Assembly: GCA_025800105.1 (NCBI GenBank)
Contig: JAOXSG010000131.1
Location: forward strand, 21,233-85,232
Direction of reading: 5' to 3'
DNA: 64,000 bases
Source of the DNA: Cohaesibacter sp.
Lineage (GTDB): Bacteria; Pseudomonadota; Alphaproteobacteria; Rhizobiales; Cohaesibacteraceae
Part shown: positions 1 through 64,000 of the stretch, in pieces
Layout of the letters: every line of letters starts with the position of its first letter
Numbering within the stretch: the first letter of the stretch is position 1
Program-made: the position numbers and the translations under genes
The notes under the pieces: model-generated
Seen by the model: the letters and a program-made list of their open reading frames with translations, nothing else
The model's database searches: none
What the model was told of the DNA's origin: nothing

Positions 1-1080
1 TTGGATGAGACCCAACTCACGTACGAGGCTACTCAATGGTAAGTCCTGAAAACGCAAGGCGCGGAATAGTGAGGTCTGTATGTAGCGGCAAACTGAGCGC
101 AGGTCCGTATTTGGGGCCACTTTGACACGTATCGGTGTGGTATTGACTACCATACCAATCATCGGCTCGATTTCTGTTTCAGTGCGGGCGCTGACAGCTG
201 TGCCGATGGCAAAATCCTCTGCGCCGGTTGCTTGCGACAGGACCATCGAAAAGACCGAGAACATTACTACGAACTCGGAAACTTTGAGCCGCTTTGCTGT
301 TGACACAACCGCGCCGTAAGTTTCTGGCGAAATGTTGAGTTCGAAATTTCTACCTTTTAGCGATGCTTCGGTCATCTGGCGGGTAGAGGCGCTGGTTTCC
401 ATCGTGATGCCCGAAAGATAGTCTTGCCAGAATGCAATCGCATTGCGGCCATACTCCCCTCGGATACGCGCACGCTGCCAGGCTACGAACTGTTGGTATT
501 GAACCGGCGGCGGCGATATGTTTGGTTGTCGGCCATCCTTGAGTGCATTGTAAGTTTCCAGCAGTTCATTCCAAAATAGGCCAAAAGACCAGCCATCATG
601 TATCACATGGTGCTCAATATGGATGATCCGCCACTTATCCTGAGAGAGCTGGGCGACGCGAATATCCAGTAACGGCAAGCTTTTAAGGTTGAAGCTGTGC
701 CGCATACATTCTTGTTTTAACTCTGCAAATATCTCTTCTTGTTGGGGCTCTGGCACATCGGATAGATCATGAAAACCGGCTTTGAAGTTGAAACTTGGAT
801 GCACGGTTGCGGTGTAGCCTCTTGGTCCCAGATCGATCGTTGTGCGTAGTATCTCGTGACGGCTGATGACATCGTTGATAGCCTTCTCGAACAGTGCTGT
901 GTCGAAAATCCCGGTCCATTGAATGATTGCCTGCGCGTTATAGGCTTTGGTGCCGGGATAGAACGCTTCTAATAGGCAAATCTGCTCTTGGTTGACTGAA
1001 ATCTCGGATGATGGCAGGTAGCTGCTGATGCTGGATTCATCCGAAGTTGCGGCCATTTTCTGTGTGGTTGCGAGCGTCAT
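1..1080 (-). CDS. NRPS condensation-domain protein (partial; continues past the left edge)
   Basis: Reverse-strand translation from ATG at 1080 is open to position 1. It contains the condensation active-site motif (IEHHVIHDGWSFG, HHxxxDG), a C5-like IGMVVNTTPIRV and a later FQDLPLSSLV. The start overlaps the upstream gene's stop (ATGA). It is missing from the ORF track because no stop lies in the window. Confidence 0.9.
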   Translation of the reverse strand, partial: MTLATTQKMAATSDESSISSYLPSSEISVNQEQICLLEAFYPGTKAYNAQAIIQWTGIFDTALFEKAINDVISRHEILRTTIDLGPRGYTATVHPSFNFKAGFHDLSDVPEPQQEEIFAELKQECMRHSFNLKSLPLLDIRVAQLSQDKWRIIHIEHHVIHDGWSFGLFWNELLETYNALKDGRQPNISPPPVQYQQFVAWQRARIRGEYGRNAIAFWQDYLSGITMETSASTRQMTEASLKGRNFELNISPETYGAVVSTAKRLKVSEFVVMFSVFSMVLSQATGAEDFAIGTAVSARTETEIEPMIGMVVNTTPIRVKVAPNTDLRSVCRYIQTSLFRALRFQDLPLSSLVRELGLIQ

Positions 1081-2165
1081 GTTGATTGCCCTGTCACGAA
1101 CATATAGCGGAACTGTTCGATCCCGGCCTCGTAGGCGGCCTCTTTATATCTGAATTCCCAAAGCTCTCGGCTACCCTCATCCGAAAATTGTTGTTCAAGC
1201 GATTCAAGTACCTCTTTTTTCTGGCGCCAATGTTCGTTTTCCTCACGGCTGAGATCAAAGGTCTCATAACCATCGAACACTTCTTTTAATTCGGACGCCA
1301 ACTGTGTTCGGTCAGGCGACCATGTTTGTTTGGTGAAAGTGCGCTTGGGATAGGTGCGGATAATTCCCAACTTGACATCTGGCTGACCAATCTTGCGGAA
1401 GCATTGCAGCAGATCCGGCAGCGATGGTGCATAGTAAATGGTGTCGATGGATATGATATGGCTGAAGGTTCCAGCGGCGAACTCTAACTTGGCAATGTCC
1501 ATTTCGTGAAATTCCAGCCCCTCATTGCCCAGTGCCATAGACTTGGCAAATTTGATTGCACTTGCGGACAGATCTACGCCAATCACCTTGGCCCCGGTCG
1601 CCTCTGCGATGTATTTTGAGATCAGACCGTATCCGCAACCCATATCCAGCACGATATCGCCTTTTTTGATTGCAAGTCGTTGGATCAACAGATCGAGTTG
1701 TTCCTTGTCAGCCATGCCATGCTGACCAAAATTGTCGCCGTAAACATTGCGACAAAATTCTGCGTGGGCCTCGCTTTGCATCGCTTGGGCGTAATAATTC
1801 TCAAAAAAGGTGTTGCGGGTTTCGCGTCGTTCTGGAGAGTTGTAGCCCAATAGCCGCTCTGATTGTGACGACGAACCATCAGGTGCCTGTGCTTCTTCTA
1901 CTCTCTCTTGATTGTCCAGATTGGCAACAAATCCAGAGAATTTTGCCAGAGTTGGGTTCTCGACAAGTGCAAATAGCGGTACTTTTTTGCCAATCTTCTT
2001 TTCGATTTGCGTCACCGCTAGCATGGCGGTTAGGGAGTGCCCTCCTGCGCCGAAGAAGTCCGTATCTTCTGAAATTTCTTCGCTTGGCAGGTCAAGCAAT
2101 TCTGACCAGATTGGGGCTAAAGCTTCAAAGGTCTGTTTTTGGTCAAGTGCAACTTGCTGAGACAT
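1077..2165 (-). CDS. Peptidyl carrier protein fused to a class I SAM-dependent methyltransferase
   Basis: N-terminal carrier motif DFFGAGGHSLTAM (phosphopantetheine Ser), then methyltransferase motif I VLDMGCGYGLISKYIAEATGAKVIGVDLS. Start taken at MSQQVALDQ. Confidence 0.88.
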   Translation of the reverse strand: MSQQVALDQKQTFEALAPIWSELLDLPSEEISEDTDFFGAGGHSLTAMLAVTQIEKKIGKKVPLFALVENPTLAKFSGFVANLDNQERVEEAQAPDGSSSQSERLLGYNSPERRETRNTFFENYYAQAMQSEAHAEFCRNVYGDNFGQHGMADKEQLDLLIQRLAIKKGDIVLDMGCGYGLISKYIAEATGAKVIGVDLSASAIKFAKSMALGNEGLEFHEMDIAKLEFAAGTFSHIISIDTIYYAPSLPDLLQCFRKIGQPDVKLGIIRTYPKRTFTKQTWSPDRTQLASELKEVFDGYETFDLSREENEHWRQKKEVLESLEQQFSDEGSRELWEFRYKEAAYEAGIEQFRYMFVTGQST

Positions 2166-2166
2166 A

Positions 2167-3696
2167 TCATTTTTCCTTCTTCCCAATGAGGGTTAAGAGC
2201 TTCTCACGATCAACTTTCTGGTTCTGGGATAATGGGAGTTCGGCGACAGTGCGGATGACGCTCGGCACCATATAGTCGGGCAGCACTTGGGCGAGGGCTC
2301 TTTTGAGATCTACAATATCTAGATCACTCTTATTTGAGACCACCGCAGCGGCAAGAATATGTGTGTCGTGTTCCGAGATCGCAAAGACAAATGCAGATTT
2401 GATGGTGACGATATCAAGTATGGCTGCCGTCACCTCGGCGAGCTCCACGCGATTTCCGCGAATTTTAACTTGGTCGTCTTTGCGACCAAGAAATTCGAGA
2501 ATGCCATCTTCCCGGCGCCGAACCAAATCGCCCGTTCGATAGGATCTTGTACCGGCAGGGGAGGAGTGTTCCGAAAAAACTTTAGCTGTTTTCTCTGGAA
2601 GATTGATGTATCCCGGCGCTATATTCGGTCCGGCGATGATTAGCTCACCTGCCCCTTCACCCTCCAGCACCTCGCCTTGCTCGTTCTCAATTTTCGCCTT
2701 GACGTCGGGGATGGGGCGGCCAATTGGTACGGATCCCTTTTTGTCCTGACGTGGATCGAAACTATGCACGATACAGCCTACCGTTGCTTCTGTTGGGCCA
2801 TATTCATTGATTATAACAGCTCCGTCTGCGAGCATAGGTTGGACTTTTGCAGCCAAGTTAACATTAAGATTTTCGCCGCCGACGATGACCCGTGTTAGAT
2901 GTGAGAGATCCATCGGAAGCTCAGACAAAAGCCGTAGATAGGCTGGTGTGATCTTGAGAATGTTAGTCTTGATGTCGGCTGCAATCTCTCGAATGACAAA
3001 TGGATCGGTGATGCCGTCAAAGATTGAGATTGAAGCACCAGCGAGCAGTGGTGGGAAGATACTGGTCATTGTGAAGTCGAATGTCAGCGTTGAATAAAGC
3101 GCGATACGGTCTTGCATATTGGGAAAGTAAGTTTCAGACGCCCATGCTGCATAAGACATCAGATTGGCATGTGTGATGCCGACACCTTTCGGTCTGCCGG
3201 TTGATCCAGAGGTATACAGAATATAGGCAAGATCGCTTGCATTGACCTTGGGAGCTGTATGGCTTGCTGCTGACGCGGTTTGATTATTTGCGTCAATACA
3301 TTCAAGACCCAGGCTTTGAGCAAGAGACAGATTTGCTTTGTCGGTGATACATAGGCGGGTTTCACTGTCTTGGACGATTAAGGCCAAACGTGCAGCTGGC
3401 ACTCTTGGGTCAAGTGGTACGAAGGCACCCCCGGCCTTTAAGACGGCAAGTATTGAGGTTACCATGGCCATGGAGTGACCAACAACAATTGCAACTTTGA
3501 TACCCGGTTTGCAACCACGCGCAATAAGGCTTTCCTTGAGGCGATCTGACCTTTCTCTGGCATCTGAATATGTCATCTGCTGATCGCCGCTGGCCAATGC
3601 AATACGGTCATGATTATCCAAGAAGCTCTTATTCAGTGAGCTTAAGAGAGTGGATGGGATAACAGCCTTTTGCTCGGCTCGATCTATAGGGCTCAT
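2167..3696 (-). CDS. Stand-alone NRPS adenylation-domain protein (AMP-binding)
   Basis: A3 motif LAYILYTSGSTGRPKGVGITHANL, NEYGPTEATVG, YRTGDLVRRREDGILEFLGRKDDQVKIRGNRVEL, and C-terminal QNQKVDREKLL. No carrier domain. Confidence 0.93.
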   Translation of the reverse strand: MSPIDRAEQKAVIPSTLLSSLNKSFLDNHDRIALASGDQQMTYSDARERSDRLKESLIARGCKPGIKVAIVVGHSMAMVTSILAVLKAGGAFVPLDPRVPAARLALIVQDSETRLCITDKANLSLAQSLGLECIDANNQTASAASHTAPKVNASDLAYILYTSGSTGRPKGVGITHANLMSYAAWASETYFPNMQDRIALYSTLTFDFTMTSIFPPLLAGASISIFDGITDPFVIREIAADIKTNILKITPAYLRLLSELPMDLSHLTRVIVGGENLNVNLAAKVQPMLADGAVIINEYGPTEATVGCIVHSFDPRQDKKGSVPIGRPIPDVKAKIENEQGEVLEGEGAGELIIAGPNIAPGYINLPEKTAKVFSEHSSPAGTRSYRTGDLVRRREDGILEFLGRKDDQVKIRGNRVELAEVTAAILDIVTIKSAFVFAISEHDTHILAAAVVSNKSDLDIVDLKRALAQVLPDYMVPSVIRTVAELPLSQNQKVDREKLLTLIGKKEK

Positions 3697-3698
3697 TG

Positions 3699-4001
3699 TC
3701 ACACCACCCCTTTAAACGGCTTGGAATTGGGTATGACAAAATGTTCTAATCTGGGCTGATTTTTCTGACTGAAATCATCTGACCAAATGTCTAAAGACGT
3801 GTCCAATCGTCTTGGTGCCATTTTATGGGCAAAACCGGTGCGAGTTGCCTTGCTCTTTTGATCGCTTAGAGGCCGCGATTTTGCGGTTTTGTGTAACGAA
3901 GTGAAGTATTGTGTGTTGGTTTGCTCTGCAAGGCACTTTGTGGGACCAAGATTGATGGTGGTTGCGTTGAGGCGTGACATTGCTGTTACAAAGGGAGACA
4001 T
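3699..4001 (-). CDS. Uncharacterised 100-aa ORF between the PPTase and adenylation genes
   Basis: ATG at 4001 overlaps the PPTase stop (TGATG), with a GAAGGA upstream. The stop at 3699-3701 is 2 nt before the adenylation-gene ATG at 3696. No family recognised. Confidence 0.45.
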   Translation of the reverse strand: MSPFVTAMSRLNATTINLGPTKCLAEQTNTQYFTSLHKTAKSRPLSDQKSKATRTGFAHKMAPRRLDTSLDIWSDDFSQKNQPRLEHFVIPNSKPFKGVV

Positions 4002-4747
4002 CAATCCTTCGCTCCCTTTTTGTAAATTTCGGATGGCCAAGCCAAAGCCGCAGCGTAACCGCTTGGCGCATCAATTGATGAATATGACCATTCTCCGATA
4101 TTGCCGGATTTGGACGCTACTTCAAATGCACTCAAACCATATGAGATTTCTTGTTTAGAAGCTTTTATTAATGCTTCTTTTCTTGTCCATAGTGCGTAGA
4201 AGCAATGGAGCTGGTGAATTGATTTGGTTTTCTTGAACAAAAAATTTTCGTTAGGGGAGAAAAAGCGATCAACGAGTAGGGGCAAGCCTTCAAATTTTTT
4301 ACATTCCTCGATATCTAATCCAACAGCTTTCTCAGATATGGCGTAAGCAATATAGTTTCCTGAATGAGACACACTGAAATTTGGTGCTCTATGACCATGA
4401 ATTTGGCATTGTGGTTTTGCGTTTTGGTGTCGAATGACTTTGATTTCGGACGTCGGTAAACCAACAAATTTTGAGAGCAATCTTCTTAGAAAATAGTTGG
4501 ACAAAAGCGATTTTTGTTGATCTGCGCGCCGTTTAAATCGCCTTGCATTTCTGATTTCTTTGTCAGAAATAACGTGCAATAGGTTGGGCGGCATTTCTTT
4601 GGCGTTGCTGCCCAAGAAATGCGAAATATCAATCATCCATGTTTGAATTTTGCAAGTGTCCCTATGGGGATGAAATTCAAGAGACTCAGATAAAAATGGC
4701 TCAGTATCGGCCTTTATTATTTTTACATTTTCAAAAATACACACCAA
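4001..4747 (-). CDS. 4'-phosphopantetheinyl transferase, Sfp type
   Basis: Motifs VGLDIEECKKF and FYALWTRKEALIKASKQEISYGL; NFSVSHSGNYIAYAI. Confidence 0.9.
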   Translation of the reverse strand: MVCIFENVKIIKADTEPFLSESLEFHPHRDTCKIQTWMIDISHFLGSNAKEMPPNLLHVISDKEIRNARRFKRRADQQKSLLSNYFLRRLLSKFVGLPTSEIKVIRHQNAKPQCQIHGHRAPNFSVSHSGNYIAYAISEKAVGLDIEECKKFEGLPLLVDRFFSPNENFLFKKTKSIHQLHCFYALWTRKEALIKASKQEISYGLSAFEVASKSGNIGEWSYSSIDAPSGYAAALAWPSEIYKKGAKD

Positions 4748-5083
4748 TACATCCAGTCAATTATGCTGTTGTAATATATCTAAAAATTGCTTTTTAAATG
4801 CGGAAAAAATATCTTAAATAGTTATATGATTTATTATCATCTTAAAGTTGCATTTTGTGCAAGTGTAAATAGTCGTGTGTGTGGGAGATGTGGAAAAGTT
4901 GCGTGCTGTTTCCTATAAATATTTGAGAAATATAAAGCCAGAAATAGAAGTAAAATTTTGATATATCTATGTTTTGCTTTTTCCCACGCTGCCTTCATGT
5001 GATTTTGTATTTATGCTACAGTTTTGATATTTTACTGATGTTTGATCAAAAGGGTGCGTTTTCTATATTTTTTAAAATGAGGT

Positions 5084-6232
5084 GTGATGAATAAGACATT
5101 CAATGATTTGATTCATTCTGTTTATGATGCGGCTGCCGATCCCCGGTTATGGCCGGATGTTCTGGATCAATGTGCGTGGTTTGTTGGGGCGCGCAGTTGT
5201 GCGATTTTTGATTTTTCACCAGATGATGCAGCCCAGCATCTTGCGCCTTCCTATATGTGTGCGTCTTTTGATGCCAGCTTTCTGGAGCGCTATAATCAGC
5301 AGCATCTTGAGCAGGAATTTTCTGACAGGCTTCTTGCCCAAAAGCTTGTTTCAAGGTCTGATGTGATTGAGGCGATCAGTGATGAGCTTGTTTATGAGGA
5401 TTATCAGGAATTTCTGAGCCGGGCGAATATCAGATCCCTGATGGAGATTGGTCTTCGGCATCGGGTTATTGCGTTCTTGAACAAGGACAATCTGAATAGC
5501 GCACAATTCACCTTGCAATATCAAAATGGTCGGGGGCCAGCTGCGCCTGATGAATTGGCACATTTGAATATGCTGTTGCCTCATATTGCCAAAGCGATTG
5601 ATTTGGGCAGACCTGCACGGCAATTGTCGTTTGAGCATCAGAGCTTGTTGGCGGCAATGGATCGGCTGACCATTGGGGTTTGTATTCTGGATTCGAATGG
5701 CTGCGAGGTTTTGGCGAATGATGAATTTAAGCGGCAGCAGTCTGTTTATAAAACGCTTTTGAGCACCCCCAATGGCGTGCTTCACTTCACCCGTTCTGAG
5801 GATCAGGCGATTTTTGAAAGCCTAAAGCAGGATGCAAGCAAACATGGTCAGTTTGGTGCGCGGCCTCGCAAGGAAGCCATTGCTACCGATGCTGAGAGTT
5901 ATTTGTGTATCGAGGTTTTGCCTTTGGCCCGATCTGAGGAAATGGGTTCAAAGCCTTTAAATGGGTTTGCTGTGTTTAGCACGGATACGGGCTTGCCGTT
6001 CAGTTGTAATATTCCGGCCATTCAGGCGGCCTATGGATTGACGGATGCAGAATTTGCGCTGGTGGATGCGATTGCCGAAGGGCTGACCAATACACAAATT
6101 GCAGAGCGCCGCGGGCGCTCGGTTGCGACCATCAATTCTCAAGTTAAATCCATTCTCTTTAAAACCCAATGTTCTACGCGGACGCAATTTGTGCGGTTAA
6201 TGATGACATTTAATGGCCATTATCTGGCCTAA
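5084..6232 (+). CDS. LuxR-family (helix-turn-helix) transcriptional regulator
   Basis: C-terminal LuxR HTH: YGLTDAEFALVDAIAEGLTNTQIAERRGRSVATINSQVKSILFKTQCSTRTQFVRL. The N-terminus is not an obvious acyl-homoserine-lactone-binding domain. Confidence 0.85.
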   Translation: MMNKTFNDLIHSVYDAAADPRLWPDVLDQCAWFVGARSCAIFDFSPDDAAQHLAPSYMCASFDASFLERYNQQHLEQEFSDRLLAQKLVSRSDVIEAISDELVYEDYQEFLSRANIRSLMEIGLRHRVIAFLNKDNLNSAQFTLQYQNGRGPAAPDELAHLNMLLPHIAKAIDLGRPARQLSFEHQSLLAAMDRLTIGVCILDSNGCEVLANDEFKRQQSVYKTLLSTPNGVLHFTRSEDQAIFESLKQDASKHGQFGARPRKEAIATDAESYLCIEVLPLARSEEMGSKPLNGFAVFSTDTGLPFSCNIPAIQAAYGLTDAEFALVDAIAEGLTNTQIAERRGRSVATINSQVKSILFKTQCSTRTQFVRLMMTFNGHYLA

Positions 6233-6253
6233 TACTTGAAAATCTGCGTGAGT

Positions 6254-7123
6254 TTAGTCATATCCCCGATCGCCTTTGCGGGCGTGGGTCAGGATGCCTT
6301 GGCCAAGGCCGACTTTCCAGCCTGACTGATGCCAATAGGGGCTGCGCATTTCTATTTCGAGATTTTTGAAGCCATTGGCGGTGCGTTTTGTTTTGACCGT
6401 TTTTGCATAGCCAATGATTTGATTAAGAAAGAAATGACGGTTGATCAGAATGCTTTGGTTGGTCCAGTGAATATGCTTTGCATCAATCAGCAAAAAATCT
6501 GTCTCATAATCACGGATGATTTCTGGATGGTGATTTTCTGGTTTGTGATGCAGATAGGGAGCGGTGCCGATCAGCCTCTTTGCCTTGTCCGGGCGGATCA
6601 GACGCCGCAGAGCTTGCACACTATGATCAAAAGAAGAGGCGTTCGGGGTGGCGTAATAGCGTTTATATTTGTCCTTGGTGGTAAAGGCTTCGCCGGGATA
6701 GCGTCTTGAGCGCATACGGATGACTTGCGCCTTTTCCTGTTCTAACAGTGCCAGACCGTTTTTTAATTCCTGATAGGCGGTTTTCTGGTCTGTGATGAGG
6801 GGCAGGTCATTTTCCAATAACAGCACATAGTCTGATGTCATATTGCTGGCCAAGGCTTCAAAGCCGCCTAGAATGCCGAGATTGTCTGGATGTTCGCTAT
6901 GGGTGAGGCCATTTTCCTGCGCGATGATGCGCCCCTGTTGTTCGGCTTCTGGCAAGAAAAGGTGCTTTTCGGCAAAGAGATCCAGAAATTTTTGCTCATG
7001 ATAGCTTTTTAGTGAGGCTTGCAGGGATGCGTAGCCTTTCCAGCTCAGGATGCCGATGCCGATTGGCAAGATGGTGTTGTCTTTTTCCGACATCTTGACT
7101 GGATCACGAGCCGCTTTTTTCAT
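6254..7123 (-). CDS. Glycosyltransferase-like protein
   Basis: GT-A-like N-terminus: IGIGILSWKGYASLQASLKSYHEQ ... NLGILGGFEALASNMTSDYVLLLENDLPL. Start codon uncertain. Confidence 0.6.
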   Translation of the reverse strand: MKKAARDPVKMSEKDNTILPIGIGILSWKGYASLQASLKSYHEQKFLDLFAEKHLFLPEAEQQGRIIAQENGLTHSEHPDNLGILGGFEALASNMTSDYVLLLENDLPLITDQKTAYQELKNGLALLEQEKAQVIRMRSRRYPGEAFTTKDKYKRYYATPNASSFDHSVQALRRLIRPDKAKRLIGTAPYLHHKPENHHPEIIRDYETDFLLIDAKHIHWTNQSILINRHFFLNQIIGYAKTVKTKRTANGFKNLEIEMRSPYWHQSGWKVGLGQGILTHARKGDRGYD

Positions 7124-7400
7124 TTTGCTTTGCCTTGGATTTGAAGTGCTTTTTAATGGCAAAGCTCAAATGGGCTGCAATCATCATGCCGATCATGGTG
7201 CCGACAATCACCTGCGTGAAGCGATCAAAGGGCAGGGTGGTGATGTTGGGGGTGGAGATGAAGGCAATGGTTGCGAAAATGGCGGCGGATAAGGTGGCGT
7301 GCCAGCGTTGTTTGATCAGCATACCGGAAATGAAAGCGGCAATCCCCAAGGGGCTGAAAAGAGCGGCGACAATAACGGCTGCCAGCAAAGCAAAATCCAT
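7104..7400 (-). CDS. Small hypothetical membrane protein
   Basis: Hydrophobic segments MDFALLAAVIVAALFSPLGIAAFISGML and VIVGTMIGMMIAAHLSFAI. Start taken at MDFALL. Confidence 0.55.
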   Translation of the reverse strand: MDFALLAAVIVAALFSPLGIAAFISGMLIKQRWHATLSAAIFATIAFISTPNITTLPFDRFTQVIVGTMIGMMIAAHLSFAIKKHFKSKAKQNEKSGS

Positions 7401-7423
7401 GGATGGGGCCTTTCCTGTGGTCT

Positions 7424-7903
7424 TTATGTGTTCAGGATTTTTTGCGCCTGATGATAAATTTTTTGACACATTTGGAAATAGGCTTTTTGTTCGTCTTTAT
7501 TCAAGGCATTTATCAAAAGTTTTTCCCGCTCTTTCACAAGAGGGATGATCTGGCTAAGAAGCTTTGTGCCTTGGTTCGACAGGCGCAAGACCTGATTGCG
7601 GCGGTCTTTTGCATTGGCTTTGCGCAGGATATGGCCATTTTTCTCTAAACTTGCCAGAGCGCGGCTGACCTGCATTTTATCCAAGGTGGTATAGGCGCAT
7701 AGCTCTTTGCCGCTCATATCTGCTTTGTCGCCTAAAGCGGCCAGAATGCGCCATTCTGCACGGCTGAGATTGAAGTTTTTCTGATATAGATCGGCGATGG
7801 ATTGGCTCACGGCATCGGCCAGCACTGCCAATTGATATGGCAGGAATGTTTGTAGCTCAAATATATTATCTTCTTCTTCTGGCGTCATGGGTTCTTGCGT
7901 CAC
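7424..7903 (-). CDS. MarR-family transcriptional regulator
   Basis: Winged-helix pattern LSRAEWRILAALGDKADMSGKELCAYTTLDKMQVSRALASLEKNGHILRKANAKDRRNQVLRLSNQG. Confidence 0.92.
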   Translation of the reverse strand: MTQEPMTPEEEDNIFELQTFLPYQLAVLADAVSQSIADLYQKNFNLSRAEWRILAALGDKADMSGKELCAYTTLDKMQVSRALASLEKNGHILRKANAKDRRNQVLRLSNQGTKLLSQIIPLVKEREKLLINALNKDEQKAYFQMCQKIYHQAQKILNT

Positions 7904-8042
7904 TGGCCGTTGCTTTTCTGTCTGGTTTCTCTCTCATCTTATCATGGCACAAAATAGGACTTGCGGCAATTGGTAACAGATGATATCAATATAGTAACAA
8001 ATGAAACTAATTTATTGACTTGTGTCTTGGGAGGATCAAGAG

Positions 8043-8600
8043 ATGAATGGGAGTTTGAAGGTGGAGCAAATCCACCATGTGGCCTATCGTTGCAAGGATG
8101 CGAAAGAAACCGTTGAGTGGTATACCAAAAATCTCAATATGGATTTTGTGCTTGCGATTGCTGAGGATTTCGTTCCCTCAACGCATGAGCCTGACCCCTA
8201 TATGCATTTGTTTCTTGATGCCGGGCAGGGCAATGTCCTTGCCTTTTTTGAATTGCCGACCAAGCCAGAGATGGGACGGGACGAGAATACCCCCATTTGG
8301 GTGCAGCATATTGCGTTCAAGGTCAAAGATCGTGAAACGCTGGTTGCGTTCAAAGAGCAGTTGGAAGCCAATGGCATTGATGTGTTGGGGGTGACGGATC
8401 ATTCCATTTTTCATTCGATTTATTTCTTCGATCCCAATGGACATCGCATTGAGCTGGCCTGTCCTGATCCGGCTGAGGAAGAAAAATTGAAGCGGCTGGA
8501 TACGGTAAAATGGCAGATGCTGGAAGAATGGTCCAAGACCAAGCGCGCGCCCAAACATGCAGAATGGCTGCATGCTAAAGAGCTCGAAGGCGTTGAATAA
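8043..8600 (+). CDS. VOC-family (glyoxalase/dioxygenase-fold) protein
   Basis: VEQIHHVAYRCKDAKETVEWYTKNLNMDFVLA ... WVQHIAFKV ... FFDPNGHRIEL. Confidence 0.85.
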   Translation: MNGSLKVEQIHHVAYRCKDAKETVEWYTKNLNMDFVLAIAEDFVPSTHEPDPYMHLFLDAGQGNVLAFFELPTKPEMGRDENTPIWVQHIAFKVKDRETLVAFKEQLEANGIDVLGVTDHSIFHSIYFFDPNGHRIELACPDPAEEEKLKRLDTVKWQMLEEWSKTKRAPKHAEWLHAKELEGVE

Positions 8601-8617
8601 ATGCTGTTTCTATAAGA

Positions 8618-8753
8618 GCCTGATTTAAAAGTCCTAAGCCAGCCCACTCCCCCTCCCAAGCCACCCGTCATGGTATCCTCGTGGGCGGTTTGGGAGGGGG
8701 AGTGGGCTGGATATGCGGCCTAAAAGTCTCAGCATGAGACTTTTAAATCGGGC
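8618..8753. repeat. Nested inverted-repeat element (REP/MITE-like)
   Basis: Outer arms 8618-8633 GCCTGATTTAAAAGTC and 8738-8753 GACTTTTAAATCGGGC (15/16). Inner perfect 21-bp arms 8639-8659 CCAGCCCACTCCCCCTCCCAA and 8690-8710. Separate palindrome 8722-8744 AAAAGTCTCAgcaTGAGACTTTT. Confidence 0.85.
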
Positions 8754-8797
8754 ACTAAGTGATCCGGTTTCAAATTGAGTGAGTGAAAGAAGGACCC

Positions 8798-10408
8798 ATG
8801 CTCAAGACTTATGATGCGCCCGTTTATGATTATGTTTGCTCACAGGAGCAAAAAAACGGGCAGGTGAAACGTCATCCTGTTGTGGTGATTGGTGCGGGGC
8901 CTGTTGGCTTGACGGCGGCTTTGGATTTTGCCCAGCAAGGCATTGAGGTTGTTGTTCTGGATGACAATAACACGGTGAGTGTTGGCTCGCGTGCGGTGTG
9001 TTATGCCAAGCGCCCCTTGGAGATTTGGGATCGCCTTGGCTGTGGCGAGCGGATGGTGGCCAAGGGGGTTGGCTGGAAATTGGGGAAGGTCTTTTTCAAG
9101 GACAAACTTGCCTATCAGTTTGATTTACTTGGGGAAGATGGCCATAAAATGCCCGCTATGATTAATCTTCAGCAATATTATCTGGAAGATTATCTTGTTG
9201 ATCAAAGCAAGCTTGATGATCAGATTGAGTTGCGCTGGAAGCATAAATTGATCGCGATTGAGCAGCATGATGATCATGCAACGCTCACGGTGCAAACCCC
9301 CGATGGGGTGTTTCAAATGGAAGCAGACTGGGTGATTGGCTGTGATGGGGCCAATTCGGATTTGCGCTCCATGATTGGTGCCGATTTTACCGGCCATTTT
9401 TTCATGGATCGCTTTTTGATTGCCGACATCATTATGAAAGCGGATTTTCCACCTGAGCGCTGGTTCTGGTTTGATCCGCCTTTTCACCGCAATCAATCCG
9501 CGCTTTTGCATCGACAGCCCGATAACGTCTGGCGGCTGGACTTTCAATTGGGCTGGGACTGCGACCCTGAGGAAGAAAAGCGCGAAGACAATATCATTCC
9601 GCGGGTCAAGGCGATGTTGGGTGAGGATGTCGATTTTGAGCTGGAATGGGCGTCTGTCTATCAATTTGCCTGTCGTAGGATTGATCAGTTCCGCCATGGG
9701 CGGGTGATTTTTGCTGGTGATTCTGCCCATCAAGTCTCTCCCTTTGGCGCGCGCGGGGCCAATACGGGCATTCAGGACATTGATAATCTGGGCTGGAAGT
9801 TGAAGCTGGTTCTGGATGGTGTGGCATCGGAGCGTTTGATTGACAGCTATCATGAGGAACGCTCTTTTGCAGCCGATGATAATTTGCTCAATTCTACGCG
9901 CTCTACGGATTTTATTACGCCAAAGTCAAAGGGCAGTCGCTTTTATCGCGATGCGGTGTTGGAGCTGGCGGAAATGACGGATTTTGCCAAGCCTTTGGTC
10001 AATTCCGGTCGTTTGTCCAAGCCAACGCCTTATGTGCATTCTTCGCTCAATAGTGTTGATGAGGATGCCTTTGACGGTGATATGGCGCCGGGCACCAATT
10101 GCGTGGATGCTCCCATTACTTTGGCAGATGGTGATGGATGGCTGCTCAATCAGCTTGGCAAAGGCTTTGTGCTTTTGGTCTTTGGCGACAAGCCAATGGA
10201 CAAGATAAATCTGGCAGGGCTTGAGGTGAGGGTGCTTTGTGTCGGTCAGGATTTGCAGGATGTGCAAGGGCTGGTGCGCCAGCGCTATGGTGGCAAAGAT
10301 GGCACCACTTATCTTATTCGCCCTGATCAGCATGTGGCAGCACGCTGGCGCAATTTTGATAGGACCAAGATTGAAGCCGCTGTTAAGCGGGCCATTGGCG
10401 GCATCTGA
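8798..10408 (+). CDS. FAD-dependent aromatic monooxygenase, MhpA/PheA-type
   Basis: VVVIGAGPVGLTAALDFAQQGIEVVVLDD, DWVIGCDGANSDLR, GRVIFAGDSAHQVSPFGARGANTGIQDIDNLGWKL. Confidence 0.88.
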   Translation: MLKTYDAPVYDYVCSQEQKNGQVKRHPVVVIGAGPVGLTAALDFAQQGIEVVVLDDNNTVSVGSRAVCYAKRPLEIWDRLGCGERMVAKGVGWKLGKVFFKDKLAYQFDLLGEDGHKMPAMINLQQYYLEDYLVDQSKLDDQIELRWKHKLIAIEQHDDHATLTVQTPDGVFQMEADWVIGCDGANSDLRSMIGADFTGHFFMDRFLIADIIMKADFPPERWFWFDPPFHRNQSALLHRQPDNVWRLDFQLGWDCDPEEEKREDNIIPRVKAMLGEDVDFELEWASVYQFACRRIDQFRHGRVIFAGDSAHQVSPFGARGANTGIQDIDNLGWKLKLVLDGVASERLIDSYHEERSFAADDNLLNSTRSTDFITPKSKGSRFYRDAVLELAEMTDFAKPLVNSGRLSKPTPYVHSSLNSVDEDAFDGDMAPGTNCVDAPITLADGDGWLLNQLGKGFVLLVFGDKPMDKINLAGLEVRVLCVGQDLQDVQGLVRQRYGGKDGTTYLIRPDQHVAARWRNFDRTKIEAAVKRAIGGI

Positions 10409-10419
10409 GGAGGGATATC

Positions 10420-10611
10420 ATGGCTTTGAAAGAAACTTTGGCAATTGCGGATCCTGATGGTTTTTATCAGGAATTGATCGAATCGCAACGGGATATGAGC
10501 GAAGATGAGCAGCAATTGATGAATGCCAAGCTGGTGCTCATTCTGGCCAATGAAGTGGGGGATCGGGCCAAAATCAGCGCAGCGATTAAGCTTGCGGCCA
10601 GACGCCCCTGA
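10420..10611 (+). CDS. Small DUF2783-type protein
   Basis: 63-aa ORF 12 nt after the monooxygenase, MALKETLAIADPDGFYQELIESQRDMSEDEQQLMNAKLVLILANEVGD. The family match is from memory. Confidence 0.7.
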   Translation: MALKETLAIADPDGFYQELIESQRDMSEDEQQLMNAKLVLILANEVGDRAKISAAIKLAARRP

Positions 10612-10620
10612 TCGTGAAAA

Positions 10621-10654
10621 AAAGCCGCCTTTTTCTGATGAAAGGCGGCTTTTG
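10621..10654. terminator. Intrinsic terminator, probably bidirectional
   Basis: AAAGCCGCCTTT-ttctgatg-AAAGGCGGCTTT flanked by A and T runs, between convergent genes. Confidence 0.85.
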
Positions 10655-10675
10655 CTTGATTTTTGACCTTGCTCG

Positions 10676-11101
10676 TTACCGGCAGAAGCGTTTTTTGCCG
10701 CTATAGGTGGTGAAATGTCCGGTGCGGGCATTGAAAGAGCGATAGCGCTCTGCGCAATAGCGATACCATGCACCGGTCCATGGTTTTGGCCGATCGTAAT
10801 ATTTTTTCACACGGACCGGACGATAGTGTCCGGTGGTGATGTGGCGATGGCGAATGCCGTTATGATAATGCCAGCCACTTGTGAAATGACGGTGATAGTG
10901 ATTGCGCGGCGCTGTCCAATGCTGGCGGTGATATTTGTTGCTATGGACAAAAGCGGCCCCACCCAATGCTCCAACGGCAAGACCGGCGACAAAGGCAGCA
11001 TTTCGCCCGTCTTTTGCCTGTGCGTCTTTAGTTGGCAAAGCAATGCTCATGGCCGGAATTAAGGCAACGAGCAGTGCCAGTGAAGTCAAATTCCTGATCA
11101 T
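10676..11101 (-). CDS. BA14K-like secreted protein
   Basis: Signal peptide LTSLALLVALIPAMSIALPTKDAQA and C-terminal WYRYCAERYRSFNARTGHFTTYSGKKRFCR. Confidence 0.78.
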   Translation of the reverse strand: MIRNLTSLALLVALIPAMSIALPTKDAQAKDGRNAAFVAGLAVGALGGAAFVHSNKYHRQHWTAPRNHYHRHFTSGWHYHNGIRHRHITTGHYRPVRVKKYYDRPKPWTGAWYRYCAERYRSFNARTGHFTTYSGKKRFCR

Positions 11102-11233
11102 CCTGACGATCTCCTGTCGTTCTCTTTTTCTTTGTCTGTTGCACCCACTACAGCAGGTCCATAGCGCTATCATAGCATCATGGCGGAAATATGCTCTCTG
11201 ATTGCTTGTGTGTAAGATCTGTCTGACCAAAGA

Positions 11234-11257
11234 CTGCTGACACTATGCTGTCAGCAG
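11234..11257. promoter_or_regulatory. Palindromic candidate operator upstream of VOC-yafY
   Basis: Perfect 9-bp arms CTGCTGACA-ctatgc-TGTCAGCAG. Confidence 0.6.
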
Positions 11258-11320
11258 GGGGCTGATAGATGTCTTTTCATGATGAAATGTGGTTCGCCAC
11301 CAATTGAAAAGGAACGAAAC

Positions 11321-11698
11321 ATGACACAGACACCCAATCATGCCATCACATGGTTTTCCATTCCGGCTCGTGATTATGATAAGAGCATTGGCTTTTATGA
11401 AAAATTGCTGGATATCAGTCTCACCAAGCTTGTTGAAGGGGATATGCCTTTTGCTATGTTCCCAAGAGCGCAAGAGGATGGCATTTCGGGCGGTGTGACG
11501 CCGGTTTATGGTGTGGAGCCTGCCTCAGGTGGTGTGGTGATTTATCTGGCCTGTTCTGATCTTGATGGCGCGCTTGGTCGTGTGTCCAGCTTGGGCGGAG
11601 ATGTGGTGATGCCTAAAATGGCTCTTCCCGGTGATATGGGAGATATTGCCATTATCTCGGATCTGGATGGCAATCCGGTTGGGTTGCATCAGGCATAA
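11321..11698 (+). CDS. VOC-family protein
   Basis: ITWFSIPARDYDKSIGFYEKLLDISL ... DIAIISDLDGNPVGLHQ. Confidence 0.85.
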   Translation: MTQTPNHAITWFSIPARDYDKSIGFYEKLLDISLTKLVEGDMPFAMFPRAQEDGISGGVTPVYGVEPASGGVVIYLACSDLDGALGRVSSLGGDVVMPKMALPGDMGDIAIISDLDGNPVGLHQA

Positions 11699-11717
11699 GG
11701 ATTAGAAGGAAACGGAT

Positions 11718-12422
11718 ATGCGGCGCGCAGATCGTTTGTTTGAGATTGTGCAGCATTTGCGTGGTGGGCGGTTGCTGACTGCGCAAGGCCTGGCGGATCG
11801 ATTGGAAGTGTCCAAGCGAACGATTTATCGTGATTTGGCTGATTTACAGGCCAATGGCGTGCCGATTGAAGGAGAGGCGGGGGTTGGATATGTTTTGTCC
11901 AGTGATTATCATTTGCCGCCTCTCTCTTTCACGGCTGATGAAATTGCGGCTCTGGTGATTGGGGCGCGTATGGTGACAGCCTGGGCGGGTGATGATCTGG
12001 CATCGGCTGCCAAGGAAGCTTTGGTGAAAATCGAAGCGGTTTTGCCTGACGCCATGCGCTCTCAATTGAACCAGACAAATATGTTTGCGCCTGATTTTTT
12101 GGTGCCGCAGGATATCAAGCTCATGCTGGATGCCTTGCGGCAGGCTTGTGACAGGCGCAGCTATGTCTGCCTTTCTTATGAAAGCCTGCAAGGCAAGCTG
12201 ACAAAGCGCACAATACGGCCTTTGGGATTGTTTTTCTGGGGTAAAGTCTGGACCCTTGTGAGCTGGTGTGAACTGCGTCAGGATTTCCGTTCTTTCAGAG
12301 TTGATAAAATCCGAGATCTGGATTGCTTGGATCAGGCTTTTCTGAAAGAGCCGGGGCGCGAATTGCATGATTTCTTGCGCCGGGTTCAGGCTGAAGAGCC
12401 TTGTTCTGAATCCTTAACCTAA
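11718..12422 (+). CDS. YafY-family (HTH plus WYL) transcriptional regulator
   Basis: MRRADRLFEIVQHLRGGRLLTAQGLADRLEVSKRTIYRDLADLQANGVPIEGEAGVGY, then WYL-like C-terminal half. Confidence 0.9.
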   Translation: MRRADRLFEIVQHLRGGRLLTAQGLADRLEVSKRTIYRDLADLQANGVPIEGEAGVGYVLSSDYHLPPLSFTADEIAALVIGARMVTAWAGDDLASAAKEALVKIEAVLPDAMRSQLNQTNMFAPDFLVPQDIKLMLDALRQACDRRSYVCLSYESLQGKLTKRTIRPLGLFFWGKVWTLVSWCELRQDFRSFRVDKIRDLDCLDQAFLKEPGRELHDFLRRVQAEEPCSESLT

Positions 12423-13633
12423 AATCTTACATCGTCTGGTGTCCAGCGATAGATCCAGTCAAACTGATTGAGCAATTGGCTGTCTGGCATCAAGCGCATG
12501 GTTACGTTTCGTGCCATGGCCATTGCGCCGCTCATATGATAGATCTCGCCATTTTTTTGGGCGCGGGCAACGACTTTGCAGGCTCTTTCTTTGCGGGCTG
12601 TTTCATAAGCCAAGAGGGCCGTTTCAACAGGGCCTGGGACTTCGCTTAAGGCCCGGGCCAGAATTTCTGCATCTTCCATGGCCATCACCGCGCCTTGGGC
12701 CATGAAAGGCAGCATAGCATGGGCTGCATCGCCCAAAAGAGCGACTTTGCCTTTTGTCCATGGCTGGGATGGATCGACACCGCACAGCGCCCATTTCAGC
12801 CAATTGTCACGCTCGGACAGCAGGCGGCGCATTTCTTTTGGCCAGCGCGAAAAGCGCTGGTTCAGCCAAGCGGGATCGCCTTTTGTGTTCCAGCCTTCCT
12901 CGTTCCAGTCATCTTGCACAATGGCAACGATATTCATCATATGACCGCCAATGAGGGGATAATGGACAAGATGGGCCTTTGGGGCAATCCAGAGATTGAC
13001 GTTGTGACGGTTGATGTGCTCGGTCACCATTTGCGAGGGCATAGTAGTGCGCCATGCGGTTTTGCCGCTATAGGCGGGCGGGCTGTTGCCCATATAATCT
13101 GTGCGGATTTTGGACCAGACGCCATCGGCTGCAATCAGGCCATCGGCTTGCAAGGTGATGTTTTGGCTATTGGAGCCGTCAGGATCTGTCTTTTCGCAGA
13201 TCACTGTTACTCCGGTTGCGGATTGGTCCAGGTGGCGCAGCTGATGGTAATCGAGAATGGTGATCTGTTTCAGCTCTCGCGCCCGGTCATAGAGTGCGCG
13301 TTGCATATCGCCCCTATGAATGACCATATAAGGGGCGTTGTAGCGTTTGGTGATGTCTTTTGTTGCCAATTCAGATAAGAGGGAGCCTGATGTGCCGCTT
13401 CTGATCTGAATGTGAGGGGGGATCACGGCCTGATCGTCAAGCTTGTCCCAGACATTCCAGCTTTTGAGAATGCCGGTTGCATTGGGGGAGATCTGAATGC
13501 CCGCACCAACCTCGCAAAGGGCCTTGCCACGCTCCAGCACGGTGACATTGATGTTGCGCTGGGCCAGTGCAATTGCGGCTGATAGCCCACCGATACCACC
13601 GCCTGCAATGATGATAGAAAGGGATTTGCTCAT
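12419..13633 (-). CDS. FAD-dependent monooxygenase, salicylate / 3-hydroxybenzoate 6-hydroxylase type
   Basis: SIIIAGGGIGGLSAAIALAQRNINVTVLER, GADGVWSKIR-like segment, VALLGDAAHAMLPFMAQGAVMAMEDAEILARAL. Confidence 0.87.
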   Translation of the reverse strand: MSKSLSIIIAGGGIGGLSAAIALAQRNINVTVLERGKALCEVGAGIQISPNATGILKSWNVWDKLDDQAVIPPHIQIRSGTSGSLLSELATKDITKRYNAPYMVIHRGDMQRALYDRARELKQITILDYHQLRHLDQSATGVTVICEKTDPDGSNSQNITLQADGLIAADGVWSKIRTDYMGNSPPAYSGKTAWRTTMPSQMVTEHINRHNVNLWIAPKAHLVHYPLIGGHMMNIVAIVQDDWNEEGWNTKGDPAWLNQRFSRWPKEMRRLLSERDNWLKWALCGVDPSQPWTKGKVALLGDAAHAMLPFMAQGAVMAMEDAEILARALSEVPGPVETALLAYETARKERACKVVARAQKNGEIYHMSGAMAMARNVTMRLMPDSQLLNQFDWIYRWTPDDVRF

Positions 13634-13809
13634 GTCACACGCCCGCCTGCCGCCCCGTTGCTGAATGGGTTTTGTAAAAGACAAGTCCTATATCAATCAA
13701 ACGGTTAAGAGCGAATTGCTCTTGTTGATTTTTAGATTCGTCTTTTAATTGGCGGACTATATCGCGTCTTTGTGCTTTGTGTCTTGATGAAACACAAACC
13801 AGATACGAC

Positions 13810-14043
13810 TTATTTTTGGAAGCACCCGTCGGGTATGGTTTGGGTTTCTTCCAATTTGCCATTATATTTGTATAGCGTTGAACAATAAGGGCACAGCACT
13901 TCGGTATCGCCGCCCATATCGAGAAAAATATGTGGATGGTCCTGAGGGGGCGTGGCACCCATGCATTTGAACTCTTTTACACCGATTTCAATGGAGGAGA
14001 CGCCTTCGTCATTTTTGAAGTGGGCAATTGCATGTCCGGCCAT
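13810..14043 (-). CDS. Zinc-finger CHCC (NDUFS6-like) domain protein
   Basis: FKCMGATPPQDHPHIFLDMGGDTEVLCPYCSTLYKYNG. Start taken at MAGHAIAHF. Confidence 0.85.
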   Translation of the reverse strand: MAGHAIAHFKNDEGVSSIEIGVKEFKCMGATPPQDHPHIFLDMGGDTEVLCPYCSTLYKYNGKLEETQTIPDGCFQK

Positions 14044-14177
14044 CTGGTCATACTTTCTGAGTTTCGATGCTCTTTGACGCCTTGCCTCTATGACAGGCTT
14101 TGAACATAGTTGGTCTATGGATGGAGGGTCAGTCCATCGGGATATTTGTGACATTATAGGGTATCTTTTTCGAATCC

Positions 14178-14219
14178 TAGAGCATTTTGGATAAACACAT
14201 AATTATTCAAAATGCTCTA
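14178..14219. repeat. Inverted repeat containing the TAGAGCATTTTG motif
   Basis: TAGAGCATTTTGGATAA-acacataa-TTATTCAAAATGCTCTA (16/17 complementary). Confidence 0.75.
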
Positions 14220-14292
14220 AGGGCTTTTCCTCTTTGCTCTGTCTCTCTATGCTGAATTGACTCCTCTTTAACATTTACGTTAGCGTAAAAGA

Positions 14293-15048
14293 ATGACATA
14301 TTTCACTTCCGACGGTCATAAGATCGCTTATCTTGATGAAGGGCAGGGTGTTCCTGTTCTCCTGATCCATGGGTTTGCTTCCAGCAAGCTTGTAAACTGG
14401 GTGCATCCCGGATGGGTCAAATGTTTGACCGAGGCCGGCTATCGCGTTGTTGCGCTGGATAATCGCGGGCATGGTGACAGCGCTAAATTATATGACCCTG
14501 CGCTTTATTCTTCTCCTATTATGGCTGAGGATGCCAAAAATCTGCTGGATCATTTGGGGATCGATCAGGCCTATGTGATGGGCTATTCCATGGGTGCGCG
14601 CATTTCTGCCTTTTTGAGTCTGTCCTATCCAGAACGGGTGAAACGGGTTGTGTTTGGCGGTCTTGGTGGTGGCATGATCCATGGCACCGGTGACCCCAAT
14701 CCGATTATCAGCGCGTTGGAAGCCGACGATCCGGCCAGTATCAAGCATGTGACGGGCAAAGCCTTTCGCACGTTTGCCGATCAGACGGGCAGTGACCGTC
14801 TGGCTTTGGCCGCCTGCATGAAATCGGCGCGACAGAAAATTACCGTTGAGGAATTGTCGCAGCTTGCAACGCCTGCTCTTGTTGCGGTTGGCACGCGCGA
14901 TGTGATTTCGGGCAAAGCTTCTGAACTGGCAGATATTTTGCCCCATGGGGAGGCCGTTGATATTCCCGGACGGGATCATATGGTTGCTGTTGGGGACAAG
15001 GTTTATAAGCAGGCCGTTTTGGAGTTTTTTGCCCGCGATCATCAATAA
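14293..15048 (+). CDS. Alpha/beta hydrolase
   Basis: VPVLLIHGFASSK, VVALDNRGHGDS, VMGYSMGARIS nucleophile elbow, GRDHMVAV. Confidence 0.9.
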   Translation: MTYFTSDGHKIAYLDEGQGVPVLLIHGFASSKLVNWVHPGWVKCLTEAGYRVVALDNRGHGDSAKLYDPALYSSPIMAEDAKNLLDHLGIDQAYVMGYSMGARISAFLSLSYPERVKRVVFGGLGGGMIHGTGDPNPIISALEADDPASIKHVTGKAFRTFADQTGSDRLALAACMKSARQKITVEELSQLATPALVAVGTRDVISGKASELADILPHGEAVDIPGRDHMVAVGDKVYKQAVLEFFARDHQ

Positions 15049-15065
15049 TCGAAAAGGACTGACAG

Positions 15066-15932
15066 ATGGCACAGACAATTCTGTTTGAAGGGGCACAAGG
15101 CAACCGGCTGGTTGCTGATCTTCGTGGCGTGTCTGGCCAGCCTGTTATTCTTTTGCATGGTGGGGGGCAAACCCGCTATTCGTGGAAAGGCTCGGCGCAA
15201 AAGCTTGCTGATTGCGGTTTGCGGGCCTTTACCATGGATTTGCGTGGCCATGGGGAGAGTGATTGGCTGGAAAATGGCCATTATCGTTTCTCTGACTATG
15301 GGGCAGATGCGGCGGCTGTCTTTCAGCAAATTGCAGCGCGATATGGGCAAAAACCCATTGCAGTTGGCGCGTCTTTAGGGGGGATTTCGTCTCTTTTGGC
15401 GGAAGGGGAAGCGACGCTTTCCTTGTTGGCGGGTTTGGTTTTGGTGGATATCACGCCAAGAATGGATCCGGGTGGGGTGAACAAGATCCTGTCTTTCATG
15501 GGCGACAAAATTCATGATGGATTTGCTTCTATTGAGGAAGCAGCTGACGCTGTGGCACGCTATTTGCCGCATCGTTCCAAGCCGAAATCTTTGGATGGCT
15601 TGCGCAAAAATTTGCGTCAGGGCGAGGACGGGCGTTATCGCTGGCATTGGGATCCGCGCTTTTTGGATGGGCCTTATAGTGTGCATAGCGATCATGAGGA
15701 AAGCGAGCGTCGTTTGCTGTCTGCAACGCGCAATTTGCGGGTTCCGGTGCAATTGGTGCGCGGTGGCCAATCAGAATTGGTGAGCAAGGCTCATGCTGAT
15801 GAATTTATGCAGATGGTGCCCCATGCGCTTTATTATGATGTGAGTGAAGCGGGGCATATGGTGGCTGGCGACAAGAATGATCTTTTTTGTGATGCGGTCC
15901 TCTCATTCCTTGCCCATATTGAGGCGGTTTGA
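15066..15932 (+). CDS. Alpha/beta hydrolase
   Basis: PVILLHGGGQTRYSW, FTMDLRGHGESDW, AVGASLGGIS, EAGHMVAGDKND. Confidence 0.9.
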   Translation: MAQTILFEGAQGNRLVADLRGVSGQPVILLHGGGQTRYSWKGSAQKLADCGLRAFTMDLRGHGESDWLENGHYRFSDYGADAAAVFQQIAARYGQKPIAVGASLGGISSLLAEGEATLSLLAGLVLVDITPRMDPGGVNKILSFMGDKIHDGFASIEEAADAVARYLPHRSKPKSLDGLRKNLRQGEDGRYRWHWDPRFLDGPYSVHSDHEESERRLLSATRNLRVPVQLVRGGQSELVSKAHADEFMQMVPHALYYDVSEAGHMVAGDKNDLFCDAVLSFLAHIEAV

Positions 15933-15979
15933 GCGCCTCAATTCCATGCCTCTTTCTTTTATGGCTTTATGATGCAGGA

Positions 15980-16792
15980 TTATTGTCCTGTGAAAATTGG
16001 TTTTCTTTTTTCCATGAAAGCCTTGCGCCCTTCTGCATAATCCTTGCTGTCAAAACAGGCTGATGCCATGGCTTTAAGCTCTTGCATACTCATTGCATCG
16101 CTTTGTTTTATGACGCAATTGATGCCTGCTTTATGATATTGCGCGCTTAATGGGGCCAATGTTGCAATCTTTTGGCAATAGTCGCTGGCTTGTTGGTCAA
16201 AGCTTTCATCGGCAAAAATGTCATTGAGAAAGCCGATGCTCTTGGCTTGCTCAGCATCATACACTTTGGCTGTGAGATAGAGTTCCTTGGCATTGGCCGG
16301 GCCAACCAGATGGACAATATCTGCAATTGCCTCGGTCGGATAGCCAATGCCCAATTTTCCGGCTGGAATGCCGAATTTGCCCGATGCATTGGACAGGCGC
16401 AGATCACAGGCAGCGGCCAGACCAAAACCTCCACCCATGCAAAAGCCTTTGATCAGGGCAAGGGTTGGCTTTTTTGTCTTGCGAATGGCGTGATAGGCTT
16501 TTGCATTCATGTCATCATAAAATGTGGCACTTTTTGTATCGCCGCGCACCTGATCAAATTCGGAGATATCTGCGCCAGAGACAAAAGCTGTGTCATTTGC
16601 CCCTGTGATGACGATAAGATGGATATCAGGATTTTTATCAAGCTTTGCTATTGCATCGGGAATGGCGCGCCACATATCCAAAGACATGGCATTTCGCTTT
16701 TGGGGATTGTTGATGACAAGGCGGCCAATTTTGCCGTCTTGCTCGATCAAGATTTTGTCAGTGAGGCCATTGGAATTTTGGGTGTTGGGCAT
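15980..16792 (-). CDS. Enoyl-CoA hydratase/isomerase-family protein
   Basis: IGRLVINNPQKRNAMSLDMWRAIPDAI, ITGANDTAFVSGADISEF, GFCMGGGFGLAAACDLRLS. Confidence 0.9.
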   Translation of the reverse strand: MPNTQNSNGLTDKILIEQDGKIGRLVINNPQKRNAMSLDMWRAIPDAIAKLDKNPDIHLIVITGANDTAFVSGADISEFDQVRGDTKSATFYDDMNAKAYHAIRKTKKPTLALIKGFCMGGGFGLAAACDLRLSNASGKFGIPAGKLGIGYPTEAIADIVHLVGPANAKELYLTAKVYDAEQAKSIGFLNDIFADESFDQQASDYCQKIATLAPLSAQYHKAGINCVIKQSDAMSMQELKAMASACFDSKDYAEGRKAFMEKRKPIFTGQ

Positions 16793-16956
16793 GGATATGG
16801 TAGTCTTTTGGCAAGAGAAGCGGGATTGCGGGCGCTGTGCTTTGACATTCGCTTCATTGTTAGGCAAAAAGATCGGCGATTGAAAGTCAGGATATAGGAT
16901 AAGGGACCCTCTGTTCCGATACCGGGCTTTTGGGATGACTGGAAGGTGAAACAGAT

Positions 16957-17790
16957 ATGGCAACTGGACCATTACAGCGGGCGCGGGATGAAGAATTGCA
17001 GGTGGTGGACCCTGTCTGGCATCGTATCCGGCAGGAAGCCGAGGCTGTTGTGCGGGCTGAACCGGCTTTGAGCAGTTTTATTTTTTCGACCATTCTCAGC
17101 CATCGCCGGTTGGAAAATGCTGTTATCCATCGCATTGTGGATCGGCTGCATAATCCGGCTCTGGATTCGGAGGTGATCCGGCAGGCCTATCGCGAGGCAA
17201 TTGAGCATGATGCTTTTATTGCAACGGCCTTGCGTGCCGATATTATGGCAGTTGCAGACCGAGACCCGGCTTGTGATCGCTTTTTGGATCCGCTGCTTTA
17301 TTTCAAAGGCTTTCAGGCCATTCAGACCCATCGTCTTGCCCATTGGCTGTGGGTGAATGGCCGTCAGGATTTTGCGCTTTATCTGCAATCTGTCATTTCC
17401 GAAGTGTTTCAGGTGGATATTCATCCGCAAGTGCGGGTTGGCAAAGGTATTTTCCTTGATCATGCCACGGGTGTCGTGATTGGGGGAACGGCTGTTTTGG
17501 AAGATGATGTGTCCATTTTGCAAGGTGTGACTTTGGGCGGCACCGGCAAGGAGGGCGGAGATCGCCATCCCAAAATTCGCCGCGGTGTGTTGATTGGTGC
17601 CGGGGCAAAGGTGCTTGGCAATATCGAGATTGGCCATTGCTCGCGGGTGGCGTCCGGCTCGGTTGTGCTCAAGGATGTGCCGCCTAACAGTACGGTTGCT
17701 GGTGTGCCTGCCAAAATTGTCGGGCAGGCTGGATGTGATGAGCCTTCGCGCAGCATGAACCAGATGCTAAGTGAAGGTGAAGGCATCTGA
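16957..17790 (+). CDS. cysE: Serine O-acetyltransferase
   Basis: Left-handed beta-helix hexapeptides GKGIFLDHATGVVIGGTAVLEDDVSILQGVTLGGTGKEGGDRHPKIRRGVLIGAGAKVLGNIEIG; N-terminal SATase helices. Confidence 0.93.
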   Translation: MATGPLQRARDEELQVVDPVWHRIRQEAEAVVRAEPALSSFIFSTILSHRRLENAVIHRIVDRLHNPALDSEVIRQAYREAIEHDAFIATALRADIMAVADRDPACDRFLDPLLYFKGFQAIQTHRLAHWLWVNGRQDFALYLQSVISEVFQVDIHPQVRVGKGIFLDHATGVVIGGTAVLEDDVSILQGVTLGGTGKEGGDRHPKIRRGVLIGAGAKVLGNIEIGHCSRVASGSVVLKDVPPNSTVAGVPAKIVGQAGCDEPSRSMNQMLSEGEGI

Positions 17791-17964
17791 TTGTCAGACT
17801 TTTGGTTTGTCTGCTTGTCAAATGGATGTGAATCTGGTGCTGTGAAGAGGAAATGGTGGGTGCTTTAAAAAGGTGCTTTACTCTTTTGCGGTGCTGTGCC
17901 ACTCACCAGCGCTATATTGACAGGCTGAACTCTCGGACTGTTGTGATTTTGCAAGGAGGCAAAT

Positions 17965-18183
17965 TTGGATAAGACAGAGCTGAATAAATTGCAAACCTAT
18001 ATGCGCCGTGCGTTGCAGTCTCCAAATCTGGAAGTGCGGGCCCGGCCTCGCAAGGATGACAGCGCCGAGGTTTATGTGGCAGACGAATTTGTCGGTGTTC
18101 TCTTCAAAGATGATGAGGATGATGACGATCTGTCCTATAATTTTAGCATGGCTATTTTGGATTATGATCTGGATGAAGCCTAA
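17965..18183 (+). CDS. DUF3126-type small protein (TTG start)
   Basis: AAGGAGG upstream of TTG; MDKTELNKLQTYMRRALQSPNLEVRARPRKDDSAEVYVADEFVGVLFKDDEDDDDLSYNF. Confidence 0.8.
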   Translation: MDKTELNKLQTYMRRALQSPNLEVRARPRKDDSAEVYVADEFVGVLFKDDEDDDDLSYNFSMAILDYDLDEA

Positions 18184-18203
18184 AGAGCTGCCTGACCGTT
18201 AAC

Positions 18204-18245
18204 AAAAAAGCGCCTGAAATCTGCTGATTTCAGGCGCTTTTTTGT
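18204..18245. terminator. Intrinsic terminator
   Basis: GCGCCTGAAATC-tgct-GATTTCAGGCGC with A and T flanks, between convergent genes. Confidence 0.9.
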
Positions 18246-18272
18246 TTTGTCCCTTCATCGGGAGAGCCTGTC

Positions 18273-19034
18273 TTATTCGATGATCATATTGTTGAGCATT
18301 TTTTGCGTTGTTGCGTCAATTTCGCGCCAGTTTTCCAGCATGGTCATGCGAAAGCGATAGCTGGCTTGCAGACCGTTTTTTAGCAAAATTTCGCGCAGGC
18401 AAATGGTTGGCACCTGCTCTTGTGGTTGGAAACAGCGCACGACATAGGGTGGATTTTCATCTGGTTTGAAATAGACAATTTCGCCCGCATAGCTTGATGT
18501 TTCATCCATTTTGAAGCCAATCAGGCCCGCCGCTCCCTGTTGTGGGCTGCCAATGAAATGCTGGCTATAGACAGAATAAAGACGTTCTGACGAGGAAATG
18601 TGTTTTTGGGGGCTGGAGAGGCGCACAAAGACCAGTTTTGACATGTCGGATATGTCTGTGAAAGCCAGCTGATTGTCCAGATTATAGCCTTGCAGACTTG
18701 GCCAGTGAAAAAACAGATCAAGACTGTTTTGGGGTTCACTGGTGCGTTGGCTATCCTGGCGGATCATATTTTGCGGCATGACGAGGCTTTCGCCCACCAG
18801 ATTGATGATGATTGGGTCGGTGTTGCTTGTATAGGTGTTGTGGCCGAGCAGGCCATCGCTATGGCGGAACAGGCGGCTGGCGATGAATAGAATGCTAATC
18901 GCGATAAGGCCAAAGACGAGGATGAAAAAGATCCATCTATGGGGAGGCTGGGGATCTCTCAATCCATTCGTCATTGATTGCTGGTCCTGTCTGATTTTAT
19001 TGCGTCTGATTTGTTCGGTGCTGATTGCTGACAT
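18273..19034 (-). CDS. Hypothetical membrane-anchored protein
   Basis: 253-aa ORF with one N-terminal TM helix (WIFFILVFGLIAISILFIASRLF). No family recognised. Confidence 0.6.
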   Translation of the reverse strand: MSAISTEQIRRNKIRQDQQSMTNGLRDPQPPHRWIFFILVFGLIAISILFIASRLFRHSDGLLGHNTYTSNTDPIIINLVGESLVMPQNMIRQDSQRTSEPQNSLDLFFHWPSLQGYNLDNQLAFTDISDMSKLVFVRLSSPQKHISSSERLYSVYSQHFIGSPQQGAAGLIGFKMDETSSYAGEIVYFKPDENPPYVVRCFQPQEQVPTICLREILLKNGLQASYRFRMTMLENWREIDATTQKMLNNMIIE

Positions 19035-19182
19035 GTCTGAGCCAGATCCGCCCCATCATTCTCTTTTCTAGTCTTAACAGAAAGTGAATGAAATGGCATA
19101 GCCTTTGCATTTTATCCAAATATAGACTTGCTTGTGTCAGTTTGGCACAGATGTCCGCCTTGTAATGCGTGAAGGACAGAAA

Positions 19183-19512
19183 ATGGGACAGGATATGTTT
19201 GCTTTTGTGTATGCCAGTTGTATCGGCTTTGTATGTGCCGGTATTTTGGGGAGCTTTTATCAGCTGATTTCTGCGCGTCCGGTCCGTTTTGTGGTGTCGG
19301 TTGAAAGCTGGCTCAGCGCTTTTGCGTCCATTCTGCTTTGTGTATTTGCCGGGCCCTTTATCATTATGCGCAATGCTTTGCGGGGCCGCAGGATTGAGCA
19401 TCGTCCCATTGGTTGGCTGTTTGGGTCTTCTGCGATTGCTGGTGTCTGGAGTGCCTGTTCCGGTATCCTTGTTCTCAATGTGATTCTGGCAGCGCTGAAT
19501 ATTGTTGGATGA
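19183..19512 (+). CDS. Small hypothetical membrane protein
   Basis: MGQDMFAFVYASCIGFVCAGILGSFYQLIS, several TM segments. Confidence 0.65.
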   Translation: MGQDMFAFVYASCIGFVCAGILGSFYQLISARPVRFVVSVESWLSAFASILLCVFAGPFIIMRNALRGRRIEHRPIGWLFGSSAIAGVWSACSGILVLNVILAALNIVG

Positions 19513-19544
19513 TGGACAGGGTGTGAAGAAGAGGGGGACGTGTC

Positions 19545-20087
19545 ATGGCTTTGTATCAATTGGATGGGGAAGTGCCACATTTGGCAAAAGATGGTCAATG
19601 TTGGGTTGCGCCAACGGCCAGCCTGATTGGCAAGGTGGTGCTTGAGGTTGATGCCAGTGTCTGGTTTGGTGCTGTGTTGCGCGGGGATAATGAAGTGCTG
19701 CATATCGGGCAGCGCAGCAATATTCAAGAAGGCTGCACCTTGCATACGGATATGGGCTATCCTTTGACAATCGGGCAGGATTGCACGATAGGACATAATG
19801 TCATCCTGCATGGGTGTGAAATTGGTGATAATACGCTGATTGGTATGGGGGCGGTTGTCCTGAATGGTGCCAAAATTGGCAAAAATTGCCTGATTGGCGC
19901 CAAGGCTCTGATCCCGGAAGGCAAAGTCATCCCGGATAATTCTCTTGTTATGGGGATGCCGGGCAAGGTGGTGCGTGACTTGGATGAGGATGCCATTAAG
20001 GGCTTGACCAAATCTGCCGCGCATTATGTTGAGAATTGGCAACGATATGCCAAAGGCCTTGTCAGGATTGAGGAGGCTGGGTCCTAG
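19545..20087 (+). CDS. Gamma carbonic anhydrase-family protein
   Basis: Hexapeptide repeats: [93 protein letters not shown]. Confidence 0.93.
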
Positions 20088-20261
20088 TGGGGGCCTTTAT
20101 TTTCTCATATGAGAGTATGAGAAAGGGAGCGGGCCAGTCGTGGGGACGACTGGCCCTATGACCTGACAATAACGGACGGGTTATGGGACATGTCAGGCCA
20201 ATCCTGAAAGCGAGCTGTGCTTTAGGAGAAAGGTGACACCCAAAAGAGGGTGTTGGGGATG

Positions 20262-20870
20262 TTAACGCAGGGCAAGCGTTGTGCGATTGTCCTTGATGCT
20301 GGTCCAGCTGGACGGATTGAGGCTGGCCTGACGCTTGATATAGCGGTATGGAGTTTTATTCCAAGGCAGAATGCGTGGGTCCTGATTGTCCAAAATCAGA
20401 TCTCCGCGGTCTGTGCGCACGGTCAAAACCGCATGGCCCGTGCCATTTGCCTGTTTTACAACTGTCATAAGCAAGGCTGTTTCTGGCCATCCTGCATTGA
20501 TCAGGATGCGACGTTTCAACAGGGCATAATCTTCGCAATCGCCTGCTGCGCCGGGATATGTCCAGAATTCTTCTCTTTTATATTGTTCCTGATCTGTGAC
20601 AGGGCGAATGGTTTGGTTGACGTGACCATTGATATTGATCAGCTGGGACCAATTGTCCTGTGTGAGTTTGATCGCACGATCCTGATGATAGATGGTGCCG
20701 CATTCTGCCGGATTGTTGCGGCAAAAATTGACATGACCGATTGGCGCTGATGTTTGATGGCCGACTTGCATAAATTCTGCATAGCCTTTTGACATCGCCT
20801 CTGTTGAGAAGCTGCCTGCCGTAGTGATGATGCCCAATGCAATGGCAATATTTGCGAATACTTTTTTCAT
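20262..20870 (-). CDS. Transglutaminase-like cysteine peptidase (BTLCP family), exported
   Basis: Signal peptide; EEFWTYPGAAGDCEDYALLKRRILINAGWPETALLMTVVKQANGTGHAVLTVRTDRGDLILDNQDPRILPW (Cys/His/Asp triad). Confidence 0.9.
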   Translation of the reverse strand: MKKVFANIAIALGIITTAGSFSTEAMSKGYAEFMQVGHQTSAPIGHVNFCRNNPAECGTIYHQDRAIKLTQDNWSQLININGHVNQTIRPVTDQEQYKREEFWTYPGAAGDCEDYALLKRRILINAGWPETALLMTVVKQANGTGHAVLTVRTDRGDLILDNQDPRILPWNKTPYRYIKRQASLNPSSWTSIKDNRTTLALR

Positions 20871-21534
20871 GTCCGTCTCCCGTTGTCCTTGGGAGATTTA
20901 TAGAAGTATCCGATTGAATTTATTCAAATATTGGCGGTGTAATTTTAATATAATTTTCTGGAAATTATAGAATATATCTATTTTTATTTGTATTTATTTT
21001 TGTTTTTATTTGAATAAAAATTCATTTTACTTAATTTCAAATTGTGTTTTATTTTGATATTGATTTGACTGAAATCTGTTTCAAATTTTAGCCAAGTTTG
21101 AACGATCTGCTCTGAGCGGCAGATTACCGGGCTTTTTCTTGTGATTTGAAGGGGTGAGGTTTTTGTTTTGGCGATGCTTTATCGGTTTCACAAGGCCAAT
21201 AAAGTGGGGGCGCATGGGTAAGATGTAAGAGCCTGTTGGATCTTTCCTTGCGCTGGATATGCTTTTTGTTGCTTCTTGAGAGGGACTTGCGCTGCTCAAA
21301 AGCCATTTTCAGGGGCACAAAAAAAGTCAAAAAAAATGATTTTTTTGATGTGAATAGGGATCGATATGGGGATTATGCGCAAGTCTTGGGGCTTGATGTG
21401 CTGAGAGCGGGGCCCAATCTCTCGCCTTTAGAGCGTTTTTTATACGCTTATTGGGGCTCGAACACTCTTACTTAGGTTGATGCGTCCAAGTGGTGGCTCG
21501 AGCCTTGCGCTTTTTCTTGTTTGAAGATGGTCAA

Positions 21535-22269
21535 TCAGCTTAGATTGTGGTCGATATTTTCATCGTGCTGGACAGCTGCAAATTCGATGGCCAGACCATC
21601 TTCCAGATGTCTGACAACTTGCGCCTGAATTTTGCCGATTGTGATGCGTTTGCCAATGGCCGGGCGGACTTTTGTTTTCAAGGCTGCGCCAGATAGAGAC
21701 AAGTCGAGAACGCGGCACATATGTTCGCTGCCGTCATCCATGACGAGTTTGGTGATTGGGTTTTTTGGGGTGCGGCGCTCATGACGGCGATCTTCGGGCA
21801 GATTCAAAATATGCCGGTTTGCGAGCCATGTCAGCTGGGAGGCCAATTTATCGCGTTTGCGCAGGGTTGCATCCACTGCAACGGCAAAGCCGCCTTCTAT
21901 TTTGCGGACAATTTTGCCTTCAATGCGGCCAATATGATCAATATAGGCAATGATGCGTTCGCCAATTTCGCCTCGTACTGGGGCGATCATTGCCAATCCA
22001 CCTGGCGACATATTGATCACCTGACAAGGATATTCTTTTTTGTTTTCCAGCATGAAACGGCCAAGGAGATTGACCTGAACCCGTTGATGGTTCCGGCGTT
22101 CTGTAACCCGAGGCAAGACTGAATTTTGCAATACCGCTGACATGTCTGATTGGCAATCCCGAAAAAAGTTGGCCATATAGATGATATGGCATGACATTTC
22201 GTCAGGGCATCCTAGCTCTGTTATGGTTAACAAAGCCTTTTGACAATCAATCTGTTTGGAATTGTCCAA
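21535..22269 (-). CDS. Tandem PilZ-domain protein
   Basis: Two copies of RxxxR plus (D/N)xSxxG: ERRNHQRVQVN...INMSPGGLAMI and RRHERRTPKNP...LDLSLSGAALKT. Confidence 0.82.
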   Translation of the reverse strand: MDNSKQIDCQKALLTITELGCPDEMSCHIIYMANFFRDCQSDMSAVLQNSVLPRVTERRNHQRVQVNLLGRFMLENKKEYPCQVINMSPGGLAMIAPVRGEIGERIIAYIDHIGRIEGKIVRKIEGGFAVAVDATLRKRDKLASQLTWLANRHILNLPEDRRHERRTPKNPITKLVMDDGSEHMCRVLDLSLSGAALKTKVRPAIGKRITIGKIQAQVVRHLEDGLAIEFAAVQHDENIDHNLS

Positions 22270-22286
22270 ATATTATTGTCAGCAGC

Positions 22287-22928
22287 TCATGTTCCTTTGC
22301 CGCCGTCAAAGACCATCAGGTGCCCCACTCTTTTTTGTGGCATGGAGGCTGAGGAGGGGGCTAGAGAGCCGGTTGGCATGATATTTTGTCTGGCAGGCTC
22401 GGCTGTTTCTGGATTGCGCATGAAAGCAGGGCGCTCGTCAGGCCAGATCAGGCGCAAAGAGGTGACGCTTAAATCCTGCAAAGGCCAAATGCCGATCCAA
22501 TAGGGCATGTCCAGCGGGCTGGCTGCACCCAGAATGCGTGTTTTGGGCTGACCATAATGGCGCAAAGGCAGCAAAATGGTTTCAAATTGCAGGCTTTGGC
22601 CGCGCTCTGTTGTGCCTTCAAAGCCAATGACTGCGGCGGCTTCGTCATCTGCGACAGCGGTGAGCAGGATTTTGATGCTGGCCAGATCTTCCTTTTTCCA
22701 GAGATCAAGGAAATTGCGACCCTTTAACTCGCGGCAGAAGGAGCCACACAACCGGGTTCCGGCAAGGCGAAAGGTCTGGCTGTCTTCATCATTATATTCC
22801 AAAATGAAGGTATCGCCCAGAATGGCATGAATTTCAGCCGGATCAATATCGCTGCGTTCCGGTGCGGTACGGCCTCCGCGCAGACCATCCCAATATGTAT
22901 AGAGCTCTCGGGTCACCTGATGTTTCAT
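22287..22928 (-). CDS. PAS_5-type PAS-domain protein
   Basis: LYTYWDGLRGGRTAPERSDIDPAEIHAILGDTFILEYNDEDSQTFRLAGTRLCGSFCRELKGRNFLDLW. Confidence 0.82.
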   Translation of the reverse strand: MKHQVTRELYTYWDGLRGGRTAPERSDIDPAEIHAILGDTFILEYNDEDSQTFRLAGTRLCGSFCRELKGRNFLDLWKKEDLASIKILLTAVADDEAAAVIGFEGTTERGQSLQFETILLPLRHYGQPKTRILGAASPLDMPYWIGIWPLQDLSVTSLRLIWPDERPAFMRNPETAEPARQNIMPTGSLAPSSASMPQKRVGHLMVFDGGKGT

Positions 22929-23498
22929 TGTTGATCTCTTTTTCGCATATTGTCCCATTTTCTGTCTCAGACTGGGACAATGAAGGCCATAATGTCTGTT
23001 TGTCTTTTTGAGTTGCAGACTTTGTGCCAGTTTCAAGAGAGGGCAGGTGCATTGAGGCGTTAACCTTTCGACTTTCTATAAAGGGGAATAGGGGCCTTAT
23101 TTTATTGGTTAAACGATCTGTTTGGCTGGTGTCTCGTGTTGACGCTGTTAACCTTAATATTGCTTTACGCTTGTTTGATGGGGGCGGAGTGTGTAAACAA
23201 AGTCCTAACAGTTTCCACGCCGCAACATCGGACTCCTAAAAGATTTTGCGGCGCGGCTCTTCAAACCTTTCCCGACGGAGTGCGGGAGGCGTCAGCCATC
23301 TGATTTGATCCGTTAGAGATCGAACAGGTGGCTTTTTTTTGCCTTTTTGCTTGGGTTCGTTATGGGAAAATATGTGAGGCGCAGACTCTTTGCGTCTTTT
23401 GATTTGTTGTCCTCTTGATGAAAGTTTCTTTACTTCCAATATGAGAGAATGGCGGACAATGACAAAAATTAGCGGGTCTGGGGTGAAGGAGACAGAGA

Positions 23499-24272
23499 AT
23501 GGTGCAGTTTGGCAAGAATGGTGGATCCTGGAATATGCCAGATGGTCGTCCTCCCTATAGAGAGCCGATGTTCAATTTGCCGCAACCCATTATGGTGTTG
23601 GGTGGCTTGATGATTGCCATTCATGTTGTGCGGGAATTTTTTCTGTCTGATTTTCAGGCGGTTAGCATTTTGGCGACGTTTGCTTTCATTCCGGCGAAAG
23701 CAGGGGATATCTGGACCTTTGTAACCTATGCCTTTTTGCATGGTAGCTGGATGCATTTGATTTTGAATCTGGTCTGGATGGCAGCCTTTGCAACCGTTGT
23801 GTTGCGCCGGATCGGGACAGCGCGTTTTGCTGGCTTTTTTGTGGTGACCGCTGTTGCCGGGGCGGGGTTGCATTCTCTCTTTCATGCGGGAAGCGCGACG
23901 CCGCTGGTTGGTGTTTCTGCTGTTTTGTCGGGGGCTATGGCCGCGTCCGCGCGGTTTGCTTTCAGCGGTTATGGGTCTTGGAGTGATGCCTTGCAAGCCT
24001 CTCATCGTCAGCCTTGTCTGACTTTGCAGCAACTTCGCAACAATAAGCAGGCCATGGCTTTTTTGACGGTTTGGCTGGTGTTGAACCTGATTTTTGGTGT
24101 GCTGTCTTTGGGCGGTGGCGGATCTTCTATCGCATGGGAAGCGCATTTGGGTGGTTTTGTGGCCGGCTTGCTCTTGTTTCCCTATTTCGATTCTTTTTCG
24201 CAAGGTCCAAGAAAGCCATCTGAGCCAAAGCAGAAAAAGAAAGATCATCCGCATATTCGCGTGATTAAATAA
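23499..24272 (+). CDS. Rhomboid-family intramembrane serine protease
   Basis: FVTYAFLHGSWMHLILNLVWMAAF and ATPLVGVSAVLSGAMAA, C-terminal EAHLGGFVAGLLLF. Confidence 0.88.
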   Translation: MVQFGKNGGSWNMPDGRPPYREPMFNLPQPIMVLGGLMIAIHVVREFFLSDFQAVSILATFAFIPAKAGDIWTFVTYAFLHGSWMHLILNLVWMAAFATVVLRRIGTARFAGFFVVTAVAGAGLHSLFHAGSATPLVGVSAVLSGAMAASARFAFSGYGSWSDALQASHRQPCLTLQQLRNNKQAMAFLTVWLVLNLIFGVLSLGGGGSSIAWEAHLGGFVAGLLLFPYFDSFSQGPRKPSEPKQKKKDHPHIRVIK

Positions 24273-24580
24273 TGTCATATCTGTCTGGGGCTTTTGCTGC
24301 CTATGGTTCGCGGGTTGTGATGAAGGCGCGAGAGGCATGTGTTTATAGGAATTGGGGATTGTTTTTGTGGCTTTCTTCTGTTCTTTGCATCTTTCGTTCA
24401 GCATATGCGTTAGTTTTGCTTTGGCCTCTTGTCTTCTTTGCTAAATCGTCGCAGACTTTCTTTTAAAGGAGTGATCACGCTTTAAAGGCGCTGGTTACAG
24501 CTATATTTGAATGCAAGGGAAAAGACCTGCCATAGTCTTCTATTGGCTTTCCGTTGCAGATTGTATGAAGGAGGACGCCG

Positions 24581-25009
24581 ATGACTGTCGCAACAATTCT
24601 TGATCGTAAAGGCCGGGACGTTTTTACCCTAGCGCCAGATACTCCCATTGCCGAGATCGTGGATTTGCTATGCGAGAAGAAAATCGGTGTTGTTTTGTTG
24701 GCGCAAGATGGCAAATTGTGCGGCATTCTGTCTGAGCGTGATATTGTTGGCGCTTTGGCCAGTGGTGGGCAGGATGTTCTAAAACAACCTGCCTCTGCTT
24801 ATATGACATGTGACGTGATTTGCTGTGCTGAGAATGAGACCGTAGTTTCGGTGATGCAGCGCATGACTGCCGGTCATTTTCGCCATATGCCGGTTTTGGA
24901 AAATGGGGCTTTGATCGGTCTGATTTCCATTGGTGATGTGGTCAAACATCGCATTGAGCAGACAGAGAAAGAAGCCGCCGATATGCGCGCCTATATTGCT
25001 GCGGGATAA
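24581..25009 (+). CDS. CBS-domain protein
   Basis: Two CBS units: LAPDTPIAEIVDLLCEKKIGVVLLAQDGKLCGILSERDIV and CAENETVVSVMQRMTAGHFRHMPVLENGALIGLISIGDVVK. Confidence 0.92.
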   Translation: MTVATILDRKGRDVFTLAPDTPIAEIVDLLCEKKIGVVLLAQDGKLCGILSERDIVGALASGGQDVLKQPASAYMTCDVICCAENETVVSVMQRMTAGHFRHMPVLENGALIGLISIGDVVKHRIEQTEKEAADMRAYIAAG

Positions 25010-25041
25010 ATTCCCGTTTGCTCTATGTAAATGCTCTATAG

Positions 25042-25068
25042 AAAAGCAGGGTTTGGCCCTGCTTTTTT
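25042..25068. terminator. Intrinsic terminator
   Basis: AAAAGCAGGG-tttgg-CCCTGCTTTTTT. Confidence 0.85.
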
Positions 25069-25079
25069 ATATCAGGCAC

Positions 25080-26084
25080 TTATGCATGCATGTCTTTTGA
25101 GATTTCCTTGAAATCTTCTATGACTTTTTGAGTGGCAAGATAGCCAGCTTCAATTGCTTCTTGCGCGCGGTGAAATTCGAACATGCCGATTTGGTGTACG
25201 CGCGGGCTGATCATGATGTCAGGCGGGTCGCCTGCCAATCGCGAGCGACTGATGCGGTCCTGAATGATGGTATAGGCATCAAACATAACCGAGGAAATGC
25301 CCGGTGTTTGATTGTTGCCAAAGAAGATGGATTTAAAGCCTGAAAAAGCGGTTGGTTGCGCTTGGATCGTTTCTTCCTCTTCACAAGGCTGGATCACTTC
25401 GTGCGGATCGTCAGCATTGGGAATGATTGAGCCGCGCCCAAAAGAGGCATCACTTAAATTCACCGCCAGCACAATGCGGGCGCCCATAGAGCGGGCCAGT
25501 GACACGGGCACCGGATTGACCAATGCTCCGTCTACCAGATGGCGGCCATTGACGGTGACAGGATTGAAGATGCCGGGCAGGGCATATGATGCCTGCATGG
25601 CAGTGACCAGATGACCGCGACGTAGCCAGATTTCATGTCCTGTTGCCAATTCTGTTGCCACAGCCATAAAGGGCATTGGCAGATCTTCGATTGTGGCATC
25701 TTCCAGATAGCGATGGAGCAGGCGGGTGAGGCGGGAGCCATTGATCAGGCTTTTGCCCGAAAAATTGACATCCAGCAGGCCTAATAAGCGGCGCGGCGTG
25801 AGGCTGTTGGCAAATTCTTCCAATCTGTCCAGATGCCCTGCGGCATAGCAGCCGCCAACCACTGCGCCAATGGATGTGCCGGTAATGATGTCCGGTTTTA
25901 TGCCTGCTTCTTGCAGGGCATGGAGAACGCCAATATGAGACCAGCCTTTTGCTGCGCCACCGCCTAAGGCAAGTCCGATGCTGGCCTTGGGTGTGCAAGG
26001 GGCTGGGTGCATTTGTTCGGTTGTGTTTTGATCATTCTCATTTTTTGAGGTGGGTGAGAAATAATCAAGAACATGGGCCAACAT
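25080..26084 (-). CDS. Patatin-like phospholipase-family protein
   Basis: GLALGGGAAKGWSHIGVLHALQEAGIKPDIITGTSIGAVVGGCYAAG (GxSxG) and LVDGALVNPVPVSLARSMGA (DGA). Confidence 0.93.
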   Translation of the reverse strand: MLAHVLDYFSPTSKNENDQNTTEQMHPAPCTPKASIGLALGGGAAKGWSHIGVLHALQEAGIKPDIITGTSIGAVVGGCYAAGHLDRLEEFANSLTPRRLLGLLDVNFSGKSLINGSRLTRLLHRYLEDATIEDLPMPFMAVATELATGHEIWLRRGHLVTAMQASYALPGIFNPVTVNGRHLVDGALVNPVPVSLARSMGARIVLAVNLSDASFGRGSIIPNADDPHEVIQPCEEEETIQAQPTAFSGFKSIFFGNNQTPGISSVMFDAYTIIQDRISRSRLAGDPPDIMISPRVHQIGMFEFHRAQEAIEAGYLATQKVIEDFKEISKDMHA

Positions 26085-26210
26085 GGCGATCTCCTTTCAC
26101 CTTTCAGGATAGGAGATTTGATTTCTTAAACCATTAACAATTGCATTTTTTTCGTCACTTTGATGTGACGGAGAGGTGAGGGACTTGCTGAGGCTCGTAT
26201 CAAGCTTTTG

Positions 26211-26684
26211 CTATTCATAGACTTTTTTAGGGTCGAACAGCGGACTGTCTTCTTTGAAGCTCAGGGTTGTGGTGCCGTCTTTTTGTGTGGCAGCACGATA
26301 AAAGCAGGATTTGAAGCCCTGATGGCAATTGGCGGTGGCGCCGCGTGTGCGGACCTTGAGCCAGATGGCATCCTGATCGCAATCTGTGCGTATTTCTATC
26401 ACATCCTGCACATTGCCGCTGGTGGCGCCCTTGTGCCAGAGTTCTTGGCGAGAGCGGCTCCAATAATGGGCTTCTTTTGTGTTAAGGGTCAGTTGCAGGC
26501 TTTGCGCATTCATATAGGCAAACATCACCACATCCCCGCTATCAGCATCGCTGACAATGGCCGGGATCAGTCCGTTTGCGTCAAATTTGGGCAGGAAATG
26601 TGTGCCCAATTCGATTTCGTCTTTGCTGCTTTGAGCTTGGCTTTCGAAGGGCACACACATGATTCCATTCTTTTCCTGTCTCAC
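26211..26684 (-). CDS. hisI: Phosphoribosyl-AMP cyclohydrolase
   Basis: VVMFAYMNAQSLQLTLNTKEAHYWSRSRQELWHKGATSGNVQDVIEIRTDCDQDAIWLKV. Confidence 0.93.
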   Translation of the reverse strand: MRQEKNGIMCVPFESQAQSSKDEIELGTHFLPKFDANGLIPAIVSDADSGDVVMFAYMNAQSLQLTLNTKEAHYWSRSRQELWHKGATSGNVQDVIEIRTDCDQDAIWLKVRTRGATANCHQGFKSCFYRAATQKDGTTTLSFKEDSPLFDPKKVYE

Positions 26685-26715
26685 GCACGCTTTGAAGCGA
26701 AGGATCAGGGCGCGA

Positions 26716-27351
26716 TTAGCGCACCCCGATCAGGGTCATGAAACGGTCTTGTTTTGTCTGATCTTCTTCAAACACACCGGTGAAAGTGGTGGTGACGGTT
26801 GAAACACCCTTTTTCTGGACGCCGCGCATGGACATGCACATATGCTCTGCTTCCATGACCAGGGCAATGCCGCGCGGATTGAGGGTCTTTTCAATCACCT
26901 CGATGATTTGCGCGGTCAGGGTTTCCTGTGTTTGCAGACGGCGGGCATAAGTATCGATCACCCGTGCCAGTTTGGATAGCCCGACAACCCCATCGGAGGG
27001 GTAATAAGCGATATGGGCCTTGCCGAAGAAGGGCACCATGTGATGCTCGCAAGCAGAGAAAAATTCTACATCGCGCAGCAAAACCATATCCTTATAGCCG
27101 TTCACCTCTTTAAAGGTGCGTTGTAATGGCACGACCGGATCTTCGTTATAGCCTCTGTAAAGCTCCTGATAGGCTTTGACAAAGCGTGCCGGGGTGTCCT
27201 GCAAGCCTTCGCGGCTTGGGTCTTCTCCGATCCATTCAATCAGGGTGCGAACGGCAGCTTCCGCGTCCTGCCGGGATGGGCGTTTCTTTTCTGTCACAGT
27301 CTGTCCCTGAACCGGCTGATCGGCGGTCTGTGTTGTAATGATTGTGTCCAT
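26716..27351 (-). CDS. folE: GTP cyclohydrolase I
   Basis: [71 protein letters not shown]. Confidence 0.95.
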
Positions 27352-27692
27352 GACCGAGCAAAGCTCCTTCATTGTTCCCGCTGGCTGCGGTTGTTACGCG
27401 TATGGCGTACAAAATTTCCACCAAATGGGTATCCCGCTCAGTTTGTCAAAGCCATTCTGAAAGCTTCCTCAAACAAACGGGATGCGACATCTTGCACGTT
27501 TTTGGCTGTTTGTCAGTAGCAAAAAACTGATTATCATCATGTAATGTTATATCGTTACTCTTTTGTCGGTTTTGTTCAAATGGAATTTATTGCAAAGGGC
27601 TATGATAACCTTGTTTCTCTTCCCATATAAGGGTTATAGGGAAGATTGACAGCTTTGGATGAATAAGACACAGCAAAACAGGCGTAATTTCT

Positions 27693-28130
27693 ATGTTGGA
27701 TGCCATCTATAATAAGAAAATTCTGGAATTTGCGGGCAATATAGAACGCCTTGAGCGATTGGACAATCCTCAGGCCTCTGCCCGTGCGCATAGCAAATTA
27801 TGCGGGTCTACCATTGATGTGGATTTGATTATGCAAGATGGCAAAGTTGTGGATTTTGGTCACAAGGTCAATGCCTGTGCTTTGGGGCAGGCGGCGGCCA
27901 GCGTGATGGCGCGCAAAGTGATTGGGCAAGGTGGTGATGAGTTGCGTTCTATTCGCGCTGTCATGCATGCCATGCTTAAAGAGGGAGGTCCTGTTCCGCA
28001 AGGCTATTGGGAAGATCTGAAATATCTGGAGCCGGTCAAGGATTATCCTGCGCGCCATACGTCCAGCTTGCTGATTTTTGATGCCGTGGTGGATGCGGTT
28101 GAACAGATTGAGCGCAGTGGGGCGCAGTGA
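27693..28130 (+). CDS. Iron-sulfur cluster assembly scaffold protein, NifU/IscU-like
   Basis: NPQASARAHSKLCGSTIDVDLIMQDGKVVDFGHKVNACALGQAAASVMARKVIGQ, conserved Cys pattern. Confidence 0.85.
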   Translation: MLDAIYNKKILEFAGNIERLERLDNPQASARAHSKLCGSTIDVDLIMQDGKVVDFGHKVNACALGQAAASVMARKVIGQGGDELRSIRAVMHAMLKEGGPVPQGYWEDLKYLEPVKDYPARHTSSLLIFDAVVDAVEQIERSGAQ

Positions 28131-28133
28131 GTG

Positions 28134-28472
28134 ATGTTCGGGCCTTTCTTTCGGCTTTTGAGTTATTTGCATCCAAGAGTTTTGCCGCTTGGCCTGATCC
28201 GGTTTTACCAGCTTTTTATTTCGCCTTTTATCGGGCGCAATTGTCGCTATGGGCCGACTTGTTCCCATTATACAGCCGAGGCGATTGGACGATTTGGCCT
28301 TTGGGCCGGGGGCTGGATGGGGCTGGCGCGGATTGTACGCTGTCATCCTTGGGGACAGAGTGGCTTTGATCCGGTGCCGGAGCTGTTGCCTGAGGGATCA
28401 TGCTGGTATAAACCATGGTCTTACGGTTTTTGGACCGGGGATCATATTGATCCGGCCACACGGTTGGATTAG
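28134..28472 (+). CDS. yidD: Membrane protein insertion efficiency factor
   Basis: [63 protein letters not shown]. Confidence 0.93.
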
Positions 28473-28549
28473 CTCCGGGTCAGAGGCCATATTTGATCGA
28501 AACACAAGCTTACCTGTGTTGTATGCAGGAGTTGAGCAGGAGGACCTTG

Positions 28550-30511
28550 ATGGTCAATCTTACTTTCCCCGATGGATCTGTGCGTAATTATGAGCAAGGC
28601 ATTTCTGGTGCCGAGGTTGCGGCAGGTATTTCCAAATCTCTCGCCAAAAAAGCCGTTGCTGTGAAACTGGATGGCGAGCTTACTGATTTGTCCGAGCCGA
28701 TCTCTGCGGACGCTGCCATCGAGATTGTAACCCGAACTGATGATGATGCGCTGGAATTGATCCGCCATGACACGGCCCATGTGCTGGCCGAAGCGGTGCA
28801 GGAATTGTTTCCGGGCACGCAGGTTACCATTGGACCGGTCATTGATAACGGCTTTTATTATGACTTTGCCCGCAATGAGCCTTTCACCATGGAAGATTTG
28901 CCTGTCATTGAAAAGAAAATGGCAGAGATCATTCAGCGTAATGCGCCTTTTACCAAAGAAGTTTGGAGCCGCAATGAGGCCAAGGCCTATTTTGCTGACA
29001 AAGGTGAGCATTATAAGGTTGAGCTGATTGACGCCATTCCTGAAGAGGAAGATGTCAAAATCTACAAGCAGGGCGATTGGCTGGATTTGTGCCGTGGGCC
29101 GCATATGGCCTCCACTGGTCAGATTGGTTCGTCTTTCAAGCTGATGAAGGTGGCCGGGGCTTATTGGCGTGGCGATTCCAACAATGCCATGTTGAGCCGT
29201 ATTTACGGCACAGCCTGGGCGTCAGACAAAGATCTGAAAGCCTATTTGCATCGTTTGGAAGAAGCTGAAAAGCGTGATCACCGCAAGCTTGGCCGCGAGA
29301 TGGATTTGTTCCATTTTCAGGAAGAGGCACCAGGCTCTGTTTTTTGGCATGAAAAGGGTTGGACCCTGTTCCAGACTTTGATTGCCTATATGCGTCGTCG
29401 TCAAAAGGATTGGGGCTATAAGGAAGTCAATAGCCCGGACATGATGGAAAAGACGCTGTGGGAGCAATCTGGCCACTGGGAGAAGTTTGGTGAGAATATG
29501 TTCACCACCCAGACACCGGATGAGCGTACTTATTGCTGCAAGCCGATGAATTGTCCGGGGCATGTTCAGATCTTTAAAAATGGTCTGAAATCCTATCGGG
29601 ATTTGCCGCTCAAAATTGCCGAATTTGGCAAGGTGCATCGCTATGAGCCGTCTGGCGCCTTGCATGGCATGATGCGTGTGCGGCATTTCACACAGGATGA
29701 TGCCCATATCTTTTCTGCGGAAGAGCAGATTACGGAAGTCTGCGTGGATATGAATGAGCAAATCATGTCCATTTACAAGGATTTCGGCTTTGAAGATATT
29801 CGCATCAAATTCTCAGACCGCCCGGAAAAGCGCGTTGGCTCTGATGAGGTGTGGGATGCATCGGAAGCGGCCTTGAAAACAGCGGTTGAAGCTGCGGGGC
29901 AGGATTATACGCTCAATCCCGGTGAAGGGGCTTTTTATGGTCCAAAACTGGAATATGTGTTGCGTGATGCCATTGGCCGCGATTGGCAATGCGGCACGGT
30001 TCAGGTGGATTTGAACTTGCCGGGACGTCTTGGTGCTTTCTATATCAATACAGCAGGGGACAAGGTGTCGCCGGTGATGATCCACCGGGCTTTGTTTGGC
30101 TCTTTGGAGCGCTTCTGCGGTATTTTGATTGAGCATTATGCCGGTCATTTTCCGCTTTGGCTGGCGCCTTTGCAGGTGGTGGTCGCGACCATTACCTCTG
30201 AAGCTGACGACTATGCACGTGAGGTTCAGCAAAAGCTGACGGCGGCCGGTTTGAATGTCGAAATGGATCTTCGCAACGAGAAGATCAATTATAAGGTTCG
30301 CGAACATTCATTGGCCAAGGTTCCGGCCTTGCTGGTTTGTGGCCGCAAGGAAGCGGAAGAGGGGACAATCTCTATTCGCCGTCTTGGCTCCAAACATCAA
30401 ACATCCATGTCTTTGGAAGAGGCGATTGCGTCCCTGACAGAAGAGGCGATTGCGCCGGATCTTCGCCGGGCGCGTGATGCAGCCAACGCAAAATTGGATG
30501 CAGCTGAATAA
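28550..30511 (+). CDS. thrS: Threonine--tRNA ligase
   Basis: TGS domain [93 protein letters not shown]. Confidence 0.98.
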
Positions 30512-30536
30512 GCCTCTCTTTGGTGAGTGGATAGAG

Positions 30537-30567
30537 AAAAGGGCGTTGCTTTTGCAGCGCCCTTTTT
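30537..30567. terminator. Intrinsic terminator after thrS
   Basis: AAAAGGGCGTTGC-tttt-GCAGCGCCCTTTTTT (one G-U pair). Confidence 0.85.
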
Positions 30568-30630
30568 TGTGCTGTTTGAACTGGTTAGCGGATTGTCTTT
30601 GTAAAATGAGTCAAGCTTTGTGCGCTATTG

Positions 30631-31857
30631 CTAAGGCTGGCTGGCCAGCACTTCAATATCCCGGTTCAGGCCTGCATCGACGGCGAAATCGCGATTGTAG
30701 ATTTCCTCGCCCTGTTTGGCGATTGCCGTATAATCACCTGCTGCCAGCGCAAGCGTGGGGAAGGCACCAATGGCGCGTTTGACCAGATCACCGCCGGGGG
30801 TCAGCACTGTCCAGACTGTGTTGGTCAGAGCTTCGCCTCCCGGTTCGGAGACCAGACGCAAGGTGATTTTGGCGGCATTATGGATCATGGTTACGGTGAC
30901 CAGATCGCCTGCTTTTACCTCGACATCGCCGCGCACCTTGGCATTGGCATCGCCGTAAGAGGAGACAATGTGATAGGTGCCCTCTGTCAGTTTGATGACC
31001 TGATTGCTGCGGATATTGGGGGCGATCAGTTGCTGGTTTTCTTCAGTGCCGGTCTTGCTATAGATATTGAAGCGCAACAGATTGTTGTCCAGATTGATAT
31101 CGCCTGCGGCAACGGCCCCAAGGCGCAATCCGCCAGCCTGTAAAATGAAGCTCTCGCTATAATCTCCTGCTTTGGGCAAGATGACCCGTTTGGTCAGATT
31201 GGCATAGCCATAGCCTGCATAGACGATGTAGCGACCGGGTTTCAGATCCACTTCCAAGGCGCCACCATCGCTGTTATGGGTCATTGGCATACGGCCATTG
31301 TCGCCTTTTTTCTCTTCAAAAATACGCCAATTCATGCCGCGTTGAAGGGGCTGGCCATTTTGCGTTAAGAAGGCTGCCAATTGAAGGCGGGCAATGCCAC
31401 CGGGCTGGATTTCTGGGGCCTTGGCGCTTTGGGCCTGACTGGCTTGCGGCTGTGTTTGTGTGGCTTGGGCGTTTGTTGCCTCTGGTGTTTGTGCCTGTAT
31501 CTCTGTCGGTGCCTGCGATTGGGGTGCCGTTGTTGCGCCCTCATTTGCCTGTGTTTGGGCTTCAGGTGCTGTTGATGCAGCCTGTTCCTCTGTTGTTGGG
31601 GCAGATGTGCTGATAGCTTTTGCTTTTGGCGCAGGCAATTGTTTGGGCAATTTCACATAAGAACGGGGCGGTGGCGCGCCTTGTGTCTGTTTTTGAAGGA
31701 TTGTGCCCAGATTCATCGGCTTGCTGTTTGATTGTGCCAGTGCATGATTGCTGGCAAACAGAATCAAAGACAGGCTAAAAAGCAGGCCTGATGTCTTTAG
31801 ACGTGCTGATTGGGTATGTAACATGACCATTGCCGCCCTTGGTCCTTTCATACTCAT
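30631..31857 (-). CDS. Hypothetical exported protein with Ala/Gln/Thr/Pro-rich linker
   Basis: Signal-like N-terminus LKTSGLLFSLSLILFASNHALAQS, low-complexity AQTQANEGATTAPQSQ... linker, then repeated Gly-containing beta-like units (EVDLKPGRYIVYAGYG, KLTEGTYHIVSSYGD, ALAAGDYTAIAKQG). Confidence 0.7.
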   Translation of the reverse strand: MSMKGPRAAMVMLHTQSARLKTSGLLFSLSLILFASNHALAQSNSKPMNLGTILQKQTQGAPPPRSYVKLPKQLPAPKAKAISTSAPTTEEQAASTAPEAQTQANEGATTAPQSQAPTEIQAQTPEATNAQATQTQPQASQAQSAKAPEIQPGGIARLQLAAFLTQNGQPLQRGMNWRIFEEKKGDNGRMPMTHNSDGGALEVDLKPGRYIVYAGYGYANLTKRVILPKAGDYSESFILQAGGLRLGAVAAGDINLDNNLLRFNIYSKTGTEENQQLIAPNIRSNQVIKLTEGTYHIVSSYGDANAKVRGDVEVKAGDLVTVTMIHNAAKITLRLVSEPGGEALTNTVWTVLTPGGDLVKRAIGAFPTLALAAGDYTAIAKQGEEIYNRDFAVDAGLNRDIEVLASQP

Positions 31858-32112
31858 TGTGAGGATTGGATATGTCTCGTCTTGGTTAATGCATATTGAA
31901 TAGAAAGACCATGGTCATTTATGGGCGGGGACCCTTGTGGTCGGGATTTTGTTTGCTGGATTGTGGATTTTGTCGATCGTCTTTCTTCTCTTTTGCTTGA
32001 TCTGTTTGAAATATGTGGGAAAGGGGCTTGCCTTTAGGCTTTTTGCATGGGGCTGGTCCGGGGCTTTGTCTGGCTGTGGTAAAGCTGTAGCAAAATATGA
32101 GGGAAAAATACT

Positions 32113-32682
32113 ATGTCTGACTTGATGGATCACTTACTCTCCCGGCGCACTTTGCCTGCTGCTTTTTTGGGCGAGCCTGCTCCGACGTCTGAGCAGCTTG
32201 AGCGTATTTTGACAGCTGCTGTGCGCGCTCCTGATCATAAGAAACTGGAGCCTTGGCGTTTGATTGTTTTCACCCCAAAAGGGTGTGAGCGGATGGGCGC
32301 GCTTTTGAAGGCGCGCTGGCAAGAGTTGGATCCGCAGGCCGATGAGGCGCGTCTGACTCAGGAAACAGAGCGCTTTTTGCGTGCGCCGATGGTGATTGGG
32401 GTTGTTTCGTCCCTTAAAGATACCAGCCGTGCGCCGGAATGGGAGCAGATCCTGTCTGCGGGTGCTGTTTGTATGAATTTGATTCATGCCGCCCATGGCG
32501 AAGGGTATTCCGCCCAGTGGCTGACAGAATGGTGCGCGTTTGATGAGGCTATTCTTGCCGAATTGGGATTGGGGGAAGGGGAGCGTCTTGCTGGCTTTAT
32601 CCATATTGGCACGCCGCAAGCGCCCAAGACCGAGCGGACAAGACCGGATCTATCGAAAATTGTACAAAGCTGGGGTGAGTGA
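32113..32682 (+). CDS. Nitroreductase-family protein
   Basis: LLSRRTLPAAFLGEPAPTSEQLERILTAAVRAPDHKKLEPWRLIVF ... AVCMNLIHAAHGEGYSAQWLTEW. Confidence 0.88.
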   Translation: MSDLMDHLLSRRTLPAAFLGEPAPTSEQLERILTAAVRAPDHKKLEPWRLIVFTPKGCERMGALLKARWQELDPQADEARLTQETERFLRAPMVIGVVSSLKDTSRAPEWEQILSAGAVCMNLIHAAHGEGYSAQWLTEWCAFDEAILAELGLGEGERLAGFIHIGTPQAPKTERTRPDLSKIVQSWGE

Positions 32683-33278
32683 TGTTCTATCCGGTTTCAG
32701 AGCCGCATGGTTTGCCCCATGATCCGTTTAAGGCGCTTGTGGCTCCGCGCCCTATTGGCTGGATCAGTTCAAGGGGAGCGGATGGGGTGGCCAATCTTGC
32801 CCCTTACAGCTTTTTCAATGCTGTTTCGGCCCAGCCCAATGTGGTGATGTTTTCCTCTCAAGGGCGCAAGGATAGCCTGATCAATATTGAACAGAGTGGT
32901 GAATTTGCCTGTAATCTGGCCACCTATGAATTGCGTGATGCGATGAATCTGTCTGCCGCCATGGTCGGGCCTGAGGTGGATGAATTTGCGCTTGCCGGAT
33001 TGAGCCAAAAACAGTGTCAGTTGATCTCTGCTCCTTGTGTGGCTGAAAGCCCGGTGGTTATGGAATGTCGTTTGCTCGATATCATCAAGCTGGATCGCTA
33101 TGAGGGGATTGAGACCCCTTACCAGATGGTTTTGGGAGAGGTGATTGGCATTTTCATTGAAGATGCCATGCTTGTTGATGGCATGGTCGATATCACCAAG
33201 CTAAAGCCTTTGGCGCGGTTGGGCTACAAGGATTATTGTATGGTTGAGGATGTCTTTTCCCTTGATCGGCCCCAATAG
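32682..33278 (+). CDS. Flavin reductase-like (FMN-binding split barrel) protein
   Basis: LVAPRPIGWISSRGADGVANLAPYSFFNAVSAQPNVVMFS; start overlaps the nitroreductase stop. Confidence 0.88.
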   Translation: MFYPVSEPHGLPHDPFKALVAPRPIGWISSRGADGVANLAPYSFFNAVSAQPNVVMFSSQGRKDSLINIEQSGEFACNLATYELRDAMNLSAAMVGPEVDEFALAGLSQKQCQLISAPCVAESPVVMECRLLDIIKLDRYEGIETPYQMVLGEVIGIFIEDAMLVDGMVDITKLKPLARLGYKDYCMVEDVFSLDRPQ

Positions 33279-33393
33279 GCTATCTTTTTGAAGCTGAATC
33301 CCTTTTTCTTTGATGTGAAGAAAGTGATTCAGCTTCTTCATATTTTGATTCAAGAGAAAAATCCTGTTTTGTAAACTGATTCAAGGTCTTCTT

Positions 33394-34281
33394 TTAGTCA
33401 ATTGAAATGCCTGCTGATTTTGCTCTTGAAAGAAGCGTTTGCGCGCGGCGCAAATGGGGTCTGTCGAGCATTTCACCATCCAGCCCGACAACGCCGGCAT
33501 TGCCTGCTTCTTGGAAGGCGGCAAGGATGCGTTTGGCCTTGTCTATGGCCTCAAATGATGGGGTGAAGACCTCATTGATGATGGGGATTTGTGCCGGATG
33601 AATTGCCATCTTTCCGATATAGCCATCGCGTTTTGCAGCTGTTGCCTCGGCGCGTAAGCCGTCCAGATCGCGGAAATTGGCATGAATGGCATCGATGGGT
33701 TGCACGCCTGCCGCCACTGCTCCAAAGAGGCATAATTCGCGCACCAATTTATAAGGGCTGGTAAGAGCTCCGCTCTCGTCCTTGTTGGTTTCTGCGCCTA
33801 GATCAGCGGAGAGATCTTCTGCCCCCCATGTCAGAGCGCATAAGCGTGGGCTGGCATTGCCATAGGTGCCAAGGTTGAAAATGGCGCTGGCTGTTTCTGT
33901 TGCCACTGCCATCAATTGAATGGAGCCTTGTTGGATGCCTGCCAAGGCTTCTTGTGCGCTGACTTTGGCATCGATTTGGGTGATGCAATGGCCGGAGAGG
34001 GTTTTGGGCACCATGATGCCATCGGGATTTGCCGGGATGATTTCTGCCAGATCTGCCTCTGTTAAACCGGTATCCAATGCATTGATGCGGACGAAAAGCC
34101 GGGGTCGGTTTTGTTGGCTTTGATGGTGTTTGACAAAGTTGGCCGCAATTGTTCGGGCCTCTTGCTTATTGTGTTGGGCGACCGAATCTTCCAGATCAAT
34201 GAGCAGGACATCGGCTTCACTGGCAAGGCCTTTGGCCAATTTCTTTTCGCTATCGCCGGGGACGAACAGATAAGAGCGCAT
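33394..34281 (-). CDS. HpcH/HpaI/CitE-family CoA ester lyase
   Basis: MRSYLFVPGDSEKKLAKGLASEADVLLIDLEDSVA, LFVRINALDTG, ALTWGAEDLSADLGAE. Confidence 0.92.
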   Translation of the reverse strand: MRSYLFVPGDSEKKLAKGLASEADVLLIDLEDSVAQHNKQEARTIAANFVKHHQSQQNRPRLFVRINALDTGLTEADLAEIIPANPDGIMVPKTLSGHCITQIDAKVSAQEALAGIQQGSIQLMAVATETASAIFNLGTYGNASPRLCALTWGAEDLSADLGAETNKDESGALTSPYKLVRELCLFGAVAAGVQPIDAIHANFRDLDGLRAEATAAKRDGYIGKMAIHPAQIPIINEVFTPSFEAIDKAKRILAAFQEAGNAGVVGLDGEMLDRPHLRRAQTLLSRAKSAGISID

Positions 34282-34284
34282 GAG

Positions 34285-34740
34285 TTAGGCGTCCTTTGTT
34301 TTCATAAAGGCCTGACGGGTGCATTTTGCGACCAGTTTGTCATTCTGATTATAGGCGCGATGTTCGAAGGTGACGATGCCTGCGGTTGGCCGGGATTTCG
34401 ACAAGCGTTTTTCAACAATTGTTGTTTCCACCCGAATGGAATCGCCCTGATAGAGCGGGTGGGGGAAGGTGACATCTGTCATGCCCAGATTGCCAATTGT
34501 GGTGCCAATTGTTGTGTCATTGACAGAGATGCCAATCATCAGGCCCAGTGTGAAGAGGCTATTCATCAAAGGCTGGCCCCATTCTGTCTGGGTTTTACAG
34601 AAATGGGCGTCAATATGCAGCGGCTGAGGGTTCAGCGTCATATTGGAGAAGAGCATATTGTCCATCTCTGTCACAGTGCGGGTCAATTCATGCTTGATGG
34701 TGGAACCAACGTCAAATTCTTCAAAATAGAGGCCGGGCAT
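34285..34740 (-). CDS. MaoC-family dehydratase
   Basis: MPGLYFEEFDVGSTIKHELTRTVTEMDNMLFSNMTLNPQPLHIDAHF. Start taken at MPGLYFEEF. Confidence 0.9.
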   Translation of the reverse strand: MPGLYFEEFDVGSTIKHELTRTVTEMDNMLFSNMTLNPQPLHIDAHFCKTQTEWGQPLMNSLFTLGLMIGISVNDTTIGTTIGNLGMTDVTFPHPLYQGDSIRVETTIVEKRLSKSRPTAGIVTFEHRAYNQNDKLVAKCTRQAFMKTKDA

Positions 34741-34949
34741 TGGGCGTTCCTTTCGTTTTTCGCAGTTTACGTAAAAGGGGATAGGCAATGCAATGGGCAA
34801 AATTGTTGACTTTGCTGTTAGCTGGCATGGAAAGGATCTTAAGAGAAGATTAACCATATTTTTTCATATTGGTTAACAAAATATAACCAGATATCATTGG
34901 TGAGATTCGTCTTGTTTTCGTTTCTCTCTGGTTTGATTGGAGCTTTGGT

Positions 34950-36098
34950 TTGGTCTCTTTGGTTTCCTCTTCTTCGATGGCGCAGCGCTTTGATGCGGTT
35001 TTTGCCGAAGCGAGCAGGGCGACTGGGGCCAAATTTGATTTTTTGCTGGCCACGGCCAAGCGAGAAAGCGGCTTGCGGGTGGATGCCAAGGCACCGACCT
35101 CATCTGCGACGGGCTTGTTTCAGTTCATTGAAAGCACCTGGCTTGAAACCATGAAAGAGGCCGGACCTGCGCTTGGTTATGGATCGGTTGCCGATAAAAT
35201 CCGTAAAGTTGGCAATGACTATATTGTGCCTGACCGCTCTGAGCGGCAAGAGATCCTTGCCATGCGCAAGGATGCCAAAATTTCTGCTCTTATGGCCGGG
35301 GCTTATGCGCGTAAGAATGAGGCGCAATTGTCGCAAGCTTTGGGGCGCACGCCCAAAAGCGGGGAATTATATGCGGCGCATTTTTTGGGCGCGCAGGGCA
35401 GTGCCCGCTTGATTGGTATGAGCGAGCGCCAGCCGGATTTGGCGGCGGATCGTCTCTTTCCTGATCAGGCAAAAGCTAATCGCAATGTTTTTTATCATCG
35501 CAATGGTCAGGCAAAATCTGTTCGCGAAGTCTATGATAATCTTGTGGCAACGGTGCCAAATGAGACTGGCTTGGCAACAGAGGCGGGGCAATCGGGGCAG
35601 TCTTCATCCGCGCCTTTGGCTTATGTGGATCATCTGGGGGATCGGTTTCGCAAAAAGACGTCTGAGCTTGTTTCCTTCATGGCGCAAATGGAAAATGCGC
35701 CGGTCCGCCGCAGCCGTTATGGCGGGGAGATGGATGTTACACAATCAGCCAATCATGGTGGGCGCCCCTCGCGCTATGCGCAATCAGCGAGCCTATCGCC
35801 TTCTACAGAGCCTGCCCGATCTGTCGCGTCCTCTAATGGCGGGGAGACCAAAGCTGCGCCTGTCAATTTATTACCTGATCAAGCAGTGCCTGCTGATGCT
35901 GAGACTATGGCTGTTTTGCCCAAATCAAAGCCTGCCGGTCTAGCGCATGCAGGCCAGCGGTTTGTTGAGCTTTTGGGCGCCTCTGGTCAGCAAAGCGCTT
36001 TGCCAGAGTCGCGTTCAAAACCATCCTTCGTTTCATCTGGTGCCTTGGATTTGAGCGATTATCTTTCTGGGGCCAGGAAAACAGACCCTGAGGGTTGA
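34950..36098 (+). CDS. Lytic transglycosylase (SLT)-like protein
   Basis: FLLATAKRESGLRVDAKAPTSSATGLFQFIESTWLETMKEAG ... GELYAAHFLGAQGSARLI. Start uncertain (TTG 34950 or ATG 34977). Confidence 0.85.
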   Translation: MVSLVSSSSMAQRFDAVFAEASRATGAKFDFLLATAKRESGLRVDAKAPTSSATGLFQFIESTWLETMKEAGPALGYGSVADKIRKVGNDYIVPDRSERQEILAMRKDAKISALMAGAYARKNEAQLSQALGRTPKSGELYAAHFLGAQGSARLIGMSERQPDLAADRLFPDQAKANRNVFYHRNGQAKSVREVYDNLVATVPNETGLATEAGQSGQSSSAPLAYVDHLGDRFRKKTSELVSFMAQMENAPVRRSRYGGEMDVTQSANHGGRPSRYAQSASLSPSTEPARSVASSNGGETKAAPVNLLPDQAVPADAETMAVLPKSKPAGLAHAGQRFVELLGASGQQSALPESRSKPSFVSSGALDLSDYLSGARKTDPEG

Positions 36099-36255
36099 TT
36101 GGTTTTTCTCATTTTTTATGCGTCTGATTGTTGGATTTCCGGGCTTTGTTATGCCCATTTGATCCGCTTGTTGTAATTAACAAATATGGTGAACCGATCA
36201 TTAAGGGTTGGTGTTTCACAATGGCCGGGAGTTAAGCAGTTCAAGGACTTTCGGG

Positions 36256-37428
36256 ATGATTGTAGCGAAGTTTCTCTCCTGGATCGAAACAGCCCCGGTG
36301 GCACGGCGTGCAGAGGCAAGCTCTGCGCTTGCGCGGGCCTATTTGTTTTCAGATATGGAGCCATCGGAACGTAATGATGCCGAGACGGCCTTGACGTTGT
36401 TGCTGGATGATTCTTCGCCCTTGGTACGTCTGGCCTTATCGGATGCTTTGGCCTCCAGCCCTCATGCTCCTCATCATGTTATTCTTTGCCTTGCTCAAGA
36501 TCTGGATTCGGTGGCGGAGCCGGTTTTGCAGCGCTCGCCCATTTTGCTCGATGGGGATTTGGTTGATATTGCCGCTCATGGGTCGGATCGTGTGCAATGT
36601 GCGATTGCCTCGCGTCCCTCGGTGAGTGCGTCTTTGGCGGCAGCTCTTGCTGAGGTGGGGGGCAAGCAGGCCTGTCTTGCCATTCTTGCCAATGTCGGGG
36701 CACAAGTGACCACATTCAGCCTGCGCCGCATGGCCGAGCGGTTTGGACAAGAGGCGGATATGCGCACCACTTTGCTGTCGCTGGATGGTTTGCCGGTGGA
36801 TATTCGTCAGTCTTTGATTGTGCAACTTGGTGGTGCTTTGGAACAATTGTCACTGGTGAAAAATTTTATCAGCTCAGAGAAGCGCAGCCTTTTGGTCAAA
36901 GATGCTTGTGACAAGGCAACGGTTGATCTGGCCTTTTCTTCCTATGGTGATGATCTTGAGGCCTTGGTCGAGCATTTGTGTTTGTCTGGGCAATTAACGG
37001 CAGATATCCTCATTCGCGGGCTTTGTATGGGCAATGTGGATCTGTTTGTCATTGCGCTGAAGAAATTGACCAATATTTCCGAGAAACGCATTCGTGATTG
37101 TGTCAAGGATGCCAGTGATGGGGTGATTGCGACGCTGTGTCATAAAGCAGGCCTCAAGGCTTATGTTGTGCCAGCTGTTGTGTCTGCTTTGCAGGCCTAT
37201 CATGAGGTCTCGCAAGAGATGGATCCCATGGTATCGCGCTCGCGCTTTGCCCGGCTTATGGTGGATCGCATTCTGGGCTCTTATGGTGATCTTGTCATGG
37301 ATGATGAAATGGATGACTTGCATGCTTTGTTGCGCCGTTTTGCCATGCAGATTGCACGGGATGAGGCACGGGAGATGCGCCTTTCCTTGCGCGATCACGG
37401 GGTTTTGCGCGACTATAGAGCGGCGTGA
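36256..37428 (+). CDS. DUF2336-domain protein
   Basis: HEAT-like pattern: ALTLLLDDSSPLVRLALSDALASSPHAPHHVILCLAQDLDSVAEPVLQRSPILLDGDLVDIAAHGSDRVQCAIASRPSVSASLAAALAE. Confidence 0.85.
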   Translation: MIVAKFLSWIETAPVARRAEASSALARAYLFSDMEPSERNDAETALTLLLDDSSPLVRLALSDALASSPHAPHHVILCLAQDLDSVAEPVLQRSPILLDGDLVDIAAHGSDRVQCAIASRPSVSASLAAALAEVGGKQACLAILANVGAQVTTFSLRRMAERFGQEADMRTTLLSLDGLPVDIRQSLIVQLGGALEQLSLVKNFISSEKRSLLVKDACDKATVDLAFSSYGDDLEALVEHLCLSGQLTADILIRGLCMGNVDLFVIALKKLTNISEKRIRDCVKDASDGVIATLCHKAGLKAYVVPAVVSALQAYHEVSQEMDPMVSRSRFARLMVDRILGSYGDLVMDDEMDDLHALLRRFAMQIARDEAREMRLSLRDHGVLRDYRAA

Positions 37429-37431
37429 TGC

Positions 37432-37487
37432 TAGAGCATTTTGAATAAACACACAAAAGCCGGGCAAAACCCGGCTTTTGTGTGTTT
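37432..37487. terminator. Bidirectional terminator preceded by a TAGAGCATTTTG repeat
   Basis: Perfect 18-bp arms AAACACACAAAAGCCGGG-caaaa-CCCGGCTTTTGTGTGTTT (37447-37487), preceded by TAGAGCATTTTGAATAAACACA. Confidence 0.88.
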
Positions 37488-37527
37488 GATAGGACTGACG
37501 ATTATAGAGCGCAGAGAGCGCGCTTTT

Positions 37528-38031
37528 TTAGCTGTCTTTTTTGCTGTCTTCAAAGCGGGCAATGATTTCGCCTGAGACGGCCAGCAATTGTTCTGTCAGA
37601 GCTTTGCCAATGGCGTTGTCTTCTTCTCGCGCATCTTCCTTGACCACTGCGGCGATGGCTTGCACATGTTTGTGCAGCAAATCTTGCGGCAGGAAGGAAA
37701 GGTCGGTGACATTCTCGATCAGATCGCAGAGCGAGCCTGCAATGTTGCCGGCAATGGGAAAGCCCATGGTTTGAGCCTGACCCTTGATATCGTGAGAGGT
37801 GCGAAACAGCTCTTCTATGGTTTCGCTGTTCATGCCTTTTTCCTGCAACGTGGTCCAGGCGGTTTGCAATTCGTCGACTTCTTCTGCCATCCAGATATTG
37901 AAATTGACAGAGAGTTGCTGCATTGCCTGTTCGGCACGGGCTATGGGGTCGAAACCGGCTTGAGAGCTGGGCACGACCTTGATTTTCTTTCTCAGATCGA
38001 CTTTTGGTTGGATTATTTCATAATCGGCCAT
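37528..38031 (-). CDS. Hpt (histidine phosphotransfer)-domain protein
   Basis: TIEELFRTSHDIKGQAQTMGFPIAGNIAGSLCDLIENV. Confidence 0.82.
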   Translation of the reverse strand: MADYEIIQPKVDLRKKIKVVPSSQAGFDPIARAEQAMQQLSVNFNIWMAEEVDELQTAWTTLQEKGMNSETIEELFRTSHDIKGQAQTMGFPIAGNIAGSLCDLIENVTDLSFLPQDLLHKHVQAIAAVVKEDAREEDNAIGKALTEQLLAVSGEIIARFEDSKKDS

Positions 38032-38148
38032 GATGGTGTCTCATCTGGTTGGCCAAAATTGGCCGGTTTTTGTTTCAAGCAGTGTGATGGTATGGTCCAT
38101 CTTGATGCTGTGTTCTTTTGTTGCTGGCTTTATGCAGTCCTGATTGGA

Positions 38149-38664
38149 TCAGGTTTGCGCTTCTGTCTCATTTTGTGCCTCTGATCGACGTTCCTGACCC
38201 TTGTAAAGCGGATTTGAAAAGCGTCTTCTGTCTGGGCCATAAAAGCCGCCAGCCTTGATGAAGGGACGCGGATTGACAAGGCAATTGGCGACCCGGGCAT
38301 AGAGTGCTTTTGCCGAAATTGGCTTGCATAAAAATTCTGTTACTCCGGCATCTCTTGCTTCTGTGACGCATTTCTTTTCAGAATGGCCTGTCAGCATGAT
38401 GATGGGTACAGTCGGATTTGCCGAGGAGGTTTCGCTGCGCATCATGCGGGTCAGTTCAATGCCAGAGAAAATAGGCATATACCAGTCTGTCACCACAATG
38501 TCGGGCAAGGTGGATTGAAAAATTTCCAGCCCTGTTGCCCCATCTTCTGCCTCGGTCACTTCTCGTGCGCCAAAGCCGTGAATCAGTGTTCTGACAACCC
38601 GTCGCATATGGGCATTGTCATCCACGATAAGAAAACGCAGCTGAGAAAAATCCACATTCAGCAT
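38149..38664 (-). CDS. CheY-like response regulator
   Basis: RFLIVDDNAHMRRVVRTLIHGFGAREVTEAEDGATGLEIFQSTLPDIVVTDWYMPIFSGIELTRMMR ... VPIIMLTGHSEKKC. Confidence 0.93.
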   Translation of the reverse strand: MLNVDFSQLRFLIVDDNAHMRRVVRTLIHGFGAREVTEAEDGATGLEIFQSTLPDIVVTDWYMPIFSGIELTRMMRSETSSANPTVPIIMLTGHSEKKCVTEARDAGVTEFLCKPISAKALYARVANCLVNPRPFIKAGGFYGPDRRRFSNPLYKGQERRSEAQNETEAQT

Positions 38665-38807
38665 TAAGATCCCGTCCGACCTGCTTTTTGTCATTCTTTG
38701 TTTTTCATGGTCCAGCATAAACGGGCTGAGTTAAAGAAGGCTTTAGTTTGAGGACAGGATTTGTATTCTGGGATGTAAACTGCCTTCTCTCTCTTTTGGA
38801 TAGAAGA

Positions 38808-39590
38808 TCAGTAACGGAATTGCTCGGTCAGGATTCGTTCATTCCAGCCATGATCGGGGTCGAACATGATTTGGCAATTGGTCTCGCTGTCTTCGCAGAT
38901 TTCCACTTCATGGACAGAGCGGATCTCGGTATGATCGGCCACGGCATTGATGGGGCGCTTGCGGGCCTCGCGGATGGCGATTTTGACCTTTGCCTTATTG
39001 GGCAGTAAGGCTCCGCGCCAATGGCGGGGGCGAAACGGGCTGATGGGGGTGAGGGCCAGAAGGGGACTGTCGATGGGCAGAATCGGGCCATGGGCCGAGA
39101 GGTTATAGGCCGTGCTGCCCGCAGGGGTTGCCACCAATACGCCATCGCAAATCAGCTCTTCCATGCGGGTTTTGCCATCAATGGAAATTTCCAGTTTGGC
39201 TGCCTGTGCCGTTTGGCGATAGATGGAGATTTCATTGATGGCCTTGGCCTCATGGATCTGGCCATCGGCTGTTGTGGCTTTCATATGTAAGGGATGCAGG
39301 ACTGTTGTTTCTGCTGCAATCAGCCTTTCATAGAGATCGTCTTCACGAAATTCGTTCATCAAAAACCCGACAGAGCCGCAATTCATGCCATAGATGGGAA
39401 TGCCGCTATTCATATAGCGGTGTAGGGCTTGCAGCATCAAACCATCGCCGCCCAGAGCCACAATCACATCGGCATGGCTTGGGGGGGCTGAGCCGAAGCG
39501 ATGGGCGAGCTTGCGGCGCGCTTCTTCGCTTGCCTCTGTGGAACTGGCGATGAAGGCAATATTTTCAAATTGCCGGGATGACATTAGCAT
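38808..39590 (-). CDS. nadK: NAD kinase
   Basis: [75 protein letters not shown]. Confidence 0.95.
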
Positions 39591-39664
39591 GACCTCATTC
39601 CCTCTTTCTGTGCTATTTCAGTAGCATGTTGTGCAATCCTTGCCAAATGTAGGAGTGAAGGAAT

Positions 39665-39997
39665 ATGTCGGTTGCAGCCTCTGATGTCATTTTCTTGTAT
39701 GGAACCTGCCCGGATGATGCCATTGCCAGACAGATTGGTGCATCTTTGGTGCGGTTGAAGCTGGTGGCCTGTGTCAATATTTTGCCCGGCATGACATCGC
39801 TTTATCGCTGGCAGGGAAAGGTGGAGGAAACGCAAGAGGTTGTGTTCATTGCCAAGGCTAAACGCCAACATTATGAGGAAATTGCCCGCCGCTTTGCAAA
39901 ATTGCATCCTTATGACGAGCCTGCGCTGGTTGTTCTGGGCGTTGAAACTGGTTTGCCGGGTTATCTTGGCTGGGTTATGCGTTCGGATCAGGACTGA
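39665..39997 (+). CDS. cutA: Divalent cation tolerance protein CutA-like
   Basis: YGTCPDDAIARQIGASLVRLKLVACVNILPGMTSLYRWQGKVEETQEVVFIAKAKRQ ... LHPYDEPALVVL. Confidence 0.93.
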   Translation: MSVAASDVIFLYGTCPDDAIARQIGASLVRLKLVACVNILPGMTSLYRWQGKVEETQEVVFIAKAKRQHYEEIARRFAKLHPYDEPALVVLGVETGLPGYLGWVMRSDQD

Positions 39998-40100
39998 TTT
40001 GATGATGGCCTCATTTCGGCTTTGTGATCGCTGCTTTTTCTGTTTTAGCTGAATCTTAAAAAATCTTGGTCATTCTTTTGTCTGGATAGAGGAGAAGAGG

Positions 40101-41636
40101 ATGGGCAAGGCTCAGATGTCGGCGCAAATATATGCCATGAATTGGGATCAGGATGGTCGCCATACAGGCTTGCATTATGGCCTGTTGCTGGTGGTTTATG
40201 CTTTTTATGGCTATCAGGTTTGTCCGTTTCTGGAACAATTGGGCATGGTGGAATTGCTCTCTCCTGTTGCAGTCATGTTGGCGTTTCAGCTGACTTTGCG
40301 CCATTTTGGAAAGCAAAAACTGGCTTCTTTGGACATTGCTCAGCGGGTGCGGGCGCTGTTCTGGATGGATCTTGGCCTTTTTGCTTTGGGTGGCTGTGCT
40401 CTGGCATTTTTCAATCTGTTTGCCCATGGGTTTCCGCTGGATAGTGGGGCCAAGATTTTGGTGCTGTTTCTGTTTGGTGGCTTCTATGTCTCTTTGGATC
40501 TGGCATTGGAGCGCGAATATCGATTGGGCCAATATCTTGGCTCCATTGGTGCGCCTTTTCCGCTGTCTGTGCGCTATTTGTCGGTTCAGAAGAAATTTGC
40601 CCTTTTCTCCAGTGCCAATATGGTGATTTTGGCCAGTGTTTGCCTGCTTGTGGTCTATAAAGATCTGCATTGGATTGTTGCCTCTATGCCGGATATGCAA
40701 ATGGCGCAATTGGCGATTATGGCTGAGATCGTGTTTGTTGTTGCGGTGATTGGGGCCTATATTTTGCGGGTCATTCGTCAATATTCGCGCAATCTGGATG
40801 CCACCTTGCGCGCTGAGACCGGTGGTTTGCAAAGGGTGGCTGATGGCAATTTGAAAGCCAGTATTCCTGTGACAACCAATGATGAATTTGGCCATATGGC
40901 CAAATTGACCAATCAGATGATTGGCCAATTGCGGCAATCGCGCGATGATCTGGTGCGCACGCAAGATGTGACCATGATGGGCTTGATTTCTTTGGCGGCC
41001 AAACGGGACAATGAAACGGGTTTGCATTTAAAGCGCACACAAACCTATGTGGCGATGCTGGCGCGGGCCTTGCGGCAAAAAAGCCCTGATTTGGGCTCGG
41101 TCCTTAGCGATGAAAAGATTGAGCTGCTTTATAAATCGGCGCCTTTGCATGACATTGGTAAGGTTGGGGTGCCCGATCATATTCTTAAAAAACCAGGTAA
41201 ACTGGACGATGATGAATTTGCCATCATGAAAACCCATGCCGAGATTGGGGCGCAAGCGTTAGAAGAAGCCGAGAAAGCTTTGGGGGGCTGTTCCTTCCTG
41301 TCGATGGCGCGCGAAATTGCGGCAACCCATCATGAAAAATGGGATGGCTCTGGATATCCGAACGGCTTGAAAGGCAAAGATATTCCGCTATCAGGTCGCT
41401 TGATGGCTGTTGCCGATGTTTATGATGCCTTGCGTTCGCCTCGTGTCTATAAGCCCGGTTTTAGTCATTCCAAAGCCATGGCGATTATTCTGGAAGGCAA
41501 GGGCCAGCATTTTGACCCGGATTTGGTCGATGTGCTGGTGTCGATTGAAGCAGAGATTGAAGCTTTGTCTGACGATATGGCTGATGCTGTTGACGCGCCA
41601 TCAGAGGAGATCAAGGCCAGTGGCGCTGCTGCCTGA
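40101..41636 (+). CDS. Membrane HD-GYP-domain protein (putative c-di-GMP phosphodiesterase)
   Basis: TM-rich N-terminus, HAMP-like linker, LISLAAKRDNETGLHLKRTQTYVAMLARAL, APLHDIGKVGVPDHILKKPGKL, HHEKWDGSGYPNGLKGKDIPLSGRLMAVADVYDAL. Confidence 0.92.
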   Translation: MGKAQMSAQIYAMNWDQDGRHTGLHYGLLLVVYAFYGYQVCPFLEQLGMVELLSPVAVMLAFQLTLRHFGKQKLASLDIAQRVRALFWMDLGLFALGGCALAFFNLFAHGFPLDSGAKILVLFLFGGFYVSLDLALEREYRLGQYLGSIGAPFPLSVRYLSVQKKFALFSSANMVILASVCLLVVYKDLHWIVASMPDMQMAQLAIMAEIVFVVAVIGAYILRVIRQYSRNLDATLRAETGGLQRVADGNLKASIPVTTNDEFGHMAKLTNQMIGQLRQSRDDLVRTQDVTMMGLISLAAKRDNETGLHLKRTQTYVAMLARALRQKSPDLGSVLSDEKIELLYKSAPLHDIGKVGVPDHILKKPGKLDDDEFAIMKTHAEIGAQALEEAEKALGGCSFLSMAREIAATHHEKWDGSGYPNGLKGKDIPLSGRLMAVADVYDALRSPRVYKPGFSHSKAMAIILEGKGQHFDPDLVDVLVSIEAEIEALSDDMADAVDAPSEEIKASGAAA

Positions 41637-41648
41637 TTGACTGTTAGA

Positions 41649-41681
41649 AAAAGCCGCGTTTGAAAGCAAAACGCGGCTTTT
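41649..41681. terminator. Intrinsic terminator
   Basis: AAAAGCCGCGTTT...AAACGCGGCTTTT between convergent genes. Confidence 0.87.
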
Positions 41682-41688
41682 ATTTTGT

Positions 41689-42813
41689 CTATTCCTTGAT
41701 GCTCTGGCGGGTTCCTGTCTTGGCAGCGTCTGCAATGGCATGAATTACTTTTTCAAATTCCAGTGCGGCTTCGAAATCTGGTTGTGCTTTGCCATCCTTT
41801 GTAATTGCATCTAAAAACCCGGCCAATTCGATGACTTTAAGCTCGTTAAAGCCAAGGCCATGGCCAGCGGCTGGGCTGAAATTTTGGTAAGGGGTGTGGG
41901 CTGGTCCTGCCAAAATGGTTTTGAAGCCTTGGGAGCCAATCGGGCCTTCATTTTGATAAAGTTGCAGCTCGTTAAAGCGCTCTTGGGTGAAGGCGAGCAT
42001 TCCCTTATCGCCGTGAATTTCCCAGATTAGATGGTTTTTGCGCCCCCATGCGGAGCGGGAGCTGGAAAAAGTGCCGGTGATGCCATTTTCAAAGCGCAAT
42101 AAGGCGCTGGCAATGTCTTCATTTTCGACCTTACCGACCCCATTGCCATCGGGCATTGGGCGGGTTGGATAGACGGTTTGCATATCGGCAACAAGGCTCT
42201 CAATGGGGCCGACCAGCTCATAGGCGACACTGACCAGATGGCAACCCAAATCGCCAAGGGTGCCAAGGCCTGCATCAGCCTTTGTGGCGCGCCATGTCCA
42301 TGGCAGGGCAGGGTCTGCCTGATAATCTTCGTCAACCACCCCTCGGAAATGCAGCAAGCGACCAATAGCGCCGCTCTGAATGAGGCGTTTGGCTTCCTGA
42401 ATGATGGGGTTTTTGAGATAATTATAGCCGACTTGGGTTTTGACGCCGGCTGTGCGGGCAGCGTCTGTCATTTCCTGCGCATCTTGCAAGGTGAGGGCAA
42501 GGGGTTTTTCACACCAGACATGTTTTCCCGCCTTGATGGCTTCCAAGGCCATTTCCTTGTGGAATTTGTTGGGCGTGGTGATGGAGACGATGTCGATATC
42601 AGGGTCAGTGACCAGCTCTTGCCACTTGTCTGTATGGCGGGCAAAGCCGAATTGCTCGGCAAAGGTTGCGGCTCTATCCAATGGCAATTCGCAGAGCATT
42701 TCCAGTTTCAGATCTGGCAAATTGCCAAAGACGGCTTTGGCATTGCGATAGGCCAGGGCATGGCATTTGCCCATATAGCCGGTACCAATCAAACCTATTT
42801 TGAGTGTGGTCAT
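41689..42813 (-). CDS. Gfo/Idh/MocA-family oxidoreductase
   Basis: MTTLKIGLIGTGYMGKCHALAYRNA ... VWCEKPLALTLQDAQEM ... GYNYLKNPIIQEAKRLIQSGAIG. Confidence 0.92.
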   Translation of the reverse strand: MTTLKIGLIGTGYMGKCHALAYRNAKAVFGNLPDLKLEMLCELPLDRAATFAEQFGFARHTDKWQELVTDPDIDIVSITTPNKFHKEMALEAIKAGKHVWCEKPLALTLQDAQEMTDAARTAGVKTQVGYNYLKNPIIQEAKRLIQSGAIGRLLHFRGVVDEDYQADPALPWTWRATKADAGLGTLGDLGCHLVSVAYELVGPIESLVADMQTVYPTRPMPDGNGVGKVENEDIASALLRFENGITGTFSSSRSAWGRKNHLIWEIHGDKGMLAFTQERFNELQLYQNEGPIGSQGFKTILAGPAHTPYQNFSPAAGHGLGFNELKVIELAGFLDAITKDGKAQPDFEAALEFEKVIHAIADAAKTGTRQSIKE

Positions 42814-42840
42814 GGGCTGGACTCCTGTTATTCTACATAA

Positions 42841-42856
42841 TAGAATATATATTCTA
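42841..42856. promoter_or_regulatory. Palindromic candidate operator (IolR/RpiR-type)
   Basis: Perfect 16-bp palindrome TAGAATATATATTCTA between the divergent oxidoreductase and rpiR-type genes. Confidence 0.55.
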
Positions 42857-42943
42857 AAATTCTCTATGCACTCGGAATATATCGCTGTCAAGCTTGTTGG
42901 GCATGGGGAGGTTGGGTGTTGCTGATGATGATTGTGGGGATTT

Positions 42944-43759
42944 ATGTCGATAATGTCTGCGCCGCAAACGATGGAAGACTTTAGAGAGCGGTTGCTGCAA
43001 TTGCAGGAAACCATGCCCAAGCGTTTGCGGCAATGTGCAGACTATGTTTTGGAACATTCCGACAAAATTGCCGTATCGACCGTCTCGCAACTGGCGCAAG
43101 AGGCTGGCGTCCAGCCCTCTGCTTTCATGCGTTTTTGTCAGCTTTTGGGCTTTTCCGGCTTTTCTGAAATGCAGCGCCTGTTTCGGGACAGTTTCAAACA
43201 GGCATGGCCTGATTATTCCACTCGGTTGCAAAATTTGCAGGACGGCCATGCCGATGAACCTGCAGCCTTGTTAGCGGATTTCGTTGAGGCTGGGCGGATA
43301 TCGCTTGAAAGGCTTTTGGTCAGTGTGGATGAAGAGAGTTTGAGGGCAAGCGTTGATTTGTTATCAAAGGCTCCGGTGATCCATTTGATTGGCTATCGAC
43401 GGGCTTTTCCTGTTGCCAGTTATTTGGCCTATGCGTTTGAAAAGATGGAGATTCCATCTATTTTACATGATGGAGTGGGGCAATTGAATGCAGCCCATTC
43501 TATTCGCGAAGGGGATGCGGTGGTGGCTGTAACATTCGCGCCATATTCTGCTGAGACGATAGAGCTTGTGGCGGCCTCCAAGGATTTGGGTGCGGATGTG
43601 GTTGCGATTACTGATGCTATGGCAGGGCCTTTGCAAAAGCTTGGGGCGATTCCCTTGCTTGTGTCAGAGGTGGATGTTGGGGCCTTTCGTGCTTTATCGG
43701 CCAGTTTGTCTCTGGCTATCTGTTTGGCCGTTGCTGTGGGGACGCATCGCAAGGGATGA
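42944..43759 (+). CDS. RpiR/MurR-family regulator, probable inositol regulator
   Basis: FRERLLQLQETMPKRLRQCADYVLEHSDKIAVSTVSQLAQEAGVQPSAFMRFCQLLGFSGFSEMQRLFRDSF followed by a SIS domain; adjacent to iol genes. Confidence 0.9.
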   Translation: MSIMSAPQTMEDFRERLLQLQETMPKRLRQCADYVLEHSDKIAVSTVSQLAQEAGVQPSAFMRFCQLLGFSGFSEMQRLFRDSFKQAWPDYSTRLQNLQDGHADEPAALLADFVEAGRISLERLLVSVDEESLRASVDLLSKAPVIHLIGYRRAFPVASYLAYAFEKMEIPSILHDGVGQLNAAHSIREGDAVVAVTFAPYSAETIELVAASKDLGADVVAITDAMAGPLQKLGAIPLLVSEVDVGAFRALSASLSLAICLAVAVGTHRKG

Positions 43760-43870
43760 GTGTTTGGCCCCGAAATGGCTCTGCAATGGTTCTGAATGGC
43801 TTTGAAGTGAATTTGGATTTGCTCGACTATCATGCCTATTTTGGAAAATTTTGATTGCCAAGAATGAAAG

Positions 43871-43886
43871 TAGAAAATATATTCCA
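43871..43886. promoter_or_regulatory. Candidate operator upstream of iolC
   Basis: TAGAAAATATATTCCA matches 42841-42856 at 14 of 16 positions. Confidence 0.5.
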
Positions 43887-43995
43887 TTTTAACGTTTAGT
43901 TGCTGTTTCCGAGTCTGATTTTGCCTGTGTGATGCTCTGGAGGGGCGGCTGGTGAGCGGGACGGATGAAAGTGCGGCTGTTGGAGGGATGGAATT

Positions 43996-45900
43996 ATGCT
44001 TGATGTGATCACGATTGGTCGATCATCTGTTGATCTGTATGGCGCGCAGGTTGGTGGTCGTTTGGAGGATATGGCGTCTTTCAATAAATATATTGGGGGC
44101 TCTCCTACCAATATGGCAGCGGGGACGGCGCGTCTTGGTCTGAAATCTGCCTTAATCACCCGTGTTGGTGATGAGCATATGGGCCGCTTCATTCGCGAGC
44201 AATTGGCCGTAGAAGGGGTGGATGTGCGCGGGGTTAAGACTGACCCGGAGCGTTTGACCGCCCTTGTTTTGTTAGGAATCCGCGATCAAGAGCAATTTCC
44301 GTTGATTTTCTATCGTGAAAATTGCGCCGATATGGCTTTGTGTGAAGAGGATATTGATCCTGCCTTCATTGCAGAGGCGCGGTGCGTGGTGGCGACGGGG
44401 ACGCATTTGTCCAATCCCTTGACAGAGGCCGCCGTTTTGAAAGCTTTGAAACTGGCGCGCGCCAATGGCGCACGAACGGCGCTTGATATTGATTTTCGTC
44501 CCAATCTGTGGGGCTTGTCGGGTCATGATGATGGGGAAAATCGTTTCATCGCTTCTGATGCGGTGACTGCCAAATTGCAATCGACTTTGCCTTTGTTTGA
44601 TCTAATTGTTGGCACCGAAGAAGAATTTCATATTGCTGGCGGCACCACAGACACGATTGCAGCTTTGCGGGCTGTGCGTGAAAAGAGCGATGCCATTTTG
44701 GTTTGCAAGCGGGGTCCAATGGGGGCTGCGGCCTTTGATGGAGCCATTCCTGATGATTTGGATGAGGGGCTGTCCGGGCCGGGCTTTCCCATTGAAGTGT
44801 TCAATGTTTTGGGCGCTGGAGATGGCTTTATGTCCGGTCTTTTGACCGGCTGGCTAAGGGATGAAGATTGGCCGACCTCTCTGACTTATGCCAATGCCTG
44901 TGGGGCTTTTGCGGTCTCTCGCCATGGCTGCGCCCCGGCCTATCCCAGCTGGGAAGAGTTGCAATTTTTTCTTGAAAATGGCTCAGAAACCAAAGCTTTG
45001 CGTAAAAATGAGGCGTTGGAGCAAGTGCATTGGTCGACCAATCGCAAAGGTGAGTGGCCGGTTATGCGGGTTTTTGCTTTTGATCATCGTATGCAATTGG
45101 AAGAGATGGCCAAAGAGGCAGGCATTTCTGACGCGCATATTGATCCGTTCAAGCAGCTTTGCCTGAAAGCGGCCTTGGAAGTTGCGGATGGGCGTGAGGG
45201 CTATGGTATTTTGTGCGACTCGCGTCTTGGTCAGCAGGCTTTGTTTGATGCGGTTGGCAAGGGGTTATGGATTGGTCGTCCGGTGGAAGATCCCGGTTCG
45301 CGCCCCTTGAAGCTGGAAATTGGTCCTGATTTGGGATCTGCTTTAAAAGAATGGCCGCTTGAGCATGTGGTCAAGGTTTTGTGTTTCTATCATCCTGATG
45401 ATCGTGAGGATATGAAAGCCGAGCAGGAAGAGATGGTTCTGCGCCTTGCTGATGCAGCGCGCAGCAATGGTTTGGAATTTTTGTTGGAAGTCATTCCGTC
45501 CAAGGCTGGGCCTGTGACAGAAGAGACGACGGCCAAAATCATTCATCGCTTTTATGATCTGGGGGTTTATCCTGATTGGTGGAAATTGGAGCCGATGATC
45601 TCTGACAAAGCCTGGCGCAAGACCTGTGAAGCGATTGAGGCGCATGATCCCTATTGTCGTGGCATTGTTGTTTTGGGGCTGGATGCGCCCATTGATGAGC
45701 TGAAAGCAAGTTTTGCCACAGCTGCCCGCTATGATTTGGTGAAAGGCTTTGCCATTGGCCGGACGATCTTTGGTCAGATTGCCAAAAACTGGATGGCTGG
45801 CAATTTGGATAATGACAGTGCTGTTGCACAAATGCGCGACCGCTTTGCCTGCTTGTGTCAAGCTTGGGATGACGCAAGAGGTCTTTCTTCTCAGCCTTGA
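43996..45900 (+). CDS. iolC: 5-dehydro-2-deoxygluconokinase with C-terminal DUF2090 domain
   Basis: PfkB kinase: DVITIGRSSVDLYGAQVGGRLEDMASFNKYIGGSPTNMAAGTARLGLKSALITRVGDEHMGRF, FNVLGAGDGFMSGLLTGWL; then an aldolase-like C-terminal half. Confidence 0.95.
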   Translation: MLDVITIGRSSVDLYGAQVGGRLEDMASFNKYIGGSPTNMAAGTARLGLKSALITRVGDEHMGRFIREQLAVEGVDVRGVKTDPERLTALVLLGIRDQEQFPLIFYRENCADMALCEEDIDPAFIAEARCVVATGTHLSNPLTEAAVLKALKLARANGARTALDIDFRPNLWGLSGHDDGENRFIASDAVTAKLQSTLPLFDLIVGTEEEFHIAGGTTDTIAALRAVREKSDAILVCKRGPMGAAAFDGAIPDDLDEGLSGPGFPIEVFNVLGAGDGFMSGLLTGWLRDEDWPTSLTYANACGAFAVSRHGCAPAYPSWEELQFFLENGSETKALRKNEALEQVHWSTNRKGEWPVMRVFAFDHRMQLEEMAKEAGISDAHIDPFKQLCLKAALEVADGREGYGILCDSRLGQQALFDAVGKGLWIGRPVEDPGSRPLKLEIGPDLGSALKEWPLEHVVKVLCFYHPDDREDMKAEQEEMVLRLADAARSNGLEFLLEVIPSKAGPVTEETTAKIIHRFYDLGVYPDWWKLEPMISDKAWRKTCEAIEAHDPYCRGIVVLGLDAPIDELKASFATAARYDLVKGFAIGRTIFGQIAKNWMAGNLDNDSAVAQMRDRFACLCQAWDDARGLSSQP

Positions 45901-45972
45901 TTGTGAAACATTCTGATCAAAGCTTTGCTGTTTTATTGATGCCCAAATGGGCAAAGTTTGAGGGAGGCAAAG

Positions 45973-46872
45973 ATGCTTCTTTATGGTACCAACCCGATTG
46001 CATGGTCCAATGATGATGATCAGACGCTGGGGGCTGATATTTCGCTGGATCAATGTTTGTCCGAGGCGGGCAAAATTGGCTTTGATGGCATAGAAAAAGG
46101 CCACAAAATGCCAACACAGGCGGATGCCTTATCCGCAGCTTTACAGCCGCATGGTTTGCGCTTTGTGTCTGGCTGGCATTCGTTGAATTTGTTGGCCCAT
46201 AGTGTGGATGACGAGAAAAAGGCCATTCAGCCGCATTTGGATTTGCTGAAAAGCATGGGGTGCAAGGTTTGCATCGTTTGTGAAACCTCCAATGCAATAC
46301 ATGGCAATGATGCTATGCCTTTGTCTCAAAGTCCGGTTTTGCCTGCGGATCAATGGGCGCAATTTGGTGCCGATGTCGAGGAGATTGCGGCTTATTGTGC
46401 GCAACAGGGCATTGCGCTTGTTTATCATCATCACATGGGCACAATTGTTGAAACGGAAGCTGAGATTGATGCCTTTATGGCTCATACTGGCCCCCACACT
46501 CGCTTGTTGCTGGATACCGGTCATGCGCTTTTTGGTGGGTCTGATCCGGTGAAGTTGGCTGAGAAATATATGGATCGCGTTTCCCATCTTCACGCCAAGA
46601 ATATCAGGCCTGATATCAAAGCGCAGGTTGAGGCGGATGGATTGAGTTTTCTCGAAGGTGTGCGTCGCGGTGTCTTTACCGTGCCGGGAGACGACGAGGG
46701 ATGTGTCGATTTTGAGCCGGTTTTGAAACTTGCAGCCGAGCATGGTTATGAGGGATGGCTGGTGATTGAAGCGGAGCAGGATCCTGCTGTGCGCAATCCC
46801 TACCAATATCAATCTCTTGGCTTGTCGGCGCTGAAAGACATGGCAAAATCGGCTGGTTTGGATCAATCCTGA
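45973..46872 (+). CDS. iolE: Myo-inosose-2 dehydratase
   Basis: [44 protein letters not shown] ... [18 protein letters not shown] ... [12 protein letters not shown]. Confidence 0.95.
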
Positions 46873-46884
46873 GGGGGGAATAGG

Positions 46885-47697
46885 ATGGCGGATCTTTTAC
46901 GCAAACCAATTGCAAGCTCTGGCAAAGTGCATGATATTACGCCTGAAAGTGCCAATTGGGGTTATGTCGGCTTTGGGCTTTATCATCTGGACGCTGGCGA
47001 GAGTGCCAGTGAGGCGACCGGAGATCGGGAAGTGATTCTGGTTCTGGTGGAAGGCAAAGCCGAGATCACAGTTGATGGGGTCACTTTTGGTGAGCAGGGC
47101 GATCGCATGGATGTGTTTGAGCGCAAAAAGCCGCATTGCGTTTATGTGCCAAATGGCTCTGACTGGTCTGCCAAAGCCACCACCAAATGTGTATTGGCGG
47201 TCTGTACCGCGCCGGGTGCAGGTGGCCATAAAGCGCAAGTGCTGGACCCCAATGAGATTGAGCAGGAAGAACGCGGAAAAGGTGCCAATACCCGTTATAT
47301 TCATGCCATTGCCATGGAAGATCGCGATGTTGCGGACAGTTTGTTGGTCACAGAGGTCTTTACTCCGCAAGGCAATTGGTCCAGCTATCCCCCCCATCGC
47401 CATGATGAAGACAATTATCCTGATATGACCTATCTGGAAGAGACCTATTATCATCGTCTCAATCCAAGCCAAGGCTATGGCATTCAGCGGGTTTTCACCG
47501 AAGATGGGGAATTGGACGAGACCATGGCCGTGCATGACGGGGATGTGGTTTTAGTGCCAAAGGGGCATCATCCCTGTGGCTCACCCTATGGGTATGAGAT
47601 GTATTATCTCAATGTCATGGCTGGCCCTTTGCGCAAATGGCGCTTTAAAAATCATCCCGATCACGATTGGATCGCCCAGCGCGACGCCAAGCAATAG
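46885..47697 (+). CDS. iolB: 5-deoxy-glucuronate isomerase
   Basis: GNWSSYPPHRHDEDNYPDMTYLEETYYHRLNPSQGYGIQRVFTEDGELDETMAVHDGDVVLVPKGHHPCGSPYGYEMYYLNVMAGPLRKW. Confidence 0.96.
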   Translation: MADLLRKPIASSGKVHDITPESANWGYVGFGLYHLDAGESASEATGDREVILVLVEGKAEITVDGVTFGEQGDRMDVFERKKPHCVYVPNGSDWSAKATTKCVLAVCTAPGAGGHKAQVLDPNEIEQEERGKGANTRYIHAIAMEDRDVADSLLVTEVFTPQGNWSSYPPHRHDEDNYPDMTYLEETYYHRLNPSQGYGIQRVFTEDGELDETMAVHDGDVVLVPKGHHPCGSPYGYEMYYLNVMAGPLRKWRFKNHPDHDWIAQRDAKQ

Positions 47698-47743
47698 ATT
47701 TTCATTGCAGGTCTGTTTTTAAGGGCCTGACAGGAGCAAAAAA

Positions 47744-48730
47744 ATGATCAGAATTGGTCTTTTGGGAGCAGGCCGCATTGGCCAGACACATGCTCGTGCC
47801 GTTGCGGCGCTGGATAATGTTGAAATTACCGCTGTTTTTGACCCGGTTGATGAGGCTGCGGCTTTTGTCACGGCTTTGACGGGGGCGCGTCAGGCCAGTG
47901 TTTCGGACATTATGCATGATGAGCAGATTGATGCGGTGATCATTGCCACACCTACAGATTTGCACGCAGAGCAGATTGAACAGGCAGCACAAGCTGGCAA
48001 GGCTATTTTTTGCGAAAAGCCGGTGGATCTGAATGCCGATCGGGTTCGGGCCTGTCTTAAAACCGCTGACCAAGCAGGCGTTACCTTGATGATCGGCTTC
48101 AATCGCCGGTTTGATCAGAATTTTTCCAAAGTGCGGGCGGCGATTGATGCTGGCAAAGTGGGGGATGTGGAGCTGGTTCAGATCACCTCTCGTGACCCTT
48201 CTGCCCCTCCGGTTGACTATATCAAGCGCTCTGGTGGCCTCTTTCGGGATATGATGATCCATGATTTTGACATGGCGCGTTTTCTGCTTGGTGAAGAGGT
48301 TGTGGAAGTGTCTGCAACGGGGTCGGTGTTGACTGATCCGGCCATTGGGGAAGCAGGTGATGTTGATACGGCAACCGCGACCTTGCGCACATTATCTGGC
48401 AAGATTGCGGTGATCACCAATAGCCGCCGTGCGAGCTATGGCTATGATCAGCGTGTGGAAGTGCATGGCTCCAAGGGCATGGCAAGTGCAGAGAATATGC
48501 GCCCGACCACTGTGGTGATTGCCAATGAAGCGGGCTATCAACAGGATCCGCTTTTAGACTTTTTTATGGAGCGTTATGCAGACGCTTACAAATCCGAGCT
48601 TCAGACTTTTTGCGCCATTCTGGCTGGAGAGGAAAAATCCTATCCGGGCGGTCTTGATGGCCTGAAAGCTCTGGAACTGGCCGATGCTGCTGTTCAATCC
48701 CTTGAGACCGGCAAATCTGTAAAACTCTGA
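47744..48730 (+). CDS. iolG: Inositol 2-dehydrogenase-type oxidoreductase
   Basis: MIRIGLLGAGRIGQTHARAVAALDNVEITAVFDP, CEKPVDLNADRV, GFNRRFDQNFSKVRAAIDAGKVGDVELVQITSRDPSAPPVDYIKRSGGLFRDMMIHDFDMARFLLGEE. Confidence 0.92.
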   Translation: MIRIGLLGAGRIGQTHARAVAALDNVEITAVFDPVDEAAAFVTALTGARQASVSDIMHDEQIDAVIIATPTDLHAEQIEQAAQAGKAIFCEKPVDLNADRVRACLKTADQAGVTLMIGFNRRFDQNFSKVRAAIDAGKVGDVELVQITSRDPSAPPVDYIKRSGGLFRDMMIHDFDMARFLLGEEVVEVSATGSVLTDPAIGEAGDVDTATATLRTLSGKIAVITNSRRASYGYDQRVEVHGSKGMASAENMRPTTVVIANEAGYQQDPLLDFFMERYADAYKSELQTFCAILAGEEKSYPGGLDGLKALELADAAVQSLETGKSVKL

Positions 48731-48804
48731 CAACCCCTTGAGGAGTTTTTTGGCCAATCCGGTTGGGCGGCTAGTCTTTATGCTGCTTGATCTTATCCTG
48801 ACTT

Positions 48805-48834
48805 GCCTCGATCCTTTGGGTCGGGGCTTTTTTG
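48805..48834 (+). terminator. Intrinsic terminator after iolG
   Basis: GCCTCGATCC-ttt-GGGTCGGGGC (10 pairs with G-U), then TTTTTT. Confidence 0.75.
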
Positions 48835-48841
48835 TTTTGTA

Positions 48842-49429
48842 TTACAAATAGGGTGGGGTGCAGGCAGAGATCACTTCTGCGGGGCGGTCCGAGATATTGC
48901 GAAAGCGATGGGGCTGTTTGCTGTCGAATAAAAAGCTGTCGCCTGCTTTTAAAATTCGGATTTGATCGCCTACGGTCAATTCAATTTCGCCTGAAATGAC
49001 AATGCCGCCTTCATTGGCCTCATGTTCGAGATGGGTTTTGCCGGTATCTGCGCCCGGCTCATAGCGTTCTTGCAAAATTTGCAGATTATGGGCTTTGGCA
49101 TTGCCGACCTGTTTTAGGGTTATGCGGGCTTGGTCCGGCTGGCTATCCTTGTAAAGCTGGCTTGTTAGATCAATCAGATCATTGGGTGTGAAGAATATAT
49201 CCTGATTGAGCGGTTTGTCGGGCGCAAAGAAATCTGACATGGTGATGGACATTCCGCCTAGAATTTTGCGCAAAGATGCCACAGAGGGGCTGGAGCGACC
49301 TGTTTCGATCATGGAAATCTGGCCATGGGGGACGGAGGCCAAATCGGCGAGCTGCCTTTGGGAGAGGCCAGCGGATTGGCGCAATTCTTTTAAGCGATTT
49401 CCGACGTTAAATTGCTCAAAATCCTGCAT
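48842..49429 (-). CDS. XRE-family regulator with C-terminal cupin domain
   Basis: VGNRLKELRQSAGLSQRQLADLASVPHGQISMIETGRSSPSVASLRKIL and GEIELTVGDQIRILKAGDSFLFDSKQPHRFRNIS. Confidence 0.92.
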   Translation of the reverse strand: MQDFEQFNVGNRLKELRQSAGLSQRQLADLASVPHGQISMIETGRSSPSVASLRKILGGMSITMSDFFAPDKPLNQDIFFTPNDLIDLTSQLYKDSQPDQARITLKQVGNAKAHNLQILQERYEPGADTGKTHLEHEANEGGIVISGEIELTVGDQIRILKAGDSFLFDSKQPHRFRNISDRPAEVISACTPPYL

Positions 49430-49617
49430 CTTTCCGCTCCTTGTCTGGAGATTTTCGTCTTGTGCGCCCTGATTTGATCTACTCAAGGGGCTGATGGTCT
49501 GCTGATAAAATATCAAGCCCGTTAGAAATGTCAAAAGCGAAGAGAAATGAATTGCGCAAAATATTGAGCATTGATATGGTTTTATCATGTTGATTTCTGA
49601 GCATTGGAGGAAAATGC

Positions 49618-50916
49618 ATGACACAAACAGCCGCTTTGAAAGACCGGCGCACCGCTGCGATTGCGCAAGGGGTTGCTACCCGCGGTATTTATGCCGAACG
49701 GGCTGAGAATGCTGAATTGTGGGATGTGGATGGGCGTCGTTTCATTGATTTCGCTGCTGGGATTGCGGTGAATAATACCGGTCATCGCCATCCCAAGGTT
49801 ATGGCGGCTGTTGCCAAACAGGCCGAAGCTTTTACCCATACCTGTTTCCATGTTGCGCCTTATGAAAGCTATGTTGTTTTGGCGGAGCGCTTGAATGCTG
49901 CGACGCCGGGGGATTTTGCTAAAAAAACCATGCTGGTGACAACGGGGGCAGAGGCGGTTGAAAATGCCGTTAAAATGGCACGGGCCTATACGGGGCGCTC
50001 TGGTGTGATTGCTTTTTCCGGGGCTTTTCATGGGCGTACCTTGATGGGCATGGCCTTGTGCGGCAAAGTCAATCCCTACAAGAAGGGCTTTGGGGCGATG
50101 CCGCCAGAAGTGATGCATGCGCCTTTTCCTAACACTTATTATGGCATCAGTGCTGACCATGCCATGGGTGAGTTGAACAGGATGCTGGCCTCTTCTGTTG
50201 ATCCTGAGCGCATTGCTGCTTTCATTATTGAGCCTGTTCAGGGTGAGGGCGGCTTTAATATTGCGCAAAGTGAATTTTTGCAAGATTTGCGCAAGCTGGC
50301 AGATCAGCATGGCATTTTGCTGATTGCAGATGAAGTGCAGGCCGGTATGGCCCGGACGGGCAAATTGTTTGCCTTTGAACATTCCGGTGTTGTGCCTGAT
50401 CTGGTGGTGATGGCCAAAGGGCTTGCTGGTGGCTTTCCGCTTTCTGCTGTGACAGGCCGCTCTGAGGTGGTTGATGCGGCACCGGTTGGTGGTGTTGGCG
50501 GCACATATGCAGGCAATCCTTTGGCGGTGGCTGCTGCCAATGCTGTCTTGGATGTCATTGAAGAGGAAAAGCTGTGCGCGCGCGCCGATGAGATTGGCGA
50601 GACAATAAAAACGCGCCTGAAAGCTCTATCCCAACGCCAAGGCATGGAAGTGATTGGTGATGTGCGCGGTCTTGGTGCCATGGTTGCCTTTGAGCTGGTT
50701 AAGGGGGGAGACGTCAATCAACCTGATGCTGCTTTGACCGGGGCAATTGTTGCTGAGGCCGAAGAACGCGGTCTGATCATTTTGCCATGTGGGACACGGG
50801 GCAATGCTATTCGCTTGCTGCCCCCTTTGACCACGCCGATGGAACAGGTTGATGAGGCTTTGGATGTGATTGAAGCCTCTGTTGAAGCGGCCATTGCCAA
50901 AATGGCGGCTGCATAA
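49618..50916 (+). CDS. gabT: 4-aminobutyrate-type class III aminotransferase
   Basis: DVDGRRFIDFAAGIAVNNTGHRHPKVMAAV, AFSGAFHGRTLMGMAL, LLIADEVQAGMARTGKLFAFEHSGVVPDLVVMAKGLAGGFPLSAVTGRSEV, GGTYAGNPLAVAAA. Confidence 0.93.
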   Translation: MTQTAALKDRRTAAIAQGVATRGIYAERAENAELWDVDGRRFIDFAAGIAVNNTGHRHPKVMAAVAKQAEAFTHTCFHVAPYESYVVLAERLNAATPGDFAKKTMLVTTGAEAVENAVKMARAYTGRSGVIAFSGAFHGRTLMGMALCGKVNPYKKGFGAMPPEVMHAPFPNTYYGISADHAMGELNRMLASSVDPERIAAFIIEPVQGEGGFNIAQSEFLQDLRKLADQHGILLIADEVQAGMARTGKLFAFEHSGVVPDLVVMAKGLAGGFPLSAVTGRSEVVDAAPVGGVGGTYAGNPLAVAAANAVLDVIEEEKLCARADEIGETIKTRLKALSQRQGMEVIGDVRGLGAMVAFELVKGGDVNQPDAALTGAIVAEAEERGLIILPCGTRGNAIRLLPPLTTPMEQVDEALDVIEASVEAAIAKMAAA

Positions 50917-51033
50917 TTGTTTGAATGCGCATGGGAGTTTATGCCTCTTCCATGCGCATTTTTGTCTGCTTTGATTGTTTTGACCGAGCTGTGCGTGTTG
51001 TTGTGACCGTCTTGGAAGCATTTGGTCAAAAAG

Positions 51034-51064
51034 AAGCCCATCACGCAGATGCGGATGGGCTTTT
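51034..51064. terminator. Intrinsic terminator
   Basis: AAGCCCATC-acgcagatgcg-GATGGGCTTTT. Confidence 0.75.
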
Positions 51065-51165
51065 AAGTGATCGGGAACAGAGACCATCGTTCCCGATAAG
51101 GAAGATCGATATTTGTGATTAGGCTAATGTCATGAATTCTGAGCCTAACTGAACGGGTTTTGAGT

Positions 51166-52251
51166 CTAAGCCAGCGCGCGGGCATCCTCACTGGCAAAGG
51201 TTGCCAGAATTTTGTGACCGGGCGTCAGATCGGCATTGAGATTGCCTGCCCGCACAAGGGCTTTCAATTGCTCTCCGCTTGACAGAGCAAGCACCACTTT
51301 TGCAAAAGCGCCATGATAAATGGTCTCGACCACTGTGGTATGCAGCCCATTTTCTTCATCACCATGATCATCTTTCAGCTGGATGCGTTCCGGGCGAATG
51401 CAAAGGGTTGTTGGGTCGCCATTTTCATGCGGGTCAACGGCGGTGGATAGAATGGTCGAGCCGCAGGCCAATGTGACCTCTGCCTTGCCATTGTTTTGTT
51501 TGTTGATGGAGCCTTTGAGCATGTTGGTTTCGCCAAGGAAGCTGGCCACAAAGGTATTGGATGGTTTTTCATATAATTGAGCTGGCGTGTCATATTGTTG
51601 GATGATGCCATCGTTAAAGACTGCAACTTTGTCTGACATGGTCAGGGCCTCGTCCTGATCGTGGGTCACAAAGACAATGGTGACGCCAAGATTTTCGTGA
51701 ATATGCTTGATCTCGATTTGCATCTCTTCACGTAATTTACGATCCAGAGCGCCCAATGGTTCATCCATCAGCACCAAAGCGGGATCAAAAACCAGAGAGC
51801 GGGCGACGGCGATGCGTTGCTGTTGGCCACCGGAAAGCTGGGTTGGGTGCCTGTCCCCGAAGGCACCCAGCCTGACCATATCCAGCGCTTTTTGCGCCCG
51901 CTCTCTGGCCTCTGCTTTACCAACCTTGCGGACGGTGAGCGGAAAGGCGATATTTTCCAGCACGGTCATATGCGGGAAAAGGGCATAATTTTGAAAGACA
52001 ATGCCGATATTTCTCTGATAAGGGGGGACGGAATTAAGCGGATTTCCATCCAGATAGATTGTGCCTGCGGTTGGTTGTTCAAAGCCTGCCAGCAGCATCA
52101 AAGAGGTCGATTTTCCTGATCCAGACGGCCCAAGCAGGGTTACAAATTCGCCTTTGGCGATATCCAGATTGAGGTTCTTGATGACCAGTGTTTCCCCATC
52201 ATAGGTTTTCTGGATATTTTCGAAACGAACAAAGCTTTTATTGTCTTGCAT
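51166..52251 (-). CDS. ABC transporter ATP-binding protein, spermidine/putrescine type
   Basis: LLGPSGSGKSTSLMLLAGFEQPTAGTIYLDG, LSGGQQQRIAVARSLVFDPALVLMDEPLGALDRKLREEMQIEIKHIH, TOBE-like C-terminus. Confidence 0.93.
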   Translation of the reverse strand: MQDNKSFVRFENIQKTYDGETLVIKNLNLDIAKGEFVTLLGPSGSGKSTSLMLLAGFEQPTAGTIYLDGNPLNSVPPYQRNIGIVFQNYALFPHMTVLENIAFPLTVRKVGKAEARERAQKALDMVRLGAFGDRHPTQLSGGQQQRIAVARSLVFDPALVLMDEPLGALDRKLREEMQIEIKHIHENLGVTIVFVTHDQDEALTMSDKVAVFNDGIIQQYDTPAQLYEKPSNTFVASFLGETNMLKGSINKQNNGKAEVTLACGSTILSTAVDPHENGDPTTLCIRPERIQLKDDHGDEENGLHTTVVETIYHGAFAKVVLALSSGEQLKALVRAGNLNADLTPGHKILATFASEDARALA

Positions 52252-52264
52252 TGGTCACTCTCTC

Positions 52265-53095
52265 TTATTTCTTGCCTGCTTTTAGCTTCTCGCTGCGGGC
52301 TGTTACCCATTGAATGCCCAAAAGCAGAACAAGCGAGATCAGGATCATAACGGTGGCAACGGCGGCAATTGTCGGGTCAATATTTTCGCGAATGCCGGCA
52401 AACATTTGTCGGGGCAGGGTGAATTGCTCTGTGCCTGCCATGAAGAGGGCCACAATGACCTCGTCAAAAGAGGTGACAAAGGCAAAGAGGCCGCCAGAAA
52501 TGATGCCGGGCTGAATTTGTGGCACGACGATTTTGAAGAAGGTGGGTATGGGCTTGCAGCCAAGGCTGTAGGCTGCGCGCACCTGATTGCTATCAAAGCC
52601 GAGCAGGGTTGCGGTGACAGTGATGACAACAAACGGGGTGCCCAGCAAAGCGTGCGCCAAAATCATGCCAAGATAGCTGTTGGTCAGGCCAAGCTTTGCA
52701 TAGAAAAAGTAAGAGGCCACGGCTGTGATGATAATAGGCACAATCATCGGGGTCAGCAACAATCCCATTACGGCCCCTTTGAAGGGGAAATTGGGACTGG
52801 TGAGACCAACAGAGGCCACGGTGCCCAAAATCATGGCCAGGATGGTGGCAAAGAAGGCAATGTAAAGGGAGTTCCATAAAGCGCGCATCCACATGTCTGA
52901 GCCAAACAGGACTTCATACCAGCGCAAGCTCCAATCTGGGATGGGATAGGACAGCAGGCTATCGGATGTGAAAGACAGGGGGACGATGGTGATGATCGGT
53001 GCCATCAGAAAAAGGATGACCAACAGGGCGGCAATCCATGTGGCAATGACGCTGATGCGCTCGCTTTTTGAGAGGGAAGGGTCGAGTCGGATCAT
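52265..53095 (-). CDS. ABC transporter permease, PotC type
   Basis: Multi-TM; EAA-like loop AYSLGCKPIPTFFKIVVPQIQPGIISGGLFAFVTSFDEVIVALFM. Confidence 0.9.
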   Translation of the reverse strand: MIRLDPSLSKSERISVIATWIAALLVILFLMAPIITIVPLSFTSDSLLSYPIPDWSLRWYEVLFGSDMWMRALWNSLYIAFFATILAMILGTVASVGLTSPNFPFKGAVMGLLLTPMIVPIIITAVASYFFYAKLGLTNSYLGMILAHALLGTPFVVITVTATLLGFDSNQVRAAYSLGCKPIPTFFKIVVPQIQPGIISGGLFAFVTSFDEVIVALFMAGTEQFTLPRQMFAGIRENIDPTIAAVATVMILISLVLLLGIQWVTARSEKLKAGKK

Positions 53096-53098
53096 GTC

Positions 53099-54382
53099 TT
53101 ATACTCCCATACCTGCCTTGCCGCCTGTCACACGCTGGTAAAGCGCATAAAAGACGAGGGTGACGACCAGAAGGATGAAAGCAAGGGCGGAGGCCAAGCC
53201 CCAATTGATGGTGTTGTTGGTATAGAAAGCGATGAAATAGGAAATCATCTGGTCTTTGGGTCCACCCACGAGAGCGGGGGTGATGTAATAGCCAATGGAG
53301 AGAATGAAAACCAGAATGGCGCCTGCCGACAGACCCGGCAGGCTTTGGGGCAAATAGACCCGAATGAAGGCAACCCAAGGCTTGGCGCCAAGGCTTTTTG
53401 CGGCGCGCATATAGTCATTGGGGATGGCCTTCATCACCGAATAGAGGGGCAGCACCAGAAAGGGCAGCAGAATATGGGTGAGGGCGACATAGACGCCGAA
53501 GCGGTTAAAGACCAATTGTAGCGGCTCATCAATGATATGCAGGCTTTGCAGCATGGAATTGATTGGGCCTTCTTTTTGCAAAACAATGATCCATGCAGCG
53601 GTGCGCACCAGCAAGGATGTCCAGAAGGGAAAAAGAACGCCTATCAGCAGGATATTGCGCACAGTGTCGGAGGCATGGGCCAGCACCCAAGCGACAGGAT
53701 AGCCAAGGATCACGCAGATCAGGGTGACGCCGAGGCTGATTTCCATTGTGCGAATGAGAATGTCGACAAAAAGAGCTTTCTCATCTTCTACCGCTATGAT
53801 GCTGCCGCCGTCACTGCGTTGCAGATCCAGAGCTGTCAGCATGTAAAAATCTGTCCAGGCGCTGGAGGCGCGCTTCATGGCGTGAAGATAGGTCGGATTG
53901 CCCCAATTTTCATTCTGGGACAGGAACCATGCTTTTGCATCAGCAGGTCTTTGTTTTTCCTTTTTGATTTTGCGGGCGGTCTTTTTGAACAGAGAAATGA
54001 AGCCGGTCACGTCCTGATTTAAGCGTCTGCCGACGGGGCCGAAGCTGCGCTCTTTTGCAGCGATCTGCAATTCTTCGAACAGGGCGTCATAAAAGGCCTG
54101 TTCATCAAGGGTTTTGAGATTGTCTGATTTGTTCAGAATGGCGGCGGATTGCGGAAAGATGGTGACAAATTCGGGGCTGTTAACAGAGCGCTCCAGCAAT
54201 GAGCCGATGGGAAAGAGAAAAAAGACCAGCACGAATAAAAAGAGAGGGGCAACAAGGGCAAGGGCGCGCAGGGTTTTGCGGCGCTCGGCTGTGCGCAATT
54301 GTGCTTTCAGTTTTTTGGGGTCGAAGCCCAAATGTGGCTGGCTGCTATCGGTCAGTGGGGCTGTTTGAGAGCTTGCGGCCAT
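53099..54382 (-). CDS. ABC transporter permease, PotB type
   Basis: Multi-TM; MRAAKSLGAKPWVAFIRVYLPQSLPGLSAGAILVFILSIGYYITPALVGG. Confidence 0.9.
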   Translation of the reverse strand: MAASSQTAPLTDSSQPHLGFDPKKLKAQLRTAERRKTLRALALVAPLFLFVLVFFLFPIGSLLERSVNSPEFVTIFPQSAAILNKSDNLKTLDEQAFYDALFEELQIAAKERSFGPVGRRLNQDVTGFISLFKKTARKIKKEKQRPADAKAWFLSQNENWGNPTYLHAMKRASSAWTDFYMLTALDLQRSDGGSIIAVEDEKALFVDILIRTMEISLGVTLICVILGYPVAWVLAHASDTVRNILLIGVLFPFWTSLLVRTAAWIIVLQKEGPINSMLQSLHIIDEPLQLVFNRFGVYVALTHILLPFLVLPLYSVMKAIPNDYMRAAKSLGAKPWVAFIRVYLPQSLPGLSAGAILVFILSIGYYITPALVGGPKDQMISYFIAFYTNNTINWGLASALAFILLVVTLVFYALYQRVTGGKAGMGV

Positions 54383-54511
54383 TGAGGCGATCCTGATCAG
54401 GTGAGGTGTGACGAATAGGGCTTTTCCGGGCGATCAAGAGAAAAGGGCGCTCAGAATTTAAAGCAGTGCTGTTGATAAGCAGATCCATGATGAACTGGTC
54501 TCAAGCCAGAT

Positions 54512-54547
54512 ATCAGGAAAGGCCAAGGGAGGTCGGTCTTTCCTGAT
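54512..54547. other. Stem-loop in the SBP-permease intergenic region
   Basis: Perfect 10-bp arms ATCAGGAAAG (54512-54521) and CTTTCCTGAT (54538-54547). Confidence 0.65.
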
Positions 54548-54587
54548 TGCAGAGCCGCTGCATTGCTGCATGGTCTGCTGGCTTGTT

Positions 54588-54625
54588 GTCTGCCTGCCTT
54601 GAAGGAAGGGAGAAGGCAGGCAGAC
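54588..54625. other. Stem-loop in the SBP-permease intergenic region
   Basis: Perfect 13-bp arms GTCTGCCTGCCTT (54588-54600) and AAGGCAGGCAGAC (54613-54625). Confidence 0.75.
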
Positions 54626-54650
54626 ATACATACATATAGACAGGCAGATG

Positions 54651-55697
54651 CTACTGGGATGCCCAATTGTTGAAGCGCTGATTGAGATCTTCAACATTTT
54701 CCACCCAGAAATCGGTGCTGGAGGCGAGGGCGCCTTTCAGATAATCGGGGTTGGAAGGCAGGCGCTTTTGGGTTTTTTCATCGGCGGCGGCAACGGCATC
54801 CTTATGGGTTGGGCCATAGGGGATTTTTGAAGAAAGCTGGGCCTGTGCCTTTGGTTGGGTGGCTGACTTGATGAAGTCATAGGCCTTATCTGCATTGTCA
54901 CTGCCTTTGACAATAGCCCAGCCATCCAAAGCATAAATCTGGCCATTCCAGGATGTGTTGAATTTGCGCCCTTCGTCATTGGCTTTGGAAATGCGGCCAT
55001 TATAGGCGGTGGTCATGACCACATCACCAGAGGCCAGCCATTGTGGCGGCTGGGCACCGGATTCCCACCATTGAATATGCTCTTTGATTTCATCGAGCTT
55101 TTTAAAGGCGCGATCGACGCCTTCTTTGGTGGCGAGGGTTTCATAGACCTTGTCAGCGGCTACGCCATCGGCCATCAGAGCAATTTCGAGGGTGAATTTG
55201 GCGGTTTTGCGCAAAGCGCGCTTGCCGGGCCATTTTTCGACATTCCACATATCCGCCCAGCTTTTTGGACCTTCTTGGCCCAGCTTTTCAGAATCATAGG
55301 CAAGAATGACAGACCACAGGATGGTGCCAACGCCGCATTCGCCAATAATGGCAGGATCAATCACAGTGTCCTTGCCGCCCAGCTTTTCCCAATCGATGAC
55401 TTCTAGCAGGCCTTCATCGCAGGAATTTTCCAGCTCTGGCGCTTCCATCTGGACCACGTCCCATGTCACATTGTTGGTTTCGACCATGGCTTTGATTTTG
55501 GCCGTTTCGCCATTATAGGCCTCGTCCAGAATCTTGTTGCCGGATGCTTTGGCAAAGGGAGCAAAATAGGCTTCGCGCTGGGCGTCCTGATAAGCGCCAC
55601 CCCAGCTCACGACGGTCAGATCGCGTGCTTGTGTCGCTATGGTAAGGGCGGAAAATGCCAGAAGAGCCGTGCCTGCGGCAAGGAAAGATTTACGCAT
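54651..55697 (-). CDS. ABC transporter substrate-binding protein, PotD type
   Basis: Signal peptide LAAGTALLAFSALTIATQA; LTVVSWGGAYQDAQREAYFAPFAKASGNKILDEAYNGETAKIKAMVE. Confidence 0.92.
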   Translation of the reverse strand: MRKSFLAAGTALLAFSALTIATQARDLTVVSWGGAYQDAQREAYFAPFAKASGNKILDEAYNGETAKIKAMVETNNVTWDVVQMEAPELENSCDEGLLEVIDWEKLGGKDTVIDPAIIGECGVGTILWSVILAYDSEKLGQEGPKSWADMWNVEKWPGKRALRKTAKFTLEIALMADGVAADKVYETLATKEGVDRAFKKLDEIKEHIQWWESGAQPPQWLASGDVVMTTAYNGRISKANDEGRKFNTSWNGQIYALDGWAIVKGSDNADKAYDFIKSATQPKAQAQLSSKIPYGPTHKDAVAAADEKTQKRLPSNPDYLKGALASSTDFWVENVEDLNQRFNNWASQ

Positions 55698-56090
55698 AGG
55701 ATAGTTCCCGTTTGGTTATTGCTTTTGGCCGCGCTCCTTGGTGATTGGGAGGGGCCGTTTGATTTGTTTTTTGTTGGGCTAACCGTTGATAGGACCAACG
55801 ATATGGCCGCTTTCAAAAGGCAATGCGGTGGTGACATTGTCGCTTCTGAAAGTGGGGCTATCCTGCCTTTTCTTTTGATATCTGTCGTTCATGAAAATAT
55901 GGATTTTGGTTCAATAATAGCTGAACCAATTGGATGGCTGTGTTAGGTGTGAAAGACCGAAAAATTGCGTGTTATCCTTGTAAAACAGGGATAAATGATG
56001 GTTTTTTATAGACTAAAGAATAAGGGTTAATGGCTTTTGGTTCAGATTATTTGGTCTTAAAGCTGTTTGCTCAAAATATCGGGAGTGAGG

Positions 56091-57044
56091 ATGCCAAGCC
56101 TGAAGCTGTTTCGCGGCAATATTGCCGATGCTGATCTGCGTTTGTTGCGGGTGTTTGTGGCCATTGTCAAGGCTGGTGGGGTCACCCCTGCACAAGTTGC
56201 TTTGAACAAAAGTAAATCTGCGGTCAGTATGGATTTATCTGCCTTGGAAGAGCGCCTTGGCATGACGTTATGCAAGAGAGGACGCTCTGGCTTTTCGCTG
56301 ACGGCTCAAGGGGAAATGGTCTATCACGCGACCTTGCAATTGTTTGGGGATTTGGAGCGGTATCGCAATCACATCAATCTTGCCATGGGCAATTTGACCG
56401 GTGATCTGGTCTTTTATGTCGATGATAATTTTGTTTTTGATTTGCAAGATGAAATGAGTGAGGCCATCCGGCTTTTCAGTGATTTGCACCCGGATATTTT
56501 CCTCAATATGACGTCCGCTTCGCCCGATGTGATTGAGCAGGCGGTGCTGGATGGAACGGCGCATATGGGGATGACAGCCTTGTTTCGGCCCATGCCGACC
56601 TTATCGATGGATCTTTTGTTCAAGGAAGTGATGCAGCTTTATTGTGGCAAGGATCACCCTTTATTTGAGATTGCTGATGAGGATTTGACGTTGGATTTGC
56701 TGCGTCAACAGCGTTTTGTTGATGTGAATGTGCGCCATGATCCTATCTTTTCGCGGTTTTTTGAGGAAATGGAGATCCATGCGCAAGCGCCGACCATTTC
56801 CTCGCGTTTGGCACTGGTGCAATCGGGGGCTTATCTGGGCTTTTTGCCAGAACGCAGCGCGGCGCGTCTGGTGCGCAAAGGAAAAATGCGGGTGCTGGCG
56901 GTCGAAAATGGCCGCACCGAGAATGCCATTTATGCCATTCATCAAAAAGAACAATCAACTGGTTTGGTGGTGCGCGCTTTTCAGTCTGTTTTGAAAGATG
57001 TTTTTGATCGGGCGATTTCAAGGGGCGCTTTGCTGGTGTCCTAA
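56091..57044 (+). CDS. LysR-family transcriptional regulator
   Basis: ADLRLLRVFVAIVKAGGVTPAQVALNKSKSAVSMDLSALEERLGMTLCKRGRSGFSLTAQGEMVYH. Confidence 0.92.
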   Translation: MPSLKLFRGNIADADLRLLRVFVAIVKAGGVTPAQVALNKSKSAVSMDLSALEERLGMTLCKRGRSGFSLTAQGEMVYHATLQLFGDLERYRNHINLAMGNLTGDLVFYVDDNFVFDLQDEMSEAIRLFSDLHPDIFLNMTSASPDVIEQAVLDGTAHMGMTALFRPMPTLSMDLLFKEVMQLYCGKDHPLFEIADEDLTLDLLRQQRFVDVNVRHDPIFSRFFEEMEIHAQAPTISSRLALVQSGAYLGFLPERSAARLVRKGKMRVLAVENGRTENAIYAIHQKEQSTGLVVRAFQSVLKDVFDRAISRGALLVS

Positions 57045-57134
57045 TTTGCTGCCCGCCTATTCAAAGAGGCTATAGCGATCAGGCCTGCCGGGGATTATAG
57101 TCTATGTCCTAATTTAAGCATTTGATCAGGGATA

Positions 57135-58760
57135 GTGATGACAAAAGAGCGGCAAGATTTGGGTGTTTGGGATTATGTGATTGTCGGGGCCGGGTCTGCG
57201 GGCTGTGTGTTGGCCAATCGATTAAGCGCTGATCCCAGAAATAAAGTCTTGTTGTTGGAGGCTGGTGGCTCTGATTCCTATCATTGGGTGCGGATCCCGG
57301 TTGGCTATCTTTATTGTATTGGCAATCCGCGTACCGATTGGTGTTTTAAGACAGAGGCTGACAAGGGGCTGAATGGGCGCGCATTAATCTATCCGCGTGG
57401 CAAGCTTTTGGGAGGCTGTTCTTCCATCAATGGCATGATTTATATGCGTGGTCAGAAGGCCGATTATGACGGCTGGCGACAGATGGGCAATGAGGGATGG
57501 GGCTGGGATGATGTTTTGCCCTATTTTTTGAAATCGGAAAATCACGAAAGCCGTGCGGATGTCTTGCATCGTCAGGATGGAGAATTGCGGGTTGAGCATC
57601 AGCGCCTTCATTGGGATATTCTGGATGCCGTGCGCGATGCTGCGCTTGAATTGGGCATCCCCAAGGCTGATGACCCCAATGACGGGATTAATGATGGCTC
57701 TTCTTATTTTGAAGTGACGCAAAAGGGCGGGCTGCGCTGGTCTTCTGCCAATGCCTTTTTGCATCCCGTTGCTCATCGGCCCAATCTGAGCATTTTAAAA
57801 TATGCTCATGCCGAGCGCATATTGCTTGAGGGGACAAAGGTGACAGGTCTTGAGCTGAGTGTGAAAGGCAAGCCCAGTATCGTTAAAGCAGGGCGTGAGG
57901 TCCTGTTGGCTGCCGGGGCGATTGGTTCGCCGCAGATTATGCAATTGTCCGGTCTTGGGCCTCAGGCAGAGCTGGCAAGACATGGCATTGAGGTGGTGCA
58001 TCCTCTGGAAGGGGTGGGGGCCAATTTAATGGATCATCTGCAATTGCGGACCATCTTTAAAATACAAAATGCCTTAACCCTGAATGAGCGCCAGAAAAGC
58101 CTTTGGGGTAAGGCAAAAATAGCGCTTGAATATGCGCTTAAACGCTCTGGCCCCATGGCCATGGCCCCAAGCCAGCTGGGTATTTTTACCCGCTCCAATG
58201 ATCAGGTGGCGACACCCAATATTGAATATCATGTGCAGCCCTTGTCGCTGGATAAATTTGGCGATCCTTTGCATGATTTTCCGGCCATTACGGTTTCGGT
58301 TTGCAATTTGCGCCCTGAAAGCCGGGGCGAGGTGCGTTTGTCTTCTTCTGATCCCTATGACGCACCGGTTATTGCACCCAATTATTTAAGTACGGATAGG
58401 GATAAACAAGTGGCGATTGAATCGCTGCGCCATGCCAGACGTTTGATGGCAACCTCGACTATGGCCGCCTATGAGCCAGAGGAAATCAAACCCGGTCTTG
58501 CTTATGACAGTGATGAAGACTTGATCAAGGCGGCAGGGGCTGTGGGGACGACGATTTTCCATCCATGCGGAACGGCGAAAATGGGTCAGGATAGTATGTC
58601 TGTTGTTGACCATCGGCTCAAAGTGCATGGCCTGCAAGGATTGCGGGTGGTGGATGCTTCTGTCATGCCCTCTATTACATCGGGCAATACCCATGCGCCG
58701 GTGGTGATGATTGCCGAAAAAGCCTCGGACATGATTTTGGAAGATGCCAAGATGGCCTGA
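57135..58760 (+). CDS. GMC-family oxidoreductase (choline dehydrogenase-like)
   Basis: DYVIVGAGSAGCVLANRLSADPRNKVLLLEAGGSD, YPRGKLLGGCSSINGMIYMRGQKADYDGW, C-terminal LRVVDASVMPSITSGNTHAPVVMIAEKASDMI. Confidence 0.95.
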   Translation: MMTKERQDLGVWDYVIVGAGSAGCVLANRLSADPRNKVLLLEAGGSDSYHWVRIPVGYLYCIGNPRTDWCFKTEADKGLNGRALIYPRGKLLGGCSSINGMIYMRGQKADYDGWRQMGNEGWGWDDVLPYFLKSENHESRADVLHRQDGELRVEHQRLHWDILDAVRDAALELGIPKADDPNDGINDGSSYFEVTQKGGLRWSSANAFLHPVAHRPNLSILKYAHAERILLEGTKVTGLELSVKGKPSIVKAGREVLLAAGAIGSPQIMQLSGLGPQAELARHGIEVVHPLEGVGANLMDHLQLRTIFKIQNALTLNERQKSLWGKAKIALEYALKRSGPMAMAPSQLGIFTRSNDQVATPNIEYHVQPLSLDKFGDPLHDFPAITVSVCNLRPESRGEVRLSSSDPYDAPVIAPNYLSTDRDKQVAIESLRHARRLMATSTMAAYEPEEIKPGLAYDSDEDLIKAAGAVGTTIFHPCGTAKMGQDSMSVVDHRLKVHGLQGLRVVDASVMPSITSGNTHAPVVMIAEKASDMILEDAKMA

Positions 58761-58776
58761 TTTTTGATGATTTAAA

Positions 58777-58817
58777 AAAAGCGGCCTGTCAGGTTGGATC
58801 TGACAGGCCGCTTTTTG
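58777..58817. terminator. Intrinsic bidirectional terminator
   Basis: Perfect 17-bp arms AAAAAGCGGCCTGTCAG-gttggat-CTGACAGGCCGCTTTTT between convergent genes. Confidence 0.92.
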
Positions 58818-58833
58818 TTTTGGGTTATGCGTT

Positions 58834-59649
58834 TTATCGCCAAGACAGGAAGAATTTCTCAGCTCTGCCAATCAGCCAGGCGAAACACAGGCCCATGATG
58901 GAGAGCATGGCGACGCCTGCAATGAGCTGGTCTGGTGCAAAGAGGCTGCCTGCCAGAAGAATATAGGCGCCGATGCCAAATTCTGCACCAATCATCTCGG
59001 CTGCGACCAGCAGGATGATGGCGATGGAGGCGGAAATTCTGCACCCGGACAAAATGGCAGGCAAGGCGCCGGGCAGGATGATTTTTCGAATGATAGAGGA
59101 TCGTGAAAGGCCAAAGGATTGTCCCATGCGGATCAGGCTGCGATCTACATTATCCACCCCGCCATAGGTGGCGATGACTGTGGGAAAGAAGGTTCCGAAT
59201 AAAATGGTGGCAACTTTGGAGCCTTCGCCGATGCCAAACCAGATGATGAAAAGCGGCAGAAGGGCAATTTTGGGAATTGGGAAAATAGCCGAGACAAGCG
59301 GCGATAGCCCGGCGCGGGCAATGGATGACAGGCCAATGAGCAAGCCGACCATAATGCCCAAGGTGCTGCCAAGGGACCAGCCGATGATTAGGCGCTGCAA
59401 GGAGGCTGACAAATGGGTCCATAGCATCCCGGAGCGGGCCAATTGCATGAAGGCTTCAAAGGCTTCGGAGGGCGCGGGAAGAACCAGATTGGAGATGAAA
59501 CCGGTTTTTGAGCCAAGCTCCCATAGAGCAATGAGGCAGATAAAAACCACCGGGCTGATGAGCCTGAGGGATTTTGTCTGAAAGCCACCGCCACGAAAGG
59601 GGACTTTGGCTTTTTGATTGGCAGAGAGAGGCGAGGTTTGGTTAGGCAT
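58834..59649 (-). CDS. ABC transporter permease, taurine/sulfonate (SsuC/TauC) type
   Basis: Multi-TM; FFPTVIATYGGVDNVDRSLIRMGQSFGLSRSSIIRKIILPGALPAILSGCRISASIAIILLVAAEMIGAEFGIGAYI. Confidence 0.92.
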   Translation of the reverse strand: MPNQTSPLSANQKAKVPFRGGGFQTKSLRLISPVVFICLIALWELGSKTGFISNLVLPAPSEAFEAFMQLARSGMLWTHLSASLQRLIIGWSLGSTLGIMVGLLIGLSSIARAGLSPLVSAIFPIPKIALLPLFIIWFGIGEGSKVATILFGTFFPTVIATYGGVDNVDRSLIRMGQSFGLSRSSIIRKIILPGALPAILSGCRISASIAIILLVAAEMIGAEFGIGAYILLAGSLFAPDQLIAGVAMLSIMGLCFAWLIGRAEKFFLSWR

Positions 59650-60409
59650 GGACCAGCTCCTTATCGGCGGCGCGGGCTTCTTCGCGCATGATGGACCAAA
59701 GCTGTGCTTGTTTTTCTGCCAAATGTTCCGCGTGATCTTTGCGCTTATTCAAAGGCAAATCAATTTCGACAATTTCTCGGATTTTGCCGGGACGGCGGGA
59801 CAACACGACGATTTTATGCCCCAGACGCACGGCTTCATTGAGGTTATGGGTGACATAACAGGCGGTGAAGCGGTCGCGCTGCCACAGATCCATGAGATCA
59901 TCCATCAGCAATTCGCGGGTTTGGCTGTCCAGAGCCGACAAAGGCTCGTCCATCAACATCACAGCCGGGCGGACTGCTAAAGCTCTGGCAATGGCGACGC
60001 GTTGTTTCATGCCGCCAGAGAGCTGGCGGGGCAGGGCGTTGGCAAAGTCGCTTAGATTGGTGCGGGCCAGTACATCGGCGATGATCGGCTCTGCCTTTTT
60101 TCCCTTGATGCCGTGATCTTCCAACACCAATGAGATATTGCCGCGCACAGAGCGCCATGGCAAAAGGGCAAAATCCTGGAAGATATAGGTCAGCGGATTG
60201 AGGCTGTCTTTGGGGGCTTCGCCCATTTGAAGGACCTGACCATGATCGGGGCGTTCCAGACCGCCAATGAAGCGCAAAAGGGTGGATTTGCCGCATCCCG
60301 ATGGGCCCACAATGCAGATGATTTCGCCATCTTTGATGGTCAGATTGATGTTTTGTAGGACCGTGATATCACCATAGGTATGGGAAATATCCTCAAGATG
60401 TAGATCCAT
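59642..60409 (-). CDS. ABC transporter ATP-binding protein, SsuB/TauB type
   Basis: IVGPSGCGKSTLLRFIGGLERPDHG, LSGGMKQRVAIARALAVRPAVMLMDEPLSALDSQTRELLMDDLMDLW. Overlaps the permease start. Confidence 0.93.
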   Translation of the reverse strand: MDLHLEDISHTYGDITVLQNINLTIKDGEIICIVGPSGCGKSTLLRFIGGLERPDHGQVLQMGEAPKDSLNPLTYIFQDFALLPWRSVRGNISLVLEDHGIKGKKAEPIIADVLARTNLSDFANALPRQLSGGMKQRVAIARALAVRPAVMLMDEPLSALDSQTRELLMDDLMDLWQRDRFTACYVTHNLNEAVRLGHKIVVLSRRPGKIREIVEIDLPLNKRKDHAEHLAEKQAQLWSIMREEARAADKELVHA

Positions 60410-60455
60410 GGTCCGTCCTTTTTGATTGCCTATGCTTTGTTCGTCTGGCGAATGC

Positions 60456-60487
60456 AAAAAGGGGATCTGACAAGATGTCAGATCCCC
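60456..60487 (-). terminator. Terminator-like hairpin between SBP and ATPase genes
   Basis: Minus strand: GGGGATCTGACA-tct-TGTCAGATCCCC-TTTTT; perfect 12-bp arms 60461-60472 and 60476-60487. Confidence 0.8.
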
Positions 60488-60507
60488 TGTTTCTTTATGT
60501 TGTCGGC

Positions 60508-61542
60508 TTAGTAAGTTTCGACAAAGCTGTCATCGACCAGCATGTCGATGGTGATGTCTTTGGAGACCAGACCTTCGGACTGGAACCATGAGAGCTGATC
60601 TTTCACATTGGTGACATTGAGCTTTGCGCCCTTGTTGATGCGCATGGCACCATTGCGAATGGAAGGAGCTGCTTTTTCGTATGGGCGAGAGGTATAGACA
60701 TATTTATGGATCAGTTTGACCATGTCTTCTGCCGCTTGATCGCCTGCTGTTTTGTCCACCAGAGCTGTATTGAAATCATCAGCGCCTTTTGAGAAGGCGG
60801 TCAAGAATTTCTTGACCAGCTCTTTTTGGTCTGCGGCATTTTTGGCGGATGTAAAGACGGTGGTGACTTGGTAATCTGGAATATAATCCGCAATCTTGCC
60901 GATTATCTCAACCGTTGGGGCTTTGCCCAAGCCTTTGGCGATATGAGGGACGATGGACCATGCATCAATTTGCTCGGATTTCAAAGCACCGATGATGGCA
61001 CCGACTTTTTGCAAAGGCTTGACCTTGATTTCTGATCCGGCAAAGCCTTCTTTCTGGGCAATTTTATGGGCCATATAATGGAAAGAAGAACCGGCCTGAG
61101 TGATGCCATAGCTATGGCCTTTGAGGTTGGCCGGGCTTTTCAGGCCTGCATCAAAGGCTTTTTTGGAGGCAAGGATCATCTGGCCATCAATGCCTTTTTC
61201 CTCATGCAGCGCTCCACCAATCACCTTGATGGCTCCTTTTTGGGCCAGATTGATCAGGCCGCCGGAAATGGCTGTCACGCCAAAGTCCACATCACCGGAT
61301 GCGATGGCAACGGCCATTGGCTGGGCTGCCTGAAAGAATTTGAATTCGACCTCAAGGCCTTGCTCTTTAAAATAATCGCGCTCAAAGGCGACAAAGCTTG
61401 GGGCATGTGAGGTGAAGCGCAAAGCGCCAACGGTGATTTTATCCGCAGCATTGGCAAGAGTTGTAGTTGCGGCAAAGCTGGCTGCGGTGATGGCACCACC
61501 AAGCACAAGGCTTGTTACTTTTCTGCGTGTGAATGTGAACAT
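60508..61542 (-). CDS. ABC transporter substrate-binding protein (NMT1/TauA-like)
   Basis: Signal peptide; ITVGALRFTSHAPSFVAFERDYFKEQGLEVEFKFFQAAQPMAVAIASGDVDFGVTAISGGLINLA. Confidence 0.9.
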   Translation of the reverse strand: MFTFTRRKVTSLVLGGAITAASFAATTTLANAADKITVGALRFTSHAPSFVAFERDYFKEQGLEVEFKFFQAAQPMAVAIASGDVDFGVTAISGGLINLAQKGAIKVIGGALHEEKGIDGQMILASKKAFDAGLKSPANLKGHSYGITQAGSSFHYMAHKIAQKEGFAGSEIKVKPLQKVGAIIGALKSEQIDAWSIVPHIAKGLGKAPTVEIIGKIADYIPDYQVTTVFTSAKNAADQKELVKKFLTAFSKGADDFNTALVDKTAGDQAAEDMVKLIHKYVYTSRPYEKAAPSIRNGAMRINKGAKLNVTNVKDQLSWFQSEGLVSKDITIDMLVDDSFVETY

Positions 61543-61593
61543 GATTATCCTCCCCGGATGGATCCTGTTTTGATCGGTGAATGTTTGATCGTG

Positions 61594-62253
61594 TTAGTGA
61601 ATGATGAGCTGCTGCAAGAGGGAGACGGCCTCTTCTTGCTGTTTTGCCAAAATGGCTGCGACCAGTTTGTCGACCAAGCTCAGGGTATGATCGAAATCTA
61701 GTACATCTTCGCGCAAAGCGGCCAAGCGAAAACGGCGGCTTTGTTCGAACAGACTATTTTGAATTTCCATTAAGCGTGGTGAGCGGCTGGCTTCAATCAG
61801 GCAGATATGAAACTGGCGATTGGCTTCGTCCCAATCCAGCGCAAATTCGGTTGGATCTTGCTGCAATTGTGCTGTGATGGCCTTTAAGGCATGGTGAGAG
61901 GCCATGATACGGCCTTCCCATTGCAAGTCGCCGCGTTCCATGGCCCAGCGCAAGCCGGTAGTCTCAATTTCGCGGCGCAGGCGGATGATGTCTTGCTGAT
62001 CATCTTGCGTTGCAGAGCTGACACGAAAGCCACGTTGTGCCGAGGCTTCTACAAGCCCTTCATTGGAGAGCAGGCGCAAGGCTTCTCTTAAGCTATGGGC
62101 ACTGCCGCCATAGCGGCCACGCAAATCTGCTATTTTGAGTTTGGTGTCTGGTGGCAGAACGCCAAAGGAGATATCACGTCTGACCTGATTGGCCAGAAGA
62201 TTGACCACTGTTGCAGATTCTTCTTTTTGTCGTCCAAACAAAGGTATCTCCAA
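61594..62253 (-). CDS. GntR-family (FCD) transcriptional regulator
   Basis: LLANQVRRDISFGVLPPDTKLKIADLRGRYGGSAHSLREALRLLSNEGLVEASAQRGFRVSSATQDDQQDIIRLRREIE. Confidence 0.92.
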   Translation of the reverse strand: MEIPLFGRQKEESATVVNLLANQVRRDISFGVLPPDTKLKIADLRGRYGGSAHSLREALRLLSNEGLVEASAQRGFRVSSATQDDQQDIIRLRREIETTGLRWAMERGDLQWEGRIMASHHALKAITAQLQQDPTEFALDWDEANRQFHICLIEASRSPRLMEIQNSLFEQSRRFRLAALREDVLDFDHTLSLVDKLVAAILAKQQEEAVSLLQQLIIH

Positions 62254-62522
62254 AATTCAGAAAAATTTTCAATATTTTTATAGACTCAGAAAGCCAGTGC
62301 AAGCAAATTATTTTGTGAGTGATGAGTTATCTATGGAGATAACTCTTTATGAGAGTAAGAGAATTAAGAAAATAATGAATGAGCCTATAATTCAGCCAAG
62401 ATAAATTGCAGATTTTTAGAAGATTTGTAAATACGAAAAAATAGTCATATTCCTATCTGTTTATTCGGCACAGATATAGGGTTATCTAAGGGCTTTAGGG
62501 CGTTTGGATGCTTTGTTTGTCT

Positions 62523-63179
62523 TCAAAGTTTTTTATAAAAATCCGGGTGAGGTTGACGATTTTCCCATCCCTTTTGTTCCAGCTCTGGTGTGCAAGTGGG
62601 GTCAATTGCTGGCCAGCCAACACATAGATAGGCAATGAGAGACCAATGATCGGGGACATTGCAGGCATTTTTAACGGTTTGGGGATCGAGAATGGAGACC
62701 CAGCCAACGCCCAGTCCATGGGTGCGGGCGGCCAGCCAAAAACTGTAAATCGCTGTGACAACTGAATAATTGAGCATTTCCGGCATGGATTGTTTGCCCA
62801 AACCATCGCCTTTATCCGTTTCATCATCGCAAAAAACGGCAAATTGTACCGGGGCTTGTCGCAGACCTTCCAGTTTCAAAGTGGTATAAAGTTGGCGTTT
62901 TTCGCCTTCATAGGCCTGTAAGGCTTGCGCGTTGCAGTCTTCAAAAGACTGGATGATTTGGGCGCGGCGCGTTGGATCTTGCAATTCGACAAAACGCCAT
63001 GGCTGGCTCAAGCCGACAGAGGGGGCGAGATTGGCCATGCTGAGGCAAGCTTGGACAAGATCGGCAGGGACGGGGCTTGTTTCAAAGTGGCGGATGTCTC
63101 TGCGCCAGCGCAGCAGGTTTTCAAACTGGTCCCGAAAGCTCTGGTCAAAATCAGGCGATGGCGTCACTGTCTGGTCCAT
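62523..63179 (-). CDS. bluB: 5,6-dimethylbenzimidazole synthase
   Basis: RWRRDIRHFETSPVPADLVQACLSMANLAPSVGLSQPWRFVEL ... AARTHGLGVGWVSILDPQTVKNACNVPDHWSLIAYLCVGWP. Confidence 0.9.
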   Translation of the reverse strand: MDQTVTPSPDFDQSFRDQFENLLRWRRDIRHFETSPVPADLVQACLSMANLAPSVGLSQPWRFVELQDPTRRAQIIQSFEDCNAQALQAYEGEKRQLYTTLKLEGLRQAPVQFAVFCDDETDKGDGLGKQSMPEMLNYSVVTAIYSFWLAARTHGLGVGWVSILDPQTVKNACNVPDHWSLIAYLCVGWPAIDPTCTPELEQKGWENRQPHPDFYKKL

Positions 63180-63223
63180 TGATTGTCTTCAAGCCTCTTT
63201 ATTATGGTATTTTGTCGGCTATT

Positions 63224-64000
63224 TTATTCCTGCCCTTGATGTTGGGCATGTTTTTGATCCATTTCGGCAAGAATAGCGGCGATTTGATCGTTTAAGCTAT
63301 CGACCAGAAACATCGGTGCATGGCCTTGGCCGTCCACCTCGATCCATTGGCAATCGGGGTGTTGTTCGATCATGGCTTGTGCCGTTTCGCGGGTTAGAAT
63401 ATCGGAATGCTCCCCACGCAGGATCAAAACCGGCGCATGAGACATGGCCATGAATTGCGGCCATGCATTGGGCAGGGGTTGGCTTAGATCGACCGTTTCC
63501 AGTGATTTGGCGATGGCAATGTCAAAGTCACGGGCCGGTTTGCCCTCTTCATCCTTAAAGGTCATATGGGCAAAGGCTTTCCATTGTTCTTCGCTTAACG
63601 CTGGAAACATGCCGAAATTGGCATCCTTGATATAGTCGATGGCCTCGTCCCAATTGGTGACGGGTTTTGCCTTGCCAAGATAGGTTTTAATACGGGCAAG
63701 GCCTTGGGCGTTGATTTCCGGTCCAATATCATTGAGGACTGCACCAGCAATGACGCCGGGGCGCAGGGCGGCAATGGCCATGGTCAAAAGCCCGCCGCGA
63801 GAGGTGCCAATGAAAATAGCTTCTTCCAAACCGGCTGCTGCCAGCGCGTGCAAGGCATCATTGGCTTCGGTCAGGATATCGTAATTTTCCGGGTTTTTGT
63901 CATAATCCGATGTGCCTCTGCCGCGGCTGTTTAAAATCATCACAAGGCGCGGATTGTTCGGGTCGCGCACCAGACGTTCTGCAAGGGGATGGAAATCCTT
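63224..64000 (-). CDS. Alpha/beta hydrolase (partial; continues past the right edge)
   Basis: VMILNSRGRGTSDYDKNPENYDI, AIFIGTSRGGLLTM. The frame stays open upstream of the listed start (KDFHPLAERLVRDPNNPRL), so the 63970 start is probably internal. Confidence 0.87.
   Translation of the reverse strand, partial: KDFHPLAERLVRDPNNPRLVMILNSRGRGTSDYDKNPENYDILTEANDALHALAAAGLEEAIFIGTSRGGLLTMAIAALRPGVIAGAVLNDIGPEINAQGLARIKTYLGKAKPVTNWDEAIDYIKDANFGMFPALSEEQWKAFAHMTFKDEEGKPARDFDIAIAKSLETVDLSQPLPNAWPQFMAMSHAPVLILRGEHSDILTRETAQAMIEQHPDCQWIEVDGQGHAPMFLVDSLNDQIAAILAEMDQKHAQHQGQE

Follow-up and report, generated by a model that had tools for sequence, protein, structure and literature searches.

A very probable MITE with IS5-family ends and an internal GC-rich hairpin between a VOC gene and a monooxygenase gene of Cohaesibacter

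Insertion sequences of the IS1031 group use TNA targets, leave exclusively 3-bp repeats and have an end starting GAACCTG (PMC12016507), and the groups IS427 and IS1031 overlap (PMC2516522). Template switching between inverted repeats, in turn, homogenises their arms and inverts their spacers (PMC8604942), and it maintains hairpins by multi-base compensatory changes (PMC8794818). Here we compare with these systems a nested inverted repeat of a Cohaesibacter genome, located in the window, i.e. the whole 64,000-nucleotide stretch of DNA that was analysed. We consider this feature very likely to be a complete MITE copy with IS5-family (most likely IS1031-group) ends, moved in trans and with a hairpin inside. 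The features of the locus are:

8022..8600, + strand: upstream gene, glyoxalase/VOC-family protein (PF00903, 60.7 bits; 192-aa ORF, start approximate)
8613..8615, unstranded: left target-site duplication TAA, equal to the 3 bp at the right flank
8616..8755, + strand: whole MITE copy, 140 bp
8616..8633, + strand: left terminal inverted repeat GAGCCTGATTTAAAAGTC, 18 bp, common to IS5-family element ends
8639..8666, + strand: left arm of the GC-rich core hairpin
8667..8682, + strand: loop of the core hairpin
8683..8710, + strand: right arm of the GC-rich core hairpin
8721..8745, + strand: subterminal palindrome TAAAAGTCTCA-gca-TGAGACTTTTA, with a ~5-nt loop that varies, overlapping the right outer arm
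8738..8755, - strand: right terminal inverted repeat, GTGCCCGATTTAAAAGTC in minus-strand reading, 18 bp
8756..8758, unstranded: right target-site duplication TAA
8798..10408, + strand: downstream gene, FAD-dependent monooxygenase (PF01494, 210 bits; NF006002, 840 bits)

The nested inverted repeat reported in the initial annotation is present in all its parts: the outer arms (8618-8633 and 8738-8753) are matched at 15/16 positions and extend to 18-19 bp (8616-8633 and 8738-8755), the core arms of 28 nt each are 93% complementary and include a perfect 21-bp inverted repeat, and the palindrome overlaps the right arm. The RNA fold of the element (-96.8 kcal/mol vs. -52.8 +/- 3.9 for shuffled sequences, z = -11.3, equalled by 0 of 200 shuffles) is far beyond chance. 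The same annotation had judged that this does not look like a simple terminator, in agreement with the count of zero intrinsic-terminator patterns (a short GC stem and then a run of T) in 8500-8850; no sigma-70-like promoter pattern occurs within the element. It is the only copy of the MITE in the window.

A genome-wide search for copies, proposed along with that description, was productive: the whole unit matched at ~40 places in the window's own genome (G000; 3.57 Mb, 1224 contigs, 65% complete), where the terminal-repeat pattern, with up to 2 mismatches allowed, yielded 79 matches vs. 1 for the reversed control. Since several contigs of G000 stop within a copy, these repeats probably helped to fragment the assembly. 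Among 17 congeners, the MITE is present in three (G002, G006 and G007) and not in the other 14, G007 being the richest with 216 terminal-repeat matches in 3.4 Mb; outside the genus, the whole unit was not found among 385 genomes drawn from the class. In total, 93 both-ended copies were extracted, and an alignment of 20 copies showed abrupt element boundaries. Most copies are 136-145 bp long, with further classes of 45-46, 62-65, 119, 128 and 148-164 bp, and 30 of 34 are intergenic by a simple ORF rule, in flanks with ~80% ORF coverage. Spread of the core on plasmids was rejected, as the whole element gave only weak matches in the plasmid search, to one Sphingomonas and one Novosphingobium record, and the core alone gave none at E 0.01. 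A text search of the published literature for the core and end sequences returned no relevant paper. Among the matches listed for G002, the largest contig (C1, 2.2 Mb) has no copy and C2 (0.76 Mb) has most of them, so in that genome the MITE may be limited to secondary replicons or to a single region. Another repeat, ~105 bp long and likewise dispersed, contains two hairpins (TAGAGCATATTTTTCGAAAAATG...TTATTCAAAATGCTCTA); it was observed at L205 ~5386-5490 (G000:C462:20885-20989) and is abundant in G007, with several copies in G002.

Identical 3-bp flanks, nearly all of them TNA, border 52 of the 93 copies, whereas permuting the right flanks among copies gave a mean of 22.3 and a maximum of 38 in 20,000 trials. 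The agreement holds for 3 bp specifically: a 2-bp test gives 9 copies and a 4-bp test 1. Lack of an exact duplication in the remaining 41 copies would be expected of old copies, and also of rearranged ones. In the closest relative, G007, the window locus is empty: the same two genes are present, with flanks 94-95% identical, and the sequence at the empty site is TCATCA, not plain TAA. The gap between the two genes is thus short in G007 and ~140 bp longer here through the element. A 6.4-kb stretch of contig C462 carries three G000 copies missing from G007, and one G007 copy is missing from G000; the first of the three adjoins an older terminal-repeat remnant, the second is locally scrambled and the third corresponds cleanly to a single TTA at the empty site. 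Elsewhere, two genomes carry a copy at the same site (L020:353 / L132, L026 / L092 and L023 / L089), and at L023 / L089 the whole element lies at the same target in opposite orientation, which is compatible with independent insertion. Lone terminal-repeat remnants (GAGCCTGATTT...) were also seen directly beside the copies at L008, L011 and L189, all at right flanks, as if insertion had been repeated, or loss incomplete, at one place.

Sequence comparison indicates that the mobilising transposase probably belongs to the IS5 family, IS1031 group. On contig C584 of G000, a terminal repeat identical to that of the MITE and preceded by TAA leads into an IS5-family transposase fragment (PF13340, 88 bits) with a truncated reading frame; behind it stands an IS66-type element, named from its sequence. 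A broken IS5-family relative with the same ends occurs in G007, and complete IS5-family elements were found in G010 (931 bp, TCA duplication) and G003 (929 bp, TTA duplication), both free of MITE copies. The transposases of these two elements score 258-262 bits against NF033580, the NCBIfam IS5 model, and exceed the cut-offs of PF13340 and PF01609. MITE ends and the ends of IS5-family elements in the genus differ by 0-4 mismatches; outside the 18-bp ends, the MITE is unlike the IS. The TNA duplication, seen in the MITE copies and in both complete elements, points to the IS1031 group. An active source of the transposase is missing, because no intact copy with MITE ends was found in G000 (65% complete), G002, G006 or G007. 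As a side observation, the set next to the broken transposase with MITE ends (L064, G000:C584, 322-2676) is IS66-like and comprises three ORFs.

Cumulatively, the element is short, multi-copy and without a transposase gene, has terminal inverted repeats with fixed ends and a target-site duplication, is matched by an empty site in a relative and has ends in common with autonomous IS. What had appeared as an odd hairpin is now a dispersed mobile element with known ends, a known target and a likely transposase family. We propose that the transposase recognises GWGCCYGATTTAAAAGTC, cuts and duplicates a TNA target and moves the MITE in trans, the catalysis being deduced from these traits. Inside its ends the MITE carries the GC-rich core, a hairpin that is also dispersed independently. 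After insertion, template switching between the hairpin arms during replication would keep the arms matched and flip the loops, and loss of the middle would shorten some copies to a 45-bp palindrome, as patterns among copies and orthologous sites suggest. The site L020 / L132 holds a 65-bp remnant in G000 and a 45-bp palindrome in G007, which suggests that the perfect 45-bp palindromes form on the spot when a copy loses its middle. Collapse in place is the simpler reading because L132 shares its site with the G000 remnant, and for the same reason independent transposition of the 45-bp palindromes is disfavoured.

In the class-wide search of 385 genomes, matches beyond the genus were confined to the core (query positions 26-103) and came from four genera that belong to four further families. 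Core matches numbered 44 in G142, 22 in G246 and 11 in G216, figures in which one hairpin may count on both strands, the core being palindromic. The flanks of these cores bear no relation to the MITE ends and vary from genus to genus, and the 14 MITE-free congeners contain no core match. Other alphaproteobacteria thus have the core hairpin as a dispersed repeat in its own right, and because it recurs there with unrelated flanks, MITE ends and core are separable modules. In the decayed G002 copies L332, L333, L335, L336, L337, L340 and L341, an extra palindrome (CCCGAAAAGTTGCAGACTTTTCGG) stands between the core and the right end; the element therefore takes up further hairpin modules. In G246 (L303, L304, L313, L318) and G142 (L213, L305), the core was observed among repeated 21-25-bp motifs (GGATCTACCCCATGCGCCCATC), direct and inverted, on both sides of it. 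The common core suggests that short hairpin repeats can combine with different mobile shells in different genera. A stronger proposal, that the core is a widespread selected alphaproteobacterial hairpin with its own function as RNA or DNA, enclosed in genus-specific repeat shells and with the IS1031-type MITE as its vehicle here, we regard as unlikely. In old G002 copies the core is better conserved than the rest, but these copies were found by their core, so this is no evidence of selection.

Covariation in the stem was assessed on 46 cores from five families. Of the cells in 27 pairs, 95.0% are paired, and pairing falls to 62-65% when the partner is slid by one base; changes on both sides affect 11 pairs and 74 cells, vs. 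19.4 cells in shuffles, a signal that partly reflects relatedness and was scored on a structure taken from one of the 46 sequences. Pairs mostly change on both sides together, and wobble intermediates are few, as in column pair 9-73 (UA 31, GC 8, AU 6, and no one-sided standard pairs). Moreover, 17 of 76 copies, spread over all three copy-rich genomes, have a loop that runs the opposite way with respect to the ends. For 10 of these 17, the copy with the most similar sequence outside the loop has the other loop orientation, a weak comparison over ~110 bases. This suggests that the loop may have flipped repeatedly. In an orthologous hairpin of another genus (G213/G306), the stem is unchanged and the ~16-nt loop inverted, between flanks that are ~85% identical, and the small palindrome at L020 / L132 likewise has its 5-nt loop in opposite orientations in G000 and G007. 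We think it likely that template switching explains arm homogenisation and loop inversion with one mechanism. The covariation is accordingly no proof of RNA function, because template switching in replication yields the same homogenised arms and inverted spacers.

The competing account that survives best, though we find it rather doubtful, attributes the loop inversions to faulty assembly or to ordinary homologous recombination. The G000 assembly is indeed fragmented, with contigs ending within copies, and recombination between inverted arms would be expected to give the same product; yet flips also occur in G002, an assembly 99% complete with contigs of up to 2.2 Mb, as well as between the orthologous sites of the other genus, and the core arms measure only 24-30 bp. 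Arms of this length are short for homologous recombination.

More weakly placed, and in our judgment improbable, is the interpretation of the hairpin as a selected RNA regulator that attenuates, processes or stabilises a VOC-monooxygenase transcript, with the mobile ends incidental. The element sits between the VOC stop (8600) and the monooxygenase ATG (8798), with both genes on the same strand, and any read-through or cotranscribed mRNA of the two would gain a very stable hairpin, which could attenuate the monooxygenase, be cut by RNase III or have no effect. Such a regulator would fit this position between two same-strand genes, the fold (z = -11.3), the strong arm covariation across five families and the recurrence of the core in other genera. 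Set against this are the distribution of copies over every arrangement of neighbouring genes (10 convergent, 15 tandem, 5 divergent and 4 within ORFs, n = 34), and the whole-pair swaps, few wobbles and loop inversions, for which DNA template switching accounts with no need for selection. Further, because the insertion is absent from G007 at this locus, the element is not an ancestral regulator of the monooxygenase. The window has no Rfam match at the gathering threshold, and a known structured RNA family was dismissed, since the sub-threshold matches, mostly to microRNA hairpin models, merely reflect a long hairpin. We consider it extremely improbable that the element is a REP or REPIN and was moved by a tyrosine (Y1) transposase of the REP-associated kind: its palindromes, its dispersal and its mostly intergenic position (30 of 34 copies) would agree with this, but its ends are common to DDE-transposase IS, and we rejected a REP/RAYT origin on the lack of a Y1_Tnp (PF01797) match in G000 (65% complete; the model matches 5 of 14 control genomes) and on the clear 3-bp TNA duplication.

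The initial suggestion of a REP/MITE-type repeat therefore holds in its MITE half, with ~40 genomic places, fixed ends, TNA duplications, an empty site and IS5-family ends, and is not supported in its REP half, as the accompanying search for a REP-associated transposase gave no Y1_Tnp match in the 65%-complete genome and a TNA duplication is present. The alternative in the same annotation, a processed RNA hairpin controlling the monooxygenase, might apply, but template switching at the DNA level can account for the pairing. REP/REPIN elements (PMC3116915, PMC3733652) resemble this MITE in being palindromic, dispersed and mostly extragenic; the MITE differs in its TNA duplication and IS5-type ends, and the Y1 transposase was not found. 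The CIR repeats of Caulobacter and Brucella (reviewed in PMC2229807) are likewise intergenic, ~110 bp long, built of hairpin arms and found in several alphaproteobacterial genera, but by their description they are set apart by two arms with a linker and a GANTC motif at the loop, whereas the core of the MITE is one long GC-rich hairpin. MITEAba12 of Acinetobacter, as far as the parts of its report consulted here describe it (PMC6382973), is similarly short (113 bp) and non-autonomous, with 16-bp terminal repeats, ends in common with a resident IS held to mobilise it, and ~90 copies, 40% with duplications; it differs in its 9-bp duplications and its IS (ISAba12), and those parts mention neither a separate hairpin passenger nor inverted loops or collapsed palindromes. 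With the IS1031 group of IS5 (e.g. ISLrh, PMC12016507) the MITE has in common the 3-bp TNA duplication and ends beginning GARCCTG, and the complete relatives of ~930 bp in the genus have an NF033580-type DDE transposase, whereas the MITE is without a transposase gene and has only its ends in common with the IS. Finally, arm homogenisation and spacer inversion are traits in common with template-switch hairpins (PMC8794818, PMC8604942), which were described in RNA genes and in yeast coding DNA, whereas here the pattern extends across dozens of copies of one bacterial repeat. Covariation of this kind is usually taken as proof of RNA function, and the MITE family, in which arm homogenisation and loop inversion stand side by side in dozens of hairpin copies, represents a natural replicate experiment that makes measurable how often template switching, as opposed to RNA selection, is its source.
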